Below are positions 1-64,000 of a stretch of DNA of 64,000 bases, piece by piece. Made by a program: the position numbers and the translations under genes. Each line of letters begins with the position of its first letter. Position 1 is the stretch's first letter. Origin of the DNA: an uncultured Eubacteriales bacterium (lineage in GTDB: Bacteria > Bacillota > Clostridia > Oscillospirales > Oscillospiraceae); the NCBI GenBank assembly GCA_900315595.1, contig OMZQ01000031.1, positions 1-64,000 on the forward strand, written 5' to 3'. Below the pieces are notes generated by a model. It worked only from the letters and a program-made list of their open reading frames with translations. It had not been told where the DNA came from and made no database searches.

Positions 1-65
1 GAGACGCCGGATGCCACCTTCCCCCCGAGGGGGGAAGGCTCTGTCGGAGCCCCGGCAAGCTGCCC
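1..65. repeat. Partial copy of the interspersed GC-rich repeat
   Basis: The first 65 bases hold a hairpin (CCTTCCCCCC...GGGGGGAAGG) flanked by the segment gacgccggatgccacc. This is the reverse complement of a segment in the elements at 37270-37519 and 58173-58469. The following ctctgtcggagcccc and ggcaagctg pieces also recur near 58390-58420. It is the edge of an element that starts outside the window, and it carries no gene. Confidence 0.7.
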
Positions 66-176
66 GTCCCATCCCTCGTCCCCTATTACCTATTGCCTGT
101 TGCTTATTGCCTGACCGACAAATCACGATTTGGTGCGATCATCTTTCTGCCCGGAGGAGCATTCGGAGGGATCATC

Positions 177-569
177 ATGTATCATCAGGATTGGCTGATG
201 CGGCAGATCGAGACGATCACCCGGTACGTCTTCTCGATTGTGCTGGGAAAGCAAGACGAATTGACCAGCGATATCCGGATCGAAGCGCAGCAGCAGACCA
301 GCGGAGCGGCCAACACGCTCAGCTTCCGCCTGGGTCGGCTGGTCGATGCGGAGCGGCTGTGCGAGGCGGAGGATCTGCTGTATTCCGCCGTGGAGGACGG
401 CGACCCGGAGGCTTTGACCGCCGGACTTCGCTTCTACAACGATCTGAACCTTCTGTCAGACGAGACCCTGCTGCGCTGCAATTTCCCCCGCGACGAGATC
501 CTCAGCGGGCTCCGGGAGCTTTGCGAGACCTATGGATACGATCTCGGCGTGATCGGAGAAGCGGATTAG
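177..569 (+). CDS. DUF6483-like small conserved protein
   Basis: The predicted protein has 130 residues and no signal peptide or membrane segment. It begins MYHQDWLMRQIETITRYV, the N-terminus I associate with the DUF6483 family of uncharacterised Clostridia proteins. The rest is acidic and probably all-helical, with Leu-rich stretches that look like tetratricopeptide-type helices (for example LCEAEDLLYSAVEDGDPEAL). The ATG at 177 was chosen over the in-frame upstream Met at 93 because a GGAGGG ribosome binding site sits just before it and the upstream extension lies in repeat-derived sequence. No function is known. The neighbour downstream is another uncharacterised gene on the same strand. 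Confidence 0.75.
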   Translation: MYHQDWLMRQIETITRYVFSIVLGKQDELTSDIRIEAQQQTSGAANTLSFRLGRLVDAERLCEAEDLLYSAVEDGDPEALTAGLRFYNDLNLLSDETLLRCNFPRDEILSGLRELCETYGYDLGVIGEAD

Positions 570-653
570 CCGATCCGTGCAGGGCCGGCTGCGCCGCCGT
601 TCGGGCGGCGCCGAAAGATTCAACCGTGCGAACGGACCTTTGGAAGAACGTGA

Positions 654-1184
654 ATGGAGATCATACAGATGGATCATATCAAGCTGAGCCCGTCCGGGAT
701 CATTTTCGGGACGCTGTTTATCGGGATCGGCATCCTGCTTGCCCGCTTCCTGTTCAAGCGGCTGCGGGAAGAACGCGAGAGCCTTTCGGGAGACGGGTAC
801 GCCGCCCGCCCGACCGCAGCGGGAACGGTGCAGGGCATCCCAGGCAGCAAGCAGCACTGGTTCGTGCGTTTTGTCAACGCCGCGGGCGAGGAATGTCTCG
901 GCATGGACGACAGATTTGCCGAGAGCGTGTTCCATGCGGAGCGCTATCATCTGCCGAAGCCCGGTGCGGTTGAACGGGTGTACTACTGGCCCTTTGAAGA
1001 GACCTTTGACCGGAACAGCGCCAACTATTACGATGGGCTGCGCGCCCATTACTGGATCCACTTCTGCGACGAGGGTCTCTACGCCGTCTCGCACACGAAG
1101 CAGAAGCGCAGGCTGTGGTGGGGTCTTCTGCTTGCCGCAGCGTTCATCGTTGCCGGCGTTCTGACGGTCCTGTTTGGCGAATGA
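654..1184 (+). CDS. Two-transmembrane hypothetical protein
   Basis: The 176-residue protein has a hydrophobic helix near the N-terminus (about residues 14-33, IIFGTLFIGIGILLARFLF), a soluble middle of about 115 residues and a second helix at the C-terminus (about 152-173), leaving the middle on one face of the membrane. The soluble part alternates short beta-like strands (TVQGIPGSKQHWFVRFV) and vaguely resembles DUF3592-type domains, which I cannot confirm. Two starts are possible: ATG 654, and ATG 669 which is preceded by GGAG at a good distance. I do not recognise a function. Confidence 0.65.
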   Translation: MEIIQMDHIKLSPSGIIFGTLFIGIGILLARFLFKRLREERESLSGDGYAARPTAAGTVQGIPGSKQHWFVRFVNAAGEECLGMDDRFAESVFHAERYHLPKPGAVERVYYWPFEETFDRNSANYYDGLRAHYWIHFCDEGLYAVSHTKQKRRLWWGLLLAAAFIVAGVLTVLFGE

Positions 1185-1235
1185 CCGGCGAACGGTCGGT
1201 GGAGGAAAGCAGGGTTTTCGGAAGGAAGCCCCGCT

Positions 1236-2444
1236 CTATTTCATGACCTGACCGTAAAACAGCAGCTCCGGCGCATCAAAGCTGCCGTTCATCACGTAGA
1301 ACGTAAACGGACGGTCCGCAACGAACTCCTTCGGAACCGGAGGCTCCTCTTGGATGGGGCAGCCTTCTACCATCGAGATCACCGTCACGGCTGCCGCCTC
1401 CAGACCTTTTTCATCCGTTTTGACTTTCGCCTTCTGGATGATGTCGCTCACGAACAGGTCTTCGGTGAACATGCTCCGAAAATCTCCGTTGCCTTCCGCA
1501 AAGATCCTGTCGCAGCCGACGGAAGCCAGATAATTGCAAAGCTCCTTCTTGTCAAACGAGCTTTCCAGATCGAGCTTCGGCACCTGAACGTGGACCAGCT
1601 CGCTGCTCCCCTTTTTCAGTTTGGAGGGCAGGTCCGTATTGTCTCCCAGCACGTAGATCATCATGATCCCGCCGTTCAACGGTACTGCAACAAGCTGGGT
1701 GTTTGCGTCTTCGTAGTACCTGTAATACGCTTGCGTACTGATAAACGCTTTCCGGACGGTCTTTCCGCTCACGTCTGTAAAGTCTTTCTCTCCGACGTCG
1801 GAAAATTCATCCAGCCAAGCGCACTTCAGGTACAGGGCGTTTGCCAGGAGGACGGCGGCTTGGGATGCGTCGTCGATCACGGACGGGATCAGACCGTTTG
1901 TCTGCTCCCTGGCCCAGTCGTTGACGGCCTCCGTGATCTGTGACGCCGGTTTCTCGTAAGCAGTGGCCCGGAGCTTTTCCGATACGGCGCTTACGTATTC
2001 GTCGATCCACGCGCCCGGCAGCGAGGTGTTATGCCAGATGGAATTGATCACCCGATAGGCCGATTCCTCCGAATCGTCTGTCCGCTCGGCAAACGCCTTT
2101 TCCTGTTCCAGCACGGACGCATACCATTTTTCCGCTTCCTCCACGGACGAGAAGCCAAGCGCGTCCAGTAATTGCCGCTTGCTTTCTCCATCCGCGCCCT
2201 CCAGCAGCAGCACAAGCGCAGCCTTGAAGGACAGCGGAGATACCGTGAAGTTCTCCTGCTCCAGACCGGTCTGCCGGAGATAGCGGATCAGCTTGCCGTC
2301 AAAATCCGTGAAGCCGACGGCTTCGGTTCCGTCGATCGAAACCGGTTTCGTGGCAATGGCCTTCGGTTTTTGGGACGAAGCGCAGCCGGAAAACGCTGTC
2401 AGCAGAAGAACGGCTGCAAGCAGGAATGAAATCACTTTCTTCAT
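1236..2444 (-). CDS. Secreted serpin lipoprotein (shorter of a pair)
   Basis: The 402-residue protein is a serpin, a suicide-type inhibitor of serine or cysteine proteases. A lipoprotein signal ends at LTAFSGC (Cys 21), so it should be anchored on the outer face of the membrane. Serpin landmarks follow: NFTVSPLSFKAALVLLLEGA, the NSIWHN and NALYLKCAW segments, and a reactive-centre-loop hinge DEKGLEAAAVT near residue 344 leading to RPFTFYV. The hinge has the small residues needed for loop insertion, but P14 is Leu instead of the usual Thr/Ser. The loop appears about seven residues longer than in antitrypsin, so P1 cannot be assigned. It lies 54 bp downstream of a second serpin and is probably co-transcribed with it. 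Gut Clostridia serpins (siropins of Eubacterium siraeum) inhibit host neutrophil proteases; a similar role is inference. Confidence 0.92.
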   Translation of the reverse strand: MKKVISFLLAAVLLLTAFSGCASSQKPKAIATKPVSIDGTEAVGFTDFDGKLIRYLRQTGLEQENFTVSPLSFKAALVLLLEGADGESKRQLLDALGFSSVEEAEKWYASVLEQEKAFAERTDDSEESAYRVINSIWHNTSLPGAWIDEYVSAVSEKLRATAYEKPASQITEAVNDWAREQTNGLIPSVIDDASQAAVLLANALYLKCAWLDEFSDVGEKDFTDVSGKTVRKAFISTQAYYRYYEDANTQLVAVPLNGGIMMIYVLGDNTDLPSKLKKGSSELVHVQVPKLDLESSFDKKELCNYLASVGCDRIFAEGNGDFRSMFTEDLFVSDIIQKAKVKTDEKGLEAAAVTVISMVEGCPIQEEPPVPKEFVADRPFTFYVMNGSFDAPELLFYGQVMK

Positions 2445-2498
2445 AGGGAGCCCTCCGTTCTTTGAATCCGGGTTTCTTCGATCCGCCCGGAAAGCCGG

Positions 2499-4160
2499 TC
2501 AGTCCAGCTTGCCGGACCAGGGATAATCCTGATAGGAATATTCCTGCATCCAGTTTGCGTTCTCGCCCTGGGTCTCCGGCTCCTCGCTCAGCAGCAGGGG
2601 CTCGTAGACCGTACCGGCAAACCAGACCTCGCCGGTATCCTTGTCCTGAATGAAGAAGACGAAGGGCTTGTCGAAGGTCATGTCGATCTCCTCCACCGGG
2701 ACGTCGTAGAAATAGTCGAAGTCCGACCCGGCGCCTGCGCCGCCGAGCATCGTCGCCGCAGAGGCCTTGATGCCGTCCTGGGTAAACTCAATATTCGCCT
2801 TGTGCAGGGCTTTTCCGATATAGGCCGGGCCATCGGTGATGCCGGAGAGATCCGCCTTCCCGGAATCAAAAACGTCCGTGACGCCCATCCCGGCCAGATC
2901 GTTCATCAGATCGAGGCTGTAGTCAAAGTGGAACTTCGGGATGAAGCCGACGATCTTGGTCACGACGCCTTCGGGGAAGTTCTCGCTCCTGATCTCCTTG
3001 AGCTTGGAGATCGTGTCGTTGATCTGTGCGGCGTTCGCGTTTTTCAGCCAGTCCGCCAAATCGCCGTCCTGCGGCATGATCGCCACGTAGCGGAGGGCGA
3101 CGCCGTCGTATTCCTTCAGATCCTTTGCAAAGGCCTTGACCTCGTCGTCCACGTACAGGGAAAAGTCCGTGCTGGCATCGGCGCGGTGATAGTTCATGCC
3201 GATTTCCTTGAGATACTGGTCGAGGCAGGCTTCCTTCTTCTCCTCGTAGGTCCCATTCCCCTCGAGATACCAGGAATAGGGGTTCTCCTTTACGTACTCG
3301 TCAAAGGCGTCGCCGACGGTCTGGCGGATGGCGTCCTCGCCCAGCGCATTCACGATATCGTAGTTGTTGACGGAAGCAACGATCTCCATGCCGGAGATCT
3401 CCTCGTCCATGCCCGCAAAGCGCGACGACATGACGTTGCTCGCAACGCTGAGCCAGTACTTCTCGTGCGGATATTCAAAGCCCATCTCGCGGCCGAGGAA
3501 CTTCTGCTCCCACTCCATGTCGATTGCAAGCGCGTTGACCAGAGCGAAGTCGAGCGGGGTCACGTCGCTGTCCTGCGCGAGGTTCCTGATCAGGCCGAGG
3601 GTCTTCTCCTCGACCCAGGAATTGATCTTGTCCGCCCCGGCAAAGGAATCGTAGAAGACGTCCGCGCCGTATTTCTGCGTCAGGGCCTGGAGATAGGTCT
3701 GCTTCACCTTCGCCTCGTAGCTGTCCCGGATGAACATCGCGTTGGCTAAGGAGAGGTTTGCGCTGTTGGGGTAGATTTTGGGGACGTATTCGCCGATCAG
3801 ATTTGCGATCTGCCTGTGCGACTCGCCGCCGGTGCCCTCGTTCAGCATGCCCAGGGCGTACTTGACGGAGAGCGGACTGTAGACCACGTTCTCCTGTTTG
3901 TTCTCGATCTGCAGGAAGCCGAGGTCAAAGTCCTGGAGCTGTCTGCCGTTGATCGCGTACCTGAGGACCTCTGCAACCGGCGCGCTGCCCGTCTCGACCG
4001 GCGCGGAGCCGTTGGTCTGCTCCGGCGCAGTGTTCTGCGCGGCGGGATTCGCCGCGGCCGGCACGTCGCCCCTGGCGGTGCAGCCGCTGAGCATCGATGC
4101 ACACAGCAGCGTCAGCGCAAGAAGCGCAGAAATCAGGCGCTTGGTTTTGATCGTTTTCAT
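2499..4160 (-). CDS. Secreted serpin lipoprotein with large insertion
   Basis: The 553-residue protein is a serpin with a lipobox ending SMLSGC (Cys 27). Recognisable parts are NVVYSPLSVKYALGMLNEG, LSLANAMFIRD, and a hinge TQDGIKASAATML near residue 465 followed by DKPFVFFIQD. It is about 130 residues longer than typical serpins. The extra sequence lies at about residues 245-350 and is rich in charged and aromatic residues. The loop after the hinge contains GGAGAGSDFDYFYD, an unusually acidic and glycine-rich bait region. P14 is Ile, so inhibitory behaviour needs testing. The gene is first in the serpin pair and has a strong AAGGAGG site. Its promoter spacer contains a 12-bp perfect palindrome. 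The cognate protease is unknown. Confidence 0.9.
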   Translation of the reverse strand: MKTIKTKRLISALLALTLLCASMLSGCTARGDVPAAANPAAQNTAPEQTNGSAPVETGSAPVAEVLRYAINGRQLQDFDLGFLQIENKQENVVYSPLSVKYALGMLNEGTGGESHRQIANLIGEYVPKIYPNSANLSLANAMFIRDSYEAKVKQTYLQALTQKYGADVFYDSFAGADKINSWVEEKTLGLIRNLAQDSDVTPLDFALVNALAIDMEWEQKFLGREMGFEYPHEKYWLSVASNVMSSRFAGMDEEISGMEIVASVNNYDIVNALGEDAIRQTVGDAFDEYVKENPYSWYLEGNGTYEEKKEACLDQYLKEIGMNYHRADASTDFSLYVDDEVKAFAKDLKEYDGVALRYVAIMPQDGDLADWLKNANAAQINDTISKLKEIRSENFPEGVVTKIVGFIPKFHFDYSLDLMNDLAGMGVTDVFDSGKADLSGITDGPAYIGKALHKANIEFTQDGIKASAATMLGGAGAGSDFDYFYDVPVEEIDMTFDKPFVFFIQDKDTGEVWFAGTVYEPLLLSEEPETQGENANWMQEYSYQDYPWSGKLD

Positions 4161-4253
4161 AAGAATGCCTCCTTGTTTTTGCCCGGATGATCCGGGCGTC
4201 CGTCTGTTGAATCAGACGAACGAAAACCCGTTTGGTTCCCTTCTGCGGGTATC

Positions 4254-4282
4254 AGTATATAACAATTCCGTACGGAACGCAA
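4254..4282 (-). promoter_or_regulatory. Promoter of serpin pair with palindromic operator
   Basis: On the minus strand, TTGCGT (4277-4282) and TATACT (4254-4259) are separated by 17 bp. The spacer contains the perfect palindrome TTCCGTACGGAA (4266-4277), a plausible repressor site. A second inverted repeat, GCTTGC-N8-GCAAGC, lies at 4297-4316 upstream. Confidence 0.5.
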
Positions 4283-4358
4283 GGATGGAAAACTTTGCTT
4301 GCATTCCGGAGCAAGCAGCGTTAAAATGAAGCAAGCAACACGAAAGGAAGCGTCTGTC

Positions 4359-4745
4359 ATGCTTGAAGTCGTCGCAGCCTATATCCAAAACAACGGTCAG
4401 GTCCTGCTCTGCCGGCGAGGGCCGCAGAAATCCCGCGCCCTGCAATGGGAGTTCCCCGGCGGAAAGGTCGAGCCGGGCGAAACGAAGCCCGAGGCATTGA
4501 TCCGCGAGTGCATGGAGGAGCTGAGCGTCACGCTGGAGGTCGGCGCTGAGCTGGCGGACGTGCAATTCGAGTACCCGGACGTTTCGATCCATCTGACCCT
4601 GCTGGACGCGGTGATCCGGGACGGCACGCCGCAGAAGACCGAGCATGCAGACCTCCGGTGGGTCTCCCCTGCCGCGTTTGAACGCTTTGCGCTCTGCCCG
4701 GCGGACCGCGCGCTGGTCCGGTTCCTGCGCAAAGCCGAAGCCTGA
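4359..4745 (+). CDS. mutT: MutT-type Nudix (deoxy)nucleoside triphosphate pyrophosphohydrolase
   Basis: The 128-residue protein is a compact Nudix hydrolase. The Nudix box is complete and reads from GGKVEPGETKPEALIREC into MEELSV, which supplies the catalytic glutamates (about residues 36-58). It is most like the MutT/8-oxo-dGTP type that removes oxidised nucleotides from the pool, given the strand VVAAYIQNNGQVLLCRRG at the N-terminus and its length. Substrate cannot be fixed from sequence. Start 4359 was chosen over upstream in-frame Mets because AAAGGAAG lies eight bases before it. The gene diverges from the serpins and is followed by an interspersed repeat. Confidence 0.88.
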   Translation: MLEVVAAYIQNNGQVLLCRRGPQKSRALQWEFPGGKVEPGETKPEALIRECMEELSVTLEVGAELADVQFEYPDVSIHLTLLDAVIRDGTPQKTEHADLRWVSPAAFERFALCPADRALVRFLRKAEA

Positions 4746-4792
4746 TCGGGGAAGCCAGATCAGGGAAACCGAATCAGGATCACCCCCCATAT

Positions 4793-4852
4793 CCTTCCCC
4801 TTGAGGGGAAGGTGTCACCGCAGGCGACGGAAGAGGTGTCGTACCGGATCGC
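4793..4852 (+). repeat. Interspersed palindromic repeat, family B (copy 1)
   Basis: A hairpin CCTTCCCC-TTGA-GGGGAAGG is followed by gtgtcaccgcaggcgacgg, aagaggtgtcgtaccg and gatcgcagtttcg. The same unit occurs in reverse at 26895-26948 and 31517-31571. It is intergenic and non-coding. Confidence 0.8.
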
Positions 4853-4921
4853 AGTTTCGTTCGTCAGAGCCGAAAGGGTTGCAATCTTCCAAAAATATTT
4901 TTCATTTTTTGAAAATAAGGC

Positions 4922-4950
4922 TTGCATTTTCAAAAGAAGTGTGCTATTAT
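4922..4950 (+). promoter_or_regulatory. Promoter of tRNA-Pro
   Basis: TTGCAT (4922-4927) and TATTAT (4945-4950) are 17 bp apart, with the expected start about 10 bp before the tRNA. The ten bases TTGCATTTTC recur at the -35 position of three other promoters in the window. Confidence 0.6.
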
Positions 4951-4966
4951 AATGCCCGCAAGAGAT

Positions 4967-5043
4967 CCGGGTGTGGCGAAGTTTGGTATCGCGCTTGAAT
5001 GGGGTTCAAGAGGCCGCTGGTTCGAATCCAGTCACTCGGACCA
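4967..5043 (+). tRNA. tRNA-Pro(GGG)
   Basis: The sequence folds as a complete cloverleaf. The acceptor is CCGGGTG/CACTCGG with discriminator A and an encoded CCA (5041-5043). The D-stem is GCGA/TCGC. The anticodon stem CTTGA/TCAAG encloses loop ATGGGGT, giving anticodon GGG. The T-stem is GCTGG/CCAGT with loop TTCGAAT. GGG reads proline codons CCC and CCU. The gene has its own promoter and terminator. Confidence 0.96.
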
Positions 5044-5044
5044 A

Positions 5045-5081
5045 GAAAGACAGGTATGACAAGTACCTGCCTTTCTTTTTT
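5045..5081 (+). terminator. Rho-independent terminator of tRNA-Pro
   Basis: GAAAGACAGGTA and TACCTGCCTTTC form a 12-bp stem with one mismatch around a 7-nt loop, followed by a run of T. Confidence 0.85.
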
Positions 5082-5189
5082 ATGCCAGCGCCCGTGAACC
5101 GGCGGCCTCTTGTATTTCAATCTCGCCGCACGGGCGGCCCGGCGAAGCCGTAGGCCGGCCGCTGGTTCGAATCCAGTCACTCGGACCAA

Positions 5190-5227
5190 GAAAGACAGGT
5201 ATGACAAGTACCTGCCTTTCTTTTTTT
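5190..5227 (+). terminator. Duplicate terminator in second repeat unit
   Basis: This is the same hairpin as at 5045, carried by the second copy of the tandem duplication, with a T tract ending at 5227. Confidence 0.75.
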
Positions 5228-5333
5228 GCCAGCGCCCGTGAACCAGCGGCCTCTTGTATTTCAATCTCGCCGCACGGGCGGCCCGGCGAAGCCGTAGGCC
5301 GGCCGCTGGTTTACAGACTGTCATACGTGCTGC

Positions 5334-5588
5334 CTACGAAACAGTCCAGTTAAAGTATTTCAGAAACAGATGATAGCAATCTTCACAAATCCAGCTTTGG
5401 CTTTCGCATTCAAAATAGCCTTGCTTTAAGTCTCCTGCGTAGGCTCCGAATCTGGCCCAGCAGAGCTCACAATGTTCATGCGAATCGTTCACCGGGTATT
5501 CTTTTTTTACAAGCTTTTTGTCGCACAGATAGCCCTTGTTCTTTCTTTCCCATTCGATCCATTTTGATATTTGCTCTGCATAATCCAT
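5334..5588 (-). CDS. Small hypothetical protein with paired CxxC-type motifs
   Basis: The 84-residue protein contains HCELCWARF and WICEDCYHLF, a spacing of cysteines and histidines that suggests a single zinc-binding knuckle. I recall similar short proteins in Clostridia (with WIEWERKNKGY and VKKEYPVNDSH) but know no function for them. The ATG follows AAAGGAATGATTTAG, a good ribosome binding site. The gene lies in a stretch clearly lower in GC than its surroundings, immediately after the duplicated tRNA end. It may have arrived by transfer. Confidence 0.65.
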   Translation of the reverse strand: MDYAEQISKWIEWERKNKGYLCDKKLVKKEYPVNDSHEHCELCWARFGAYAGDLKQGYFECESQSWICEDCYHLFLKYFNWTVS

Positions 5589-5765
5589 CTAAATCATTCC
5601 TTTTGAAAAGCTATCGAATGAACAAATTCAATCCAGTCAATCAGGGGAAGGTTGATTCTGCTCCATTTGTCAACACAGAAAACCGTCCCCGTGTTTCTGC
5701 TGTCATGTTTTTATGTTAACTTGTGTGTCGCGAAGAACCGACCCCGCTGTCACAAAACCGGCGCT

Positions 5766-6218
5766 TCACGGGTCAATCGGAGCAGCGCCCCGTGACTGAC
5801 CGTGATGGATGATTCCCGTAATCCTTTTCCGAAACAGTTTGTTGCAAGATCGCCAAAGACAGCAATCATACGTGACAACTGCGAGAGCAAAGCCGACCAA
5901 TGCTGCAAAATAAGCAGCATTTGACGATTGAAAAACGAATCGCTTTGTGATAAAGCCGATCAATACAGCAATATACATCAAGAAAAGAAAGCAGTAGGCA
6001 GCTGTATGCCCCAGGGTATAATATTGTTTCCATGTCAAAGTGGATTCGTCTGTGTTTTTCTCTATTGAACAATGAAAATACATCTTTTCTGGAATTGTCG
6101 CAGGAAAATGTTGGGCTTTTACCGGAATCAGAAGCCGTTTTTTCGACACACTGCTCTTCTCCAAATATTCCAACACTTCATCATGGAAACTCGATTCGAA
6201 CGCAATCCGATTGTTCAT
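5766..6218 (-). CDS. Two-transmembrane hypothetical protein in AT-richer patch
   Basis: The 150-residue protein starts at the ATG preceded by GGGAGGCG. A longer in-frame reading upstream lacks such a site. Residues 1-75 are soluble (MNNRIAFESSFHDEVLEYLE). Two membrane helices follow, HTAAYCFLFLMYIAVLIGFI and AAYFAALVGFALAVV, and then a short basic Cys-containing tail. The layout resembles small YcxB-like membrane proteins, but I cannot assign a family. Codon use is AT-richer than in neighbours, consistent with recent acquisition beside the tRNA gene. The tail GQSRGAAPIDP may be extended by read-through into non-coding DNA. Confidence 0.5.
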   Translation of the reverse strand: MNNRIAFESSFHDEVLEYLEKSSVSKKRLLIPVKAQHFPATIPEKMYFHCSIEKNTDESTLTWKQYYTLGHTAAYCFLFLMYIAVLIGFITKRFVFQSSNAAYFAALVGFALAVVTYDCCLWRSCNKLFRKRITGIIHHGQSRGAAPIDP

Positions 6219-6591
6219 TTCACGCCTCCCATCAACTGCTGTCATGGAAGCAATCAGACAGAAACACATATGGGTATTCCGCCTGTATGCATTGGTCACT
6301 GTTATTATACAGCTCTTTGAAAAAACTGTCAAGGCAGTCGTAACCGTTCAGCCCTCCCTCCTGCGCAGGGCGAACAGATACAGGTCGTCAGATGACGCGC
6401 CGGAAAAAGGACGGAAATCGGTTGCTTTTCCGGCGGCAATCGACTATAATACGGATCGAAGCTGTTGATTGATCTTTCTCGTCAGTCGGACGCCGCGCTG
6501 CGCGTCGAGCCTGCCTGCGCGGGAAAGCGTCTGGGCGAGCCGGTCCCCTGTTCCACGATCATCTGAACAAGAAATCTATGAGGTATTTCCC
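6219..6591 (+). other. Intergenic stretch with repeat end and promoter
   Basis: No convincing gene is present. At 6340-6372 a solo end of the GTAAC-GTTCAGC repeat family occurs (gtaaccgttcagccc, then ctcctgcgcagggcg), matching the reverse complement of the right end of the 58173-58469 element. At 6422-6450 TTGCTT-N17-TATAAT forms a promoter for the LD-carboxypeptidase gene, leaving a leader of about 135 nt. Confidence 0.6.
6422..6450 (+). promoter_or_regulatory. Promoter of LD-carboxypeptidase gene
   Basis: TTGCTT (6422-6427) and TATAAT (6445-6450) are separated by 17 bp. The start codon is about 135 bp downstream. Confidence 0.55.
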
Positions 6592-7635
6592 ATGATTAAG
6601 CCGAAGCATCTTTGTCCGGGCGACACGGTCGCCATTGTGAGTCTTTCCGCCGGAACGCTGGGCGAGAGCTGGGCGATCCACAAGTATTACATTGCCAAGG
6701 AGCGGCTGGAGCGGGACTACGGTCTGAAGGTCAAGGCCATGCCCAACGCCCTGAAGGGGCGGCAATTCGTCTACGAGCATCCGGAGGCCCGCGCTGCCGA
6801 CTGGATGGACGCCTTCCGCGATCCGGAGATCAAGGCGATTTTCAACGCCATCGGCGGTGACGACACCATTCGTCTGCTGCCCTATATCGACTTCGGCGTG
6901 ATTCGTCAGAACCCGAAAATCTTTACCGGCTTCTCCGACACGACGTCCAACCACTTTATGATGTACAAGGCCGGCGTCATATCCTACTACGGCGCAAGCG
7001 TCATGACCAACTTTTCCGAGTACGTCAGGATCAACGACTATACCGCCGCAGCGATCCGCGACACCCTCTTTGCGCCGAAGCCGGAGCTGGAGATCCCCTC
7101 TGCCCCCTACTGGTACGACGACGAGGACGAGAAGATCTGGTGGAAGGAAGAAAACGCCGGCGTGCTGCGGCAGTATCACCCGGAGGAGATCGGGTACGAG
7201 ATCCTTCAGGGCAGAGGCGTCGTCGAGGGCGAGCTGCTGGGCGGCTGCATCGACGTCTTTCCGGAGCTCATGGGCTGCCCCATCTGGCCCGCGCGGGAGC
7301 AGTGGCGGGGCAAGCTGCTGTTTCTGGAGACCAGTGAGGCGGACATGGAGCCGCACATGCTGACCTGGCTGCTGCGGGGTCTGGCGGCGCAGGGGATCTT
7401 TGACGAGATCTGCGGCATCCTGGTCGGTAAGCCTGCCCGCCGGAGCAAATACGAGCCCTACAAGGAGGTCTACCGGAAGGTGGTCGGCTTTGAGGCCGGG
7501 CGGCCCGATCTGCCGATCCTCTGCAACGTGAACTTCGGTCACGCGGAGCCGATCGGCATTCTTCCGATCGGCGCACGCTGCCGCCTGGACGCGGATCAAA
7601 AGACGCTGACCCTCCTGGAGCCGGCAACGGAATAA
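6592..7635 (+). CDS. S66 family LD-carboxypeptidase / MccF-like peptidase
   Basis: The 347-residue protein matches the S66 family. These enzymes cleave L-D peptide bonds in muropeptides during peptidoglycan recycling (LdcA) or inactivate microcin C-like compounds (MccF). Visible motifs are the N-terminal LCPGDTVAIVSLSAG, the nucleophile elbow FTGFSDTT (Ser near residue 116), the VVEGELLGGC segment carrying the catalytic Glu (near 213), and VNFGHAEP with the His (near 316). The central extension with EDEKIWWKEENAG is typical of the MccF-like branch, which would favour self-immunity or general peptide detoxification. That is inference. The ATG at 6592 follows GAGGT. The in-frame extension back to 6469 has no ribosome site and low-complexity codons. 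Confidence 0.92.
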   Translation: MIKPKHLCPGDTVAIVSLSAGTLGESWAIHKYYIAKERLERDYGLKVKAMPNALKGRQFVYEHPEARAADWMDAFRDPEIKAIFNAIGGDDTIRLLPYIDFGVIRQNPKIFTGFSDTTSNHFMMYKAGVISYYGASVMTNFSEYVRINDYTAAAIRDTLFAPKPELEIPSAPYWYDDEDEKIWWKEENAGVLRQYHPEEIGYEILQGRGVVEGELLGGCIDVFPELMGCPIWPAREQWRGKLLFLETSEADMEPHMLTWLLRGLAAQGIFDEICGILVGKPARRSKYEPYKEVYRKVVGFEAGRPDLPILCNVNFGHAEPIGILPIGARCRLDADQKTLTLLEPATE

Positions 7636-7660
7636 GGGAAGCAAATGATAATCGGACGAA

Positions 7661-7695
7661 GCGCCCGCCGCAATTTGCGGCGGGCGCTGGTTTTA
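7661..7695 (+). terminator. Terminator after LD-carboxypeptidase
   Basis: The stem GCGCCCGCCGCAA/TTGCGGCGGGCGC is followed by tggtttta. It also separates this gene from the convergent protease gene. Confidence 0.8.
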
Positions 7696-7723
7696 TTGGA
7701 TGCGTTTTGCGATTTCGTATGAA

Positions 7724-10700
7724 TCAGCCGGTGGTGAAGTAGGTGGTGCCGGAGCCGCCCGTGGTGGTCTCCTTCCAGAAGTAGAGGCCGGTGGGCACGG
7801 AGGAGCCGACCATGAAGTATTTTCTGGAGGAGAAGCTCAGGTAAGGATAGCTGGTGCTGCGGGTGCTCTTGACGGTCATGTTGCCGCTGCTGTCCATGGA
7901 GAGGTTCCAGCGGCAGTAGGTGGAGCTGTAGGTGCTGCGGCTGTAGAGGTAGCTGCTGTAGTTGCCCAGGTAGGCGCCCGTGGAGGCGTTCTGGAGGGTG
8001 TAGTAGCTGCCCGTGGCCGAGACCTTCCAGACGTAGGCGCTGCTGACGCCGGTCAGATAACCGTCGGCATAGGTCATGCCCGTGTTGCTGTACAGGACGG
8101 AGCCGCCGGCGGAGGTGGACTCATAGGACTTGTTGCCGGACAGGCCCTTCAGCGCGTAGAGGCTGGAGGTGGAGGTGCCGTAGGTGATGACGTAGTTGCC
8201 TTCCCAGTTGGACGGCGCGGAGCCCAGGAGGACGTAGGCCGTCTCACCGGTGCCGGAGCCGGAGGTGTAGGAGTAGAGCGCGTACAGCGTGACGCTGCCG
8301 TTGACGGTCACAGTACCGGAGTAGGTGGTGGGCTGCTCCGTGGCGTCGCTCACGGTGGAGGTGACCCAGCCGAGGAAGGTGTAGCCGGAGGGAGCGCCGG
8401 CCGTGGGCAGGGTGATCGTGCCGCCGGCTTCCACGGTCATGGGGCTGATGGCAGACACGCCGGAGGGTACGGAGAAGGTCACGGTGTAGTAGGTGGTGCT
8501 GCCGGTGGCGGGCAGGGTGGTATGCTCGCGGCTCAGCTCAGCATTGCAGCGCGTGCAGTAGACCACGGTGTCATAGCCGCCGTCGGTGGTGGCGGTGGGC
8601 TCAACGTAGTTTTCCTGGACGGCGGAACCGGCGCTGTGGCCCAGGGCCGCGACGGTCTTTGCGGTACGGCTCAGTTCTTCGCCGCAGGTGGTGCAGTAGA
8701 CGACCTCGTCATAGTGACCGGCGGTGGTGCAGGTGGCAGCAGTCTCGTTCTCCCGGACGGCGGAGCCGGCGGTATGGGTATGGGTGGTTTCCCCAATGAC
8801 GGTGGTGTAATAGGTGGCGCCGCTGCTCGTGCCCTTCCACAGACGGACGCCGGTGTTGACGGAGCTGTTGGTCCAGAAGTACTTGCTGCTGGTGTTGAAG
8901 CCGAAGTAGGGGTAGCTGCCGCTGTAGGCGCACTTCAGGCTGCTGGCGTTGGTGCCCGTGCCGGGCGTCCAGTCGCAGTAGGAAGCCGTGTAGGTGCTGT
9001 AGCCGCCCATGTAAGAGTTGGAGGCCAGGCCCATGTAGACGCCGGTCTTGACGCTCTGGAGGGTGTAGTAGCTGCCCTTGGGAGCCAGGGTGAAGACGTA
9101 ATCCTCCGCGACGTTGGACAGGACGGAGCCGGACAGGCTGGCGCCGGAGTTGGCGTAGGAGGCGGCGTTGGCGGTGCTTTCGATCTGTGCGCCGTTGGAG
9201 CTGACGGTGACGCCCTTCAGCAGATACATGGAGCTGGAGGCGGTGCCGTAGGTGATGACGTAGTTACCGCTCCAGTCGGAGGGCGCAGAGGAGACAAGCT
9301 CGTAGGTCACGGCGCCGCCGCTGCCCTCGGTGTAGGAATACAGGGCGTAGAGGGTCAGATTGGAGGCGGGGGTGTAGGAGCCGGTCAGGACGGTGGGCTT
9401 GGCGGTTGCGTTTTCAACGGATGCGGTGACCCAGCCGACGAAGGTGTAGCCGTCGGGAGCGCCGGCGGTGGGCAGGGTGACGGAGCTGCCTGCAGCGGCG
9501 GACAGAGCGGCGGGGGCGGTCACGCCGTCGGGCACGGAGAAGGTCACGGTGTAGTAGACGGTGGGGCCGGTGGCAGGCAGGGTGGTATGGACGCGGCTGA
9601 GCTCCGCATTGCAGCGGGTGCAGTAGGTCACGGTGTCGTAGCCGCCGTCGGCGGTCTCAGTGGGAGCGACGTAGTTCTCCTGGACCGGAGAACCGGCATT
9701 GTGACCCAGGGCAGCCACGGTCTTAGAAGTGCGGCTCATCTCTTCGCCGCAGGTGGCGCAGTAGACGACCTCGTCATAGCTGCCGGCAGCGGTGCAGGTG
9801 GGAGCCGTATAGTTCTCCTGCACGGCGGAGGCGGCGGTATGGGTGTGGGTCGCAGAGGGGTTGGTGTTGTAGTAGGTGGTGGAGGCGGTGGTCTGCTTCC
9901 AGAGCTGGGTCTTGTTGGTGGTGTAGCTGCTGTTGATGACGAAGTAGGCGTTGGAGCCCTTCACCATGTAGGGATAGTTGGAGCTGGCGGAGTTGCTCAC
10001 CTTCATGCAGATGTTGTAGGTGTCGTACTCCAGGCCCCAGACGCAGTAGCTGGAGGAGTAGGAGGAGCGGCTGTAAAGGTAGCTGTTGTAGCTGCCCAGA
10101 TAGGTTCCGGTGGAGGCGTTCTTCAGGCTGTAGCCGGTGCCGGCCGCTTCCGCCTGGAAGACGTAGGCGCTGCCGACGTTCTTCAGTACGCCGTTGTCCA
10201 GGGTCATGCCGGAGCTGGCGAAGGTCACGGTGCCGCCGGCGGAGGCGCTCTCATAGGAGGTGTTGCCGGACAGGCCCTTCAGCACGTACATGCCGGTATC
10301 CTTGCCGCAGGTGATGACGTAGTTGCCGGTCCAGTCGGTGATGGGCTCTGCCACGACCTCATAGATGACCTCGCTGCTGCCCTCGGTGCGGGTGTAGAGG
10401 GCGTAGAGGGTGGCGTTGCCGGTGACGGTGTAGGTCGCGCCGGGCGCGTAGTAGGCGGGCTTCGCAGTGGTCTCAGCGACCTGAGCCTCGGCCCAGCCGA
10501 CGAAGCTGTAGCCGTCCACCGCGGTGGCAGTGGCGGGCAGGGTGACGGTATCCTGAACGTAGGCGGTGGCGGTGCTCAGCGTAGAGCCCAGCGCCTTGTA
10601 GGTCACGGTGTACTGGGGCTTGACCGCGAAGATGACCTTGACGGTGCAGTCGGAGGAGGCGTTAACCGTGATGACGTTGCCGTTAATCGTGCAGGTGGCG

Positions 10701-12379
10701 GTACCGGAGGTCACCTGGGCATCGGAAACGTAGTAGCCGCTCTTGGGCGAGGCGGTGATCTTGTTGCCGTTGACGGAGACCGTGCCGTAGGAGGTGTTGT
10801 TGGAGACGGCGGTCACGGTGTAGCTGGCGTCGTTGGTGTAGGCCTTGATGCGGAAGTCGCCGTTGTTGGGCACGTTGGTCCAGGAGCCGTTGGCTTCCTT
10901 ATAATAGGAGGTGTTGCCGTGGTTGGTGTGGGTGAAGGTGACCCAGCTCACGTCGCTGCTGGTGGCGTCGTAGGGGATGTGGACGTAGGTGTTGTTCTCA
11001 TCGGGATCGGGCTCCGGGGTGCTGAGCTTGAAGACGATGGAGAACTTCTCGCCGTTGGTCAAAGACACGCTCTGATCCAGGGGGATGGTGAAGTAGCCGG
11101 AGTAGGGCAGGTAGCCGGTCTGCGTGGCAGCCAGGGTACCGGAGGTGGGGTTGGTATCGGAGGTCAGACCCGTGTAAACGTACAGGGTGTAGGTGGTGGC
11201 CTCATCCCAGGGGGAGAGGGCAACGGCCTGGAGGCTCTGGGTGCCCTTGGCGGTGAAGATATTGGCGATCTGGCAATTGTTGCCCATGCTCTGATAGTTC
11301 ACCACGTTGCCGGTGCCGTCGTACTGGTAGCAGTGCTGATAGTTGTCCTCCGCGGCGACCTTGTAGAAGCAGCAGGCGCCGTTGGCGACGGAGGTGTCCT
11401 CATAGGAGAGGTAGAAGTAGCCGTTATTGCCCCAGGAGCTGCCCCAGGAGTTCTTGATGATCCATGCGCCGGGGTTGGAGGGGCGCTTGCCGGACTTGAA
11501 GTTGGAAACGGCGTAGTTGTCGTCCCAGCCGACCACGGTAACGGCGTGGTTGGAGGAGGTGCCGGCGTTATAGTAGTAGGCGTAGGTGGAGGTGTTCAGG
11601 TAGGAATCGCTGTGGTAGTAGCTGATGGTGCCTGCGCCGTACTCCATGATGGCTTCCTTGACCGCCTGCTGATCCGAGACGTTGATCCAGGTAGCGTCGG
11701 TGATATGGGCCACGTTATAGTTGTAAGCGTACTGGGAGTTCAGACCGGAGGTCGAGGAGCTGGCCTTGCTGTAGGCCAGAGCGGAGGTGGACTCGGAGGC
11801 CGCGCCCTCCCAGCGCATCAGGGTGTAGGTAGCCAGAGCGTAGTTGCCGCCCCGGTCCAGATAGGTGGAGGCGCTGCTGTCGGTGGCGGGGGTGGTCTTG
11901 TCGCCGGTGAGCATTCCCTCGGCGTCATAGGCGCTGGTGTAGGTGAACCAGGCCAGATGCAGCTCGGAGAGGTCCATGCCGGTAGTTGCAGCGGCGCCGG
12001 TATCCTTGTTGATGATACCGTGCTTGATCATGTAGGCCTCCACGGGGGCCATGGTGCCGAAGGTCCAGCAGGTGCCGTAGGGGTTCTGATTCTTGACGGA
12101 GGTGATGTAGCCGTAATTGCGGCTGTCGTAGCTGGAGGGGATGGTAGCGCGGGTACTGGTGCGGCCGGAGAGGCTTCTGTAGGTCGCCATGTCGCCGCGC
12201 GCATAGGCGTCGCTGACGGCGCTGCTGCCATGCCGCTCAAAGGGGATGTAGTCGTTGACGCGTCTGTCGATCCGGAATTCGTACTGGGGGCTTCCGGCGA
12301 GGGCGACGGTCGGGAACATCGTGATCACCAGAAGGAGGGTAAGTGCGAGCGCGAGGATTCTTTTCAGCGAGTGTTTCAT
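7724..12379 (-). CDS. Giant secreted papain-like (C1) protease with repeated lectin/InlB-type tail
   Basis: The 1551-residue protein has a signal peptide ending VALAG. The C1 protease domain covers roughly residues 75-345, with Gln 98 and Cys 104 in KNQNPYGTCWTFG, His near 278 in SSNHAVTVVGWDD, and Asn near 310 in IIKNSWGSSWGNNGYF. A lectin-like region typical of bacterial C1 proteases follows to about residue 500. The tail repeats with a period of about 354 residues. Each unit has a 165-residue beta domain beginning near 671, 1025 and 1380 (NYVITYG...YTLQNASTGAYLG), two short CxxC modules (VVYCATCGEE, VTYCTRCNAEL), and an InlB-type repeat (GYTFVGWVTA). The last unit stops after its beta domain. 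No LPXTG anchor is present, so the protein may be released or held non-covalently. The ATG at 12379 follows GGGGAGAG. Likely roles are host or dietary protein degradation. Confidence 0.93.
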   Translation of the reverse strand: MKHSLKRILALALTLLLVITMFPTVALAGSPQYEFRIDRRVNDYIPFERHGSSAVSDAYARGDMATYRSLSGRTSTRATIPSSYDSRNYGYITSVKNQNPYGTCWTFGTMAPVEAYMIKHGIINKDTGAAATTGMDLSELHLAWFTYTSAYDAEGMLTGDKTTPATDSSASTYLDRGGNYALATYTLMRWEGAASESTSALAYSKASSSTSGLNSQYAYNYNVAHITDATWINVSDQQAVKEAIMEYGAGTISYYHSDSYLNTSTYAYYYNAGTSSNHAVTVVGWDDNYAVSNFKSGKRPSNPGAWIIKNSWGSSWGNNGYFYLSYEDTSVANGACCFYKVAAEDNYQHCYQYDGTGNVVNYQSMGNNCQIANIFTAKGTQSLQAVALSPWDEATTYTLYVYTGLTSDTNPTSGTLAATQTGYLPYSGYFTIPLDQSVSLTNGEKFSIVFKLSTPEPDPDENNTYVHIPYDATSSDVSWVTFTHTNHGNTSYYKEANGSWTNVPNNGDFRIKAYTNDASYTVTAVSNNTSYGTVSVNGNKITASPKSGYYVSDAQVTSGTATCTINGNVITVNASSDCTVKVIFAVKPQYTVTYKALGSTLSTATAYVQDTVTLPATATAVDGYSFVGWAEAQVAETTAKPAYYAPGATYTVTGNATLYALYTRTEGSSEVIYEVVAEPITDWTGNYVITCGKDTGMYVLKGLSGNTSYESASAGGTVTFASSGMTLDNGVLKNVGSAYVFQAEAAGTGYSLKNASTGTYLGSYNSYLYSRSSYSSSYCVWGLEYDTYNICMKVSNSASSNYPYMVKGSNAYFVINSSYTTNKTQLWKQTTASTTYYNTNPSATHTHTAASAVQENYTAPTCTAAGSYDEVVYCATCGEEMSRTSKTVAALGHNAGSPVQENYVAPTETADGGYDTVTYCTRCNAELSRVHTTLPATGPTVYYTVTFSVPDGVTAPAALSAAAGSSVTLPTAGAPDGYTFVGWVTASVENATAKPTVLTGSYTPASNLTLYALYSYTEGSGGAVTYELVSSAPSDWSGNYVITYGTASSSMYLLKGVTVSSNGAQIESTANAASYANSGASLSGSVLSNVAEDYVFTLAPKGSYYTLQSVKTGVYMGLASNSYMGGYSTYTASYCDWTPGTGTNASSLKCAYSGSYPYFGFNTSSKYFWTNSSVNTGVRLWKGTSSGATYYTTVIGETTHTHTAGSAVRENETAATCTTAGHYDEVVYCTTCGEELSRTAKTVAALGHSAGSAVQENYVEPTATTDGGYDTVVYCTRCNAELSREHTTLPATGSTTYYTVTFSVPSGVSAISPMTVEAGGTITLPTAGAPSGYTFLGWVTSTVSDATEQPTTYSGTVTVNGSVTLYALYSYTSGSGTGETAYVLLGSAPSNWEGNYVITYGTSTSSLYALKGLSGNKSYESTSAGGSVLYSNTGMTYADGYLTGVSSAYVWKVSATGSYYTLQNASTGAYLGNYSSYLYSRSTYSSTYCRWNLSMDSSGNMTVKSTRSTSYPYLSFSSRKYFMVGSSVPTGLYFWKETTTGGSGTTYFTTG

Positions 12380-12430
12380 AAAAACTCTCCCCATCACATA
12401 AAATTTGCACCGCGATTGCAGCACGGTTAT

Positions 12431-12459
12431 ATTATAAATGATGTCCAAAGAATAATCAA
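12431..12459 (-). promoter_or_regulatory. Promoter of the papain-like protease
   Basis: On the minus strand TTGATT (12454-12459) and TATAAT (12431-12436) are 17 bp apart in an AT-rich region, with about 45 nt of leader to the ATG. Confidence 0.6.
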
Positions 12460-12590
12460 TACTCACAATAATTTTCGTCAAAATTGCACGAAACAGCATG
12501 GCACGATTTTGTAAAAGATGAAGGGCAGTTCCAGACTATTCCGTATATTTCTCCTGTAACCCTGCATATTGAGCCATACAGGGACAAGAA

Positions 12591-12617
12591 AAAGGGGCTG
12601 CGCCGGGCAGCCCCTTT
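12591..12617 (-). terminator. Terminator of the ior-ptb-buk operon
   Basis: On the minus strand AAAGGGGCTG and CAGCCCCTTT pair around a 7-nt loop, and TTTTTCTTG follows. It lies just after the aminotransferase stop codon. Confidence 0.85.
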
Positions 12618-12640
12618 CAGAGAAGTATGCTGTTTTCGGA

Positions 12641-13840
12641 TCAAGCCTGTGCCTTGAGACCGTAGGATTCCGCGAGCTTGCGGAAGGCGGGAAGGCTGCG
12701 CTGGATCATCGCCGGGGAAACGCAGGTGCTGAACCGGGTGAAGCCCGGGCAGCCGAAGCCGTCGCAGGGAACGGTCAGGATATTCAGCGCCTTGGCGCGG
12801 TCGGAGAAGGCCATGGAGTCGCCGTCCGGCGCTTCGACCATCATGTAGAACGCGCCCTGCGGCTTGACGCAGCGGAAGCCCATCTTGGTCAGCTCGGTGT
12901 AGAGGGTAATGCGGTTGGCGTCATAGGTCTTGAGGTCGGGCCGCAGCTCGGTGTTGCGGGCGACGACGAGCTGCCACATGGACGGGGCGCAGACGTGACC
13001 GACGGCACGGGCCGCGCCGGCAATGGCGGCGTAGACCGCTTCGCTGTCCGCGCAGCAATCGGGCACGCAGACGTAACCGATACGCTCGCCGGGCATGGAC
13101 AGGATCTTGGAGTAGGAATAGCAAATGATGGTGTTCGGGTAGATCGCCGGGATGTAGGCGGAATCCAGTCCGTCATAGACCAGCTCGCGGTAGGGCTCGT
13201 CCGAGACGATATAGATCGGATGGCCGAATTCCTCGCCCTTGCGGGTCAGGATCTCGCCGAGCTTCTGCAGGGTCTCGACGCTGTAGATGACGCCGGAGGG
13301 GTTGTTCGGGGAGTTCACGATCACCATCTGGGTGTTCTTCGTGATGCGCTTTTCCAGCTCGTCAAAGCGGATCTGGAAGTTCTCGGTATCGGGCGGGACG
13401 ACGACGCAGGTCGCGCCGGTGGACTTCGCGTAGGCGGGGTACTCGGAGAAGTACGGGGCCAGAAGGACGAACTCCGCGCCGTCCACGGCGAGGGCGTTCA
13501 TCACGGAGGTCATCGCGGGAGCAGCGCCGCAGGTGAAGAAGATGTTCTCGGGGCGAATCTTCGTGCCGGTGCGCTTGCAGAGGTCGGCTGCGATGGATTC
13601 GCGGGCCTCGGCGCAGCCGCCGGCGGGGGTATAGCCGTGCAGGGTGATGGGATCGACCGTCTCAAGCAGCTCGCGGACGGTATCGGCAACCTTGGCGGGA
13701 GCCGGAACCGAGGGGTTGCCGATGGAGAAGTCAAAGACGTTTTCCTTGCCGACGATCTTGGCCTGGGCCATGCCGTACTCAAAAAGCACGCGGATGCGGC
13801 TCTTGGCGACGCCCATCTGATGGAACTTTTCTACTACCAT
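12641..13840 (-). CDS. PLP-dependent class I aminotransferase
   Basis: The 399-residue protein is a fold-type I aminotransferase. It shows FDFSIGNPSVPAP at the N-terminus, the NNPSGVIY cofactor/substrate loop, SDEPYRELVY with the PLP-ring Asp, the Schiff-base lysine in CYSYSKILSMPGERIGY, and FTRFSTC near the C-terminus. Class I enzymes move the amino group of aspartate, aromatic or branched amino acids to 2-oxoglutarate. It is last in an operon with indolepyruvate oxidoreductase and acyl-phosphate enzymes, with its ribosome site inside the end of buk (4 bp gap). A role supplying aryl- or branched-chain 2-oxo acids to that oxidoreductase is the best reading. Specificity cannot be read directly. 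Confidence 0.92.
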   Translation of the reverse strand: MVVEKFHQMGVAKSRIRVLFEYGMAQAKIVGKENVFDFSIGNPSVPAPAKVADTVRELLETVDPITLHGYTPAGGCAEARESIAADLCKRTGTKIRPENIFFTCGAAPAMTSVMNALAVDGAEFVLLAPYFSEYPAYAKSTGATCVVVPPDTENFQIRFDELEKRITKNTQMVIVNSPNNPSGVIYSVETLQKLGEILTRKGEEFGHPIYIVSDEPYRELVYDGLDSAYIPAIYPNTIICYSYSKILSMPGERIGYVCVPDCCADSEAVYAAIAGAARAVGHVCAPSMWQLVVARNTELRPDLKTYDANRITLYTELTKMGFRCVKPQGAFYMMVEAPDGDSMAFSDRAKALNILTVPCDGFGCPGFTRFSTCVSPAMIQRSLPAFRKLAESYGLKAQA

Positions 13841-13844
13841 ATTC

Positions 13845-14927
13845 TTACATCCTTTCGGGAAAATGATATACGTTTGCCTGCTCCTGGCCGCTCAGGATGC
13901 GCAGACCGCCCTGGGCCAGAGCGTCCATCTCGTTCTCCCCTGCCATGACGACCACGGGGGCAATGAAGCCGACGCGCTCCCGGATCCAGTCGGTCAGCAG
14001 CTTGGAATAGGCCATGCCGCCGGTCAGGATGATCGCGTCGTATCGCCCGCCGAGGACGACGGAGAGCATGCCGATGGTCTTGGAGATCTGATAGGCCTCG
14101 GCGCGGTAGATCGTCTCCGCCTGCTCGTCGCCCGCCTGGATGCGCTTTTCGATCTCACGGGCGTCGCTGGTGCCGAGATAGGCGTACATGCCGCCCTTGC
14201 CGCGGATCTTTTTCAGCAGCTCCTTCTCGGTATACTTGCCGGAGAAGCAGAGCGGAACGAGGGCAAGCGACGGGAAGCTGCCGGCGCGCTCCGGGGAGAA
14301 GTGGCCGTCGTCGTCGCCGACCGAATCAATGATGCGGCCGTGCTCCAGGACACAGGCAGAGCAGCCGCCGCCCAGGTGCATGACGATAAGGTTCATGTCC
14401 TCGATGCGCTTGCCCTGCTCCCTGGCGTAACGGAATGCCATCGCGCGGCTGTTGAGCACGTGGCAGAAGCTGCGGCGCTGAATATCCGGCATGCCGGTGA
14501 TCTTTGCCACGGGGCTGAGGTCGCCGGAGGTCACGGCGTCGTAGATGAAGGCGGGGATGCCTGCCTCGTCGGCGATCTTCTTGGCAAGCAGGCCGCCGAG
14601 GTTGGAGGCGTGGGGCTGGCTCCAGCGGTGATCGACCAGGGCCGTGCAGAGGTTATCGTCCACGACGTAGCCGCCGGTGGTCAGACCGAAGACCAGACCG
14701 CCGCGCCCGACGACCGCGGAAAGGTCGCTGGGCTTGATACCGTTCTGCGCCATGAAGTCGCGGATCAGAGCCAGACGGTACGGGACCTGGTCCGCGATTT
14801 GCTCGAACTGCAGGAGGTCTTCCTTGTTGTGATCCAGACTGTACTGGAGCTTCTTTTCCGTCCCGTCATAGATCGCCAGCTTGGTGCTGGTGGAGCCGGG
14901 ATTGATGATGAGCTGCAAGCAGGACAT
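13845..14927 (-). CDS. buk: Butyrate kinase-type acyl kinase
   Basis: The 360-residue protein is a butyrate/branched-acid kinase of the acetokinase superfamily. It shows LIINPGSTSTKLAIYDG at the N-terminus (phosphate 1 motif), VVGRGGLVFG, the nucleotide loop VMHLGGGCSACVLEHG, and AIILTGGMAYS near the C-terminus. It converts an acyl phosphate plus ADP to the free acid plus ATP. The upstream partner is the phosphotransacylase Ptb (10 bp away). The operon contains indolepyruvate oxidoreductase and lacks the thiolase/crotonase genes of butyrate synthesis, so the acid released may be an aryl- or branched-chain acid and not butyrate. The ATG follows AAGGAGG. Confidence 0.95.
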   Translation of the reverse strand: MSCLQLIINPGSTSTKLAIYDGTEKKLQYSLDHNKEDLLQFEQIADQVPYRLALIRDFMAQNGIKPSDLSAVVGRGGLVFGLTTGGYVVDDNLCTALVDHRWSQPHASNLGGLLAKKIADEAGIPAFIYDAVTSGDLSPVAKITGMPDIQRRSFCHVLNSRAMAFRYAREQGKRIEDMNLIVMHLGGGCSACVLEHGRIIDSVGDDDGHFSPERAGSFPSLALVPLCFSGKYTEKELLKKIRGKGGMYAYLGTSDAREIEKRIQAGDEQAETIYRAEAYQISKTIGMLSVVLGGRYDAIILTGGMAYSKLLTDWIRERVGFIAPVVVMAGENEMDALAQGGLRILSGQEQANVYHFPERM

Positions 14928-14937
14928 GGGAGCCTCC

Positions 14938-15843
14938 TTATTTGTTGCCGCAGATGCCCGCGCAGGCCATCAGGGAGTAATACTTCTCCTCGAAGCTGGC
15001 GCTGCGGGAATTCAGGGCGATGGGGCACTTTGCGCCGGTGACGACGCCGACCATCCGCGCGCCGCCGTAGAGCAGCAGGGCCTTGACCATGATATTGCCG
15101 ACGGCCATATAGGGCACGAGCAGAATATCGGTGTTGCCGGAGACCGGGCTTTCGTACTTCTTGATCTTGCAGGATTCGAGATCCATCGCAAGGTCGAGGG
15201 AGATGGGGCCTTCGACGCAGCAGTCGCCGAATTCACCGGCCAGAGCAGCCTCCTTGAGGGCGGCGGCGTCTACGGTCTCGATGATCTTGGGGCTGACGGT
15301 CTCCGCCGCGCAGACGGCGGCGACCAGCGGACGCTCATAGCCCAGGCCGCGGAAGGCCTCGACCGCATTGCGGAGGATGCCCTTCTTCTGCTCCAGATCG
15401 GGATGGGGGACCATGCCGCCGTCGGCCACGCCAAGCAGCTTGTGGTAGCCGGGGATCTCGATGATGGCGGTGTGGGAGATGATCCCGCCCATGCCGATGC
15501 CGGTCTGCTTATTGACCACGGCGCGCAGGATCGTGGAGGTCTGCATATAGCCCTTCTGCAGGAAGTCGGCCTTGTCCTCGCGGATGAGCTGGACGGCCTT
15601 GAAGGCGGCGTCCTCGTCGGTGTCGGCGTCGATGATGCAGTCGGCGGGCACGTCGTGACCAAGCTCCTTGCCGATGCGGACGATCTCGTCGCGGTGACCG
15701 ACCAGGATATAGCGAAGGATGCCCTCGGAGGCCGCGTGGAACACGGCCTCGAGCGTGTGGGCGTCATGGGCGCAGGCCACGGCAACGGTCTTGGGCGCGC
15801 CGGAGCCGACGCGCTCACGCAGGGCGTTGAAGTCTTTTAACAT
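14938..15843 (-). CDS. ptb: Phosphate butyryltransferase-type acyltransferase
   Basis: The 301-residue protein belongs to the phosphotransacetylase/phosphotransbutyrylase family. It transfers an acyl group from CoA to phosphate, feeding the kinase encoded next. Family features include VAVACAHDAHTLEAV, KADFLQKGYMQTSTILRAVV, GGIISHTAIIEIPGYHKLLGVADGGM and PVSGNTDILLVPYMAVGNIMVKALLLYGGA. Its length is normal for Ptb (about 300). It sits between iorB and buk in one minus-strand operon and has an AAGGAG site before the ATG. Acyl chain preference cannot be told from the sequence. Confidence 0.95.
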   Translation of the reverse strand: MLKDFNALRERVGSGAPKTVAVACAHDAHTLEAVFHAASEGILRYILVGHRDEIVRIGKELGHDVPADCIIDADTDEDAAFKAVQLIREDKADFLQKGYMQTSTILRAVVNKQTGIGMGGIISHTAIIEIPGYHKLLGVADGGMVPHPDLEQKKGILRNAVEAFRGLGYERPLVAAVCAAETVSPKIIETVDAAALKEAALAGEFGDCCVEGPISLDLAMDLESCKIKKYESPVSGNTDILLVPYMAVGNIMVKALLLYGGARMVGVVTGAKCPIALNSRSASFEEKYYSLMACAGICGNK

Positions 15844-15853
15844 GGGCCGCTCC

Positions 15854-16438
15854 TTACGCCTGCACGGCCTCGTGACCGGCGCGGTAGGCCTTCAGGTTCA
15901 GCTCGCGGAACTTTTCGGGAACGGTGCGGGCGATGACGGCTTCCCAGTCCACCACGCCGTCCATCCCCAGGGCCTTGACCATGGAGCCGAACAGGACGAT
16001 GTTCATGCACTTGCTGGAGCCCAGGCTCTGGGCGATCTCGCCGGCCTTGAGCACGTGGCACTTGAAGTGGGCCTGCATGGCTTCCAGGCAGCCTTCGGGA
16101 TACTGGGCCAGACCCGCGGCAATGCTGGAGGAAGCCATTTCGTAGTCGTTGATGACGGCGATGCCGTCGGGCTTGAGGTAGTCGGCATAGCGGACCGCTT
16201 CCATCTTCTCGAACGCAACGATGATATCAGCCGCGCCCTTGCCGATGACGGGAGAGTTGACCTTCTCGCCCCAGTGGACCTGGGTGGAGACGGAGCCGCC
16301 TCTTTGGCTCATGCCGTGGACCTCGGACATTTTCACGTCATAACCGGCCTCCATCAGGCCGTTGACCAGTACCTTCGCGGTGAGGATGGCGCCCTGACCG
16401 CCAACGCCGACAAGCAGCGCGCTCTTCGTGTTCGTCAT
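15854..16438 (-). CDS. iorB: Indolepyruvate:ferredoxin oxidoreductase beta subunit
   Basis: The 194-residue protein is the gamma-domain-like small subunit of the 2-oxoacid:ferredoxin oxidoreductases. It begins KSALLVGVGGQGAILTAKVL and contains the characteristic VHGMSQRGGSVSTQVHWG. With IorA it oxidatively decarboxylates aryl-pyruvates to aryl-acetyl-CoA and reduces ferredoxin. Start 16438 was chosen over upstream in-frame alternatives because it lies 2 bp after the iorA stop and gives the family's normal N-terminus. Confidence 0.95.
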   Translation of the reverse strand: MTNTKSALLVGVGGQGAILTAKVLVNGLMEAGYDVKMSEVHGMSQRGGSVSTQVHWGEKVNSPVIGKGAADIIVAFEKMEAVRYADYLKPDGIAVINDYEMASSSIAAGLAQYPEGCLEAMQAHFKCHVLKAGEIAQSLGSSKCMNIVLFGSMVKALGMDGVVDWEAVIARTVPEKFRELNLKAYRAGHEAVQA

Positions 16439-16440
16439 GG

Positions 16441-18195
16441 TTATTTCTCCTCTCTGCTGATCGCGCCCATCGGGCAGACCTGCGCGCAGACGGTGCAGCC
16501 GACGCACTGGGTCGTGTCGATCTTTGCCTTTTTGTTTTCAACCAGGATCGCCGGGCAGCCAACACCGATGCAGCGCTTGCAGCCGATGCACTTGTCGGTA
16601 TCGACCTTGCACTTGCCGATGTCGTGCTTGATGCGCTTGATCAGCAGGCAGGGACGGCGGGCGATGATGGCTGCGCGCTCGGTGGAATTGAGCGCGTCCT
16701 GAATGGCCTGTTCCATGGCCTTGAGATCCTGCGGGTCAACGATGATGACGTTCTTGTAGCCGTAGGAGCGGAGAATATCCTCGATGGCCAGCTTCTCGGC
16801 AATGTCGCCCTCCAGGTTGAAGCCGCTGCCGGGGTTGTCCTGGTGGCCGGTCATGCCGGTGATGGAGTTGTCGAGGACGACGGGGATGAGGTTGCCGTTG
16901 TTATAGACGATCTCAGCCGCGCCGGTCATGCCGCTGTGGAAGAAGGTGGAGTCGCCGAGGACGCCGAAGACCTTCTTATCGGTCACGCCGGCAGCCTCGA
17001 AGGCCTTGGCCATGCCCATCGCAACGGAGAAGCCGCCGCCCATGCAGACCACGCTGTCAAGGGCGTTGAGCGGAGCGGAGCCGCCCAGGGTGTAGCAGCC
17101 GATGTCGCCGGCAATGACGAAGTCCTTGTGCTTGGACATGGTGTAGAAGAAGCCTCTGTGCGGGCAGCCCGGGCAGAGAGCGGGGGGACGGGAGACGGCG
17201 GTCACGCCGACGTCGGTCGCCTGGGGCTTTTCACCGAAGACGCGCTCCTTGACGATCTGCGGGTTGAGCTCGTACATATTGCCGATGAGCTCCTTGCCGA
17301 CGCAGTCGATGCCGGCGGCCTTCATCTGATCTTCCATGAAGCCGTCGAGCTCCTCGATGACGTAGAGCTTGTCAACCTTCGCGGCGAATTCGCGGATCAG
17401 GTCCATCGGCAACGGGTTGGTCAGGCCGAGCTTGAGGAAGGAAGTATCCTCGGGGAAGGCGTCCTTCGCGTAGTAGTAGGCGATGGAGGCGGTGACGACG
17501 CCGATCTTGGTGCCGTTGAGCTCCATGCGGTTCAGGGGGCTGGTCACGCCGTACTCGGTCAGCTTGCGGAGGTTTTCCTCGACCTTGGGATGATGACGGT
17601 AGGCGTTGGCGGGAGAGGAGATGTACTTGCCGGTGTCGCGCTTGTAGGCCGGGACCGCGTGCTCGGTGCGCTCACCGAAAGCAACGAGGCTCTTGGAGTG
17701 CGCGACGCGGGTGGTGGTGCGGACCATGACGGGCATATCGAACTGCTCGGAAAGATCGTAGGCAGCCTTCATGAAGTCCAGGCATTCCTGGGAATCGGAG
17801 GGCTCGAGCATAGCGATCTTGGCAGCCTTGGCATAGTAGCGGTTGTCCTGCTCGTTCTGGGAGGAGTGCATACTCGGGTCGTCGGCGGAGATGATGACCA
17901 TGCCGCCGCTGACGCCGTTGTAGGCAGCGGTGAAGATGGGGTCGGCGGCGACGTTGACGCCGACGTGCTTCATGGCGCAAAGGCTGCGGACGCCGGCGAT
18001 GCTTGCGCCGTAGGCGACTTCCGTTGCGACCTTTTCGTTCGGGGCCCACTCGCAGTACAGCGAATCCTTGTACTTGGGCAGGTTCTCAAAAATCTCGGTG
18101 CTGGGGGTGCCGGGATACGCCGAGCAAACCTTGACGCCGGCCTCATAGGCGCCTCTGGCAATGGCTTCATTGCCGGAAAGCAGTTTTCGATCCAA
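16441..18195 (-). CDS. iorA: Indolepyruvate:ferredoxin oxidoreductase alpha subunit
   Basis: This large subunit carries the pyrimidine-binding domain (LLSGNEAIARGAYEAGVKV, SAYPGTPSTEI), the thiamine-diphosphate region (CPGCPHRGFFYTM, AGDIGCYTLG, GDSTFFHSG, DNSITGMTGHQDNPG) and two C-terminal [4Fe-4S] motifs (CIGCKRCIGVGCP, CVGCTVCAQVCP). I place the start at TTG 18195, eight bases after AGGTGG, because family members begin at this point. An ATG at 18249 is in frame but lacks a ribosome site and adds 18 atypical residues. It heads an operon with iorB, ptb, buk and an aminotransferase, and is divergent from a LysR regulator. Confidence 0.95.
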   Translation of the reverse strand: MDRKLLSGNEAIARGAYEAGVKVCSAYPGTPSTEIFENLPKYKDSLYCEWAPNEKVATEVAYGASIAGVRSLCAMKHVGVNVAADPIFTAAYNGVSGGMVIISADDPSMHSSQNEQDNRYYAKAAKIAMLEPSDSQECLDFMKAAYDLSEQFDMPVMVRTTTRVAHSKSLVAFGERTEHAVPAYKRDTGKYISSPANAYRHHPKVEENLRKLTEYGVTSPLNRMELNGTKIGVVTASIAYYYAKDAFPEDTSFLKLGLTNPLPMDLIREFAAKVDKLYVIEELDGFMEDQMKAAGIDCVGKELIGNMYELNPQIVKERVFGEKPQATDVGVTAVSRPPALCPGCPHRGFFYTMSKHKDFVIAGDIGCYTLGGSAPLNALDSVVCMGGGFSVAMGMAKAFEAAGVTDKKVFGVLGDSTFFHSGMTGAAEIVYNNGNLIPVVLDNSITGMTGHQDNPGSGFNLEGDIAEKLAIEDILRSYGYKNVIIVDPQDLKAMEQAIQDALNSTERAAIIARRPCLLIKRIKHDIGKCKVDTDKCIGCKRCIGVGCPAILVENKKAKIDTTQCVGCTVCAQVCPMGAISREEK

Positions 18196-18295
18196 TTTGA
18201 TGACCACCTTTCTTGTTTTTGGGGGTTGGACGTGGGTAGATTTTGGCATTGTCTACAAGAAAATTATAAAATAAGACTTGCAAACTGTAAAGATT

Positions 18296-18320
18296 AAACT
18301 TATAATAGCAGTATAAGTTT
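18296..18320. promoter_or_regulatory. Operator-like inverted repeat between iorA and lysR
   Basis: AAACTTATA and TATAAGTTT form a perfect 9-bp inverted repeat with a 7-nt spacer. It contains the T-N11-A arrangement typical of LysR-family sites and sits midway in the divergent intergenic region. It is probably bound by the adjacent LysR protein. Confidence 0.6.
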
Positions 18321-18352
18321 TTCTTATTTAACTTTTTCGGGAGGCAGGCGTT

Positions 18353-19264
18353 ATGACGGTACAGCAGGTGCTCTACGTGCTGGAGGTGGCAAAGGTGCGG
18401 AGCGTTTCCCGGGCGGCGGAGCGGCTCTATCTTTCGCAGTCCGCGCTCTCGCAGCAGCTTCGCAAGCTGGAGGAGGAGCTGGGCTATCCCCTCTTTTCCC
18501 GCACGGCCCACGGTCTGGAGCTGACCGACGGCGGAGCGTTATTCTGCCGGGAGGGGGCGCAGGTCGCAGAGGTGTGGCGGAGCTTCTGCGGCAAGGTGGA
18601 GCAGGATCATTCCAGGGAGCACATCCGCCTGCGCCTGGGCATCGGCTCACGCGTCTACTCCAACGGACTGTTTCCGCACGTGATGGCCTTTTTTGAGGCC
18701 AACCCCAGGCTGGAGGTCACGCTGTACACAGAGGCGGGCCACGACGTGCTGGAGGCCCTGCGCCGGGGCGAGCTCGATCTGGCGCTGGACCGTCTGCCGA
18801 TGGGCGAGGAATCAGGCGACAACAGCCGCTTCTTCTACGGCCCGCTGATCCGGGAGCGGCAGTGCGTCCTGATGAATCGCTCCGACCCCCGCGCCGGACA
18901 GCCCTCGATCACGGTCCCGGAGCTGCAGGGCTGCACGATGATGTCCGGTCTGGAGGACTCCGCAGAGGACCGGAATATGCGCGAGGTCTGCCGCCGCTTC
19001 CATATCAAGATCGGGCGGATCTACCGCTCGGACGGCATCGATACGAATATGCGCCTGGTCCGCGAGGGAACCGGCGTGGCCCTCGGCCCGGCCTCCTTTG
19101 CCGACTACTACCAGGTGGCAGCCGTGCCGCTGGATCCGGAGCTCTGGGTCAGCCTGCAGTTCGTCTGCCTGAAAAGCACCCTCAAGCGCCCGGAGGTCCG
19201 CCAGTTCCGCGACTACCTGCAGGCGATCTGCAAGCAGCGCGAATCCCTGGCGGGTACGGTATAA
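18353..19264 (+). CDS. LysR-family transcriptional regulator
   Basis: The 303-residue protein has the LysR winged helix-turn-helix (about residues 1-60, VRSVSRAAERLYLSQSALSQQLRKLEEELG with PLFSRT) and a two-lobed effector domain beginning near residue 90 (LRLGIGSRVYSNGLFPHVMAFF). It is divergent from iorA across a 158-bp region holding an inverted repeat that fits a LysR site. By the usual LysR arrangement it likely activates the ior-ptb-buk operon in response to a pathway metabolite, perhaps an aryl-pyruvate or amino acid. The effector is not deducible. The ATG follows GGGAGGCAGGCGTT. Confidence 0.93.
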   Translation: MTVQQVLYVLEVAKVRSVSRAAERLYLSQSALSQQLRKLEEELGYPLFSRTAHGLELTDGGALFCREGAQVAEVWRSFCGKVEQDHSREHIRLRLGIGSRVYSNGLFPHVMAFFEANPRLEVTLYTEAGHDVLEALRRGELDLALDRLPMGEESGDNSRFFYGPLIRERQCVLMNRSDPRAGQPSITVPELQGCTMMSGLEDSAEDRNMREVCRRFHIKIGRIYRSDGIDTNMRLVREGTGVALGPASFADYYQVAAVPLDPELWVSLQFVCLKSTLKRPEVRQFRDYLQAICKQRESLAGTV

Positions 19265-19297
19265 GACAAGACCACCGGCTCAGCCGGTGGTCTTGTC
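19265..19297. terminator. Shared terminator hairpin of lysR and nadE
   Basis: GACAAGACCACCGGCT and its exact complement form a 16-bp stem with almost no loop between two converging genes. T tracts are weak on both sides. Confidence 0.65.
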
Positions 19298-19299
19298 TG

Positions 19300-20049
19300 T
19301 TATTCCGCTGCGGCGGTGGGGATCTCGGGGTCGAAGCTCGGCATCATGCGGAGCTTAAAGAGGTTCTGGCGGTGGCGACGGTCGATCTTTTCCTTCGTCT
19401 CGGGATCGTCGATCTCGCCGGTGCGGATATAGCGATCCAAAACCGCGTAGGTGAAGCCGAGGTTGTCCTCGTCCGTCTTGCCGCAGAGGCCGTCGATCGG
19501 AGGCTTCTCCACCAGGACCTCGGGCAGACCGAGATAACGGCCCACGGCCTTGACCTCCTGAACCGTCAGATGCGACAGGGGGCTGAAATCGCCGGCTGCG
19601 TCGCCGTAGCGGGTGGAGTAGCCCACCCAGTCCTCGGAGAGGTTGCAGGTATTGACCACGCGGCCGTTGCAGCTCTGGCTGACGGCATAGACCGTTGCCA
19701 TGCGAATGCGCGGGGGGAGATTCACGATGCTCTGGTTGGAGAGGGTCAGTCCCGCCGGGATCGCATTTTTGACGCCCTCGACGGCGTCGCGGATATTGAC
19801 CTCGAAGCGCCGGATGCCCAGATGGTCGCAGAGCAGATAGGCCATATCAATGTCGAACTGCTCGCCGTTCGGCATCAGAACGCCGATGACCCGGTCCTTG
19901 CCGAGCGCCTCAACGCAGACGGCGGCGGCCACGGAGCTGTCTTTGCCGCCGGAAATGCCCAGGACGGCGTTGCAGTCGGGGCCGTTTTCCGCAAAGAAGT
20001 CCCGGACCCATCGGACGCACTGAGCGGTCACTTTTTCAACGTCAAACAT
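19300..20049 (-). CDS. nadE: Ammonia-type NAD+ synthase
   Basis: The protein of about 249 residues is an N-type ATP pyrophosphatase that amidates nicotinic acid adenine dinucleotide to NAD+. It has the PP-loop GISGGKDSSVAAAV, NTCNLSEDWVGYSTRYGDAAGDF (ammonia channel and substrate loop), and KPPIDGLCGKTDED, all typical of NadE. There is no glutaminase domain, so it uses free ammonia. I prefer ATG 20049 to 20055 because GAGGTG is then eight bases upstream instead of two. It converges on lysR and follows a small hypothetical gene. Confidence 0.95.
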   Translation of the reverse strand: MFDVEKVTAQCVRWVRDFFAENGPDCNAVLGISGGKDSSVAAAVCVEALGKDRVIGVLMPNGEQFDIDMAYLLCDHLGIRRFEVNIRDAVEGVKNAIPAGLTLSNQSIVNLPPRIRMATVYAVSQSCNGRVVNTCNLSEDWVGYSTRYGDAAGDFSPLSHLTVQEVKAVGRYLGLPEVLVEKPPIDGLCGKTDEDNLGFTYAVLDRYIRTGEIDDPETKEKIDRRHRQNLFKLRMMPSFDPEIPTAAAE

Positions 20050-20061
20050 TTTCATTACACC

Positions 20062-20364
20062 TCATAAAGAAGATTCAGCGTTCGATTCGCGCGCGGAGCG
20101 GGCGGCCTCAAGCCAGCAGATCATTTCTTCCCGGCCCTCCGGCGTGAGGGGGAAGGTCTTCTCCCCCTCGATGGGGCTGAGCTCATAGCACAGCGGGCCG
20201 TGCCAGTACTCGGCCTTGACGGAGCTTGCCGCGTGGTCGACCTCCTTCTGGGTCGCCATTTTCACGTCCGGCGTGATCTTGAAGCGGAAGTCTCCGGCGC
20301 TGCCGGTGAAGACGTTCCCGTTTTCAAAATGGTGGAAGACGGGAAGCCAGATCCCGGCGCTCAT
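20062..20364 (-). CDS. Conserved small hypothetical protein coupled to pepF
   Basis: The 100-residue soluble protein begins MSAGIWLPVFHHFENGNVFTG and has an acidic C-terminal helix (LTPEGREEMICWLEAAR). I do not recognise a family with known function. Its ATG overlaps the pepF stop (ATGA), so the two are translationally coupled, and nadE follows closely. The strong coupling and codon use argue that it is real. Confidence 0.7.
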   Translation of the reverse strand: MSAGIWLPVFHHFENGNVFTGSAGDFRFKITPDVKMATQKEVDHAASSVKAEYWHGPLCYELSPIEGEKTFPLTPEGREEMICWLEAARSARESNAESSL

Positions 20365-22166
20365 TCCGCCATCAGCGCTTCCATCTCGTCGATCAGCTCG
20401 CCGAACAGGGCAAGGGCCTGGTTGACGGGCTCGGGGCTGGACATATCCACGCCTGCGCCCTTGAGCAGGTCGATCGGATCCTTGGAGCAGCCGCCGGAGA
20501 GGAAGCCGACGTAGTCCTTGACGGCCTTCTCGCCCTCGCGGAGAATGCGGCGGGACAGGGCGATCGCGGCGGAGTAGCCGGTGGCGTACTGGAAGACGTA
20601 GTAGTTATAGTAGAAGTGCGGGATGCGCTCCCATTCGTAGGCGATCTCGTCGTCGAGCACGATGCCGTCGCCGAAGTAGAGGTGGTTGAGCTTCTTGTAT
20701 TCCTCGCACATCCGCTCGGCGGTCAGCGCGACGCCCTGCTGGTTGAGCTGGCCGATGATCAGCTCGAACTCGGCAAACATGGTCTGACGGTAGAGGGTGG
20801 TGCGGAACTGCTCGAGGAAGTGGTTGATGAGGTAGGCCCGCTCCTTCTTGTCGGTGGTCTTGGAGAGCAGATGCTCCATCAGCAGAGCCTCGTTGCAGGT
20901 GGAGGCGACCTCCGCGACGAAGATCACGTAGTCGGCGTCCACGGGGTTCTGGTACTTATTGGAGTGCCAGGAGTGGAGAGCGTGGCCCATCTCATGGGCC
21001 AGGGTGAACTGGCTGTCGAGGGTGCCGGTGTAGTTGAGCAGGACGTAGGGATGGACGAAAGCGCCGGCGGAGTAAGCGCCGCTGCGCTTGCCGACGTTCT
21101 GGTAGACGTCGATCCAGCGGTTCTCAAAGCCCTCCTTGAGGATTCTGCGGTAATCCTCGCCCATCGGGGCCAGGGATTCATAGACGGTCTGCTTGGCCTG
21201 CTCAAAGGGGATCTTCGCATCCGCGCCGGGGACCAGCGGGGTATAGAGATCGTAGAAGTGGAGCTCGTCCACGCCGAGCAGCTTCTTGCGCAGGGCCACG
21301 TAGCGGTACATCTTGTCCATGTTCTGATGGACGGCCTCGATCAGATTGTGATAGACGCTGACCGGGACGTTGGTGTTGTCCAGAGAGGCCTCGAGCGGAG
21401 ACGCATAATGCCGGGCGTCGGCGTTAAACTGCAGGGCCTTGACCTGGGAATTCAGGATCGCGGCGACGGTGTTCTTGTTGGCGGCCCAGGTATGATAGGT
21501 GTTCTGGAAGGCGGACTTGCGCAGCTCGCGGTCCGGGCTCTCCATGTAGGAGATGTAGGTGCCCTGGGAGAGCGGGTGCTTGTTGCCGTCCTTGTCCACG
21601 GCGTCGGGGAAGGTCAGGTCGGCGTCGGCAAACTTGGAGTAGATGTCGTCGGGCGCCTGCATCATCTCGCCGGTCATGGCCATCAGCTTTTCCTCGGCGG
21701 GGCTGAGGACGTGGGCCGCGTGGCGGCGGATATTGAACAGGTAGCGGCGGTAGCGCTCCAGACCGGGGGCCTCGGCGTAGAAGCGTTCCATCGTCTCCTC
21801 GGGGATCGCCATGATCTCGGGGGTCTCGAAGGCCGTGGCGGAGGAGAAGCCGACGTAGGCGGACATAGCCATGCCGTTCATCTCCTGATACTTGGCGACG
21901 CGGGTGTCCTCGTCGTTGCGGCGGGAGGAGTAGTTGAGCAGGTTGCTGAGCAGGACGTTGGCCTCTTCGGTCTTGGTCGCGTAGGTCAGAAGGGTCGCGG
22001 CGTCCTTGCCGAGCGTTCCGGCAAAGGCAGCAAGCTCGGCGGAAAGGGCCTTGAGCTTCTCGAGGTCCGCCATCCAGGCCTCGTCGGTGGGGTACATATC
22101 CTCGACGGCCCAGCGGTCGGCGGCAGCGATCTCACTGCGTTCTAAAATCTTCTTGGTTTCAGCCAT
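20361..22166 (-). CDS. pepF: Oligoendopeptidase F
   Basis: The 601-residue protein is a cytosolic M3B zinc metallopeptidase that degrades short peptides. The zinc site HEMGHALHSWHS lies in the second half, followed by the third-ligand region FVAEVASTCNEALLMEHLL. The N-terminal half is the helical PepF domain (ERSEIAAADRWAVEDMYPTDEAW). Length is normal. ATG 22166 was preferred to GTG 22178, which overlaps the AAAGG ribosome site. It fits the peptide-fermenting character of the region. Confidence 0.96.
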   Translation of the reverse strand: MAETKKILERSEIAAADRWAVEDMYPTDEAWMADLEKLKALSAELAAFAGTLGKDAATLLTYATKTEEANVLLSNLLNYSSRRNDEDTRVAKYQEMNGMAMSAYVGFSSATAFETPEIMAIPEETMERFYAEAPGLERYRRYLFNIRRHAAHVLSPAEEKLMAMTGEMMQAPDDIYSKFADADLTFPDAVDKDGNKHPLSQGTYISYMESPDRELRKSAFQNTYHTWAANKNTVAAILNSQVKALQFNADARHYASPLEASLDNTNVPVSVYHNLIEAVHQNMDKMYRYVALRKKLLGVDELHFYDLYTPLVPGADAKIPFEQAKQTVYESLAPMGEDYRRILKEGFENRWIDVYQNVGKRSGAYSAGAFVHPYVLLNYTGTLDSQFTLAHEMGHALHSWHSNKYQNPVDADYVIFVAEVASTCNEALLMEHLLSKTTDKKERAYLINHFLEQFRTTLYRQTMFAEFELIIGQLNQQGVALTAERMCEEYKKLNHLYFGDGIVLDDEIAYEWERIPHFYYNYYVFQYATGYSAAIALSRRILREGEKAVKDYVGFLSGGCSKDPIDLLKGAGVDMSSPEPVNQALALFGELIDEMEALMAE

Positions 22167-22481
22167 GTTCGTTTTCACCTTTCTGTTGAAAATGAGCGGG
22201 GGTAAGACTGAGCTTATTGTACTCCGCAGAGGCAGGGTTCGTCAAGAGGGAAAACGGAAGATTGCGGATTTCCCCTTTCGATCGGAGCTGCGGCAAATAT
22301 GCGCGGAAAAAGTTGCGGCAAATTTGCATAAATCCACTGCGGCAAATTTGCATAAATCCACTTGCTTAATCGGAAAAGGTATTATATAATACAGTTAGAA
22401 ATGTGGGCGCGTGCGTCCCGTTCGAATCTGGACTGAGTTCGAATCTGGACTGAACCGGAAAAACAGAAAGGAGCAACTACT
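22167..22481 (+). other. Intergenic region with short direct repeats and promoter
   Basis: No gene is seen. A 24-bp unit starting tgcggcaaatttgcataaat is repeated head to tail at 22314-22337 and 22338-22361, with a degenerate third copy near 22289. Just before the coding region a 17-bp unit GTTCGAATCTGGACTGA is also doubled (22420-22436, 22437-22453). Both doublets flank the promoter of the SPFH gene. Confidence 0.7.
22362..22390 (+). promoter_or_regulatory. Promoter of SPFH/zinc-ribbon gene
   Basis: TTGCTT (22362-22367) and TATAAT (22385-22390) are separated by 17 bp, directly after the 24-bp direct repeats. Confidence 0.55.
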
Positions 22482-23801
22482 ATGGGTCTTATTTCTGCGG
22501 GCATCGGCGCAATCGGCGGCGTGCTGGCTGATCAGTGGAAGGAGTTTTTCTACTGCGACGCGATCGACAAGAACGTGCTGGTCGTCAAGGGCCAGAAGCG
22601 CATCTCCGGCCGTTCCTCCAACACCAAGGGCAACGACAACATCATCTCCAACGGCTCCCTGATCGCCGTGGCCGACGGCCAGTGCATGATCATCGTGGAA
22701 CAGGGCAAGATCGTTGAGGTCTGCGCCGAGCCCGGCGAATTCGTCTATGACACCTCCACCGAGCCCAGCATCTTCACCGGCAAGCTGGGCGAAGGCATCA
22801 AGAACACCTTCAAGCTGATCGGCAAGCGCTTTACCTTCGGCGGCGACCCCGGCAAGGATCAGCGCGTCTACTACTTCAACACCAAGGAGATCGTGGAAAA
22901 CAAGTTCGGCACCCCGACGCCCATCCCCTTCCGCGTCGTAGACCGCAACATCCATCTGGACATCGACGTTTCCGTCCGGTGCAGCGGTCTGTACTCCTAC
23001 CGCATCGCCGATCCCCTGCTGTTCTACGCAAACGTCTGCGGCAACGTCGAGCGCGACTACACCCGCGACCAGATCGATTCCCAGCTCAAGACGGAGTTCG
23101 TCTCCGCCCTCCAGCCCGCCTTTGCCAAAATCTCCGAGCTGGAGGTCCGGCCCAGCGCCCTGCCCGGCCACGCTGAGGAGCTGAGCGACGCAATGAACGT
23201 CGCCCTGTCCAAGAAGTGGGGCGAGCTGCGCGGCCTGCAGGTGGTCTCCATCGCGATGAACCCGATCACCCTCTCCGAGGAGGATGCGGAGCTCATCAAG
23301 AAGGCCCAGCACGCTGCCATCATGCGCGATCCCAACATGGCTGCCGCCACCCTGGTCGAGGCCCAGAGCCAGGCCATGAAGGACGCCGCCAAGAACTCCG
23401 CCGGTGCAATGACCGGCTTCATGGGCATGGGTATGGCCCAGCAGGCCGGCGGCGCGAACGCTGCCAACCTCTTTGCGATGGGTCAGCAGCAGGCGGCCCA
23501 GCAGCCCGCCCAGCCCGCTCCCGCCCCGGCAGCCAACACCTGGAAGTGCGACTGCGGCGCGGAGAACACCGGCAAGTTCTGCATCGAGTGCGGAAAGCCC
23601 AAGCCTGCCGACGGCTGGGCCTGCCCCAAGTGCGGCACGGTGAACAAGGGCCGGTTCTGCATGGAATGCGGCGAGAAGAAGCCCGCAGGCGAACCCCTGT
23701 ACAAGTGCGACAAGTGCGGCTGGGAGCCTGAGGACCCGAAGCATCCGCCCAAGTTCTGCCCCGAGTGCGGCGACCCCTTTGACGACAAGGACATCCAGTG
23801 A
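22482..23801 (+). CDS. SPFH-domain protein with C-terminal zinc ribbons (YdjI-like)
   Basis: The 439-residue protein has an SPFH/band-7 type domain over about residues 20-290 (ISNGSLIAVADGQCMIIVEQG near 55-75), a Gly/Ala/Gln-rich linker (AQQPAQPAPAPAANT) and three zinc-ribbon units (CDCGAENTGKFCIECG, CPKCGTVNKGRFCMECG, CDKCGWEP...CPECGDP). This matches YdjI-like proteins, once called virion-core-like, which gather at membranes in Bacillus under membrane stress. No transmembrane helix is present, so it would act as a peripheral scaffold. It is monocistronic with its own promoter and terminator. A flotillin is encoded 8 kb away. Confidence 0.88.
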   Translation: MGLISAGIGAIGGVLADQWKEFFYCDAIDKNVLVVKGQKRISGRSSNTKGNDNIISNGSLIAVADGQCMIIVEQGKIVEVCAEPGEFVYDTSTEPSIFTGKLGEGIKNTFKLIGKRFTFGGDPGKDQRVYYFNTKEIVENKFGTPTPIPFRVVDRNIHLDIDVSVRCSGLYSYRIADPLLFYANVCGNVERDYTRDQIDSQLKTEFVSALQPAFAKISELEVRPSALPGHAEELSDAMNVALSKKWGELRGLQVVSIAMNPITLSEEDAELIKKAQHAAIMRDPNMAAATLVEAQSQAMKDAAKNSAGAMTGFMGMGMAQQAGGANAANLFAMGQQQAAQQPAQPAPAPAANTWKCDCGAENTGKFCIECGKPKPADGWACPKCGTVNKGRFCMECGEKKPAGEPLYKCDKCGWEPEDPKHPPKFCPECGDPFDDKDIQ

Positions 23802-23835
23802 TCCCCTCCCCCGCTGAGCGGGACTGACGAAAACA

Positions 23836-23870
23836 CCCGGCTTCCGGAGCTTTCCGGGAGCCGGGTTTTT
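23836..23870 (+). terminator. Terminator after SPFH gene
   Basis: CCCGGCTTCCGGA and TCCGGGAGCCGGG pair with one mismatch and are followed by TTTTT. The hairpin also separates the convergent sigma-factor gene. Confidence 0.85.
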
Positions 23871-23875
23871 CACGC

Positions 23876-25159
23876 TTACAGACTGTGGTCCGTGATGCAG
23901 TCGTACCAGTGGACGTAGAGCTTGCCGTTGACCCAAAGCCGTTCGTTTTCCGGAAGGAGCTCATGCCAGGGCTTGCCCCATCTCCCCTGCTGCCAGTCGT
24001 CGCGGTTGAAGCGTCGCCATAGCACGGTGCGGCCTTCGGCGTTCAGGTATTGCTCAGAGACGACGCCGGTTTCGTAGTCCTCAATGTCCATGACCCGAAG
24101 CACGTCGTAGGTCTTGTCTCCGAAGGTCAACGCACAGCGGTCTACGACGTCCAGAACGGCGCGCCCTGCCGGGCAGCGGATCTGATCGCCGGAACGGACG
24201 ATCTCGCCCTTCGGGACCAGGTGGGTCTCCGCGCCGACGTTGTCTTCCCCAAAGCCCCAGTTCATCGTGAAATCCTCGCCGTCAAGGAAGGTGGTCAGCA
24301 CGTGGACGCCGTTTGCGTTCCGGGAGACCGCCAGGAAGCGGGAATGGGTATCGGTGAGCTGCGCGATAAAGCTGGTCTGTTCGCCCGGGTCAGAGGGATC
24401 GCTGCAGCCCGTGGGATCAACGCCTCTTCCAACGGCGTGTATCTCAACGCCCTCGATGCCGTGAACACTGGCCTTGCCGACGACTTCGATTTGGTATGAA
24501 TATGTGCGTTTTCGCGAGGGCTGATCGTACATGGCCCAGGACAGCTTTTCTCCGATGCGCGGAACGGTGAACCATCCCATCAGCTCCTCGCACAGTATTT
24601 CGGCCGGACCTCCGGTGACGCGGATGGAATACTCCGGCAGATAATCGGGCAGTTGTTTCATGGATAAGTCTCCTTTCTTGGTTGGCGGAATGGGATAGGC
24701 CTTGCGGAAATGCTCCTTGGCATAAAACAGGCGGCTTTTGACGGTACCCACCGGGATATGAAGCCGTTTTGCGATCTCCGCCTGGGGAAGCTCCTTCCAG
24801 AAGTACAGATACAGGATCTGGCGCTCCTGATCGCCGAGCTTCTCCAGCGTCTCCTCCACCACGCTCCCGACCGTAACGCCGCGGACGCCGTACACGAGGC
24901 AGTCCTCTTTGAGCGCATCGATCGGGATCTCGAGCTGGACGCTCCTGCGGCGGAAATAGTCCGCGCATTTTCTGCGCGCGATGCTCAGCACCCAGGCGCG
25001 GAAGGCTTCCGGGCTTTTCAGTTTGTCGTAATTCCGGTAGGCCGCAATCCAGGTCTCCTGTAAAACGTCGTCTGCGTCCGCCCGCGATTGCAGACGAAAG
25101 CGCACGTAACGCTCGACTGAAATGCGCTCGCGGTTGAGCATCGTTTCAAAATCCTCCAT
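23876..25159 (-). CDS. ECF-type sigma factor with large C-terminal domain
   Basis: The 427-residue protein starts with ECF sigma region 2 (about residues 10-75, RADADDVLQETWIAAYRNYDKL) and region 4 (about 105-160, LPQAEIAKRLHIPVGTVKSRLFYAKE). A further 260 residues of mixed alpha/beta soluble sequence follow (from MKQLPDYLPEY), much longer than a classic ECF sigma. The extension has no membrane helix, and a typical zinc anti-sigma motif is absent. It could be a sensing or self-inhibiting domain. Upstream on the same strand, GAAACC and CGAAC elements resemble an ECF promoter, suggesting autoregulation, with low certainty. Target genes are unknown; the MATE exporter lies next upstream. Confidence 0.88.
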   Translation of the reverse strand: MEDFETMLNRERISVERYVRFRLQSRADADDVLQETWIAAYRNYDKLKSPEAFRAWVLSIARRKCADYFRRRSVQLEIPIDALKEDCLVYGVRGVTVGSVVEETLEKLGDQERQILYLYFWKELPQAEIAKRLHIPVGTVKSRLFYAKEHFRKAYPIPPTKKGDLSMKQLPDYLPEYSIRVTGGPAEILCEELMGWFTVPRIGEKLSWAMYDQPSRKRTYSYQIEVVGKASVHGIEGVEIHAVGRGVDPTGCSDPSDPGEQTSFIAQLTDTHSRFLAVSRNANGVHVLTTFLDGEDFTMNWGFGEDNVGAETHLVPKGEIVRSGDQIRCPAGRAVLDVVDRCALTFGDKTYDVLRVMDIEDYETGVVSEQYLNAEGRTVLWRRFNRDDWQQGRWGKPWHELLPENERLWVNGKLYVHWYDCITDHSL

Positions 25160-25294
25160 CCCATCGCCTCATTTCTGAATCGTTCGCTTTGAAAACCGGT
25201 TTCACTGATATAGACGGCCGCCAGCCGTAAAAAGGTTCAGAATGAGAAATGATTTTTCGCGGGTCACCGGTTTACAGGCGCTGTGGAAAAGCTT

Positions 25295-25323
25295 CGGCTG
25301 CGTGAGGATTGGTCACGCAGCCG
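25295..25323 (-). terminator. Terminator of MATE gene
   Basis: CGGCTGCGTGA and TCACGCAGCCG form an 11-bp stem with a 7-nt loop. On the minus strand AAGCTTTTCC follows. Confidence 0.75.
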
Positions 25324-25333
25324 AGGACGGATC

Positions 25334-26668
25334 TTAATAATGATACTTCCGGCGCTTGCCGAGGAGGAAGCCGGCGGAGACGAGCACGCCGAGGACCTCG
25401 CTGGCGACGAGGGAGAACCAGACGCCGTCAAGCTGCCAGATGCGGGGCAGGGTCAGGATGCAGGCCACGGGCAGGACCAGGGCGCGGAGGAAGGAGATCG
25501 CCGCCGACACCCCGCCGTCGTTGAGCCCCGTGAAGAAGGACGAGGCGTAGATATTGAGCCACATGACCAGAAACGGCAGGGCGCAGATCGTAAAGGCCCG
25601 CGTGGTCAGCTTGAGCAGGTCCGCGTCGTATCCGACGAAGATCGACGAGATGGTCCGTGCAAAGCCGACCGCGATCGCCGTGAGGACGAGGGAGACCGAG
25701 CCGAGCAGGATCAGACTGCGGCGCAGAACGTTGCGAAGCTCCTTGTGGTTCTGCGCGCCGAAGTGGTAGCCGACGATGGGCGAGGTGCCGGAGGAATAGC
25801 CCACGAAGATGCTGATAAAGACGAAGGCCGCGTACATGACGACGCCGTAGGCGGCAACGCCGTCGGAGCCAGCATAGAACATCAGCTGGCGGTTGTAGAG
25901 GATGCCCGTGATGGAAGCGGAGACCGAGGAGAGCATCTCCGAAGCGCCGTTGGCGCAGGCCTTGAGCATGGGCTTGCGCTCAAACCGGGTCCTGACGAAG
26001 TGGAGGTTGGAGGTATTGCGCTTGCTCAGGAACCAGACCAGCGGGATGCCGCCGCCGACGCACTGGCTCAGACCGGTTGCCAGGGCCGCGCCGGAGACGC
26101 CGAAGCCGAAGACGCCCATAAAGAGCCAGTCGAGGATCATATTCGTCACACCGGCTGCAACGGTGGCAAGCAGGCCCAGCTTGGGCCGCTCCGCCACGAC
26201 CAGATAGCCCTGGAAGGTGTACTGGGCGTGAAGGGCCAGGTTGAAGGCCATACAGATCGAGCCGTAGGTGACGCAGTCCTCGATCATGGTGTCGTCCGCG
26301 CCGAAGAGATAGGAGATCTGCCGGATGAAGGCGATGCCCAGGACCATGCAGATCACGCCCGTGATGACCATGAGCCAGATCATCATCGTAAAATACCGCC
26401 CGGCGCGCTTCCGGTCGCCCTCGCCGAGGGTCTTGGCCGTCAGGGCAGAGCCGCCGACGCCGAGCATCGCGCCGAGCCCGCCGAGGATCTGCATGGCGGG
26501 CATGATCAGATTGACCGCGGCGAAGGCGGTCTTGCTCACGTAATTGGATACGAATAATCCGTCCACCATGCCGTAGATGGAGGTGAACATCATCATCAGG
26601 ATCGACGGCAGGGTAAACCGGATCAGTTTTTGATTGGTAAAGTGGTCGGAAAGCTGGATGCGGCGCAT
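25334..26668 (-). CDS. MATE-family multidrug/cation efflux transporter
   Basis: The 444-residue integral membrane protein has about twelve helices in two homologous halves. It shows typical MATE sequence such as FTLPSILMMMFTSIYGMVDGLFVSNYV and the GGLGAMLGVGGSALTAKTLGEGDRKRA loop after helix 2. The second half repeats the pattern (GYSSGTSPIVGYHFGAQNHKELRNV). Such proteins export cationic drugs or metabolites using Na+ or H+ gradients. Substrate is unknown. The ATG follows GAGAGG. A sigma factor lies downstream and a GC-rich repeat cluster upstream. Confidence 0.94.
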   Translation of the reverse strand: MRRIQLSDHFTNQKLIRFTLPSILMMMFTSIYGMVDGLFVSNYVSKTAFAAVNLIMPAMQILGGLGAMLGVGGSALTAKTLGEGDRKRAGRYFTMMIWLMVITGVICMVLGIAFIRQISYLFGADDTMIEDCVTYGSICMAFNLALHAQYTFQGYLVVAERPKLGLLATVAAGVTNMILDWLFMGVFGFGVSGAALATGLSQCVGGGIPLVWFLSKRNTSNLHFVRTRFERKPMLKACANGASEMLSSVSASITGILYNRQLMFYAGSDGVAAYGVVMYAAFVFISIFVGYSSGTSPIVGYHFGAQNHKELRNVLRRSLILLGSVSLVLTAIAVGFARTISSIFVGYDADLLKLTTRAFTICALPFLVMWLNIYASSFFTGLNDGGVSAAISFLRALVLPVACILTLPRIWQLDGVWFSLVASEVLGVLVSAGFLLGKRRKYHY

Positions 26669-26789
26669 GGAAGAAACCTCTCAACGTATGATCTTTGCTT
26701 AGTATAAGCGAGAGATCGAACAATGTCAAGCGGCGCGGCGGGTATATGCCGGATTTGAAAGGAAGCGGGGACGGATCGACGCGCGAAAG

Positions 26790-26948
26790 ATCCCTCCCCT
26801 TGCGGGGGGTGACATCCGGCGTATCCCGCAAGCCGGATGTCGGGAGAGGTGGGCGTCGTTCCGCTTTCGCATCCGGCGAAGCAGAGCGCTTTTCGGTACG
26901 ACACCTCTTCCGTCGCCTGCGGCGACACCTTCCCCTCAAGGGGAAGGA
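26790..26948. repeat. Interspersed repeat cluster with family B copy 2
   Basis: At 26895-26948 lies a reverse copy of the family B unit (cggtacgacacctcttccg ... ccttcccctcaaggggaagg). The preceding 26790-26880 holds a related piece with the hairpin segments atccggcgta...gccggatgtc. The repeat overlaps the last codons of the adjacent hydrolase gene. Confidence 0.75.
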
Positions 26949-27613
26949 CTTGAGCAGACCGCGCCGGACTGCATGCACCAGAGGAAGGCGCGGGCGGTGC
27001 GGCGCTCGGAATCGACAAAGTGATTGCCAGGGTTCCACTCCAGAATATGGGCAAGCCCGGCGGATTCCAGAAGGGCGTCCTGAGACCGGATCGCCGCCGA
27101 GACCGCGCGCAGCCGCGGGTTCTTGGAGCGGTCCTCCCGGTCACCCAGGGAGAGATAGACGCGCCGCGCAAGCATCGGATGCGACTGCGCGAAGTCCTCC
27201 CAGCCGTCAAACCAGACCGAGGGCGAGGCGGCGGCGATGGAATGAAAGGCGTCCGTCCGATACCCGGCCCAGAGGGCGAACAGTGCCGCGAGGGAATAGC
27301 CGCCGAGCACCGCCTTTTCATGCGGGAAGCGCGGCAGGATCTCGGTTTCAAGGAAGCGCAGGGTCTCCCCTGCTCCGCCGCCGAAGGGCGTTTTGCCGAA
27401 GACCGGGGCCGCAGGCCACGGCGAGAGCTCCGCGTTCCAGTCCGCGATCGGCACGGCGACCAGCGTGAAACTGCGTCCGGCTGACCGGAGCAGGGCAAGC
27501 TCGGCGGGCAGGAGCCCGGCGTCGTGCTCGTCTACCGGCTGGATCAGCAGGTATTCCGGGTTCCGGCAGAGCTCGACCGTGCAGGGTCTATGCCCGATCA
27601 TCATGGTTTGCAT
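26936..27613 (-). CDS. Esterase-like alpha/beta hydrolase, C-terminus running into a repeat
   Basis: The 225-residue protein resembles the D-type esterase/enterochelin-esterase group of alpha/beta hydrolases. It has the nucleophile elbow VLGGYSLAALFALW, the Asp-bearing segment VYLSLGDREDRSKNP, and NPGNHFVDSERRTARAFLW with the catalytic His. The substrate is unknown. ATG 27613 follows GGAGGAAGCCC; longer in-frame readings to 27820 enter the DivIVA gene and are rejected. The final residues (GAVCSSPSP) are encoded inside the repeat element, so the original C-terminus has probably been replaced by an insertion. Confidence 0.82.
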   Translation of the reverse strand: MQTMMIGHRPCTVELCRNPEYLLIQPVDEHDAGLLPAELALLRSAGRSFTLVAVPIADWNAELSPWPAAPVFGKTPFGGGAGETLRFLETEILPRFPHEKAVLGGYSLAALFALWAGYRTDAFHSIAAASPSVWFDGWEDFAQSHPMLARRVYLSLGDREDRSKNPRLRAVSAAIRSQDALLESAGLAHILEWNPGNHFVDSERRTARAFLWCMQSGAVCSSPSP

Positions 27614-27657
27614 GGGCTTCCTCCTTTTTGCGCCGCTTCGGACGGCGCGTTTGCAAA

Positions 27658-27687
27658 AGCGCCGTCGAACCTTGATTCGACGGCGCT
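27658..27687 (-). terminator. Terminator of DivIVA-domain gene
   Basis: AGCGCCGTCGAA and TTCGACGGCGCT form a 12-bp stem with a 6-nt loop, and TTTTGC follows on the minus strand. Confidence 0.8.
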
Positions 27688-27710
27688 GAATTTCCGTTTT
27701 GATCCCTGCC

Positions 27711-28403
27711 TCAAGGCTCCAACGGCTGATTCTTTTCGCGGACGGCGTTGAAGGAGACCTCGGCCTCGCTGTAGATGCTGCGGATGGATTCGAGCACGTG
27801 CAGAAGCTGGCTGACGTCACTCTGGACGGCCTTCGTCATCTCGGCCAGATCGGCCTTGCCGACGCCCAAGCGCGTATCGGCATGCTGGAAGACGGAGGAG
27901 ATCTCACGGTAAACGTCTGCGGCACGGTCGCGGGCGACGCGCTCGGCAAGCTCGGCGCGGCGATAGGCTGCCAGCTCCATCTCGGTATAGTCGCGGCTGG
28001 GCGCGACGTCGGCAGGCAGGACTTCGGAGATCTCGGGGATGGGAGCGGTCAGATCCTGCTCGGTCACGTCGGCAGGGGCCTCGGTCTCGCCTGCCTCGTT
28101 CGCGGACAGGCTGCCCTCAAGCTCCGCAACGCGATCCTCCAGCGCCTGGTTTTCGTTCAGAAGCTGACCGATCCGCTCGCGGGCGGCTTCCATCTCCTCC
28201 TGCGTGATCTGGCTGTCGCCGAGGCGGGCCAGATTCTCGTTCGCGGCCTCCAGCTCATGGCTGAGCTGGGCGTTCCGCTCACGGAGCACGGCGAGCTCCG
28301 TCTCGTGCTCCTGGGTCAGCTTTTCGATATAGGCAACGACGTCCTCGCGGTTAAAGCCGTTGAGGGCCGATCTGAATTGCATTTCATTCGTAAGTTCCGG
28401 CAT
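27711..28403 (-). CDS. DivIVA-domain coiled-coil protein
   Basis: The 230-residue protein begins with a DivIVA-type N-terminus (MQFRSALNGFNREDVVAYIEKL). A long coiled coil follows (about residues 25-105, HETELAVLRERNAQLSHELEAANENL), then an acidic Pro/Ala linker and a second helical segment (about 145-225). DivIVA proteins recruit cell-division or polar-growth factors at curved membranes. The Gly-Phe-Asn-Arg start here is typical of the short DivIVA-like proteins found in Clostridia. The ATG follows GAGGGAGAATT. It is apparently monocistronic. Confidence 0.85.
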   Translation of the reverse strand: MPELTNEMQFRSALNGFNREDVVAYIEKLTQEHETELAVLRERNAQLSHELEAANENLARLGDSQITQEEMEAARERIGQLLNENQALEDRVAELEGSLSANEAGETEAPADVTEQDLTAPIPEISEVLPADVAPSRDYTEMELAAYRRAELAERVARDRAADVYREISSVFQHADTRLGVGKADLAEMTKAVQSDVSQLLHVLESIRSIYSEAEVSFNAVREKNQPLEP

Positions 28404-28512
28404 AATTCTCCCTCGCAATCTCTGAATTGGGCTTTCTCCGCTTATTCTATCACAAGCCGCCGGAAATTACAATCATTTCCGCCGCAATCCCGAAACTTTT
28501 TTTGCCCGTTTT

Positions 28513-28632
28513 GTAACAGTTCAGCCCATACAAATGAGAATGATACGCTCGCCCGTAGGGGCCGGGTCTCCCGGCCCGCACGTCACGACTCGGCGAGACG
28601 GTACCGCGGGACGGGGAACCCGTCCCCTACGG
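28513..28632. repeat. Solo GTAAC-GTTCAGC end plus 80-bp palindromic element
   Basis: GTAACAGTTCAGCCC (28513-28527) matches the left end of the longer repeat elements. At 28553-28632 lies an 80-bp element bounded by a perfect 9-bp inverted repeat, CCGTAGGGG/CCCCTACGG. Its internal hairpins are gccgggtctcccggc and gggacggggaacccgtccc. There is no gene in this 298-bp gap. Confidence 0.7.
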
Positions 28633-28701
28633 CGTGGATGCGTCGGCTCGGCAAATCCCAATTTCCTCCGAGGGCTGGACTGTTCCCCCGGTTCCCCTCG
28701 G

Positions 28702-29418
28702 TCAGCGGGCGAACCGAAGCGGAAGCTCCATCCGATTCGCCTCCAGCAGGGCGCGGTCGCGGAGGATCTCCTCCGCCGGGCCGTCTGCGACGAGCCTGCC
28801 GTTCGAGAGCAGCAGGACGCGGGTGCAGGTATCGAGGATCATATCCAGATCGTGCGAGGCGATCAGCTTCGTATTCGGCAGGGAGAGGATCGTCCGGATC
28901 ACCAGACGGCGGTTATAGGGATCGAGGGCGTTGGTCGGCTCGTCCAGCAGCAGGACGTCCGGCTCCATCGCAAGGACGGTCGCCAGGGCGGCCATCCGCT
29001 TTTCACCGCCGGAGAGCCTGTGGTTGTGGCGGTGCTTCAGCTCCGGGATTCCGAGACGGGCAAGGACCTCGTCGGCCCGGCGCTCTGCTTCGTCCCGGCT
29101 CAGACCGTAGTTCACGGGGCCGAAGGTCACGTCCTCCAGCACGGTGGGCATGAACATCTGGTCGTCGGAGCTTTGCAGCAGGACGCCCACGCGGCGGCGG
29201 ATCTCCGGCAGATTGCGTTTCTCCACCGGAAGCTCGTCCACGAGGATCCGACCCTCCCCGGAGAGCAGACCGAGCAGGAGCTTGATCAGCGTGGATTTTC
29301 CGGCGCCGTTGGCCCCGATCAGGCCGACGCTCTCGCCGTTCTCAACGCTAAAGGAGAGATCGTCCAGGACGGGACGGTTTTTTTCATAGCAGAAGCGGAC
29401 GGATTCAAATCGCAGCAT
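28702..29418 (-). CDS. cbiO: CbiO-type ATPase of a cobalt/nickel ECF transporter
   Basis: The 238-residue ABC ATPase has Walker A GANGAGKST (about residues 36-44), Q-loop LLQSSDDQMF, signature LSGGEKRMAALA, Walker B VLLLDEPTNALDP and the H-loop IASHD. The SSDDQMF sequence after the Q-loop is typical of ECF/CbiO ATPases. It powers the CbiQ/CbiM uptake system encoded immediately upstream (4 bp gap to cbiQ). A GAGGTGA ribosome site precedes the ATG. Only one ATPase gene is present, so it should act as a homodimer. Confidence 0.93.
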   Translation of the reverse strand: MLRFESVRFCYEKNRPVLDDLSFSVENGESVGLIGANGAGKSTLIKLLLGLLSGEGRILVDELPVEKRNLPEIRRRVGVLLQSSDDQMFMPTVLEDVTFGPVNYGLSRDEAERRADEVLARLGIPELKHRHNHRLSGGEKRMAALATVLAMEPDVLLLDEPTNALDPYNRRLVIRTILSLPNTKLIASHDLDMILDTCTRVLLLSNGRLVADGPAEEILRDRALLEANRMELPLRFAR

Positions 29419-29422
29419 TGGC

Positions 29423-30226
29423 TCACCTCACAAGCAGGCCGCCGATCAGGGCGGGCAGATCGACAAAGCGGCAGAGGGCAAAGGCGGAAAGACAGATCAG
29501 GACGAAGATCCAGTCCCGCAGTCCGGCGCGGCGGCCCTCGGCATAACGGAACTCCCCGGTAAAGCCGCGCAGGAGCATGCTTTCATAGAGGCTCTGGGCG
29601 CGGTCCATGCTTCGCAGCAGAAGCTGACCGAGGAAGGAGCCCCAGGCGGAGATGTGGATTCCCTTCTGCCCCGGGGCGCGCAGACGGTAGGCGGTTGTCA
29701 TCACGGAGACCTCGTCGAGCATCACGGAGACGTAGCGGTAGGTCAGAAGCAGCAGCGTCACAAGGAAGGACGGAACGCGAACACGGCGGAGCGCCGCGCA
29801 GAGGGCGTCGATCGGCGTGGTGGCAGCCAGCAGAAAGGAAGCAGCCAGACAGAACGCGCCCTTGCACATGAGACTCAGCATCGAGACCACGCCGCCCGTG
29901 ACCGTCACCGTCCCCAGACGGAACAGAGGCGTCCGGTCCAGAAGCGGGTTGAACAGGCCGACGGCAAGGACGAGGGGCAGGACGAAGCGGAGCTTATGCA
30001 GACAGGTCCGCACCGGGATCCCGCTCAAGGCAAAAAGGGCCGCCGGATACAGGATCATCCCGCTCAGGGCGGTGAGCTCGTACCGGTCAAACGAGACCGT
30101 TGCCAGGACGTATGAAATTGTCACGATCAGCTTGGCAAGCGGGTGGAGGCTGTGGATCGGAGAGACGGAGGACGCAAGGTCGTCCATCTGCCGCAGCTCT
30201 GCGCTTGCCCGTTCGGCGTTTGCCAT
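29423..30226 (-). CDS. cbiQ: CbiQ-type transmembrane coupling (T) component
   Basis: The 267-residue protein has five or six membrane helices and the EcfT/CbiQ family signature arginine motifs in the cytoplasmic coupling helices (AYRLRAPGQKGIHIS and MLLRGFTGEFRYAEGR). It links substrate-binding CbiM to the CbiO ATPase. The ATG at 30226 follows GAGGAG; an in-frame upstream Met is disfavoured because it lies beyond that site. The gene is between cbiM and cbiO, separated from cbiM by a 19-bp perfect hairpin. Confidence 0.92.
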   Translation of the reverse strand: MANAERASAELRQMDDLASSVSPIHSLHPLAKLIVTISYVLATVSFDRYELTALSGMILYPAALFALSGIPVRTCLHKLRFVLPLVLAVGLFNPLLDRTPLFRLGTVTVTGGVVSMLSLMCKGAFCLAASFLLAATTPIDALCAALRRVRVPSFLVTLLLLTYRYVSVMLDEVSVMTTAYRLRAPGQKGIHISAWGSFLGQLLLRSMDRAQSLYESMLLRGFTGEFRYAEGRRAGLRDWIFVLICLSAFALCRFVDLPALIGGLLVR

Positions 30227-30280
30227 CGGTTCGGCTCCTCTTCCTTCGCAGACCGGGCTGCCTGCAAAAAATTGTTCCAA

Positions 30281-30320
30281 ACGAAGCGGAAGCGGCGGAA
30301 CTCCGCCGCTTCCGCTTCGT
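30281..30320 (-). terminator. Strong intercistronic hairpin between cbiM and cbiQ
   Basis: ACGAAGCGGAAGCGGCGGA pairs perfectly with its complement over 19 bp with a 2-nt loop. A discontinuous T tract (CGTTTGGAACAATTTTTT) follows on the minus strand. It could terminate part of the transcripts or protect the cbiM message. Confidence 0.6.
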
Positions 30321-30328
30321 CCATACGA

Positions 30329-31390
30329 TCAAGAACGCTGCTTCCGCTTCCGGAAGAAGCCGCCCAGGGCGCAGACGCCCACGGCAGCGGCAGCCACGAC
30401 CGCCGCGCCGACCAGACCGGAAACCGTCGTTCCGGCTGCGCTTTCGCTGTCCGGAAAGGCATAGTCCGGGAGGACGGAGGTCTTATCCTGGATCGTTTGC
30501 GCAGCATCGGCAGCGCCGCTCTGAACGCCGTAGCTCTCCTCGTCGAGCGCCATATTCTCCGCGTAGCCCGCGTCCTTGTTGCCGAACAGGGCCCATTCCA
30601 GGCCGTCGGGGTTGGAGCTGGCCAGCAGAGACAGACCGCCGCCGATCACAGCCGCCAGAACGGCAAGGACGATGATCGTGGATTTGAGCGACTGCCTGCC
30701 GCGAAGTCCCTTTTCCCTGGCGGAGACCTCCTGCAGGAGCTCCGGTCTGGCCTCGAAAACGAAGATCAGGATAGCGGACGTGACCAAGCCCTCCACAAGG
30801 CCGATGGCAAGGTGGATCGGGAGCATCAGGGCGCAGAAGGCGCCGAAGGGCAGCTCCGTGATGCCGGAGAGCGTGGTCTCCAGCACGACGGAGAAGGCGC
30901 CGAGCTCCAGCGTGACCGTGCAGCCGAGGACGGAGGCCAGGATGATCCGGGCGCGCACGGCGGCTTTCTCCCCGAGCTTGGAGAACAGGCCGCTGCGGAT
31001 GATCGGCCGCCAAATCAAATAGTAGCCGACGAAGCAGCCGTAAAAGGCCATGTTCCAGCAGTTCGCCCCGAGCGCCATCAGGCCGCCGTCGGCAAAGAGC
31101 AGACATTGGATCGTCAGAATGACGATCATCGACAGGAAGCCCGCCTGAGGCCCGAGCAGAGTCGAGAGCAGCATGCCGCCGCAGAGGTGCCCGGACGAGC
31201 CGGTGCCGGGGATCGTGTAGTTGATCATCTGGCCCGCGAAGACCAGGGCAGCCGTGACTGCCATCGTGGGCAGCTTGGCAGTGTCGTCGTCCTTGCGCAG
31301 CTTGTGGATCGAAACGCCGGCTGTCACGCCGGTCGCCGCAAACGTCGCTGCAGCCACCGCCGGAGCCAGAAGCGCATCCGCCATGTGCAT
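30329..31390 (-). CDS. cbiM: CbiM-type cobalt/nickel-binding component fused to a PDGLE domain
   Basis: The 353-residue membrane protein begins MHMADALL. In CbiM/NikM proteins the second-residue His is part of the metal site, which fixes the start at 31390. About seven helices of the CbiM domain cover residues 1-215, including INYTIPGTGSSGHLCGG. After a basic linker, a PDGLE-type domain (residues about 235-330, SNPDGLEWALFG) replaces a separate CbiN, and a final helix ends RKRKQRS. With CbiQ and CbiO it forms a metal importer. Cobalt versus nickel cannot be decided, and no cobalamin or NiCo riboswitch was found upstream. Confidence 0.92.
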   Translation of the reverse strand: MHMADALLAPAVAAATFAATGVTAGVSIHKLRKDDDTAKLPTMAVTAALVFAGQMINYTIPGTGSSGHLCGGMLLSTLLGPQAGFLSMIVILTIQCLLFADGGLMALGANCWNMAFYGCFVGYYLIWRPIIRSGLFSKLGEKAAVRARIILASVLGCTVTLELGAFSVVLETTLSGITELPFGAFCALMLPIHLAIGLVEGLVTSAILIFVFEARPELLQEVSAREKGLRGRQSLKSTIIVLAVLAAVIGGGLSLLASSNPDGLEWALFGNKDAGYAENMALDEESYGVQSGAADAAQTIQDKTSVLPDYAFPDSESAAGTTVSGLVGAAVVAAAAVGVCALGGFFRKRKQRS

Positions 31391-31516
31391 AGAATCATCT
31401 TCTTTCGATCGGATACTGCTATTATAGCGTATTCCGCCCCGCCGCCGCAAGCCCCCCCGGGGGATGCAAAGCGGGCAAAAAACGGCTCCGGCTCATTCGT
31501 CGAAACAACCTGCGAT

Positions 31517-31571
31517 CCGGTACGACACCTCTTCCGTCGCCTGCGGCGACACCTTCCCCTCAAGGGGAAGG
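31517..31571 (-). repeat. Interspersed palindromic repeat, family B (copy 3)
   Basis: This copy reads cggtacgacacctcttccg then tcgcctgcggcgacacc and the hairpin CCTTCCCC-TCAA-GGGGAAGG. It is the reverse orientation of the copy at 4793. It lies in a 301-bp gap that otherwise holds only the flotillin promoter. Confidence 0.8.
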
Positions 31572-31605
31572 ACTTGGGGCTGATCGGAATCGGCGGACAG
31601 CCGTC

Positions 31606-31634
31606 TTGCATTTTCATCCCGGCAATGGTATAAT
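31606..31634 (+). promoter_or_regulatory. Promoter of flotillin gene
   Basis: TTGCAT (31606-31611) and TATAAT (31629-31634) are 17 bp apart. The -35 is part of the recurring TTGCATTTTC string. Confidence 0.65.
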
Positions 31635-31691
31635 GAAAGCACGGCAAACAATGCTTGCTTTATAAAAACAAACACAAGGAGGCATTTTCGC

Positions 31692-33251
31692 ATGGATTGG
31701 AAAATCGGATTGATCGCGGCGTTCGCCGTCCTGATCCTCGTCATCATCGTCACCGGCTACGTCAAGGCCCCGCCCGACATGGCCTACATCATTTCCGGCA
31801 TGGGCCGGAAAAAGAAGATCCTGATCGGCCGCGCGGGCATCAAGATCCCCTTCCTGGAGCGGAAGGATACCCTCCTGCTCAAGCAGATCTCCATCGACAT
31901 CAAAACCAACGGCTACGTTCCGACCAACGATTTCATCGGCGTGGACATCGACGCCGTGGCGAAGGTCCGGATCATGACGGATCAGCAGGTCAGCGTCATC
32001 GGGCCGACCGGAGAGCAGAAGTTCATCAACGGCATCGAGCTGGCCTCCCGGAACTTCCTGAACATGCGGGAGCCGCAGATCATCCAGGCGCTGACCGATT
32101 CCCTGCAGGGCAATATGCGTGAGATCATCGGCACGATCAACCTGCGCGATCTGAACACCGACCGCAAACGCTTCGGCGACGAGGTCCAGGAGAAGGCGCA
32201 GAAGGATATGAACGCCCTCGGCGTGGAGATCATCTCCTGCAACATTCAGCGCGTGGAGGATGAAAACGGTCTGATCAACGCCCTCGGTCAGGACAATATG
32301 TCCCAGATCCAGAAGGACGCCTCCATCGCCAAGGCCAACGCCGACCGCGACGTTGCCATCGCCCAGGCGGAGGCCGCCAAGGCTGCCAACGAGGCGAAGG
32401 TCAGCTCCGACATGGAGATCGCCCAACGAAACAACGAGCTGGCGCTGAAGCGCTCCGCCCTCGAAAAGGAAGCCCAGACCGCAAAGGCAGTGGCGGACGC
32501 GGCCTATAAGATCCAGTCGCAGGAGCAGGAGCGTACCATCCAGACCGCGACCGTGAACGCCCAGATCGCAAGAGCCGAGCGCGAGGCGGAGCTCAAGCGG
32601 CAGGAGGTCGACGTGCAGCAGCAGACGCTGACGGCAGAGATCAACAAGAAGGCCGATGCAGAGCGCTACCGCGTGGAGCAGTCCGCAGCCGCAGAGCTGA
32701 CGCGCCGCCAGAAGGTCGCAGAGGCGCAGAAGTACGAACAGGAGCAGGACGCCCTTGCCAAGAAGGCGCAGGCGGACGCCGCAAAGTACGTCGCCATGCA
32801 GGAGGCCGAGGGCATCCGCGCCAAGGGCGAGGCGGAGGCGCAAGCCATCCGCGCCAAGGCGCTTGCAGAGGCGGACGGCATGGAAAAGAAGGCCGAGGCC
32901 TACAACAAGTACAACAAGGCCGCAATGGCTGAAATGATGATCAAGGTCCTGCCGCAGGTCGCGGCGGAGATCGCAAAGCCGCTCAGCGCCATCGACAAGG
33001 TGACGATCATCGGCGGCGGCGAGGGCGGCGGCAGCGCCGTGACCGGGCTGGCCGACGGCGTGCCCCAGGTGATGGCAAAGCTCTTTGCCAGCATGAAGGA
33101 AGCCACCGGCGTGGATCTTTCGGAGATCATGAAGGCAGACACCTATGACGCGAAGGTCAAGCGCGAGGTCACGCTGAACGGTCTGCCCGAGATCAGCGTG
33201 AAGGTGGAAGGGCAGCAGCCCCCCGCCGCGCCGGAGGAGCCGGAGGCATGA
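31692..33251 (+). CDS. Flotillin-family SPFH membrane scaffold protein
   Basis: The 519-residue protein has one N-terminal membrane helix (about residues 5-24, IGLIAAFAVLILVIIVTGYV), an SPFH/PHB domain (about 30-210) and a long Ala/Glu/Lys coiled-coil flotillin region (about 220-420) with repeated A-E-A-x-A patterns. The C-terminal domain is Gly-rich, with an acidic Pro-rich tail. Flotillins organise ordered membrane microdomains and signalling complexes. The ATG follows AAGGAGG. The downstream oxidoreductase overlaps its stop by ATGA. Confidence 0.94.
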   Translation: MDWKIGLIAAFAVLILVIIVTGYVKAPPDMAYIISGMGRKKKILIGRAGIKIPFLERKDTLLLKQISIDIKTNGYVPTNDFIGVDIDAVAKVRIMTDQQVSVIGPTGEQKFINGIELASRNFLNMREPQIIQALTDSLQGNMREIIGTINLRDLNTDRKRFGDEVQEKAQKDMNALGVEIISCNIQRVEDENGLINALGQDNMSQIQKDASIAKANADRDVAIAQAEAAKAANEAKVSSDMEIAQRNNELALKRSALEKEAQTAKAVADAAYKIQSQEQERTIQTATVNAQIARAEREAELKRQEVDVQQQTLTAEINKKADAERYRVEQSAAAELTRRQKVAEAQKYEQEQDALAKKAQADAAKYVAMQEAEGIRAKGEAEAQAIRAKALAEADGMEKKAEAYNKYNKAAMAEMMIKVLPQVAAEIAKPLSAIDKVTIIGGGEGGGSAVTGLADGVPQVMAKLFASMKEATGVDLSEIMKADTYDAKVKREVTLNGLPEISVKVEGQQPPAAPEEPEA

Positions 33252-34528
33252 GCCGGAAGCACACCTTCGTGATCCTCGGCATGGGCAGCCGCGGGAAAAA
33301 CGCCTACGGCGCGGAGCTGGCCCGGATGCCGGACCGCGCACAGATCACGGCCATTGCCGACCCGGACCCCGAGCGGCTGTCCATCGGCGGCGAGGCCTTC
33401 GGCGTCCGCCCCGGGATGCGGTTTTCCAGCGCCGAGGAGCTGCTCGCCCAGCCGCGTCTGGCGGAGGTCGCCTGCGTCTGCACCCAGGACCGGCAGCACG
33501 TGCCGCAGGCGATCGCCGCCATGCGCAAGGGCTACGACGTTTTGCTGGAAAAGCCGATCTCTCCCTCCCTTTCCGAGCTGCAGGAGATCGTCCGTGTCGC
33601 CCGCCAGACCGGGCGGCGCGTGGTGGTTTGCCACGTGCTGCGCTACACCCCGTTTTTCCGCACGGTCAAGCGTGTGATCGACGAGGGCAGGCTGGGTCAG
33701 ATCGTCAATATTGAGGCGCTGGAGAACGTCGTCTACTGGCACCAGGCGCACAGCTTCGTGCGCGGAAACTGGCGGCGCGAGGACGAGACCAGCCCGATGA
33801 TCCTGGCAAAGTGCTGTCACGATCTGGACTACCTGATCTGGCTTTGCGGCAGCCGCGTGGAGCGGGTGTCCTCCTTTGGCTCGCTGTTCCACTTCCGGCC
33901 GGAGAACGCCCCGGCGGGCAGCGCCCTGCGCTGTCTGGACGGCTGCGCGGCAAAGGAAGCCTGCCCCTATGACGCGGAAAAGATCTATCTGACCAACGAG
34001 GGCACCGGCGTCTGCAGGGGGCAGGTCGGCTGGCCGGTGGACGTCCTTTCGGAGCATCCGACAAGGGAGACCATTCTGGACGCCATCCGCACCGGTCCTT
34101 ACGGGCGCTGCGTCTACCGCTGCGACAACGACGTGGTGGACAACCAGGTGGTGAACCTGCAAATGGAGAGCGGCGCAGCCCTGACCCTGACCATGAGCGC
34201 CTTTACGAGCGTGGGCGGGCGGAGCATCCGCATCCTCGGCACGATGGGCGATCTGCGCGCGGAGCTGAGGGACGAGGCGATCCGGGTCTGCGAATTCGGC
34301 AAGCAGCCGGAGATGCTCCCCCTGGACGGCCTCGGTGCGAAGGACGGCCACGCCGGCGGCGACCGCGGCCTGATCGAGACCTTCCTGGACGATCTGGACG
34401 GCAAGGACGTCGGCGACAGCGTGACGACCCTGGAGGCCTCTGTGGAGAGCCACCTGGCCGCCCTGGCCGCGGAGCAGTCCCGTCTGCAGAGCGGAATGCC
34501 CGTGGAGCTTGGGCCGATGCGCGGATAA
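33248..34528 (+). CDS. Gfo/Idh/MocA-family NAD(P)-dependent oxidoreductase
   Basis: The 426-residue protein has an N-terminal Rossmann fold (FVILGMGSRGKNAYGAELA, residues 5-23), the family EKP motif in DVLLEKPISPSLSEL (Lys near 102) and the C-terminal alpha/beta domain with CHDLDYLIWLCGS. An unusual cysteine-bearing stretch, CLDGCAAKEACPYDAEKIYL (about 229-248), resembles metal- or cluster-binding sequence and is not part of the minimal family fold. The substrate is likely a sugar or cyclitol but unassigned. Translation is coupled to the upstream flotillin gene. Confidence 0.9.
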   Translation: MSRKHTFVILGMGSRGKNAYGAELARMPDRAQITAIADPDPERLSIGGEAFGVRPGMRFSSAEELLAQPRLAEVACVCTQDRQHVPQAIAAMRKGYDVLLEKPISPSLSELQEIVRVARQTGRRVVVCHVLRYTPFFRTVKRVIDEGRLGQIVNIEALENVVYWHQAHSFVRGNWRREDETSPMILAKCCHDLDYLIWLCGSRVERVSSFGSLFHFRPENAPAGSALRCLDGCAAKEACPYDAEKIYLTNEGTGVCRGQVGWPVDVLSEHPTRETILDAIRTGPYGRCVYRCDNDVVDNQVVNLQMESGAALTLTMSAFTSVGGRSIRILGTMGDLRAELRDEAIRVCEFGKQPEMLPLDGLGAKDGHAGGDRGLIETFLDDLDGKDVGDSVTTLEASVESHLAALAAEQSRLQSGMPVELGPMRG

Positions 34529-34551
34529 GTACGGTTTCTTTTCTAATGAGC

Positions 34552-34585
34552 AAAACGAAGCGGCGCGGATGCGTCGCTTCGTTTT
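34552..34585. terminator. Bidirectional terminator between the oxidoreductase and secF
   Basis: AAAACGAAGCG and CGCTTCGTTTT form an 11-bp stem with a 12-nt loop, giving A/T tracts on both sides for the two convergent genes. Confidence 0.85.
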
Positions 34586-34614
34586 ATAAGATCGGATTTG
34601 TTTCGCCGGGGAAA

Positions 34615-35520
34615 TCACGCCTTCTTCCCGGCGCGGCTGAGCAGGTTCCACAGCGGGCCGGAGATGCAGACGGAGGAATAGCAGCCGCAGAGAACGCCGA
34701 CGCAGATGGGCAGAGCGAAGTTGCGGATGGAGCTCACGCCGAAGATCAGAAGCATCAGCATCACGATCAGGGTCGTGACCGTGGTGTTGATCGAGCGGCT
34801 CATGGTATCCCAGATGCTGGTATCCACGATCACGGGGAAGCTGCCGGTCTTCATGGTCTTCCGGTTCTCGCGGACGCGGTCAAAGACGACGATGGTCGCG
34901 TTGATCGAGTAGCCGAGGATCGTCAGCGCCGCGGCGATGAAGTTGATATTGAACGGGATACGGAAGATCACGTAGACGCTCAGCATGACGAGCAGGTCGT
35001 GGATCAGCGCGATCACAGCGGCGATGCCGGAGCGGAACTCAAAGCGGATGGCGATATAGATCAGGATCAGCAGGACCGCCACGCCGGAGGCGAGGAAGGC
35101 GGAGCGGGTCAGGTCCTTGCCCACGGAGGCGGAGACGCGCTCGACCTGATAGCCCTTTTCAACGTCCACCCCGTAGGCCTGAACGACAGCGTCGCGGACG
35201 GCCTCGACCTCGGCGTCGGTCAGCTCCAGCGCCTTGATGCGGACGCCCGTCTCGCCGGTGGAGGTGACGGAGGAGGGCTTCCTGCCCAGGGCCTGCTCGT
35301 AGAGCTCGGCAACGTGATCCGTCACAGCCTTGTCCGCGGTCCGGTCAAGCTGGAACTCGAAGGTGGTGCCGCCGACAAAGTCGATGTCGAAGTTGAAGAC
35401 GTTGGGAACGCCGCACAGGGAGAGGATCAGTCCGACCAGACCCGCGGCGATCAGAACGGCGGAGATGATTGCGAAGACCTTGAAGTGCTTCGTGAAGGAG
35501 AACGATCTGAACTTATCCAT
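34615..35520 (-). CDS. secF: Protein translocase subunit SecF
   Basis: The 301-residue membrane protein is SecF. It has an N-terminal helix, a periplasmic-type P1 domain beginning FDIDFVGGTTFEFQLDRTADKAV, and five C-terminal helices including ILGYSINATIVVFDRVRENRK, the conserved Asp/Arg segment in transmembrane helix 4. With SecD it uses the proton or sodium gradient to help complete protein export through SecYEG. Its ATG overlaps the secD stop by one base (TAATG), so the pair is translationally coupled. Confidence 0.96.
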   Translation of the reverse strand: MDKFRSFSFTKHFKVFAIISAVLIAAGLVGLILSLCGVPNVFNFDIDFVGGTTFEFQLDRTADKAVTDHVAELYEQALGRKPSSVTSTGETGVRIKALELTDAEVEAVRDAVVQAYGVDVEKGYQVERVSASVGKDLTRSAFLASGVAVLLILIYIAIRFEFRSGIAAVIALIHDLLVMLSVYVIFRIPFNINFIAAALTILGYSINATIVVFDRVRENRKTMKTGSFPVIVDTSIWDTMSRSINTTVTTLIVMLMLLIFGVSSIRNFALPICVGVLCGCYSSVCISGPLWNLLSRAGKKA

Positions 35521-36806
35521 TACGCTTCCTCCTTTTTGTTGACGCAGTAGAGCTTCGGATTGACCAGGCCGACGGAAATGCCCGCCTGGAGCAGAATGCG
35601 GGTCAGGATCAGCATGACCAGCATGGACAGAACGACGCCGATCAGCAGGGTCGTAGCAAAGCCCAGGATGGTGCCGGTACCCTGCCAGAGCAGGACGGCG
35701 GCGGCGATCATCGTGGTGACGTTCGCGTCGATGATGGCAAGCAGCGCCCGCTTATAGCCGGAGACCACGGCGTAGCGCAGGGTCTTGCCCACGCGGATCT
35801 CCTCCTTGATGCGCTCGTAGATGATGACGTTCGCGTCCACGGCCATACCGACGGTCAGGATGATGCCCGCGATGCCGGGCAGGCTGAGGTTCACGTGGAA
35901 GACCGAGATCGCAACGCCGAAGAGGGCCGTGTAGCAGACCAGAGCGATGCAGGAATAGAGACCCATCAGCCGGTAGAAGACGATCATAAAGAGCATGACC
36001 AGGATCAGGCCGATCAGACCGGCCTTGAGGCTGGTGGAGAGGCTCTTTTCGCCGAGGCTCGCGCCGATGGTCTGCTGCTTGGCTGTGGTCAGCTCAAAGG
36101 GCAGGCGTCCGGCGGAGATGATGTCGGCCAGGTACTTCGCCTCGGAGACGGGGTCCTCCGCGCTGCCGATCTCGATGACGACGGAGCTTGAATTCAGCAC
36201 GGTGTTGACGTAGGGCTTGCTGATCTCCTCTCCGTCGAGCTGGATGGCGAGGTAGTTGGTCCCGTCCGAGACCCGGTTGACGATGGCAGTGCTGGCCTCG
36301 TGGAGCTTCTGACGGCCTTCGTCCGTCAGCTCCAGAACGACGTGGGGCACCATAACGCCGCTGTCGTCAATGGGAGAATTCTCATAGGCCGCGCTGTCGA
36401 TCTCGCTGCCGGACAGCCAGACCTTGCCGTCGGCGTCCACGAAGTTGACGACGGCGGTCGCGCCGAGCTTCTGCACGGCGGCCTCGGGGTCGTTCACCGA
36501 CGGGAACTCCACGACCAGTCTCCGCTCGCCGGAGATGTAGGCGCTGGCCTCGGTGTAGCCCAGGAAGTCCAGACGCTGCTGGAGCATCGTGCGGGCGACC
36601 TCCATGCCGGACTGCAGCTCCGAAGCGGAGAGCTTTTCAGGCACGACGGCTTCATAGGTGATCTCAGAGCCGCCCACCAGGTCCAGACCGAGGACGACGC
36701 CCTCCCGGACCGGCTTGATCACGCCGCCGACGCCGCAGAGCGCCGCGTAGACGAGAGCTCCGACCACCAGAATGACGATCAGAAATTGGATGATACCTTT
36801 TTTCAT
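35520..36806 (-). CDS. secD: Protein translocase subunit SecD
   Basis: The 428-residue protein is SecD. It has an N-terminal helix (GIIQFLIVILVVGALVYAAL), DLVGGSEITYEAVV, a large extracellular P1 domain (LVVEFPSVNDPEAAVQKLGA), and a helical core with IILTVGMAVDANVIIYERIKEE, which carries the conserved transmembrane Asp. ATG 36806 follows AGGAGGT. It is encoded just upstream of secF in a two-gene operon. Confidence 0.96.
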   Translation of the reverse strand: MKKGIIQFLIVILVVGALVYAALCGVGGVIKPVREGVVLGLDLVGGSEITYEAVVPEKLSASELQSGMEVARTMLQQRLDFLGYTEASAYISGERRLVVEFPSVNDPEAAVQKLGATAVVNFVDADGKVWLSGSEIDSAAYENSPIDDSGVMVPHVVLELTDEGRQKLHEASTAIVNRVSDGTNYLAIQLDGEEISKPYVNTVLNSSSVVIEIGSAEDPVSEAKYLADIISAGRLPFELTTAKQQTIGASLGEKSLSTSLKAGLIGLILVMLFMIVFYRLMGLYSCIALVCYTALFGVAISVFHVNLSLPGIAGIILTVGMAVDANVIIYERIKEEIRVGKTLRYAVVSGYKRALLAIIDANVTTMIAAAVLLWQGTGTILGFATTLLIGVVLSMLVMLILTRILLQAGISVGLVNPKLYCVNKKEEA

Positions 36807-36901
36807 GGCAGTACCTCCTGTCAAAATACCACGGTATTATACAACACAAGGTCCCGTTCGTCAAACAGAAAATTGCAAAATCGAAAAAAAGGCAGAAAAA
36901 A

Positions 36902-36922
36902 GCAGTGTGCTCAGCACACTGC
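36902..36922 (-). terminator. Terminator of rpmB
   Basis: GCAGTGTGCT and AGCACACTGC form a 10-bp stem. On the minus strand TTTTTTCTGCC follows directly, just after the rpmB stop. Confidence 0.85.
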
Positions 36923-36940
36923 CTGATTCCGTATCGTCAA

Positions 36941-37129
36941 TCAGATGGCGCGTTCAACCTTGTTGGAACGGAGACATCTTGTACAAACGTATACATGGCG
37001 CGGAGTACCCTCGACAATCGCCTTGACGCGCTTGACGTTGGGCTTCCACATTCTATTGGAGCGTCTGTGGGAGTGAGAGACCTTGATGCCGAACGTCACA
37101 CCCTTGCCGCAAATATCACACTTTGCCAT
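36941..37129 (-). CDS. rpmB: 50S ribosomal protein L28 (zinc-type)
   Basis: The 62-residue protein is L28. It contains MAKCDICGKGVTFG, HSHRRSNRMWKPNVKRVKA and YVCTRCLRSNKV, giving the four-cysteine zinc ribbon present in C+ type L28. The start at 37129 gives the normal N-terminus and has GGAGGTGCAGTTG upstream; an in-frame upstream reading (MEVQL) is not needed. It is monocistronic with its own promoter and terminator. Confidence 0.96.
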   Translation of the reverse strand: MAKCDICGKGVTFGIKVSHSHRRSNRMWKPNVKRVKAIVEGTPRHVYVCTRCLRSNKVERAI

Positions 37130-37193
37130 CAACTGCACCTCCAATCCAATGGTCAGATACCAAATTCCGACACTCCTACGAGCATCGGGCTAT

Positions 37194-37222
37194 ATGATAG
37201 CAGATTTCATCTGAAAATGCAA
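37194..37222 (-). promoter_or_regulatory. Promoter of rpmB
   Basis: On the minus strand TTGCAT (37217-37222) and TATCAT (37194-37199) are 17 bp apart. The -35 is again part of TTGCATTTTC. Confidence 0.6.
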
Positions 37223-37269
37223 GAGAAATTTACAAAAATTCAAAAATTTTTTTCGGGCGTTTTTCCCCC

Positions 37270-37519
37270 GTAACAGTTCAGCAGCTCAACGGATTTGGCT
37301 TTGCCGAGCGAAAAGCCTTCCCCCCTCGGGGGGAAGGTGGCATCCGGCGTCTCACGGAAGCCGGATGACGGATGAGGGGGCGGATCGATGACAGATTCGT
37401 AATTCCGACGGTCTGCTTGTCGGAAGGTCCCCCTCATCCGTCTCGCTGCGCTCGACACCTTCTCCCCAAACCTGACTGGTCACTCTGACCACTCGCATTC
37501 CGCAGGGCTGAACAGTTAC
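37270..37519. repeat. MITE-like element, family A (copy 1)
   Basis: The 250-bp element is bounded by GTAACAGTTCAGC (37270-37282) and GCTGAACAGTTAC (37507-37519), inverted repeats matching at 12 of 13 positions. Inside are the hairpin CTTCCCCCC-TCGG-GGGGGAAG, ggcatccggcgtctcacgg, and a block from about 37345 to 37475 (for example gatcgatgacagattcgtaa) almost identical to the copy at 58173-58469. It encodes nothing credible and fills most of the 496-bp gap before hprK. Confidence 0.8.
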
Positions 37520-37570
37520 TTTTCCCCAAAAAGGCGGCTTTGCGCGGCCCCGGCGGGCTGATTTTCCGGC

Positions 37571-37599
37571 TTGCATGCGCGGCGAAAATGATGTATAAT
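37571..37599 (+). promoter_or_regulatory. Promoter of hprK
   Basis: TTGCAT (37571-37576) and TATAAT (37594-37599) are separated by 17 bp, 27 bp before the start codon. Confidence 0.65.
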
Positions 37600-37625
37600 G
37601 AGAAAAAATCAGCGCGGAGGCAGCT

Positions 37626-38567
37626 ATGAACAAATACAGCGTTCCCCTCCAACAGCTCGTGGAGGAATTCAATCTGACCGTCGCCTACCGGGCCACCGAC
37701 TACGACGAGATCCGCATTTTGGTGGACGAGGTCTCCCGCCCCGGTCTTCCCCTGACCGGCTTCTTTGAGCACTTTGAAGCCCTTCGCATGGAGGTTCTGG
37801 GCTACGTGGAGATGACCTATCTAGACGCGCAGAGCCGCGAAAAGCGGCTGGAGATCTTTGACCGTCTCTTTGACTACAAGATCCCCGCCCTGGTGATCTC
37901 GCGCGGGCAGAACCCCCACCCGGAGTGCATCGAGATGGCGCAGAAGCACGACATCACGATCCTGCTCGGTCAGGAGTCCACCTCCTATATCATCTCCGGT
38001 CTGATCACCTCGCTGAAAAACGCGCTGGCTCCGCGCATCACGCGGCACGGGGTTCTGGTGGAGGTCTACGGCGAGGGACTGTTCATCACCGGCGAGAGCG
38101 GCATCGGCAAGAGCGAGACCGCCGTGGAGCTGCTCAAGCGCGGTCACCGTCTGATCGCGGACGACGCGGTCGTCATCAAAAAGACCTCCTCCACCCAGCT
38201 CATCGGCAGTGCGCCGGAGCTGATCCGCAACTTCGTGGAGCTGCGCGGCATCGGCGTCATCAACGTGGCGCGGCTCTTTGGCGTGGGCTCGATCAAGGAG
38301 GAGACCGTCATCAATCAGGTGGTCAACATCGTGCCCTGGGAGCCGGGACGGCACTACAACCGTCTCGGTCTGGAGGAGGACTACGCAGAGCTTTTGGGCG
38401 TCAGGATCCCGCTAACGACGATCCCGGTCAGCCCCGGACGAAATCTGGCCGTCATTCTGGAGGTGGCAGCCATGAACAACCGCCAGCGCCGTCTGGGCTA
38501 CAACGCCGCCATCGAATTCAGCCAGCAGATCGACCGGCAGTTTGAGCAGAACAGCGCCGCAAAATAG
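37626..38567 (+). CDS. hprK: HPr kinase/phosphorylase
   Basis: The 313-residue protein phosphorylates Ser46 of HPr, or removes the phosphate, and so controls catabolite repression and sugar PTS activity. It has the N-terminal domain (residues 1-125) and the kinase domain with Walker A ITGESGIGKSETAVELL (about 150-166), RLIADDAVVIKK, and the HprK signature FVELRGIGVINVARLFG followed by NRLGL. Length is normal. It has its own promoter and terminator, with GGAGG before the ATG. Confidence 0.96.
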   Translation: MNKYSVPLQQLVEEFNLTVAYRATDYDEIRILVDEVSRPGLPLTGFFEHFEALRMEVLGYVEMTYLDAQSREKRLEIFDRLFDYKIPALVISRGQNPHPECIEMAQKHDITILLGQESTSYIISGLITSLKNALAPRITRHGVLVEVYGEGLFITGESGIGKSETAVELLKRGHRLIADDAVVIKKTSSTQLIGSAPELIRNFVELRGIGVINVARLFGVGSIKEETVINQVVNIVPWEPGRHYNRLGLEEDYAELLGVRIPLTTIPVSPGRNLAVILEVAAMNNRQRRLGYNAAIEFSQQIDRQFEQNSAAK

Positions 38568-38570
38568 ACG

Positions 38571-38606
38571 AAAAGCCGCCGACCGTTTATTCGGTCAGCG
38601 GCTTTT
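38571..38606. terminator. Bidirectional terminator between hprK and padR
   Basis: AAAAGCCGC-GACCG and CGGTC-GCGGCTTTT form a long stem with single unpaired bases and a TTTATT loop. Both convergent genes can use it. Confidence 0.85.
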
Positions 38607-38621
38607 CTGCGCCGGATGGAT

Positions 38622-38960
38622 TCAGCCGTTTCTGGTCAGGCCCTTGAGGAACTTGTCCATCTCCCGGTATTCGGCAAGGCTCTGCTTGAGGTACTTTTTG
38701 CCGGCCTCGGTGATCTGGTAGTAGGTACGGGCGCGGCCCTCGATGACCTCGGTCTGCCCGGCCTCGATATAGCCCTGGGATTCCAGACGGTAGAGCACCG
38801 GATAGAGCACCACGATGGTAAACAGGCCGTTGCTCCGATTTGCCATCTCCGTTGAGATCTCATAGCCGTACATCGGGCGCTCTTGCAGAAGCAAAAGAAC
38901 AACGAGCGGGCTGGTTGCGCGCTTATAATAAGAAATAAAGGAATGACTTTGATCTGCCAT
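38622..38960 (-). CDS. PadR-family transcriptional regulator
   Basis: The 112-residue protein is a PadR winged-helix regulator. It has VVLLLLQERPMYGYEISTEM (helix 1-2), TIVVLYPVLYRLESQGYIEA (recognition helix and wing), and GRARTYYQITEAGKKYLKQSLAEY with the C-terminal dimer helix. PadR proteins usually repress drug-efflux or envelope-stress genes, often their own operon. No target is adjacent, since the nearest genes are hprK (convergent) and a predicted small RNA. The ATG follows CAGGGGGGAAAAAACA. Confidence 0.93.
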   Translation of the reverse strand: MADQSHSFISYYKRATSPLVVLLLLQERPMYGYEISTEMANRSNGLFTIVVLYPVLYRLESQGYIEAGQTEVIEGRARTYYQITEAGKKYLKQSLAEYREMDKFLKGLTRNG

Positions 38961-39086
38961 TGTTTTTTCCCCCCTGATAATTGTTTTTCAACTATAGCAC
39001 AAGCGGGGAAAAACTTCAATTCCTTTTTGAAATTCCCCAAACAATCTACACAATTGTGCACTTCTCAAATTGGTCAGATTAAATGT

Positions 39087-39286
39087 AAAAAAATTTTGCG
39101 GCAAGCCGCCCTTGGCAGGGGCAGCTTGCCGCGCGAGGAAATGAAAAGGGAAGCGATTGACAGCAAGACAATTTGGGAGGAAATCGGTTTGGATCGTTCA
39201 CGCGTCCCCTTCCCTGCGGACGCCCTGGCGCGAGGCGTCCGCAGGAAGGAAGCAATTGATCAGGAGGTCATTAGCCTTGACTAACT
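39087..39286 (-). ncRNA. Predicted metal-responsive small RNA with anti-Shine-Dalgarno motifs
   Basis: A near-consensus promoter (39293-39321, minus) predicts a start near 39286, and a Rho-independent terminator ends near 39090, giving about 190-200 nt. No credible protein is encoded on this strand; the first ATG opens only six codons. Single-stranded segments read GACCTCCTGATC, TTTCCTCCCAAATTG, CGCTTCCCTTTTC and TTTCCTCGCG, all complementary to ribosome binding sites. TCAATTGCTTCC and TCAATCGCTTCC are near-repeats. A central 16-bp hairpin (CCTTCCTGCGGACGCC) separates the halves. Bacillus FsrA, a Fur-controlled sRNA, works through comparable C-rich segments. The function is inference; the promoter, operator and terminator are visible. 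Confidence 0.6.
39098..39132 (-). terminator. Terminator of predicted small RNA
   Basis: GCGGCAAGC and GCTTGCCGC form a perfect 9-bp stem with further pairing GCCC/GGGC inside. AAAATTTTTTT follows on the minus strand (39087-39097). Confidence 0.8.
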
Positions 39287-39292
39287 GTCATT

Positions 39293-39321
39293 ATATTAGC
39301 ATACGCTAACCGATTTGTCAA
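39293..39321 (-). promoter_or_regulatory. Promoter and DtxR-like operator of predicted small RNA
   Basis: On the minus strand TTGACA (39316-39321), 17 bp, then TAATAT (39293-39298). The inverted repeat TTAG-N6-CTAA (39296-39309) overlaps the -10 and spacer. The stretch is nearly identical to the promoter at 40557-40585. Confidence 0.7.
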
Positions 39322-39346
39322 GCATTATTTTCGTCTTTTTCTTTTT

Positions 39347-39775
39347 TTATGATTCGGCAAGCGCAGCCCCGGCGCTGCGCAGGCTTGCAAGCGTATCCTC
39401 CTGCGGCGCGTCGGTGCAGATGACGCTTTCGGCAGCCAGGTCGGCTCCGTCCGCACGGCAGCGGTCCTCCCAGTCGCGCATCCACTGACCGTCGCCCCAG
39501 CCGTAGGAGCCGAACAGGAAGACCTTCTTCCCTGCCAGCGCGGATTCGACGGAAGCGAACATCGGCTCGAAGACGTCCTCCTCCAGATTTTCCGCGCCCA
39601 TCGCGGGGCAGCCGAAGGCAAGGGCGTCGAACGCGGCGACCTGATCGGCTGCAAAGGCTTCGGCCGGGATCAGCGCAGCCTCGGCTCCGGCCTCGGTGAC
39701 GGCGGTCCGGAGCGCGTTTGCCATAGCCTCGGTATTCCCCGTGCCGCTCCAATAGACGATTGCAATGTTCTTCAT
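39347..39775 (-). CDS. Flavodoxin
   Basis: The 142-residue protein is a short-chain flavodoxin. It has the FMN-phosphate loop VYWSGTGNTEAMANAL (residues 7-22), the ALAFGCPAMGAENLEED loop and FLFGSYGWGDGQWMRDWE, the second flavin loop. Flavodoxins replace ferredoxin as electron carriers when iron is scarce. It overlaps the upstream DUF3793 gene by ATGA. The operon's promoter carries TTAG-N6-CTAA operators of the DtxR/IdeR type, consistent with iron control. It could serve electron flow from enzymes such as indolepyruvate oxidoreductase. Confidence 0.95.
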   Translation of the reverse strand: MKNIAIVYWSGTGNTEAMANALRTAVTEAGAEAALIPAEAFAADQVAAFDALAFGCPAMGAENLEEDVFEPMFASVESALAGKKVFLFGSYGWGDGQWMRDWEDRCRADGADLAAESVICTDAPQEDTLASLRSAGAALAES

Positions 39776-40380
39776 TCTGAAACACTCCTTCTATTTAAAA
39801 TTGTGTCATACGACGGTTGGCTGGTCTTTCTCGGCGCAACGGTAAGCTGCTCCAGACTGCGGCCCTTCGCGTGCTGGGCCAGATACAGGGAAACGCATTT
39901 GCGATACCGCGCAAAGGTCTGCTCCGCCCGCTCGGGGTCGGAATAAACCTTCCAGGTTCCGACGAGCTTGGCCTTTGCGCCGCGGTTTTCGATAAAGCCC
40001 CGCACGTCCGCAGAGGGATAGCCCAGAAACAGGCCGATCTCATGCGGAAATTCCCCGCCGGTTCGGAGCCGACGGCTCAGCTCCGCCAGACAGGAGGCTT
40101 CCCGCTCCGGGCGGTAACCGAAGCGGCGCAGCATCTCGCGGACCTCGGCGTCGGCAAAATCGGCGCGGAGGGCTTCAGGCCGATATACGTAGATCAGAGC
40201 CCGTCCGTTCCGGTAGCTGCAGAGGAAGGCGCGAACGCCCTTGGACGCAAGCCGCCGATCCACGGAGCGAACCTCGGCAACGGCCTCCGCCAGACTGGAA
40301 ACCGGATGCCCAAAGAGGCTTGCGGTCTTGATGCCGGCAAGCGTCGGCGCGCACTGGCGAAGCCAGATCTCATCTGCCAT
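39772..40380 (-). CDS. DUF3793 family protein
   Basis: The 202-residue soluble protein matches DUF3793. Early in the sequence are LRQCAPTLAGIKTASLFGH, then LCSYRNGRALIYVYRPEALRADFAD, and the GEFPHEIGLFLGYPSADVRGFI block that is the family's most recognisable part. The function is unknown. DUF3793 genes are frequently next to flavodoxin and ferrous-iron transport genes in Clostridia, which fits an iron-related role. Here it is the first gene of a two-gene operon with flavodoxin. A 5' leader of about 165 nt can form a long-range stem (AATGCCTT...AAGGCATT). AAAAAGGAGGG precedes the ATG. Confidence 0.92.
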   Translation of the reverse strand: MADEIWLRQCAPTLAGIKTASLFGHPVSSLAEAVAEVRSVDRRLASKGVRAFLCSYRNGRALIYVYRPEALRADFADAEVREMLRRFGYRPEREASCLAELSRRLRTGGEFPHEIGLFLGYPSADVRGFIENRGAKAKLVGTWKVYSDPERAEQTFARYRKCVSLYLAQHAKGRSLEQLTVAPRKTSQPSYDTILNRRSVSE

Positions 40381-40433
40381 ACAGAACCCTCCTTTTTGGG
40401 ATATTGCCCCGAAAGCAGGCGTTTCATTCGCAG

Positions 40434-40585
40434 TTAGCGCAAACTAACTAACAGGGCTTGAGAATGCCTTCCCGGCAGTCAGGAGAGAAGCGCCAGCGGA
40501 TCGAAAACGGGCGCTGCTACCGGAAAGGCATTGGTTAGTTTCTGCTAACCATCAGTATATTAGCACACGCTAACACATTTGTCAA
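40434..40585 (-). promoter_or_regulatory. Promoter and three DtxR-like operators of the DUF3793-flavodoxin operon
   Basis: On the minus strand TTGACA (40580-40585), 17 bp, TAATAT (40557-40562). TTAG-N6-CTAA occurs at 40560-40573 (over the -10), at 40535-40548 (inside the perfect repeat GGTTAG-N6-CTAACC) and at 40434-40447. DtxR/IdeR boxes are built from the same overlapping half-sites, so a metal-dependent repressor is the likely regulator. Confidence 0.7.
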
Positions 40586-40608
40586 GCGGTTTTCGAAATA
40601 TTCCTTGC

Positions 40609-41376
40609 CTAACCCATCGAGACGTCCAGAATCATCATCACCAGAAAGCCCGCGCCAAAGCTCAGTCCTGCCAGCCTTCCGTCCGTCTCTCCTGCTTCGG
40701 GGATCAGCTCGGCAGCGGCAACGTAGAGCATTGCTCCCGCCGCAAACGACAGGGCCCAGGGCAGGGCAGCCGAGAATGCGCCGGTCAGAAGCAGGCTGAG
40801 CCCTGCTGCAGCGGGCTCCACGGCGCCGGAGAGCACGCCAAGGGCAAAGGCCCTGCCTCTGCCCTCCCCTGCCGCAGCCATCGGCATCGAGATGACAGCC
40901 CCCTCGGGGAAGTTCTGGATCGCAATGCCAAGGGCCAAAGACCAGGCCGCAGCCATCGAAACGCCGCCGCCGTTCAGCGCGCCTGCAAAGGCGACGCCCG
41001 GGGCCATCCCCTCCGGGATATTGTGGATCGTCACAGCCAGGCAGAGCAGGGCCGCCCGCCGTCTGGCGGAGACCGGCGCAGCCTCAGCCTGAGTCGGCGT
41101 GACCGCCCGGATCGCCGGCAGAAAGAGCAGGCCGAGGAGCGTACCGACCGCCGCCGGAACGAAGGCAAGCCGCCCCATCCCGGCGGAGGCCTCGATCGCA
41201 GGCAGAAGCAGGGAAAAGACGGAGGCCGCGGTCATAACGCCCGCCGCGAAGCCGAGCAGGAATCGGTGGACGGACAGGCGCAGGCTCCCGCGCAGCAGAA
41301 ACACGCAGGCGGACCCCGCCGCTGTTCCCGCAAAGGGCAGAAGCAGGCCGAGGGCGGTCGTCAGGGCGGGGCTCAA
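40609..41376 (-). CDS. ZIP-family metal transporter
   Basis: The 255-residue protein has about eight membrane helices and the ZIP metal-site motifs: AVTIHNIPEGMAPGVAF (HNIPEG, about residues 112-128) and GIAIQNFPEGAVISMPM (NFPEG, about 146-162). The loop after helix 3 is short and lacks a His tract. ZIP proteins of this GufA/ZupT branch import zinc, iron or manganese. Translation appears to start at TTG 41376, five bases after GGGAGG; no suitable ATG is nearby. The next gene downstream is the DtxR-like-regulated flavodoxin operon, which supports a metal-homeostasis cluster. Confidence 0.93.
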   Translation of the reverse strand: MSPALTTALGLLLPFAGTAAGSACVFLLRGSLRLSVHRFLLGFAAGVMTAASVFSLLLPAIEASAGMGRLAFVPAAVGTLLGLLFLPAIRAVTPTQAEAAPVSARRRAALLCLAVTIHNIPEGMAPGVAFAGALNGGGVSMAAAWSLALGIAIQNFPEGAVISMPMAAAGEGRGRAFALGVLSGAVEPAAAGLSLLLTGAFSAALPWALSFAAGAMLYVAAAELIPEAGETDGRLAGLSFGAGFLVMMILDVSMG

Positions 41377-41540
41377 GGGCTCCTCCCGCTTTGGTATGAT
41401 TCGGCTGCGTGCATAGTATTTCCTCCCGTTTTCCCGGATTCGGCAGCTGACGCTGCTCTTTATATCCTATGCAAAAGTCGAAAGAATGTCCATATTGAAA
41501 AAAATGTTGTCAATTTTCGTGAAAAAGGCTCCTAAGAGGC

Positions 41541-41569
41541 TTGACAAACCGCATGCGGCATGCTATATT
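41541..41569 (+). promoter_or_regulatory. Promoter of the attenuated rsgA-like operon
   Basis: TTGACA (41541-41546), 17 bp, TATATT (41564-41569). The spacer holds the palindrome CCGCATGCGG. The start is expected near 41576, about 40 nt before a leader peptide. Confidence 0.65.
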
Positions 41570-41615
41570 CCATCAGGAAGCGCCCGAAGGATCGGGCGGG
41601 AAAGGAGTCATACCG

Positions 41616-41645
41616 ATGCGTGTGCGTATGTTCGTTACCGAGTGA
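41616..41645 (+). CDS. Nine-residue leader peptide MRVRMFVTE
   Basis: A nine-codon reading frame with a good ribosome site (AAAGGAG, eight bases upstream) lies between the promoter and a Rho-independent terminator, about 245 bp before the RsgA-like gene. Residues 2-4 are Arg-Val-Arg. The Arg/Lys-x-Arg/Lys motif is known to stall macrolide-bound ribosomes, for example in the ErmD-type leader. The last codons (GTTACCGA) can pair with TCGGTAAC at 41792-41799 beyond the terminator, offering an alternative fold when a ribosome is absent or stalled. Confidence 0.5.
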   Translation: MRVRMFVTE

Positions 41646-41728
41646 ACTGAATATCGGGCGAAACGAAACGGTGGATCTATGCCCCGGGATTTCGTACGCC
41701 GCTTTGGGTGACTTTCATTGATATGGCA

Positions 41729-41775
41729 ACCGCAGGACGCAGCCATGATGGGAGCTGCTTCGCTGCGGTATTTTT
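41729..41775 (+). terminator. Attenuator terminator in the rsgA-like leader
   Basis: ACCGCAG (41729-41735) pairs with CTGCGGT (41763-41769), with an inner stem GCAGC/GCTGC, and ATTTTT follows. It lies after the leader peptide and before the structural gene, as in transcription attenuators. Confidence 0.65.
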
Positions 41776-41822
41776 CTGCCCATTTTCAGGTTCGGTAACA
41801 CAGAAAGAGAGGCTGATCTACA

Positions 41823-41981
41823 ATGAAAAATGAATGGTTCCGAAAGCTCTTTTTGCAACCCATGACACTGAAGATGGAGGAGATACCACTTGACCTTACA
41901 AGATTACGGCATCGTGCCGAATACCGAAAATCTGCCCGGCATTCCGGCAAGAGTCGTCGCCCAGCACCGGGATCGGTATGA
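41823..41981 (+). CDS. Overlapping upstream reading frame of 52 codons
   Basis: ATG 41823 has AGAGAGG upstream and begins MKNEWFRKLFLQPMTLKMEE. It runs out of frame into the start of the RsgA-like gene and ends at 41981. Its first 23 codons precede the structural gene's ribosome site, so it may act as a second leader that feeds ribosomes onto that start. The overlapping part looks like shadow coding. It is more likely regulatory than a functional protein. Confidence 0.3.
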   Translation: MKNEWFRKLFLQPMTLKMEEIPLDLTRLRHRAEYRKSARHSGKSRRPAPGSV

Positions 41982-42909
41982 GATCGTCTGCGAATACGGC
42001 GCGGCCTATGCCAGGCTGAAAACAAAGGACTACTACTGGGAGGACGCCGTCTTCCCCACCGTCGGCGATTACGTGGCGGTGAACTATTTGACCGGAGGGG
42101 ACAGTCAGATCCTCTCCACCCTGCCCCGCCATAGCTGCTTTTCCCGGCGTGAGCCCGGCCCGATCCCCAGGGATCAGGCTGTAGCAGCCAATTTCGATTA
42201 CGTGTTTGTGCTGCAATCGATGAACCAGAACTATAATCCCAGGCGTTTGGAGCGCTATCTGATCCTGGCCCGGCAGTCCGGGGCGGCGCCGGTGATCGTG
42301 CTGACCAAGGCCGATCTGACGCCCGCCTGGGCGGAATTCGTGGCCCGGACGGAGCAGCTTGCCCCAGGCGTGGCGGTCCACGCGGTCAGCGCCGCCACTG
42401 GTTTCGGCCTCGACGGCCTTGCCCGCTGGCTCCAGCCAGGGAAAACCATCGTATTTCTGGGTTCCTCCGGCGTCGGAAAATCCAGCCTGGTAAACGCCCT
42501 GGCCGGGGAGGAGCTGATGGCCGTGGGCAGCATCCGGGAAGGTGACGGCAGAGGCCGCCACACCACCACCCACCGACAAATGCTTCGCCTGCCCTCCGGC
42601 GTGCTGATCATCGACACACCGGGCATGCGGGCGCTGGGCATGGCGGAGGCATCCGAGGGCCTGACTGCGTCCTTCGCGGATGTGGAGCAATACCTGGGCA
42701 GATGCCGCTTCTCCGACTGCAGCCACACGCAAGAGCCGGGCTGCGCCATCCGGGCAGCGATAGAGCGCGGCGAGCTGGACCCCGCCCGCTGGGAGCGGTA
42801 CCGGAAGCTCCGGACGGAGGCCCAAAGCCACGAGGAAGCCCTCCGCCGCAAGAAGGAATGGAGCAAAAACGTGGCCCTGTCCCGGAAGGCCCGGGGCGCG
42901 AAAAAATGA
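41890..42909 (+). CDS. RsgA-like circularly permuted ribosome GTPase
   Basis: The 339-residue protein has an OB-fold-like N-terminus (ARVVAQHRDRYEIVCEYG). The GTPase motifs are in permuted order: G4 VLTKADL, G1 FLGSSGVGKSSLVNAL, then G2/G3 including DGRGRHTTTHRQM and IIDTPGMRALG. The zinc motif follows, with C-N-C in CRFSDCSHTQEPGC. RsgA helps late maturation of the 30S ribosomal subunit. The start TTG 41890 lies seven bases after GGAGGAG. Placement behind a leader peptide and terminator, and before a beta-lactamase-fold gene, is unusual for the housekeeping copy. This may be an accessory, stress-induced paralogue; a second copy elsewhere could not be checked. Confidence 0.92.
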   Translation: MTLQDYGIVPNTENLPGIPARVVAQHRDRYEIVCEYGAAYARLKTKDYYWEDAVFPTVGDYVAVNYLTGGDSQILSTLPRHSCFSRREPGPIPRDQAVAANFDYVFVLQSMNQNYNPRRLERYLILARQSGAAPVIVLTKADLTPAWAEFVARTEQLAPGVAVHAVSAATGFGLDGLARWLQPGKTIVFLGSSGVGKSSLVNALAGEELMAVGSIREGDGRGRHTTTHRQMLRLPSGVLIIDTPGMRALGMAEASEGLTASFADVEQYLGRCRFSDCSHTQEPGCAIRAAIERGELDPARWERYRKLRTEAQSHEEALRRKKEWSKNVALSRKARGAKK

Positions 42910-42929
42910 TTATTTGGAGGCTAACAGCT

Positions 42930-44072
42930 ATGAATATCAACATGAAACATGACGAAATACAAGGGGCCCTGGTTGCCCTGAACGGCGGTAAAACGGACCT
43001 CGGATATGAAGAAGAAAACGCCTGGTACAGCCGGAAGCCGGAATGGGCCCCTCTGGTTGAGGAGCTGAAAACAGCCCTGCGGAACAATCACATTCGGGGC
43101 AGTATTATGGTGGCAACGGACAGCGACGTCATTTTCGCCGCCGGCGCCCAATCCAGAGAAGCTGACGGCGGGACCGTGTCGCCGCTTACCACTTATGAGA
43201 TCGGCTCGATCACCAAAATGCACACTGCGGTCTGTGTGTTCAAACTCATAGACGCGGGGATGCTCCGCCTCGACGACAAAGTCACGCAGTTTTTCCCGGC
43301 GTACACCAAAGCGGGTGCTATGACGGTCTTCGACCTCCTGCACATGCGGTCCGGGATCGTGGACTTTGCCAATGATGCCGAAGCGTTTTTTGGAAGCCCG
43401 GAGCTGGCGGAGGCGCTGGATGAGGGAAAAATCACCGATGAGATCCTTTTGGAGCATCTGTACCGGCTGGATCTCCGCTTCGCGCCGGGGACGGAAATGA
43501 AATACTGCAATACAAACTATGTGCTTCTGGCGATGATCCTGGAGAAAATCACCGGAAAATCCTATCGGGAGCTTGTTTCGGAGCTGGTTTTCGTTCCTGC
43601 GGGCATGCGCGCATCTTCCGCTGTCACCTTCGGCGACGTAACCAGTGTACCGGAGGACAAGGCAGGGTATATGAAGGAGTTTATGATTGCACGCGGCGCC
43701 GGGGATATCCACAGCAACGTCCTGGATCAGCTGAGGTTTGATCGGGCCTTTTTCCTGGAGCGTATCGTCAGCCCCGCTGCCAAGGCGGGAATTCTGAACT
43801 TTGTGGACGGCTACGGCTGCGGCTGGGAGCAGGTTGCCGGGTATGAGAATTGTGTCAGCCATAGCGGCGCGACCAACAGCTATTACTGCCTGAATGCTGT
43901 ATTCCATGCCTCGTCGGATCGAATGTATCTCATAATGCTGACCTGCTGGCCGGGGAACGACGAGGAAGCCTCCGACGAGGCCACCGATGAAACCGAAAAG
44001 ACAGTCGAGGAAGATAGATACAGCTATTTTCAGCCTGCCGTCAACATTTGCAAAAAACATTTTAAGACGTAA
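42930..44072 (+). CDS. Beta-lactamase-fold serine hydrolase (class C / PBP4* type)
   Basis: The 380-residue protein has the serine beta-lactamase/DD-peptidase fold. The SxxK motif is EIGSITKMHTAV (Ser near residue 92), the second motif is YCNTNY (Tyr-x-Asn, near 192), and the third-strand region is near VSHSGATNSYY (HSG). There is no signal peptide, so it is probably cytoplasmic, unlike resistance beta-lactamases. An N-terminal extension of about 70 residues and an acidic Glu/Asp/Thr stretch near the C-terminus are unusual. ATG 42930 follows TTTGGAGG and is 20 bp after the RsgA-like gene, so both should share the attenuated transcript. Substrate unknown. Confidence 0.88.
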   Translation: MNINMKHDEIQGALVALNGGKTDLGYEEENAWYSRKPEWAPLVEELKTALRNNHIRGSIMVATDSDVIFAAGAQSREADGGTVSPLTTYEIGSITKMHTAVCVFKLIDAGMLRLDDKVTQFFPAYTKAGAMTVFDLLHMRSGIVDFANDAEAFFGSPELAEALDEGKITDEILLEHLYRLDLRFAPGTEMKYCNTNYVLLAMILEKITGKSYRELVSELVFVPAGMRASSAVTFGDVTSVPEDKAGYMKEFMIARGAGDIHSNVLDQLRFDRAFFLERIVSPAAKAGILNFVDGYGCGWEQVAGYENCVSHSGATNSYYCLNAVFHASSDRMYLIMLTCWPGNDEEASDEATDETEKTVEEDRYSYFQPAVNICKKHFKT

Positions 44073-44187
44073 GCCATGCGCTATAAACTATGAACCATAA
44101 ACCCCCGGAAAGGAGGGGATCCCTACGCGAAAGCTCTTATCCTATCTCAAGCCCTACAGGGGCAGGATCGCCCTGGCAACGCTCCTG

Positions 44188-45858
44188 ATGGCGGTCTCCG
44201 CGATCTGCAACCTGCTTCTGCCCACCCTGATGTCCAACGTCCTGGACAAGGGCGTTTACGGCGCGGCGGAAGCGGATACCTTTGGCTATATCCTCAAAAC
44301 CTGCGCGTGGATGCTCGGCGTCTCTCTGCTCAGTCTGGCCTCCGTTGCGGGCGGCTACTGGGTGGTCTATCACGTGATCTCGGGGTACACCTGGAGCCTC
44401 CGCTCCGCCCTGTTCCGTCAGGTCCACCGCATGACGCTCTCCGAGGTGAGCCGCATCGGTACCTCCAATCTTGTGACGCGCTCGACCCACGACGTGGGCA
44501 CGCTGAACTGGGTCGTCTCCATGCTCTGCGGCAGCATCATCATCATTCCGCTGACCTTCCTCGGCGGCGTCTTCCTCTGCATGCGCAAGGATGTTCAGCT
44601 CTCGCTCATCATCCTCTGCACCGTGCCGCTGCTGCTGGCCGCGGTCTTTGCCATGAGCAAGAAGATCGACAAGCTCTGGGAGATCTCCGACGATTACTGC
44701 GACAAGCAGAACGATCTGGTCCGCGAGCGTCTGCGCGGCATCCGCGTCATCCGTGCCTTTGACCGCGAGCGCTTCGCCCACAGCCGGATCACCGACGCCA
44801 CCCGCGTCATGGCCGACAACATCATCCGCGCAAACGTGCGCATGGCAATCATTGACCCGATGGCGGCCTTCGTGCTCAACGCGGCGGCGCTGGTAATCGT
44901 CTGGCTCAGCGGCGCGCGCATGGAACGCGGCAGCGGTCTCACCCCCGGCGACGTCTTTGCAATCATCCAGTACATCAACATCATCCTTGGCGCGATCGTC
45001 TCGGCCTCCTTTGCCATCGTGATGCTGCCCCACGTCCGCGTGGCGGCCCGGCGTCTGAGTCAGGTGACGGAATCCACCGGTCTGGAGGACGACCGCCCCG
45101 CCGAGGGTCTGCGCTTTCGGGGCAGTATCGACCTGGAGCAGGTCAGCTACACCTATCCCGGCGCAAAGCTCCCGGCGCTTTCGGATCTGAATCTGCACAT
45201 CGGCGCGGGAGAATGGATCTCCGTCATCGGCGGAACCGGCTCCGGCAAGACAACCCTGGCCGAGCTGCTGCTGGCCTTCCGCTCGCCGAGCGCCGGGACC
45301 CTGCGCTTTGACGGACGGGACGCCGCCGCGCTCTCCGCCGCCGACGTTCGCGCCAACGTGAGCGTTTCGATGCAGAAGTCCATGCTCTACGCCGGGACCG
45401 TGGCGGATAATCTCCGCATGGGCAAGCCCGACGCAACCGACGACGAGCTCTGGAGGGCTCTGGAGCTGGCCCAGATCGCGGATTTCCTCCGCGAGAAGCC
45501 CGAGGGGCTGGCGTTCAAGCTGGAGCCCGCCGCCACGAACATCTCCGGCGGACAAAAGCAGCGTCTGACCATTGCGCGGGCCATTCTGAAGGACGCGCCG
45601 ATCTATATCTTTGACGACTCCTTCTCCGCCCTCGACTTTCTGACCGAGGCAAAGGTCCGCATGGCGATGAACAAGCATCTTGCGGGCAGGACCCGCATCG
45701 TCATTACCCAGCGCGTCGTCTCCGCCATGCACGCGGACCGGATCTTCGTCCTCTCCGACGGCGCTCTGGTCGGCGCGGGGACCCACGCGGAGCTGCTGGA
45801 GCGCTGCGACATCTACCGGGAGATCTACCTCTCCCAGACGGGAGGTGGGGCTGCATGA
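44188..45858 (+). CDS. ABC exporter half-transporter with degenerate ATP site
   Basis: The protein has six membrane helices and a nucleotide-binding domain with Walker A GGTGSGKTT and signature NISGGQKQR. The Walker B reads IYIFDDSFSALD (Asp in place of the catalytic Glu) and the H-loop is VITQRV (Gln for His). This is the degenerate half of heterodimeric exporters such as TM287/288 and LmrCD. The canonical ATG at 44188 cuts off the first helix. In frame upstream, ACG 44125 lies eight bases after AGGAGG and would give TRKLLSYLKPYRGRIAL, the usual family N-terminus. Translation probably begins there with a non-AUG codon, or a sequence error has hit the ATG. It overlaps the partner gene by ATGA. 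Confidence 0.9.
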   Translation: MAVSAICNLLLPTLMSNVLDKGVYGAAEADTFGYILKTCAWMLGVSLLSLASVAGGYWVVYHVISGYTWSLRSALFRQVHRMTLSEVSRIGTSNLVTRSTHDVGTLNWVVSMLCGSIIIIPLTFLGGVFLCMRKDVQLSLIILCTVPLLLAAVFAMSKKIDKLWEISDDYCDKQNDLVRERLRGIRVIRAFDRERFAHSRITDATRVMADNIIRANVRMAIIDPMAAFVLNAAALVIVWLSGARMERGSGLTPGDVFAIIQYINIILGAIVSASFAIVMLPHVRVAARRLSQVTESTGLEDDRPAEGLRFRGSIDLEQVSYTYPGAKLPALSDLNLHIGAGEWISVIGGTGSGKTTLAELLLAFRSPSAGTLRFDGRDAAALSAADVRANVSVSMQKSMLYAGTVADNLRMGKPDATDDELWRALELAQIADFLREKPEGLAFKLEPAATNISGGQKQRLTIARAILKDAPIYIFDDSFSALDFLTEAKVRMAMNKHLAGRTRIVITQRVVSAMHADRIFVLSDGALVGAGTHAELLERCDIYREIYLSQTGGGAA

Positions 45859-47657
45859 GTACGCAAACCAAGAACGAGCCGGAAAAGAAGGGCGAAGCAA
45901 AGGAAAAGCGGCGTCTGTTCGACGCCACCGGAAAGCGCCTGGTGCGGGAGATCCGCCCGCTGCGGGGCTGGATCGCCCTCTCGGCCTTCTTCTGTCTGAT
46001 CCTGATCGGCTGCGCCGTGGCGGCCCCGGAGCTGCTGGGCGGCCTGGTGGACAAGCTCTACGCCTGGACGAAGGACCACACCCCCGGTCTTGCCCGGAGT
46101 CTGCTGCCCGGTCTCGGTCTGCTGCTCGGCATTTACGCCGTGCAGGCAGGCGTCACCTACGGCAATTCCTACCTGCTCAACAATGTCGTCAGCCGCTATT
46201 TCTGCGCGGAGCTGCGGATCCGCCTTTCGGATAAGCTGCGCCGCCTGCCCGTCTCCTACGTGGATCAAACCCCGGCGGGCGACGTCATCGACCGGATGAT
46301 GGAGGACGTCGGCAACATGGCCGACTCCATTTACGGCATCGTGGAGATCCTGCTCACCGGCTTTTTACAGATGTTCGTCATTGCGCTCATCCTCTTTCTC
46401 ACCGACTGGCGCATGGCGATCCCCGTCGTGCTGCTCTCCCCGCTCTCCGTCTGGCTCTCCGCCAAGATGGCGACGCTCGGAGAAAAGCACTGGGACAAGC
46501 ACTTCAATCTCGGCGGCGAGCTGACCGCGCTGGCTGAGGAGGCCTACACGAACTATCCGGCAACCAAGGCCTTCAACCGGGAGGCCTATCTGCAGGAGAA
46601 GTACGACGACCTCTCTCAGCGCCACCAGCGCAACGGTATTTTCGGCAACTTCCTGTCCTCGATCGTCCAGCCCGTCATCGTCTTCGTGGACGCGCTGGCC
46701 TATATCGCCGTCGCCCTGCTGGGCGGCTGGCTGATCGTCCACCGGGGCATGCCCATCGGAACCGTCGTGACGGTCATCCTCTTTGCGCGGCAGCTCTCCG
46801 CTCCGCTGGAGCGCATCGCCTTCGGTCTGAGCTACGTGCAGCACGTGAAGTCTGCGGCAAAGCGCGTGTTCAACCTGCTGGATCTGCCGGAGGAGGAAGA
46901 CCCCGCCGAGACCGCCCAGGCGCCAACGAAGGGCCGGGTGGAGTTCCGGAACGTGGATTTCTCCTACGATCCCGAAAAGCCGCTGATCCGAAACCTGAGC
47001 TTCTCCGTCCAGCCCGGACAGAAGGTCGCAATCGTCGGCCCGACCGGCGCGGGCAAGACCACGATCGTCAATCTGCTGATGCGCTTCTACGACATCCAAA
47101 AGGGACAAATTCTGATTGACGGCGAGGATATCTCCAAGCTCTCCCGCGCCGATACGCGCAGGCGCTTTGGAATGGTCCTCCAGGACACCTGGCTGTTCAA
47201 GGGGACCGTGGCAGAGAACGTGGCCTACGGCAGCCCGGAGGCCACCCGCGAGGAGATCGAACGGGCCTGCGACCTGGCTTACTGCGACCACTTCATCCGC
47301 CGTCTGCCCCAGGGCTACGACAGCGTGATCTCGGAGGACAGCACCGCCGTTTCCTCCGGGCAGAAGCAGCTTCTGACCATCGCCCGCGCGCTTCTGGCCG
47401 ACCGCTCCCTGCTGATCCTGGACGAGGCGACCTCGAACGTGGACACCCGCACGGAGCTGCTGATCCAGAAGGCGATGGACCGTCTGATGGGCGGACGAAC
47501 CTGCTTCGTGATCGCGCACCGGCTGTCCACGATCGTAGACGCCGACTGCATTCTCGTCATTCGGGACGGACAGATCGTGGAGCAGGGCACGCACCGCGAG
47601 CTGCTGGATCAAAAGGGCTTCTATTACGAGCTGTTCAACAGCCAGTATAAGATTTAA
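45855..47657 (+). CDS. ABC exporter half-transporter with canonical Walker B
   Basis: The 600-residue protein has a basic N-terminal tail (about 30 residues), six helices, and an ATPase domain with Walker A GPTGAGKTT (about residues 395-403), Walker B LLILDEATSNVD and H-loop VIAHRLSTI. Its signature motif is VSSGQKQ (Ser replacing the first Gly). Together with the degenerate Walker B and H-loop of the partner this makes one non-hydrolysing site and one active site, as in heterodimeric drug or lipid exporters. Genes are coupled (ATGA overlap). Substrate unknown. Confidence 0.94.
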   Translation: MSTQTKNEPEKKGEAKEKRRLFDATGKRLVREIRPLRGWIALSAFFCLILIGCAVAAPELLGGLVDKLYAWTKDHTPGLARSLLPGLGLLLGIYAVQAGVTYGNSYLLNNVVSRYFCAELRIRLSDKLRRLPVSYVDQTPAGDVIDRMMEDVGNMADSIYGIVEILLTGFLQMFVIALILFLTDWRMAIPVVLLSPLSVWLSAKMATLGEKHWDKHFNLGGELTALAEEAYTNYPATKAFNREAYLQEKYDDLSQRHQRNGIFGNFLSSIVQPVIVFVDALAYIAVALLGGWLIVHRGMPIGTVVTVILFARQLSAPLERIAFGLSYVQHVKSAAKRVFNLLDLPEEEDPAETAQAPTKGRVEFRNVDFSYDPEKPLIRNLSFSVQPGQKVAIVGPTGAGKTTIVNLLMRFYDIQKGQILIDGEDISKLSRADTRRRFGMVLQDTWLFKGTVAENVAYGSPEATREEIERACDLAYCDHFIRRLPQGYDSVISEDSTAVSSGQKQLLTIARALLADRSLLILDEATSNVDTRTELLIQKAMDRLMGGRTCFVIAHRLSTIVDADCILVIRDGQIVEQGTHRELLDQKGFYYELFNSQYKI

Positions 47658-47665
47658 TCCATTCA

Positions 47666-47704
47666 AAAAGAGCCGTATCGCTTCTTCGGCGGTACGGCTC
47701 TTTT
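47666..47704. terminator. Bidirectional terminator between ABC operon and cysS
   Basis: AAAAGAGCCGTA and TACGGCTCTTTT form a 12-bp stem with A/T tracts on both sides, between convergent genes. Confidence 0.85.
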
Positions 47705-47715
47705 ATATTTCTGAA

Positions 47716-49134
47716 TCAGATGCGCTTCCACTTGGGACCCTGGGGGGTGTCGATGATCTCGATGCCGCGGGCCTTCAGCTCGTCGCGGATGCGGTCGGCT
47801 TCCGCGAAGTTCTTCGCCTTCTTGGCGGCGGTACGGGCGGCAAGGGCCGCTTCGATCTCCGGGTCATGCTCGGTCTCGGCCTCTGCCTTCCGCGCGGCCT
47901 CGCGCTTGCGCTCGGCGGCGGCGATCAGATCCAGACCCAGAACCTTGTCAAAATCTGCCACGGCAGCCAGACGGGTCGCGCCGTTGGTCTTGGCCTTGAG
48001 CGCGTCCAGGACGGCGGTGATGCCGAGGCTGGTGTTCAGATCGGCGTCCATGCCCTTGCGGAAGCGGGCGCGAAGCTCCTCCAGCGCGGCTGCGTCCACC
48101 TCGCCCTCCGGCTCGACGGCGGCGATCTTCTCGACCAGCTTGTTGTAGGCTGCGGCGGCGTTGTCCAGATTCTCCCAGGTGAAGACCAGATTCTTGCGGT
48201 AGTGACCCTGGAGGCAGAAGAAGCGGTAGACCAGGGGATCGTAGCCCTTGCTTTCAAGCAGGCTGACGGTCAGGAATTCGCCCTTGGATTTGGACATCTT
48301 CCCGTCCGCGGTATTCAGATGGTGGACGTGGAACCAGAAGTTGACCCACTTGTGGCCCAGATAGCTCTCAGACTGGGCGATCTCGTTGGTGTGATGCGGG
48401 AAGGCGTTGTCGATGCCGCCGCAGTGGATGTCCATGTCCTCGCCCAGATGCTTCAGGGAGATGCCGGTGCATTCGATGTGCCAGCCGGGATAGCCCACGC
48501 CCCAGGGAGAGTCCCACTTGAGGGCCTGATCCTCGAACTTGGACTGGGTGAACCAGAGGACGAAGTCGTTTTTGTTGCGCTTGTTCACGTCCTCCTCCAC
48601 GCCTTCGCGGACGCCGACGTCCAGGTCCTCGGCGTTGAAATCGTTGAAGACGTAGTAGCGCTCCAGCTTGGAGGTGTCGAAGTAGACGTTGCCGCCGGCC
48701 AGGTAGCCATAGCCCTTATCGATCAGGGTCTGCACGATGTGGATATAATCCTGGATGCAGTTGGTGGCAGGCTCCACCACGTCCGGCCGCTTGATGTTCA
48801 GCTTGCGGCAGTCCTCAAAGAAAGCGTCGGTGTACATCTTCGCGATCTCCATGACGGTCTTATGCTCGCGCTTGGCGCCCTTGAGCATCTTGTCCTCGCC
48901 GGTGTCGCCGTCGGAGGAGAGATGGCCCACGTCGGTGATGTTCATCACGCGCTTGACGTTGTAGCCCAGATACCGCAGGTACTTCTCCAGCACGTCCTCC
49001 ATGATATAGGTGCGGAGGTTGCCGATGTGGGCATAGTGGTACACCGTGGGTCCGCAGGTGTACATTTTGACGAGCTCCGGGTGATTGGGGACGAAAAGCT
49101 CCTTCTTGCGGGACAGGGAATTATACAGATACAT
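47716..49134 (-). CDS. cysS: Cysteinyl-tRNA synthetase
   Basis: The 472-residue protein is a class I synthetase. It has zinc and HIGH motifs in YTCGPTVYHYAHIGNLRTY, the WHIECTGIS zinc-binding Cys, HHTNEIAQSE, and the KMSKS loop in ADGKMSKSKGEF. It charges tRNA-Cys. ATG 49134 follows AGGAGGAAGCATC. A T-box leader with a UGC-type specifier precedes it, so expression should rise when uncharged tRNA-Cys accumulates. Confidence 0.97.
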   Translation of the reverse strand: MYLYNSLSRKKELFVPNHPELVKMYTCGPTVYHYAHIGNLRTYIMEDVLEKYLRYLGYNVKRVMNITDVGHLSSDGDTGEDKMLKGAKREHKTVMEIAKMYTDAFFEDCRKLNIKRPDVVEPATNCIQDYIHIVQTLIDKGYGYLAGGNVYFDTSKLERYYVFNDFNAEDLDVGVREGVEEDVNKRNKNDFVLWFTQSKFEDQALKWDSPWGVGYPGWHIECTGISLKHLGEDMDIHCGGIDNAFPHHTNEIAQSESYLGHKWVNFWFHVHHLNTADGKMSKSKGEFLTVSLLESKGYDPLVYRFFCLQGHYRKNLVFTWENLDNAAAAYNKLVEKIAAVEPEGEVDAAALEELRARFRKGMDADLNTSLGITAVLDALKAKTNGATRLAAVADFDKVLGLDLIAAAERKREAARKAEAETEHDPEIEAALAARTAAKKAKNFAEADRIRDELKARGIEIIDTPQGPKWKRI

Positions 49135-49164
49135 GATGCTTCCTCCTATGCTGCAGGCGAAACC

Positions 49165-49376
49165 GAAACGCCCGCCTCCGGATGATCCAGAGGCGGGCGG
49201 ATGCTCGCGGTTCCACTCTGATTTATGACTTTGGCGCTGACGCGGCCTCACGGGGTCTCCCCTTTGCTCCCGGACGCACGTTCGCGGGTCCTGCCGTGCG
49301 CCGCTTCCAGCCCTGGCGGCACTCTCTGTCCGGCGGAATTCCGGTACTCTTTCCGATCACAGCAAATCTTTAATTG
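49165..49376 (-). promoter_or_regulatory. T-box leader of cysS (Cys specifier)
   Basis: On the minus strand the transcript contains AGAGAGT near the Stem I top, GCTGGAAGC, a UGC specifier candidate (49276-49278), the T-box GAGTGGAACCGCG (49206-49216 core), and a terminator stem CGCCCGCCTC.../...GAGGCGGGCG (49169-49199). This is the complete T-box order. Uncharged tRNA-Cys would favour read-through into cysS. Confidence 0.92.
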
Positions 49377-49381
49377 CCCCT

Positions 49382-49410
49382 ATCCTATCAGATTTTCGGG
49401 AGTCTGTCAA
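49382..49410 (-). promoter_or_regulatory. Promoter of T-box-cysS
   Basis: On the minus strand TTGACA (49405-49410), 17 bp, TAGGAT (49382-49387). Transcription would begin near 49375, at the start of the T-box. Confidence 0.65.
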
Positions 49411-49428
49411 GTGGTTTTCGGGCGGGGC

Positions 49429-49458
49429 TTGCATTTTCCGGGCGGCTTATGATATAAT
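49429..49458 (+). promoter_or_regulatory. Promoter of EF-G-like/NYN fusion gene
   Basis: TTGCAT (49429-49434), 18 bp, TATAAT (49453-49458), about 28 bp before the ATG. It contains the recurring TTGCATTTTC string. Confidence 0.65.
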
Positions 49459-49485
49459 AGCGCAAACGCAAATTGAGGAGACGCT

Positions 49486-52089
49486 ATGGAACAGGAATAC
49501 AGGCGCTTCTGCGTCGGGCTGGTGGCCCACGTGGACGCCGGAAAGACGACCCTGGCCGAGGCCATGCTCTACCGCGCCGGTCTGCTGCGCAGTCCGGGCC
49601 GCGTGGATCACGGCGATACGGCGATGGATTACAACGCCCTGGAGCGCGAGCGCGGGATCACGATCTTCGCGAGCCAGGCGCATTTTTCATACCGCGACTG
49701 GGAACTGACCCTGCTCGACACCCCGGGTCACGTGGACTTTTCCGCCGAGACCGAGCGGATGCTGCGCGTGCTCGACTGCGCGATCCTGGTCATCAGCGGG
49801 ACCGACGGGGTACAGGCCCACACGCGGACTCTCTGGCGGCTGCTGGAGCACTATCAGGTTCCCGTCTTCCTCTTTGTCACCAAGATGGATCTCGCCCGCC
49901 GGAGCCGCGCGGAGCTGATGGAGAATCTGCGCGCAGAGCTGGGAGACGGCTGCGTTGACTTTTCCCCGGACAATGAAGCGCGGGACGAGGAGGCCGCAAT
50001 GTGCCGCGAGTCCGTGATGGACGAATATCTTTCCACCGGAGCGGTCAGCGAACGGAGCCTCCGCGAGCTGGCAGCCAGCCGGGAGATCTTCCCCTGCTTC
50101 TTCGGCTCCGGTCTGCGTCTGGACGGCGTGGAGGCCTTTCTGGACGCCCTCACCTCCCTGCTGACGCCCAAGCCGGAAATCCCGGAATTCGGAGCAAGGG
50201 TCTTTAAGATCACGCACGACGCGCAGGGCAACCGTCTGACCCACATGAAGGTCACGGGCGGCGTGCTGCGGGTCCGGGACGTTCTGCGCTGCGCCGGGCG
50301 GGAGGAAAAGCTCACCCAGCTCCGGCGCTACAACGGCGGGAAATTCACCGCCGCAGACGAGATCCTCGCGGGTCAGGTCTGCGCCGCCGTCGGGCTGACC
50401 GCCGCCGAGAACGGGCAGGGCTTCGGCTTTGAGGCCGCCGCCGGTTCCCCGGTTCTGGAGCCTGTGATGCGCTACCGTCTGGTCCTGCCCGTCGGCGTCG
50501 ATCCGCGTCAGGTCTTCCCCAGGCTGCGGCAGCTTGAGGACGAGGACCCGATGCTGCGTCTGCGCTGGGACCCCAGATTGCAGGAGATCCAGGTCGGTCT
50601 GATGGGCGAGGTGCAGGCAGAGGTCCTGAAAAGCCTGATCCTGGAGCGCTTCGACCTTGCCGTGGAGGTCGATCACGGGCGGGTCCTCTACAAAGAGACC
50701 ATCGCCCAGACCGTGGAGGGCGTGGGGCACTACGAGCCCCTGCGCCACTATGCCGAGGTCCATCTGATTTTAGAGCCCCTGCCCCGGGGCAGCGGTCTGG
50801 TCCTGACGACCAAGTGCAGCGAGGACAGTCTGGACCGGAACTGGCAGCGCCTGATCCTGACCCATTTGGCCGAAAAGGAGCATCTGGGCGTCGGGATCGG
50901 CGCGCCGCTCACCGACGTGAAGATCACCCTCGCCGCAGGTAAAGCACACGTCAAGCACACCGAGGGCGGCGACTTCCGGCAGGCGACCTATCGCGCCGTC
51001 CGGCAGGGTCTGATGCAGACGAAGCCGGTCCTGCTGGAGCCCTGGTACCGCTTCCGCCTGGAGGTCCCGGCGGCACAGATCGGGCGGGCCATCACCGACG
51101 TGAAAGCCCGAAGCGGCAGCTTTGAGACCCCGGAAGCCCTCGGCGGGATGAGCGTGCTGACCGGGCGGGCTCCGGTCTCCTCCCTGAACGACTACGCCCG
51201 CGAGGTCGCCTCCTACACCCGCGGGCAGGGCAAGCTCCGCGTGGAGCTGGACGGCTACGACCTCTGCCACAACGCGGATCAGGTCATATCCGAGACCGCC
51301 TACGACCCGGAGGCGGATCTGGACAACTCCCCCGACTCGGTCTTCTGCGCCCACGGCGGAGCGGTATTCGTCAAGTGGAATCTCGTCTTTTCGCAGATGC
51401 ATCTGGAAAGCGTGCTGGCGAAGCCGAAGCCCCGGCCCATCACCGGGCCTCGCCGCCGTCTTTCCATCGACGAGAAGGAGCTTCAGGCCATCATGGATCG
51501 GGAATTTGGCCCGATCAAGCGGCCCGTTTACAGCGCTCCGGCCAAATTCCGGGCGCACGAGCCGGAGCGGCCGCTGCCGGAGCAGCGGGTCACGAAGTAT
51601 CTGATCGTGGACGGCTTCAACGTGATCTTCGCCTGGGACGAGCTGTCCGCGCTGGCGGAGCGCGATCTGGAACAGGCGCGGCAAAAGCTGATGGAGCTGC
51701 TGGCAAACTACAGCTCCTTCACCCGAACCGAGACCATTTTGGTCTTCGACGCCTACCGCGTGCCCGGCGGCAAGGGCGAGCGCTTCGATTTCCACGGCGT
51801 CCACGTGGTCTATACCCGGGAAAACGAGACCGGCGACGCCTACATTGAGCAGCTTTGCCACGACATCGGGAAAAACAAACAGGTTCGCGTGGTGACCTCG
51901 GACAATCTGATCCAGGTTTCCGCTCTGCGCTCCGGCGTGCTGCGCGTCTCGGCGCGGGAGTTCGGCGAGGAGCTGGACCGCGTATACGGCGACATCGACG
52001 CCTATCTGCGCAGCCACAACCGCGAGCGGATGGGGACCGTGGGCGAGAATCTGACGGCGCGGACGGAGGGCGGAAGCAATGGAATTTGA
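49486..52089 (+). CDS. EF-G/TetM-like translation GTPase fused to a YacP/Rae1-type NYN domain
   Basis: The 867-residue protein starts with a translational GTPase domain: VAHVDAGKTTLAEAM (G1, residues 13-27), ERERGITIFAS (G2), LLDTPGHVDF (G3) and FVTKMDL (G4). EF-G domains II-V follow, in the arrangement of TetM/TetO ribosomal protection proteins (to about residue 650). After a linker, residues about 702-845 form a NYN/YacP domain: YLIVDGFNVIFAWDEL, ILVFDAYRVPGG, YTRENETGDAYIEQL and VTSDNLIQ, with the acidic residues of such nucleases. Bacillus YacP (Rae1) cleaves mRNA in the ribosomal A site. The fusion suggests a factor that enters the A site and cuts there. The downstream YlmH-like gene overlaps its end. 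Confidence 0.93.
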   Translation: MEQEYRRFCVGLVAHVDAGKTTLAEAMLYRAGLLRSPGRVDHGDTAMDYNALERERGITIFASQAHFSYRDWELTLLDTPGHVDFSAETERMLRVLDCAILVISGTDGVQAHTRTLWRLLEHYQVPVFLFVTKMDLARRSRAELMENLRAELGDGCVDFSPDNEARDEEAAMCRESVMDEYLSTGAVSERSLRELAASREIFPCFFGSGLRLDGVEAFLDALTSLLTPKPEIPEFGARVFKITHDAQGNRLTHMKVTGGVLRVRDVLRCAGREEKLTQLRRYNGGKFTAADEILAGQVCAAVGLTAAENGQGFGFEAAAGSPVLEPVMRYRLVLPVGVDPRQVFPRLRQLEDEDPMLRLRWDPRLQEIQVGLMGEVQAEVLKSLILERFDLAVEVDHGRVLYKETIAQTVEGVGHYEPLRHYAEVHLILEPLPRGSGLVLTTKCSEDSLDRNWQRLILTHLAEKEHLGVGIGAPLTDVKITLAAGKAHVKHTEGGDFRQATYRAVRQGLMQTKPVLLEPWYRFRLEVPAAQIGRAITDVKARSGSFETPEALGGMSVLTGRAPVSSLNDYAREVASYTRGQGKLRVELDGYDLCHNADQVISETAYDPEADLDNSPDSVFCAHGGAVFVKWNLVFSQMHLESVLAKPKPRPITGPRRRLSIDEKELQAIMDREFGPIKRPVYSAPAKFRAHEPERPLPEQRVTKYLIVDGFNVIFAWDELSALAERDLEQARQKLMELLANYSSFTRTETILVFDAYRVPGGKGERFDFHGVHVVYTRENETGDAYIEQLCHDIGKNKQVRVVTSDNLIQVSALRSGVLRVSAREFGEELDRVYGDIDAYLRSHNRERMGTVGENLTARTEGGSNGI

Positions 52090-52822
52090 AGCACTGCTGC
52101 GGCGGACGGAGGATCTCTGCGACCGCTGTGACCGCACCGGGCTTGTGACCGCAACCGCCTTTCTGACGCCCGCGGAGCAGGCGCAGGTGGCGCAGTACTA
52201 CAGCCGCCGACCCCTGCGCCCGGTCTTTTGCGGCGGACACGACGAATGCGAGCGGCGGGCGGCCTTCTTCCTCCCGGATTGGATGGAGGAGACGGACTTC
52301 GATCCCGGCGCGTTCATCCGCTGTATTCAGATCACGGCCTACTACGGCACGCCCGGTCACCGGGATTATCTCGGCGCCCTTCTGGCGCTCGGCGTGCGCC
52401 GGGAATGGCTTGGGGATATCTGGGTGCGCGCGCAGGAGGCCTGGGTCTTCTGCCTGCCCAGCGTAGCCGGGCAGCTCTCGGGGCTGGAGCAGGCCGGGCG
52501 CGTCAGCGTCAAGGCCCGGGAGGTACCGCTCAGCGCGGTCCCGTCCCCGGAGCAGAAGCGGAAAACCGTTCATTTCACGGTGCAGAGCCCGCGTCTGGAC
52601 GCGGTGCTGTCGGAGATCTTCCGGCTTTCCAGAAGCAGCACGGTCAAGCTGATCGCCGCAGGCGCTGCAAGCCGGAACCACCTGCAATGTCTGAAAAACG
52701 ACGCGCCGATCTCCGAGGGCGACGTGCTTTCGCTGAAGGGGCACGGCAAGGCCGCCGTGACGGAAATCGGCGGCGAATCGCGCAAGGGCCGGACGTACGT
52801 GACGGCGGAGATCTACCTGTAA
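52079..52822 (+). CDS. YlmH/RqcP2-like S4-domain RNA-binding protein
   Basis: The 247-residue protein has the YlmH layout. An N-terminal domain (about residues 1-75) is followed by a middle domain with ITAYYGTPGHRDYLGALLALGVRREWLGDI, a diagnostic YlmH stretch. A C-terminal S4 RNA-binding domain follows (about 160-225, RLDAVLSEIFRLSRSSTVKLI, ISEGDVLSLKGHGKA). In Bacillus, YlmH (RqcP2) binds stalled 50S subunits in ribosome quality control. Here it is usually near divIVA/sep genes in other Firmicutes but instead overlaps the EF-G/NYN fusion by 11 bp, so both are made together. Confidence 0.92.
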   Translation: MEFEALLRRTEDLCDRCDRTGLVTATAFLTPAEQAQVAQYYSRRPLRPVFCGGHDECERRAAFFLPDWMEETDFDPGAFIRCIQITAYYGTPGHRDYLGALLALGVRREWLGDIWVRAQEAWVFCLPSVAGQLSGLEQAGRVSVKAREVPLSAVPSPEQKRKTVHFTVQSPRLDAVLSEIFRLSRSSTVKLIAAGAASRNHLQCLKNDAPISEGDVLSLKGHGKAAVTEIGGESRKGRTYVTAEIYL

Positions 52823-52878
52823 GCGGGCGTAAATGCGCAAGCGCCTTCTCCGTCCGGGTCAGCCTCCGCCGTTCCCCC

Positions 52879-53307
52879 TCAGACCTCCCGCGCGCTGTCG
52901 AAGACGTCGAAGAAGGCCTTGGCCGTTTCGGGCGAGGCAGGGGCAGCCGCGGCAAAGTCGGCCTGGGAGACCATGCCGACCAGGCGGCCGTTTGCCGTGA
53001 CGGGCAGGCGTCGGACCTGATGGCGGCCCATCGTTTTCGCGGCCTCCTCCGTGGTTGCCTCGGCGGGGACCGTGACCGGACCGGTTGACATAATCGTGCG
53101 GACACGGGTGACGTTCGGGTCAAAGTTTGCGGCGACGCAGCGGACGGCAACGTCCCGGTCCGTCAACATCCCGACGAGCTTCCCCTCCCGCGAGGTGACT
53201 GGCAGAGCGCCGATGTTATGGCGGCTGAGCAGACGGGAAGCCGCGGCAACGGTCTCCTCCTTGTCCACCGTGATCAAGTGCGACGACATAACGGATTGTA
53301 CCTGCAT
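52879..53307 (-). CDS. Tandem CBS-domain protein
   Basis: The 142-residue protein consists of two CBS motifs: MSSHLITVDKEETVAAASRLLS with IGALPVT and VGMLTDRDVAVR, then MSTGPVTVPAEATTEEAAKTMG with VRRLPV and LVGMVSQADFA. Such stand-alone CBS pairs bind adenine nucleotides and act as energy sensors; the partner is unknown. ATG 53307 was chosen because GGGAGG is properly spaced from it and directly abuts the alternative ATG at 53316. That ribosome site is part of a 13-bp hairpin, which could limit translation. Confidence 0.9.
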   Translation of the reverse strand: MQVQSVMSSHLITVDKEETVAAASRLLSRHNIGALPVTSREGKLVGMLTDRDVAVRCVAANFDPNVTRVRTIMSTGPVTVPAEATTEEAAKTMGRHQVRRLPVTANGRLVGMVSQADFAAAAPASPETAKAFFDVFDSAREV

Positions 53308-53312
53308 AAAAA

Positions 53313-53351
53313 GCATCCTCCCTTGAAATGATTGATTCCAAGGGAGGATGC
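53313..53351 (-). terminator. Terminator of M3 peptidase gene overlapping the CBS-gene ribosome site
   Basis: GCATCCTCCCTTG and CAAGGGAGGATGC form a perfect 13-bp stem with a 13-nt loop, and TTTTT follows on the minus strand. The 3' arm contains the GGGAGG ribosome site of the CBS gene. Confidence 0.75.
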
Positions 53352-53381
53352 CCGTTTATTAGGAAAAATATACCGGGTCCT

Positions 53382-55163
53382 TCAGGTCTTCAGACCAAGC
53401 TGCTCGCGGATGAAGTCGGCAGACTCGCGGACGCCGCCCTCGCGGAAGGGGTTTTCCAGTCCGGCGTCGGTCATGAACTGCTGGACGCGGGCCTCGTGGT
53501 CCCGATCCAGAATCCGGAAATAGGCGTCCACGCCGTCGCCCGTATGCTCGGTCTCCAGCCGGCAGACCTGAAGGGCGTTGTCCGCCGAAACGCAGTAGGC
53601 GATCACGTAGAAGGGCACCTCGAAGAAATGCAGGACGTTGGTCCAGTAGGAAGCGTAATACTCCTTCTCCGCCTCGTCCACAAAGCCGTAGTCCACGCAG
53701 ACCTGCATGAAGACGCCGTTAACCCGCTCCGGGGTCAGCTCCTCGTCCGGGAGCTGATAGACCTCCTCCTCAAACTTCGCAAAGGCCGCCTGGGTGATGA
53801 AGGCTTGAAGCTGGTCGATGATCTGCAGCTTCGTGAGGCCGCTTTTCTGTTCGTCGCTCAGGGTGTCGGTATATTGCAGGGCGAGGAATTCCATGGCCTG
53901 CGAGAAGGTTTCCGCCGTTTCCAGATCCTCATCCGCGCCGTAGTTGTAGAAGCCGTCGGTGAAATGACCGAACTCATGGGCGAAGGTCGTATAGTCGCTG
54001 TAGTCGCCCGTCGCGTTGACCATGACGAACGGGGATTCATAGTCGTAGATATAGGTTTCGAAGGAGCCGTCCAGCTTCTTGGCGTCCTGGTGGATGTCGC
54101 AAAGGTCATACCGTTTCATAAAGCGGAAGGCGTCATAGACGGCGCCGCCGATGTTCTGCGCCGCGCTTTGCACCATTTGGTCAACCTCCTGCTCCGAGAC
54201 GCGCATCGTGTAGACGCCATACAGCCCATACAGCCCGTCGCTGGAAAGAAGCTCGTTCAGGATCGGAACGATCTCCGTCCGGATCTCATCGAGGAAGGCG
54301 CTTCCCTCCTCCGTGGTATAGTCTCTGCCATAGGTGACGTCATAGGCGTAGGCCGCGTAGCTGTCGTAGTCGAGCGCCTCGGCCATCTGCTTGCGCACCT
54401 TGACCATGCGGATAAAGCAGTCCGTGACCGCGTCTGTGTCAAAGTTGCCGTCCGGATCGGCGGTCAGCTCGCGGTATTCGGACAGAATCTCCTTTTCCTG
54501 CTTGGAGAAGGCCAGGAAGGTCTCGTTGGTGTAGACCTCGTAGTCGTCGTAGGTCTCAAAGAAGCCCTCGCCAAAGTAGGCGGTCTCCAGATCGGTGCGG
54601 GCCGGCCCTGCGGCAAAGGCCTTGTAGAGCGTCTCCAGCTTTTCCTCCACGTTCGGGGATTCGGCCTCGCACCAGTCGTACTCCTCGGCGTAATACGAAT
54701 CGGTCGTGTCCAGGCTGTGGCGAAGGTTGGCGATCGTGTCCATCGTATAGAAGCTCAGATACCGGTCGTAGACCGCATAGTAATCCGTCAGAAGGGCTTC
54801 AAAGTCGTCGGAATCCCCGGCGTCCTCGATCAGCGCGTCAAAGGCGGCGTACAGGGCTTCCGTATCCGGACGGACGTATTCCATCTCAGCAAAGGCGACC
54901 ATGTCCACGGGCACGTCGTCCCGGTAGTCGCGGAAGCCGCCGTTCTGCCAACGGATCAACGCCTCGTCGTCCGCAGGGCTGTCCGTTTCGGTGGGGATCG
55001 GGTCGGGCTCGTCAGTGGCGGGCACGGTCCCGGTCGGGTCGGTGGGGGCGGTCGTCGTCGGGTACTGGGTCGTCTCCGTCTTGGGAACGGTTCCCTGCAT
55101 GGTGCAGGCGCTCAGACCGGTCAGCAGAGAGATCGCCAGGATCAGGGCAAGAATTCGTTTCAT
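53382..55163 (-). CDS. Secreted M3-family metallopeptidase lipoprotein
   Basis: The 593-residue protein has a lipoprotein signal (LLTGLSAC, Cys 20) and a Thr/Pro/Asp-rich spacer (about residues 25-65) that lifts it from the membrane. An M3-like oligopeptidase domain carries the zinc motif FAHEFGHFTDG (near residue 394) with downstream ETAETFSQAMEF providing the third ligand Glu. It would trim peptides outside the cell, in contrast to the cytosolic PepF encoded at 20361. Together with the papain-like protease and symporter this fits peptide feeding. It overlaps the next gene upstream by ATGA. Confidence 0.92.
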   Translation of the reverse strand: MKRILALILAISLLTGLSACTMQGTVPKTETTQYPTTTAPTDPTGTVPATDEPDPIPTETDSPADDEALIRWQNGGFRDYRDDVPVDMVAFAEMEYVRPDTEALYAAFDALIEDAGDSDDFEALLTDYYAVYDRYLSFYTMDTIANLRHSLDTTDSYYAEEYDWCEAESPNVEEKLETLYKAFAAGPARTDLETAYFGEGFFETYDDYEVYTNETFLAFSKQEKEILSEYRELTADPDGNFDTDAVTDCFIRMVKVRKQMAEALDYDSYAAYAYDVTYGRDYTTEEGSAFLDEIRTEIVPILNELLSSDGLYGLYGVYTMRVSEQEVDQMVQSAAQNIGGAVYDAFRFMKRYDLCDIHQDAKKLDGSFETYIYDYESPFVMVNATGDYSDYTTFAHEFGHFTDGFYNYGADEDLETAETFSQAMEFLALQYTDTLSDEQKSGLTKLQIIDQLQAFITQAAFAKFEEEVYQLPDEELTPERVNGVFMQVCVDYGFVDEAEKEYYASYWTNVLHFFEVPFYVIAYCVSADNALQVCRLETEHTGDGVDAYFRILDRDHEARVQQFMTDAGLENPFREGGVRESADFIREQLGLKT

Positions 55164-55945
55164 GCGTTCGCTCCTTTCTCTTTTTGCAGGGCTTCCACGA
55201 ACTGTCGATATGCAAGCGGACTTCCGGCAAGCAGGGAGCCCTTGCGGTCCAGATCAAGCGGACCGCCCTCCAGCTTCGTCACCAGACAGCCGGCCTCCCG
55301 AGCGATCAGCGAGCCGGCGGCATAATCCCAGGGACACAGGCGGCATTCAAAGAAGACGCCTGCCTTCCCCGCCGCGACGTAGCAAAGATCGAGGGCGGCG
55401 GAGCCGAAGCGGCGAACGTCCTGAACCAGCGGGAAGACGCGGTTGAAAACGGTCAGAGTCCGCTCCGTCAGCTCTCGGTAATAGAGGGCTGTGCCGAAGA
55501 TCAGAATGCTGTGCTCCAGATCGCGGTCCGCTGTTCGGATGGGTCTTCCGTTCAGGAAGGCCCCGCCCCCGCGCCGGGCGGTGTAGGTCTCGCCGTCGAA
55601 GGGGTTATACACCACGGCGTATTCCATCTCGCCCCGGTGCATCAGGCCGACGGAGACCGCGCTGTTGCGGTAGCCCTGAATGAAGTTCGTGGTGCCGTCG
55701 ATCGGGTCTACGATGAAGCGCCATTCCGCGGCGTTGTAGTCGCTTTCCTCAAAGCCCTCCTCCGCCATGAAGGCCGCGCCGGGCAAAAGGGCCAGAAGCT
55801 CGCGCCGCAGGAAGTCCTGCACCATCGTATCATAGCGGGTCACCAGGTCGCGGGGGCCGGTTTTTTCGCGGACGCCGCGATCTGCGTCCGCCGAGCGCAC
55901 GAGCGCTCCGGCACGGCGGACGATTTCTGTGATTCTGTCTAACAT
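55160..55945 (-). CDS. Inositol monophosphatase family protein
   Basis: The 261-residue protein has the metal-site motifs of the IMPase family: FMAEEGFEESD (Glu), WRFIVDPIDGTTNFIQGYR (DPIDGTTNF), and the C-terminal CPWDYAAGSLIAREAG (WD-x-AAG). These are lithium-sensitive Mg-dependent phosphatases acting on inositol phosphate, NADP or PAP. The exact substrate is unresolved. Start 55945 gives a normal N-terminus. The gene is coupled to the downstream M3 peptidase gene by overlap. Confidence 0.94.
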   Translation of the reverse strand: MLDRITEIVRRAGALVRSADADRGVREKTGPRDLVTRYDTMVQDFLRRELLALLPGAAFMAEEGFEESDYNAAEWRFIVDPIDGTTNFIQGYRNSAVSVGLMHRGEMEYAVVYNPFDGETYTARRGGGAFLNGRPIRTADRDLEHSILIFGTALYYRELTERTLTVFNRVFPLVQDVRRFGSAALDLCYVAAGKAGVFFECRLCPWDYAAGSLIAREAGCLVTKLEGGPLDLDRKGSLLAGSPLAYRQFVEALQKEKGANA

Positions 55946-56004
55946 AGGCGTTCTCTTTTCTGAATTGAAAGATGCTTTTATTCTACCCCGGAATCCCGAA
56001 AAAA

Positions 56005-56694
56005 TCAACCGATTCTGCCAAATTCTGCGGATGGGATCAGGGTCTCGAGGGCGTCCGGCGCAGGGCGGACGCGGGACCACGGCCCCTGCGGGGGCGGCGG
56101 AAGCTGGAAGCAGGCAAGCTTCCCGGTGCGCGGGTGACGGAACGCAAGGCGGAAGGACCAGAGGGCAATCTGCCCTTCCCCGTCGTCCGCGCCGTATTTC
56201 CGGTCGCCCAGAAGGGGGAAGCCCCGGCTGGAAAACTGGACGCGGATCTGATGCGTCCGGCCCGTATGCAGGCGGATCCGAACCAGGGAGCAGCCGTCTG
56301 CGCGGGCAAGGGTCTCGTAATCAAGGCTGGCGGGCCGGGCGTTCGGGCCGGGCTCCGTGACGACGACGGTCCTGCGGCGCTCCCGGTCCCGGGCAAGCAG
56401 GTCCTCCAGATGCCCGCGGTCCGGCGTTTCGCCGTGGACGACGGCAAGGTATTCCTTCTCAAACGTGCCCGCCCGGATCTGGGCGGAGAGGTCCGAGGCC
56501 GCGCGGGCCGTCCGCGCCAGAACCATCAGACCGCCGACGACCTGATCGAGCCGGTGGACCGTGCGAAGATTCGCGTTCGGGTCCCCGAGGGCCGCGCGAA
56601 CCAGATCCGGCAGACCGCCGGGCTCATCGGTGGAGCGGATCCCCGCGGGCTTGACACAGACCAGAACGCGGTCGTCAAGATAGAGCAGATCCAT
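56005..56694 (-). CDS. RluA-family pseudouridine synthase
   Basis: The 229-residue protein is a pseudouridine synthase without an S4 domain. It has VLVCVKPAGIRSTDEPGG, the catalytic Asp motif TVHRLDQVVGGLMVLAR (residues about 45-61), EKEYLAVVHG, and RIRLHTGRTHQIRVQFSSRGFPLLGD. It isomerises uridine in rRNA or tRNA. Length without the S4 domain matches RluC/TruC-like short members. Its start lies 20 bp inside the end of the AGCS gene, with GGAGGCCTGAATTGT before it. Confidence 0.93.
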   Translation of the reverse strand: MDLLYLDDRVLVCVKPAGIRSTDEPGGLPDLVRAALGDPNANLRTVHRLDQVVGGLMVLARTARAASDLSAQIRAGTFEKEYLAVVHGETPDRGHLEDLLARDRERRRTVVVTEPGPNARPASLDYETLARADGCSLVRIRLHTGRTHQIRVQFSSRGFPLLGDRKYGADDGEGQIALWSFRLAFRHPRTGKLACFQLPPPPQGPWSRVRPAPDALETLIPSAEFGRIG

Positions 56695-58087
56695 ACAATT
56701 CAGGCCTCCGTTGGGTGGTATGAGTTGATTTCATTATATCACGCGCGTCAAGGGCGAGACGCGGACTGAGCAGAAGGATCGCCAGCAGATTCGGGATGGA
56801 CATCAGGCCGTTGCAGATATTCGCCGCCATCCAGACCGACCGGACCGGGAAAAACGGGGCAGCCGCAACGGCAAGGACGTAGAGGGTGAGGTAGACCCGC
56901 TCCGCGATCCGGCTCCCGCCGGTCAGAAAGGCCAGGCAGCGGACGGCGTAGTAGCTCCAGCCCACGACAGTCGTAAAGGCGAACAGGGCAAGACAGAGGA
57001 CGATCAGACCGCGCGAGACGGACGGCGGAAACGGAAGCCCGGCTGCAAAGGCGTCCTGTGCAGCCCGAACGCCGAGCCCGCCGCTTTCGGTGACGAGCAG
57101 CACCAGACCGGTCATCGTGCAGACGAGCAGGGTATCAAAGACAGAGGCCGTCATGGAGATCAGGCCCTGCTCCGACGCCCGGACGCCCTCCGCCCCGGCG
57201 GCTGCGATCGGCGCGGTCCCAAGCCCGGCTTCGTTGGAGAAGACGCCTCGGCTGACGCCGGCGCGGACGGTTCCGATCAGGCCGCCTGAAATCGCTGCGG
57301 ACGGACAGACCGCGCCGCGCAGGATCCCGCCCAGCACGGACGGAAGGGCTCCGGCTCTGGCGCAGAGGATCCAGAGACAGCAGGCCAGATAGAGACCGCC
57401 CATCACCGGAACCAGGACGGCGGAGAAGCGGCTGATCGCACGCAGGTCGCGGAAGACCAGGAGGGCCGTGCCGACGGTGAACAGGCAGCCAAGGACCAGG
57501 ACCGCAAGCGGGACCGTCCGGCCGAGGACGCGGATCACGCGGTGCGCGGGGACTGCACGCTCCAGCCAGACGGTGAAGCAGCTCATCACGGAGCCGACCT
57601 GGACGAAGGTGCCGACCCCGCACAGCCCCGCCGCCGCTCCAAGGGCGGCAAAGCAGACCGCAAGCGGACGCCAGCGCGCGCCGAGGCCGAGCAGGATATA
57701 GGTCGCCGGGCCGCCGGAATGGGTCCCGTCCGGGGCCGTGCGCCGGTAGCGGACCGCAAGGAAGCCCTCCGCATACTTGACCGCCATCCCGGTCACGGCG
57801 CTGACCTCCATCCAGAGGAGGGCGCCTGGGCCGCCGAGGGTCAGGGCGGTGGCGACGCCGACGATGTTTCCGGTGCCGATCGTGGAGGACAGGGCCGTAC
57901 AGAAGGCGCCGAAGGGCGTCACGCCGGAGCCGGAACGGGACCGCCCCAGCAGGCGCAGCGCCGTACCGAGACGGCGGATCGGCAGAAAGCGGAGCCGGAC
58001 CGTCAGCCAGCAGCCGGTTCCGAGGATCAGAAGCAGAAGCGGCCAGCCCCAGACCGCCCGCTCCAGATGCAGCAATGTCTGTTCCAT
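56675..58087 (-). CDS. AGCS-family sodium:alanine/glycine symporter
   Basis: The 470-residue protein has about ten helices and AGCS signatures: FGAFCTALSSTIGTGNIVGVATAL, GGPGALLWMEVSAVTGMAVKYAEGFLAVRYR, and GVFSNEAGLGTAPIAAAGA. It takes up alanine or glycine with Na+. The ATG follows GGAGG. It overlaps rluA-like gene downstream by 20 bp. Upstream is a 297-bp repeat element that separates it from murC. Confidence 0.94.
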   Translation of the reverse strand: MEQTLLHLERAVWGWPLLLLILGTGCWLTVRLRFLPIRRLGTALRLLGRSRSGSGVTPFGAFCTALSSTIGTGNIVGVATALTLGGPGALLWMEVSAVTGMAVKYAEGFLAVRYRRTAPDGTHSGGPATYILLGLGARWRPLAVCFAALGAAAGLCGVGTFVQVGSVMSCFTVWLERAVPAHRVIRVLGRTVPLAVLVLGCLFTVGTALLVFRDLRAISRFSAVLVPVMGGLYLACCLWILCARAGALPSVLGGILRGAVCPSAAISGGLIGTVRAGVSRGVFSNEAGLGTAPIAAAGAEGVRASEQGLISMTASVFDTLLVCTMTGLVLLVTESGGLGVRAAQDAFAAGLPFPPSVSRGLIVLCLALFAFTTVVGWSYYAVRCLAFLTGGSRIAERVYLTLYVLAVAAAPFFPVRSVWMAANICNGLMSIPNLLAILLLSPRLALDARDIMKSTHTTQRRPELYGSALS

Positions 58088-58172
58088 AGACGCCTCCGGG
58101 GTGGATTCTGTTCCATGTCTATGCGGCGAAAGCCGGTCTATGCCGGATCTTTACCCCTTTGTTTTGAAAAAA

Positions 58173-58469
58173 GTAACAGTTCAGCAGCCCAACGGAATGG
58201 GGTTTGCCGAGCGCAAAGCCTTCCCCCCAAGGGGGGAAGGTGGCATCCGGCGTCTCACGGAAGCCGGATGACGAATGAGGGGGCGGATCGATGACAGATT
58301 CGTAATTCCGACGGTCTGCTTGTCGGAAGGTCCCCCTCATCCGTCTCGCTGCGCTCGACACCTTCTCCCCAAAACCTTCTCCCCAAAGGGGCGAAGGCTC
58401 TGTCGGAGCCCTGGCAAGCTGGCCGCACCGCCGCTTCCGCCCTACGCAGGAGGGGGGCTGAACGGTTAC
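58173..58469. repeat. MITE-like element, family A (copy 2)
   Basis: The 297-bp element is bounded by GTAACAGTTCAGC (58173-58185) and GCTGAACGGTTAC (58457-58469), inverted repeats matching at 12 of 13 positions. Its left 190 bp are almost identical to 37270-37475. Its right part holds gaaggctctgtcggagccc, shared with the element at position 1, and cctacgcaggagg, shared with 6340-6372. Confidence 0.85.
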
Positions 58470-58510
58470 GAAATCTGAACGCAAGAATCCGCGCACAAGA
58501 AAAAAAACGC

Positions 58511-58539
58511 TTGCGTTTCCGGCTCCGGCATACTATAAT
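58511..58539 (+). promoter_or_regulatory. Promoter of murC
   Basis: TTGCGT (58511-58516), 17 bp, TATAAT (58534-58539), about 65 bp before the start codon. Confidence 0.65.
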
Positions 58540-58606
58540 ATAAAAGTTTAAAAGAATCATTGGAAGAGAGCCTGCGACAGGCTTCCCATAAAAGTGAGGC
58601 ATAATT

Positions 58607-59980
58607 ATGGTGCGCAACAGATCACAGAAAATCAAATCCTTTTTCCAGAAAGGCAAAAGGGTTCATCTGGTCGGCATCGGCGGCGTCTCGATGCGGCCCC
58701 TGGCGCTGGTGCTCCGGGATCGCGGGCTGGAGATCTCCGGCTCGGATATGAACGCCTCCGTCTCGACCGACGAGCTGATCGCGAAAGGCATCCGCGTCTT
58801 CATCGGCCACCGGGCGGAAAACATCGAGGGCGCGGACTGCATCATCCGCACCGCCGCGGCGCGGAACGACAATCCCGAGATCGCCGCCGCCCGCGCAAAG
58901 GGCATCCCCGTCTTTGAGCGGGCCGAGGCCTGGGGCGTGATCATGCAGGAATACCGGAATGCGATCTGCATTGCGGGTACGCACGGCAAGACCACGACGA
59001 CGGGCATGGTGACGCATATCTTCATGGAGGCGCAGCGGGACCCGACCGTGATGATCGGCGGCTATCTGCCTCTGCTCCATGCGGGTCACCGCGTCGGACA
59101 GGGCGATACGATCATCGCCGAGAGCTGCGAATACTGCAACTCCTTCCACAACTTCTTCCCCACCGTTGCGGTCATCAACAACATTGAGGAGGACCATCTG
59201 GACTTCTTCAAGGATCTGGCAGACATTCAAAAATCCTTCCGCCGCTTTGCAGAGCTGATCCCGTCCGACGGCGTGCGGATCGCCAACGGCGACGACGCCA
59301 ACACCCGCGAGGCGCTGGCAGGGCTGGAATACCGGACCTTCGGTCTCGGCACGCAGAACGACGTCCACCCGGAGAACGTCTCCGACGACTGGCGCAGCTT
59401 CGACGTGATCTGCGGCGGAGCATTCTACGCCCACGTGGATCTGCAGGTCTACGGCAGGTTCAACACGATCAACGCGCTCGGCGCCTGCGCCGTCGCATGG
59501 ACGATGGGCGTGGACGGCGAAACCGCGGCCCGCGGTCTGCACAGCTTCCGCGGCGCAGGGCGGCGCATGGAATTCAAGGGCACCTGCCGCGGCGCGGACG
59601 TGTACGACGACTACGCCCACCATCCCCACGAGGTCCGGGCCATGCTGGAGGCCGTCAAGACGATGGGCTACGACCGGATCGTGCTGGCCTTCCAGCCGCA
59701 CACCTACAGCCGGACCCGCGCCCTGTTCCGGGACTTCGTTGAGGTTCTGAAGCTCGCCGACCAGCTCGTGCTGGCGGAGATCTACGCGGCCCGCGAGCAG
59801 AACACCATCGGCATTCATTCCAGCGATCTCGCCGCCGAGATCCCCGGCTCGGTCTGCTTTGAGACCCTGCCCGAGGTGGCGGATTATCTCCGCTCCATCG
59901 CAAAGCCGGGCGACATCATCCTGACCGTCGGCGCAGGCGACATCTACAAGGCCGGCGAGGCGATCTGCGACCAGGCGTAA
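58607..59980 (+). CDS. murC: UDP-N-acetylmuramate--L-alanine ligase
   Basis: The 457-residue Mur ligase has the N-terminal Rossmann motif HLVGIGGVSMRPLALVLRD, the P-loop CIAGTHGKTTTTGMV (about residues 121-135), NIEEDHLDFF, and the C-terminal YDDYAHHPHEVRAML. MurC adds L-alanine to UDP-MurNAc in peptidoglycan precursor synthesis. Its Gly-Thr-His-Gly-Lys-Thr loop and DDYAHHP are diagnostic for MurC over MurD/E/F. It stands alone under its own promoter, not in a dcw cluster here, so it may be the sole copy or a paralogue. Confidence 0.95.
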   Translation: MVRNRSQKIKSFFQKGKRVHLVGIGGVSMRPLALVLRDRGLEISGSDMNASVSTDELIAKGIRVFIGHRAENIEGADCIIRTAAARNDNPEIAAARAKGIPVFERAEAWGVIMQEYRNAICIAGTHGKTTTTGMVTHIFMEAQRDPTVMIGGYLPLLHAGHRVGQGDTIIAESCEYCNSFHNFFPTVAVINNIEEDHLDFFKDLADIQKSFRRFAELIPSDGVRIANGDDANTREALAGLEYRTFGLGTQNDVHPENVSDDWRSFDVICGGAFYAHVDLQVYGRFNTINALGACAVAWTMGVDGETAARGLHSFRGAGRRMEFKGTCRGADVYDDYAHHPHEVRAMLEAVKTMGYDRIVLAFQPHTYSRTRALFRDFVEVLKLADQLVLAEIYAAREQNTIGIHSSDLAAEIPGSVCFETLPEVADYLRSIAKPGDIILTVGAGDIYKAGEAICDQA

Positions 59981-60030
59981 GCCCAGGCTCCTGTCATTCA
60001 TTTGTATTTTTAAGAAAAGAGGCATCTTTT

Positions 60031-61155
60031 ATGACGAAAATCGACATTTTTTCCGGCTTTCTCGGCGCGGGCAAGACGACCCTGATCAAGAAGCTGATCT
60101 CCGAGGCGTACAAGGGTGAAAACCTGGTGCTGATCGAAAACGAGTTCGGCGAGATCGGCATTGACGGCGGGTTCCTCAAGGACGCCGGCATCCAGATCAC
60201 GGAGATGAACTCCGGCTGCATCTGCTGCACCCTCGTCGGCGACTTCGGTACTGCGCTGAAGCAGGTCATTTCCCAGTACCACCCCGACCGCATTCTGATC
60301 GAGCCCTCCGGCGTCGGCAAGCTCTCCGACGTCATGGTCGCCGTGGAGAAGGCCGTCAAGGGCGAAGCCGAGCTCGGCGCGACCGTCGCCGTGGCTGACG
60401 CGACCAAGGTCAAGCTCTACATGAAGAACTTCGGTGAGTTCTACAACAACCAGATCGAGACTGCCGGCTGCATCGTGCTCAGCCGCACCCAGAGCGTGAA
60501 GGAAGAAAAGCTCAAGGCCGCCGTGGAGCTGATCCGCGCGCACAACGACCACGCCACGCTGGTCACGACCCCCTGGGACGAGCTGACCGGCGCACAGCTC
60601 AAGGAGGCCATGGAGTCCAACCCGACGCTGGACGACATGATGCAGGAGCTGATCGCCGCCCACGAGCAGGAGGAAGCCGAGCACGAGGCGGAGCATCATC
60701 ACCATCACGACGAGCACGAGCATCATCACGATCACGATGAGCACGAGCATGACCACGACGAGCACGACCACTCCCACTGTGACCACGAACACGGCTATTG
60801 CGAGCACGAGCATGACCACGACGAGCACGAGCATGACCACGACGAGCACGAGCATCACCATCATCACCATCACCACGCCGACGACGTGTTCACCTCCTGG
60901 GGCCGCGAAACGGCCAAGACCTTCACCGAGGATGAGATCCGCGAGGATCTCAAGGCGCTGGACAACGCGCTGGAATACGGCATCATCCTCCGCGCGAAGG
61001 GCATCGTGCCTGCGGCGGACGGACGCTGGATCCACTTTGACCACGTGCCCGGCGAGATCGACGTGCGTTACGGCGCGGCTGACGTGATCGGCAAGCTCTG
61101 CGTGATCGGCTCCAAGATCGACGAGGCTGCGATCGCCGAGCTGTTCGGCGTGTAA
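60031..61155 (+). CDS. CobW-type GTPase with a long histidine-rich tract
   Basis: The 374-residue protein is a G3E GTPase of the CobW/ZigA metallochaperone group. It has the P-loop FSGFLGAGKTTLIKKL (residues 7-22), IENEFGEIGIDGGFL, the metal motif SGCICC (CxCC, about 61-66), IEPSGVGK and VLSRTQS. Between the GTPase and C-terminal domains lies a His/Asp/Glu tract of about 70 residues (about 220-290) dominated by HEHDHDEH-like repeats. Such tracts store or bind zinc, nickel or cobalt. The C-terminal CobW domain (IVPAADGRWIHFDHVPGEIDV) follows. A related gene starts 12 bp downstream. Confidence 0.93.
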   Translation: MTKIDIFSGFLGAGKTTLIKKLISEAYKGENLVLIENEFGEIGIDGGFLKDAGIQITEMNSGCICCTLVGDFGTALKQVISQYHPDRILIEPSGVGKLSDVMVAVEKAVKGEAELGATVAVADATKVKLYMKNFGEFYNNQIETAGCIVLSRTQSVKEEKLKAAVELIRAHNDHATLVTTPWDELTGAQLKEAMESNPTLDDMMQELIAAHEQEEAEHEAEHHHHHDEHEHHHDHDEHEHDHDEHDHSHCDHEHGYCEHEHDHDEHEHDHDEHEHHHHHHHHADDVFTSWGRETAKTFTEDEIREDLKALDNALEYGIILRAKGIVPAADGRWIHFDHVPGEIDVRYGAADVIGKLCVIGSKIDEAAIAELFGV

Positions 61156-61167
61156 ACGGAGGAAGCC

Positions 61168-62103
61168 ATGCCCATTCCGGTCTATACCTTTACCGGCTTT
61201 CTGGATTCCGGTAAAACGAAATTCATCCAGGAGACCCTGGAGGACGAGCGCTTCAACTCCGGCGAACGCACGCTGCTTCTGATCTGCGAGGAGGGCGAGG
61301 AGGAGTACGATCCTTCGACCTACCCCCACAAGGCCGTGTATCCGGAGGTCATCGACCAGGAGACCGTCACCACCGAGGAGCTGGACGCCCTGCAGAAAAA
61401 GCATCACGCCCAGCGTGTGATCCTGGAGCTGAACGGGATGCAGATGATCGTCCCCTTCTACCAGAAAATGCCACGGGACTGGGAGCTGGCGCAGGAGGTC
61501 ATGTTTGCCGACGCGACCACGATCCTGGGCTACAACGCCAACATGCGCTCCCTCGTCGTGGACAAGCTCTCCGGTGCGGAGATGGTCGTCTACAACCGCA
61601 TGGAGAAGACCACCGACAAGATGCCCCTGCACAAGCTGGCGCGGGCGCTGAACCGCCGGATCGACATCGTCTACGACTACACCGACGGAACGACGGAATT
61701 TGACGACATCCCCGATCCCCTGCCCTTCGATCTGAACGCCCCGGTGGTGGAGATCCAGGACGACGACTACGCCCTGTTCTACCGCGACGTCACCGAGGAG
61801 CCGAAGAAATACGACGGCAAGATCATCCGCTTCAAGGGCCAGGTCGCCCGGCTCAAGAGCGACAAGCCCGGTATGTTTGCCCCGGGCCGCTTCGTGATGA
61901 CCTGCTGCGAGGCCGATATTCAGTTCATGGGTCTGCCCTGCAAGTGGGCGGACTGCCGCAAGCTGGAGATGCGCTCCTGGGTCACCGTTCAGGCCAAGGT
62001 CCAGGTCAAGCACCATCCCCTGTTCAAGGGCGTCGGCCCGATCCTGAACGCCATCGACGTCACCCCCGCCTCCGCTCCGAAGCAGGAGGTCGCAACCTTC
62101 TGA
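61168..62103 (+). CDS. CobW-like GTPase paralogue with TIGR03943-like C-terminus
   Basis: The 311-residue protein begins with a P-loop (FTGFLDSGKTKFIQE, residues 7-21) like its neighbour but lacks the CxCC motif. DEL-type metal residues are replaced by EEGEEEYD. The C-terminal third (from about residue 200, KKYDGKIIRFKGQVARLKSDKPGMFAPGRFVMTC) resembles the beta-rich C-terminal domain of TIGR03943/DUF1980 proteins paired with permeases. It is translationally close to the His-rich GTPase (GGAGGAAGCC site) and probably works with it in metal handling. The family assignment of the C-terminus is moderate. Confidence 0.85.
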   Translation: MPIPVYTFTGFLDSGKTKFIQETLEDERFNSGERTLLLICEEGEEEYDPSTYPHKAVYPEVIDQETVTTEELDALQKKHHAQRVILELNGMQMIVPFYQKMPRDWELAQEVMFADATTILGYNANMRSLVVDKLSGAEMVVYNRMEKTTDKMPLHKLARALNRRIDIVYDYTDGTTEFDDIPDPLPFDLNAPVVEIQDDDYALFYRDVTEEPKKYDGKIIRFKGQVARLKSDKPGMFAPGRFVMTCCEADIQFMGLPCKWADCRKLEMRSWVTVQAKVQVKHHPLFKGVGPILNAIDVTPASAPKQEVATF

Positions 62104-62105
62104 GA

Positions 62106-62145
62106 AAAATCAGCGCGCCGGACTCCGCTCCGGCGCGCTGATTTT
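62106..62145 (+). terminator. Terminator of the CobW-like pair
   Basis: AAAATCAGCGCGCCGG and CCGGCGCGCTGATTTT form a 16-bp perfect stem with an 8-nt loop ending in T residues. Confidence 0.9.
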
Positions 62146-62177
62146 CGGTTTGCCCGCGAGAAAAAGCCCGGAAGGGC

Positions 62178-62206
62178 TTGTTTCCTGGCCGGCTTTGTGC
62201 TAAAAT
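62178..62206 (+). promoter_or_regulatory. Promoter of the MalY/PatB-type gene
   Basis: TTGTTT (62178-62183), 17 bp, TAAAAT (62201-62206), about 58 bp before the ATG. Confidence 0.5.
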
Positions 62207-62263
62207 ATCTTTAACTACGATCCGGTCAACGACCCGGCAAATACAGAAAGGCAGGTTCCAGAT

Positions 62264-63433
62264 ATGGAATACCACTACAATTTTGACCATCCGGCCTCCC
62301 GCCTGGGGACCGATTCCTTCAAATGGGACGTCAAGGAAAACGAGCTGCCGATGTGGGTGGCGGACATGGACTTTGAGGCGCCGCCGGAAATCCTGGACGC
62401 CCTTCGCGCCCGTCTGGACCACGGCATCTTCGGCTATCCCAAGCTCACCGACGACTGGTATCAGAGCTATATCGACTGGTGGAAAAACCGCCACGGTCTG
62501 ACCATCGAGAAGGACTGGCTTCTGTTTTCGGGCGGCATCGTGGGAACCGTTGCCTCCCTGATCCGGCGGCTGACCGCCCCCGGCGAGAACGTCCTGCTGA
62601 TGACCCCGGCCTACAACGCGTTCTTATATATCATCGCGGAGAACGGACGCCATATCGCGGAAAACCGGCTGATCTATGACGGGAACGACTATTCCATCGA
62701 CTGGGAGGATCTGGACAAGAAGCTGGCCGATCCGAACACGAATCTCTTCCTGCTCTGCAACCCCCACAACCCCATCGGACGGATCTGGGACCGCGAGACG
62801 CTCTCGCGGATCGGCGCGATGTGCAAGCGGCACAGTGTGATCGTCATTTCCGACGAGATCCACTGCGACCTGACCGAGCCGGGCAAGCGCTACGTGCCCT
62901 TCGCCACGGTGGACGAGACCTGCCGGGAAATCAGTCTGACCTGTCTGGCTCCGACCAAGGCCTTCAATCTGGCCGGCATCCACACCTCCGCGTCCTTCTC
63001 GTCCAACCCCGTTCTGCGGGCGAAGGCGGCGTCCGCCTTCTCTCTGGACGGGATCTCCTCCCCGAACGTCTTCTCCGTGCCCGCCACGGTGGCGGCCTTT
63101 ACGAAGGGCGAGCGCTGGCTGGACGAGGCCTGCGCCTACATCTGGGAGAATCGCCGGATGATCCTCGACTTCCTGGCCAAGGAGCTGCCGATGATCCACT
63201 TCGTTCCCGGCGAGGCCACCTATCTGCTGTGGGTGGACGTCTCTGCGGTCACGGACAACGTAGAGGATTTCTGCAAACGCCTGCGCGCAGAGACCGGTCT
63301 GTTCGTGACCCCGGGCACGGCCTACGGCAAGCCCACGGGCGAGGGCTTCTTCCGTTGGAATCTCGCCTGCCCGCACGCTTACGTGCAGGACGCGCTGGGT
63401 CGGCTGAAGCAATTCGTGACCGCACATTCCTGA
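62264..63433 (+). CDS. MalY/PatB-type PLP C-S lyase or aminotransferase
   Basis: The 389-residue protein shows the MalY/PatB hallmarks: KWDVKENELPMWVADMDFEAP at the N-terminus, LLCNPHNPIGRIW, VISDEIHCDLTEPGK (Asp contacting PLP), and the lysine-bearing APTKAFNLAGIHTSA. These enzymes cleave cystathionine or cysteine to pyruvate, ammonia and a thiol, or act as aminotransferases. It could supply sulfide and pyruvate from cysteine. ATG 62264 follows AAAGGCAGG. It is probably the first gene of a unit with the ATPase that follows. Confidence 0.93.
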   Translation: MEYHYNFDHPASRLGTDSFKWDVKENELPMWVADMDFEAPPEILDALRARLDHGIFGYPKLTDDWYQSYIDWWKNRHGLTIEKDWLLFSGGIVGTVASLIRRLTAPGENVLLMTPAYNAFLYIIAENGRHIAENRLIYDGNDYSIDWEDLDKKLADPNTNLFLLCNPHNPIGRIWDRETLSRIGAMCKRHSVIVISDEIHCDLTEPGKRYVPFATVDETCREISLTCLAPTKAFNLAGIHTSASFSSNPVLRAKAASAFSLDGISSPNVFSVPATVAAFTKGERWLDEACAYIWENRRMILDFLAKELPMIHFVPGEATYLLWVDVSAVTDNVEDFCKRLRAETGLFVTPGTAYGKPTGEGFFRWNLACPHAYVQDALGRLKQFVTAHS

Positions 63434-63468
63434 TCCATCTCTGATTCCATCAGTTAGGAGGAGCAACC

Positions 63469-64000
63469 ATGCTGAATGAGGACGGAAAACTGCTGATTGG
63501 CGTGGGTGAAACGCCGGTCTGTCTTCTGCCCCGGATGGCGAACCGGCACGGGCTGATTTCCGGCGCGACCGGAACCGGCAAAACGATCACGCTCAAGGTG
63601 ATGGCGGAATCCTTTTCCGCCCTGGGCGTTCCGGTCTTTCTGGCGGACGTCAAGGGCGATCTGGCGGGCTGCTGCCGGACCGGCGAACGGACCGAGGCCA
63701 TCGACCGGCGGCTGACCGCGATGGGTCTCGACCCCGAGTCCTTCCGCTATCAGCCCTTCCCGGTCCGGTTCTGGGACGTCTACGGAGAGATGGGCCATCC
63801 CGTGCGCACGACCGTCAGCGAGATGGGCGCGCCCCTGCTCTCCCGTCTGCTCGATCTGACCGCCGTGCAGGAGGGCGTGCTGACCATCGTATTCCGCGTT
63901 GCGGATGAAAAGGGCTGGCTGCTCTCCGATCTCAAGGATCTGCGGGCGATGGTCAACTACGTGGCGGAGCACGCCGATGAATACCGCAGCGAATACGGCA
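63469..64000 (+). CDS. HerA-like (DUF853) ATPase, 3' end outside the window
   Basis: Only the first 177 codons are present. They show the HerA/YjgR-type ATPase start: LISGATGTGKTITLKVMAE (Walker A at residues about 29-38), VPVFLADVKGDLAG (Walker B-like), and the DUF853 stretch FPVRFWDVYGEMGHPVRTTVSEMGAPLLSRLLDL. Members form hexameric DNA- or protein-translocating ATPases; YjgR's role is unknown. AGGAGGAGC precedes the ATG. It follows the PatB-like gene by 35 bp on the same strand. Confidence 0.9.
   Translation, partial: MLNEDGKLLIGVGETPVCLLPRMANRHGLISGATGTGKTITLKVMAESFSALGVPVFLADVKGDLAGCCRTGERTEAIDRRLTAMGLDPESFRYQPFPVRFWDVYGEMGHPVRTTVSEMGAPLLSRLLDLTAVQEGVLTIVFRVADEKGWLLSDLKDLRAMVNYVAEHADEYRSEYG

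Follow-up and report, generated by a model that had tools for sequence, protein, structure and literature searches.

We report that a regulated non-coding RNA gene at positions 39088 to 39286 (minus strand) is well supported in the window, by which we mean the whole 64,000-nucleotide stretch of DNA analysed here. Judged from the sequence, the gene probably encodes an iron-sparing, FsrA/IsrR-like small RNA (sRNA) under DtxR-type control, as a separate gene in the metal-starvation regulon; we put the probability of this reading at about 0.72. The RNA is likely a base-pairing regulator within the iron regulon. Moreover, and beyond what the original prediction covered, an RNA of another build is found in most members of the genus, frequently as part of the flavodoxin 3'UTR. 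Gut anaerobes thus seem to have an iron-saving RNA system that had not been recognised.

The features of the locus are collected in Table 1. The minus-strand promoter overlapping a TTAG-N6-CTAA palindrome, from which the original prediction started, was recovered by a promoter scan, and in a 5-kb scan seven promoter-like sites were found where 1.5 are expected. The predicted operator is present at this promoter, as two palindromes and not as a single copy, and the counterpart of operator 1 in G016 is GTTACCGTATGCTAAT. The start of the RNA was inferred from the position of the -10 hexamer and its end from the terminator, whose stem and T tract agree with the hairpin previously noted to end the unit. 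A similar promoter is found ahead of the DUF3793-flavodoxin operon, as had been claimed; over 43 nt the identity between these two blocks is 86%, and therefore the "same block" of that claim should be taken as similar, not identical.

Table 1. Positions in the window of the predicted RNA gene, its control elements and the neighbouring operon.
Feature	Position	Strand	Basis or remark
DUF3793-flavodoxin operon promoter	40557..40585	minus	promoter scan
Operon operators (three)	40559-40574, 40534-40549, 40433-40448		palindrome search
DUF3793 protein, one operon with flavodoxin	39772..40380	minus	PF12672, 181.8 bits
Flavodoxin	39347..39775	minus	PF00258, 52 bits
sRNA-gene promoter, sigma-70-type, TTGACA-N17-TAATAT	39293..39321	minus	promoter scan; hexamers identical in G011 and G016
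Operator 1, GTTAGCGTATGCTAAT on minus strand, overlaps spacer and -10	39295..39310		palindrome search
Operator 2, GTTAGTCAAGGCTAAT on minus strand, covers predicted transcription start	39270..39285		palindrome search
Predicted small RNA, type A, about 190-199 nt	39088..39286	minus	homology, fold
C-rich segment ACCTCCTGAT, within ACCTCCTGATCA	39259..39268	minus	exact in three genomes; complements PFOR ribosome-binding site
Central hairpin	39210..39249	minus	15 pairs kept in G016, 4 changed on both sides
TTTCCTCCCAAA, CCTCCC in predicted apical loop	39172..39183	minus	unpaired probability 1.0 over CCTCCC
Pyrimidine-rich CGCTTCCCTTTTCATTTCCTC	39135..39155	minus	3' half predicted unpaired
Intrinsic terminator, 14-bp stem (39132-39098), then AAAAT7	39088..39132	minus	stem and T tract
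Candidate RNA/PFOR pairing sequences: ACCUCCUGAUCA, UGAUUAGGAGGU			

DtxR/IdeR boxes carry a TTAG...CTAA dyad upstream of iron genes. The operator here has this dyad in common with them, and it differs in its consensus, GTTAG-N6-CTAAC, and in being often paired a few turns apart. In the 2.4-Mb genome the pattern RTTAGN6CTAAY occurs 12 times, compared to three times for the reversed control, and five of the 12 sites lie within one 1.3-kb stretch around the RNA and the operon. Other sites in the same genome precede feoA (L052; FeoA by NCBIfam, below cut-off) and an ABC-transporter gene (L051). In another family the operator is located before feoAB (L004), elsewhere too it precedes feoAB-type genes (L137-L139) and likewise ABC transporters, and in most of the family genomes examined it stands ahead of DUF3793-flavodoxin. 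Hence the sRNA gene has a metal-type operator in common with iron-uptake genes, a mark of iron-sparing sRNAs, with the metal response itself predicted. The only DtxR-C (PF02742) match in the genome, L075, encodes a protein nearest to MntR models, scoring below their cut-offs; we infer that this putative repressor binds the operator, and the metal sensed would most likely be iron. The genes feoA and feoB and those for flavodoxin are classical iron-limitation genes, and because they carry the operator iron is favoured over manganese, though the two are not separable. The computable steps of the earlier claim of DtxR-type control are thus supported, by the occurrence of the operator at feoA and the flavodoxin operon as well and by a DtxR-family repressor gene in the genome. 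As side observations, a short membrane-like ORF (MDDLIV...VWKK) lies between the operator and the ABC-transporter gene (L051 in G000, the genome of the window, and L143 in G016), and an operator-like palindrome, probably fortuitous, is part of a terminator-like hairpin that precedes a NuoE/HoxE gene (L044 in G000, L144 in G016).

The RNA at the locus, referred to as type A, has a fold energy z of -5.0, and none of 200 shuffles was as stable. It holds 13 pyrimidine motifs compared to 4.9 in dinucleotide shuffles (p = 0.006), and a strict count gives six anti-Shine-Dalgarno (anti-SD) motifs (mononucleotide-shuffle p = 0.04), in keeping with the anti-Shine-Dalgarno stretches that had been predicted; ACCTCCTGAT is only about 40% unpaired in the predicted whole-RNA fold. 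In G000, G011 and G016 alike, type A occupies the interval from padR to flavodoxin, and the identity to the RNA of the window is 97% in G011 and 73% in G016, a second species. The promoter, the operators, ACCTCCTGATCA and a CCTCC stretch are kept in these homologs, and the central hairpin retains its full set of 15 pairs in G016, four of them through compensatory changes. Indels of 1, 5 and 12 nt among the homologs break the frame, which excludes a conserved reading frame and bears out the earlier view that no credible protein is encoded here. Model R1 recovers type A in three genomes only. Its weak matches elsewhere in the genus (L058-L061, L063, L064) lacked a linked operator, looked tRNA-proximal or random and were rejected. 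We likewise rejected the BLAST matches L005, L006 and L008, which appear to be fortuitous hits within coding sequence, and L007, located at a tRNA promoter. Rfam scans of the window, the locus and the type-B loci (see below) gave no gathering-level match, and a permissive search gave sub-threshold matches only.

Twelve other members of the genus (12 of 23 genomes, model R2) carry a different structured RNA, type B, with three hairpins and a terminator. Its first hairpin has a covarying stem and a TACCTCC-containing loop, which is ACTTACCTCC or one base off in the seven genomes that have the RNA in the flavodoxin 3'UTR; then follow a middle hairpin and a third one with a loop near YTGACRAA. In an alignment of seven related sequences, which is a small sample, pairing of the first helix is found in 100% of cells, and its covariation score exceeds that of 500 of 500 shuffles. 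Outside the genus R2 found no genome among the 295 searched with stricter filters. Moreover, operator-driven C-rich RNAs were identified by eye in G019 (hairpin loop TTTACCTCC) and in G009 (TTGTGAACGAAT and several CTCC stretches, partly type-A-like). Types A and B are not convincingly alignable in sequence or structure, and R2 matches no type-A genome; a shared function of the two is therefore suggested by position, control and motif. Relative to dinucleotide shuffles, the enrichment in C-rich motifs reaches significance in type A and is weak or absent in several of the type-B and other-genus RNAs, so that for these the argument rests on conservation.

On the iron-sparing reading, a DtxR-family repressor would occupy the paired RTTAGN6CTAAY operators when the metal, most likely iron, is sufficient, and would then silence the RNA, the DUF3793-flavodoxin operon, feoA and other uptake genes; upon iron shortage all of these would be made together. 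The CCUCC-type stretches of the RNA, exposed in loops and linkers, would pair with selected mRNAs at their Shine-Dalgarno regions; less of these mRNAs would then be translated, and iron would be spared as flavodoxin replaces ferredoxin. The mRNA of PFOR (pyruvate:ferredoxin/flavodoxin oxidoreductase), a large iron-sulfur enzyme, is the best candidate to be repressed.

Known iron-sparing sRNAs offer analogies for such a design. FsrA of the Gram-positive Bacillus subtilis likewise directs C-rich segments against Shine-Dalgarno sequences and is induced with iron-starvation genes; it is controlled by Fur and needs FbpA/B/C (PMC9410917), whereas the operator here is DtxR-like. The RNA has no Rfam match, hence no homology to FsrA was detected, and the FsrA analogue of the original prediction stands as a working analogy and not as homology. 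The staphylococcal IsrR has two operators at its promoter, stem-loops and a terminator, and three C-rich regions, two of them in hairpin loops (PMC9410917), and the RNA here is similar in its paired promoter operators, stem-loops with terminator and C-rich regions; in contrast, IsrR is Fur-controlled, and no sequence or Rfam relationship was detected. MrsI of Mycobacterium tuberculosis is an iron-sparing sRNA whose promoter contains a site bound by IdeR, a member of the DtxR family, and MrsI acts via a six-nucleotide seed (PMC8628891); DtxR-type control is common to both, while the seed and the unrelated phylum set MrsI apart and no relationship was detected. By analogy, the design would be FsrA/IsrR-like in its C-rich anti-SD stretches and MrsI-like in its DtxR-type control, with a homolog of none of the three detected. 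In the literature covered by a full-text search for a clostridial iron-sparing sRNA with flavodoxin, the sole match was on Bacillus RoxS.

To predict targets, TGATCAGGAGGT was searched with at most one mismatch in the three type-A genomes. The sole start-site match common to the three was the PFOR gene (TTGATTAGGAGGTAWTTCCCTTG), which encodes 1174 aa in the genome of the window (TIGR02176, 1724 bits); the match at its ribosome-binding site is TGATYAGGAGGT, and ACCTCCTGATCA can pair with this site over 12-13 bp with one G-U. When pairing was ranked for the first 45 nt of the RNA, PFOR came 2nd among 113 start regions; for the whole RNA it came 57th of 113, in a ranking dominated by GC-rich artefacts. 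A NuoE/HoxE-type gene with ATTAGGAGGTTAA, the start region of which is the same in G016, ranked 5th. The PFOR start region of G019 has lost the extended match and keeps just the 7-nt GGAGGTA. For type B, the 12-nt loop complement GGGGAGGTAAGT (at most one mismatch, five genomes) matched no start region, only the antisense of the RNA genes themselves and six non-start sites, fewer than the reversed control, and the type-B loops compared with 342 start regions of three genomes gave top genes without an iron-sulfur theme. Because of the 7-nt match in G019 and the lack of an iron-sulfur target from the type-B loops, we consider PFOR a lead and not a result; it is the best present candidate target, and the NuoE/HoxE-type subunit the second. 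A second PFOR-like paralog, approximately 57% identical, with a different ribosome-binding site (AAGGAGGAATCGATTC) was also observed (L221 in G000, L248 in G016).

These data leave some room for a metal-regulated base-pairing sRNA whose main role is not iron sparing and instead, e.g., the homeostasis of manganese or zinc, or the regulation of uptake genes, with the PFOR match as one among a few start-site matches due to chance. Besides the proximity of the DtxR homolog to MntR models, a ZIP-type transporter gene adjoins the DUF3793-flavodoxin operon, and among the five start-site matches to the conserved segment in G000 only some are iron-sulfur genes. This role is nevertheless unlikely in our view, given the operator at feoA/feoB and flavodoxin.

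That the element acts in cis, as an attenuator of a downstream padR or as a stability element of the flavodoxin mRNA, we regard as improbable. Type B is indeed located directly in the flavodoxin 3'UTR of seven genomes, and padR follows the RNA in G000, G011 and G016. However, a strong terminator precedes padR, which has its own promoter-like site, and in G003, G013 and G020 type B stands alone, away from flavodoxin, with its own promoter and operator; the loops of these three copies keep TACCTCC between variable flanks. The remaining copies lie in the 3'UTRs of operator-driven flavodoxin or DUF3793 mRNAs, with type B following DUF3793 alone in G004 and G017. A second, weaker type-B copy is present in G001, and L101 in this genome is a second operator-driven RNA in addition to the existing 3'UTR copy. 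The type-B RNA gene of G013 (L099) is next to an rpmB-hprK pair, which is also near the type-A gene of the window.

DUF3793 is present in 17 of the 23 genus genomes, and a C-rich RNA was found in exactly the same 17 (three with type A, G009, twelve with type B, and G019) and in none of the six that lack DUF3793. In four of these six, the operator sites linked to a promoter stand ahead of genes; the other two, G014 and G015, are without a site. By labels alone the co-occurrence corresponds to 1 in about 100,000, a value which overstates the evidence because the genomes are related and two of the RNAs were identified by hand; moreover, the six genomes may be one lineage, and the 17/6 split is thus not 23 independent events. 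The host genus, with records matched by name, corresponds to Oscillospiraceae/Ruminococcaceae or unclassified Clostridia metagenome-assembled genomes, mostly from rumen, which fits the Oscillospirales-type genome anticipated earlier. A small-protein gene, for which a 58-aa TTG ORF overlaps, or intergenic DNA without function in which promoter and terminator arose by chance can be dismissed as highly improbable in view of the frame-breaking indels, the compensatory stem changes and the operator-linked recurrence in 17 genomes.

In 30 genomes of the family most sites combining a -10 hexamer with the operator lead genes. Three such sites in other genera, in G026 (L188, minus), G111 (L161, plus) and G189 (L181, minus), are followed by a C-rich RNA of 50-85 nt and a terminator, and L180 and L165 are weaker candidates; these RNAs were recognised by visual inspection, and for some of them the motif count does not exceed that of shuffles. 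A tentative extension, which we hold to be possible and rather more doubtful than the iron-sparing reading itself, is a family-wide Oscillospiraceae iron-sparing response in which a DtxR-type repressor acts together with C-rich sRNAs that evolve fast. Here the RNA body would have been repeatedly replaced, with the operator, the regulon position and the anti-SD loops retained; in some members of one genus the RNA would have become the flavodoxin-mRNA 3'UTR, one transcript giving the iron-free carrier and repressing iron-rich enzymes such as PFOR.

If the iron-sparing reading is true, gut Clostridia would have an iron-sparing RNA, to which the unknown DUF3793 would be tied, and PFOR, the enzyme through which their fermentation is entered, may be tuned by iron. 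It would also be a case of an RNA that changes in its body yet keeps its control and its pairing motif, with the 3'UTR and the stand-alone gene as alternative homes for one RNA. In the literature covered, a full-text search for DUF3793 gave a single mention, in a fungal paper. Finally, the 5'UTR of the DUF3793 mRNA (40381-40545, minus) has a hairpin, AATGCC...GGCATT, between the operators, the inner sequence of which is kept in G000 and G016, and this is a possible leader RNA.
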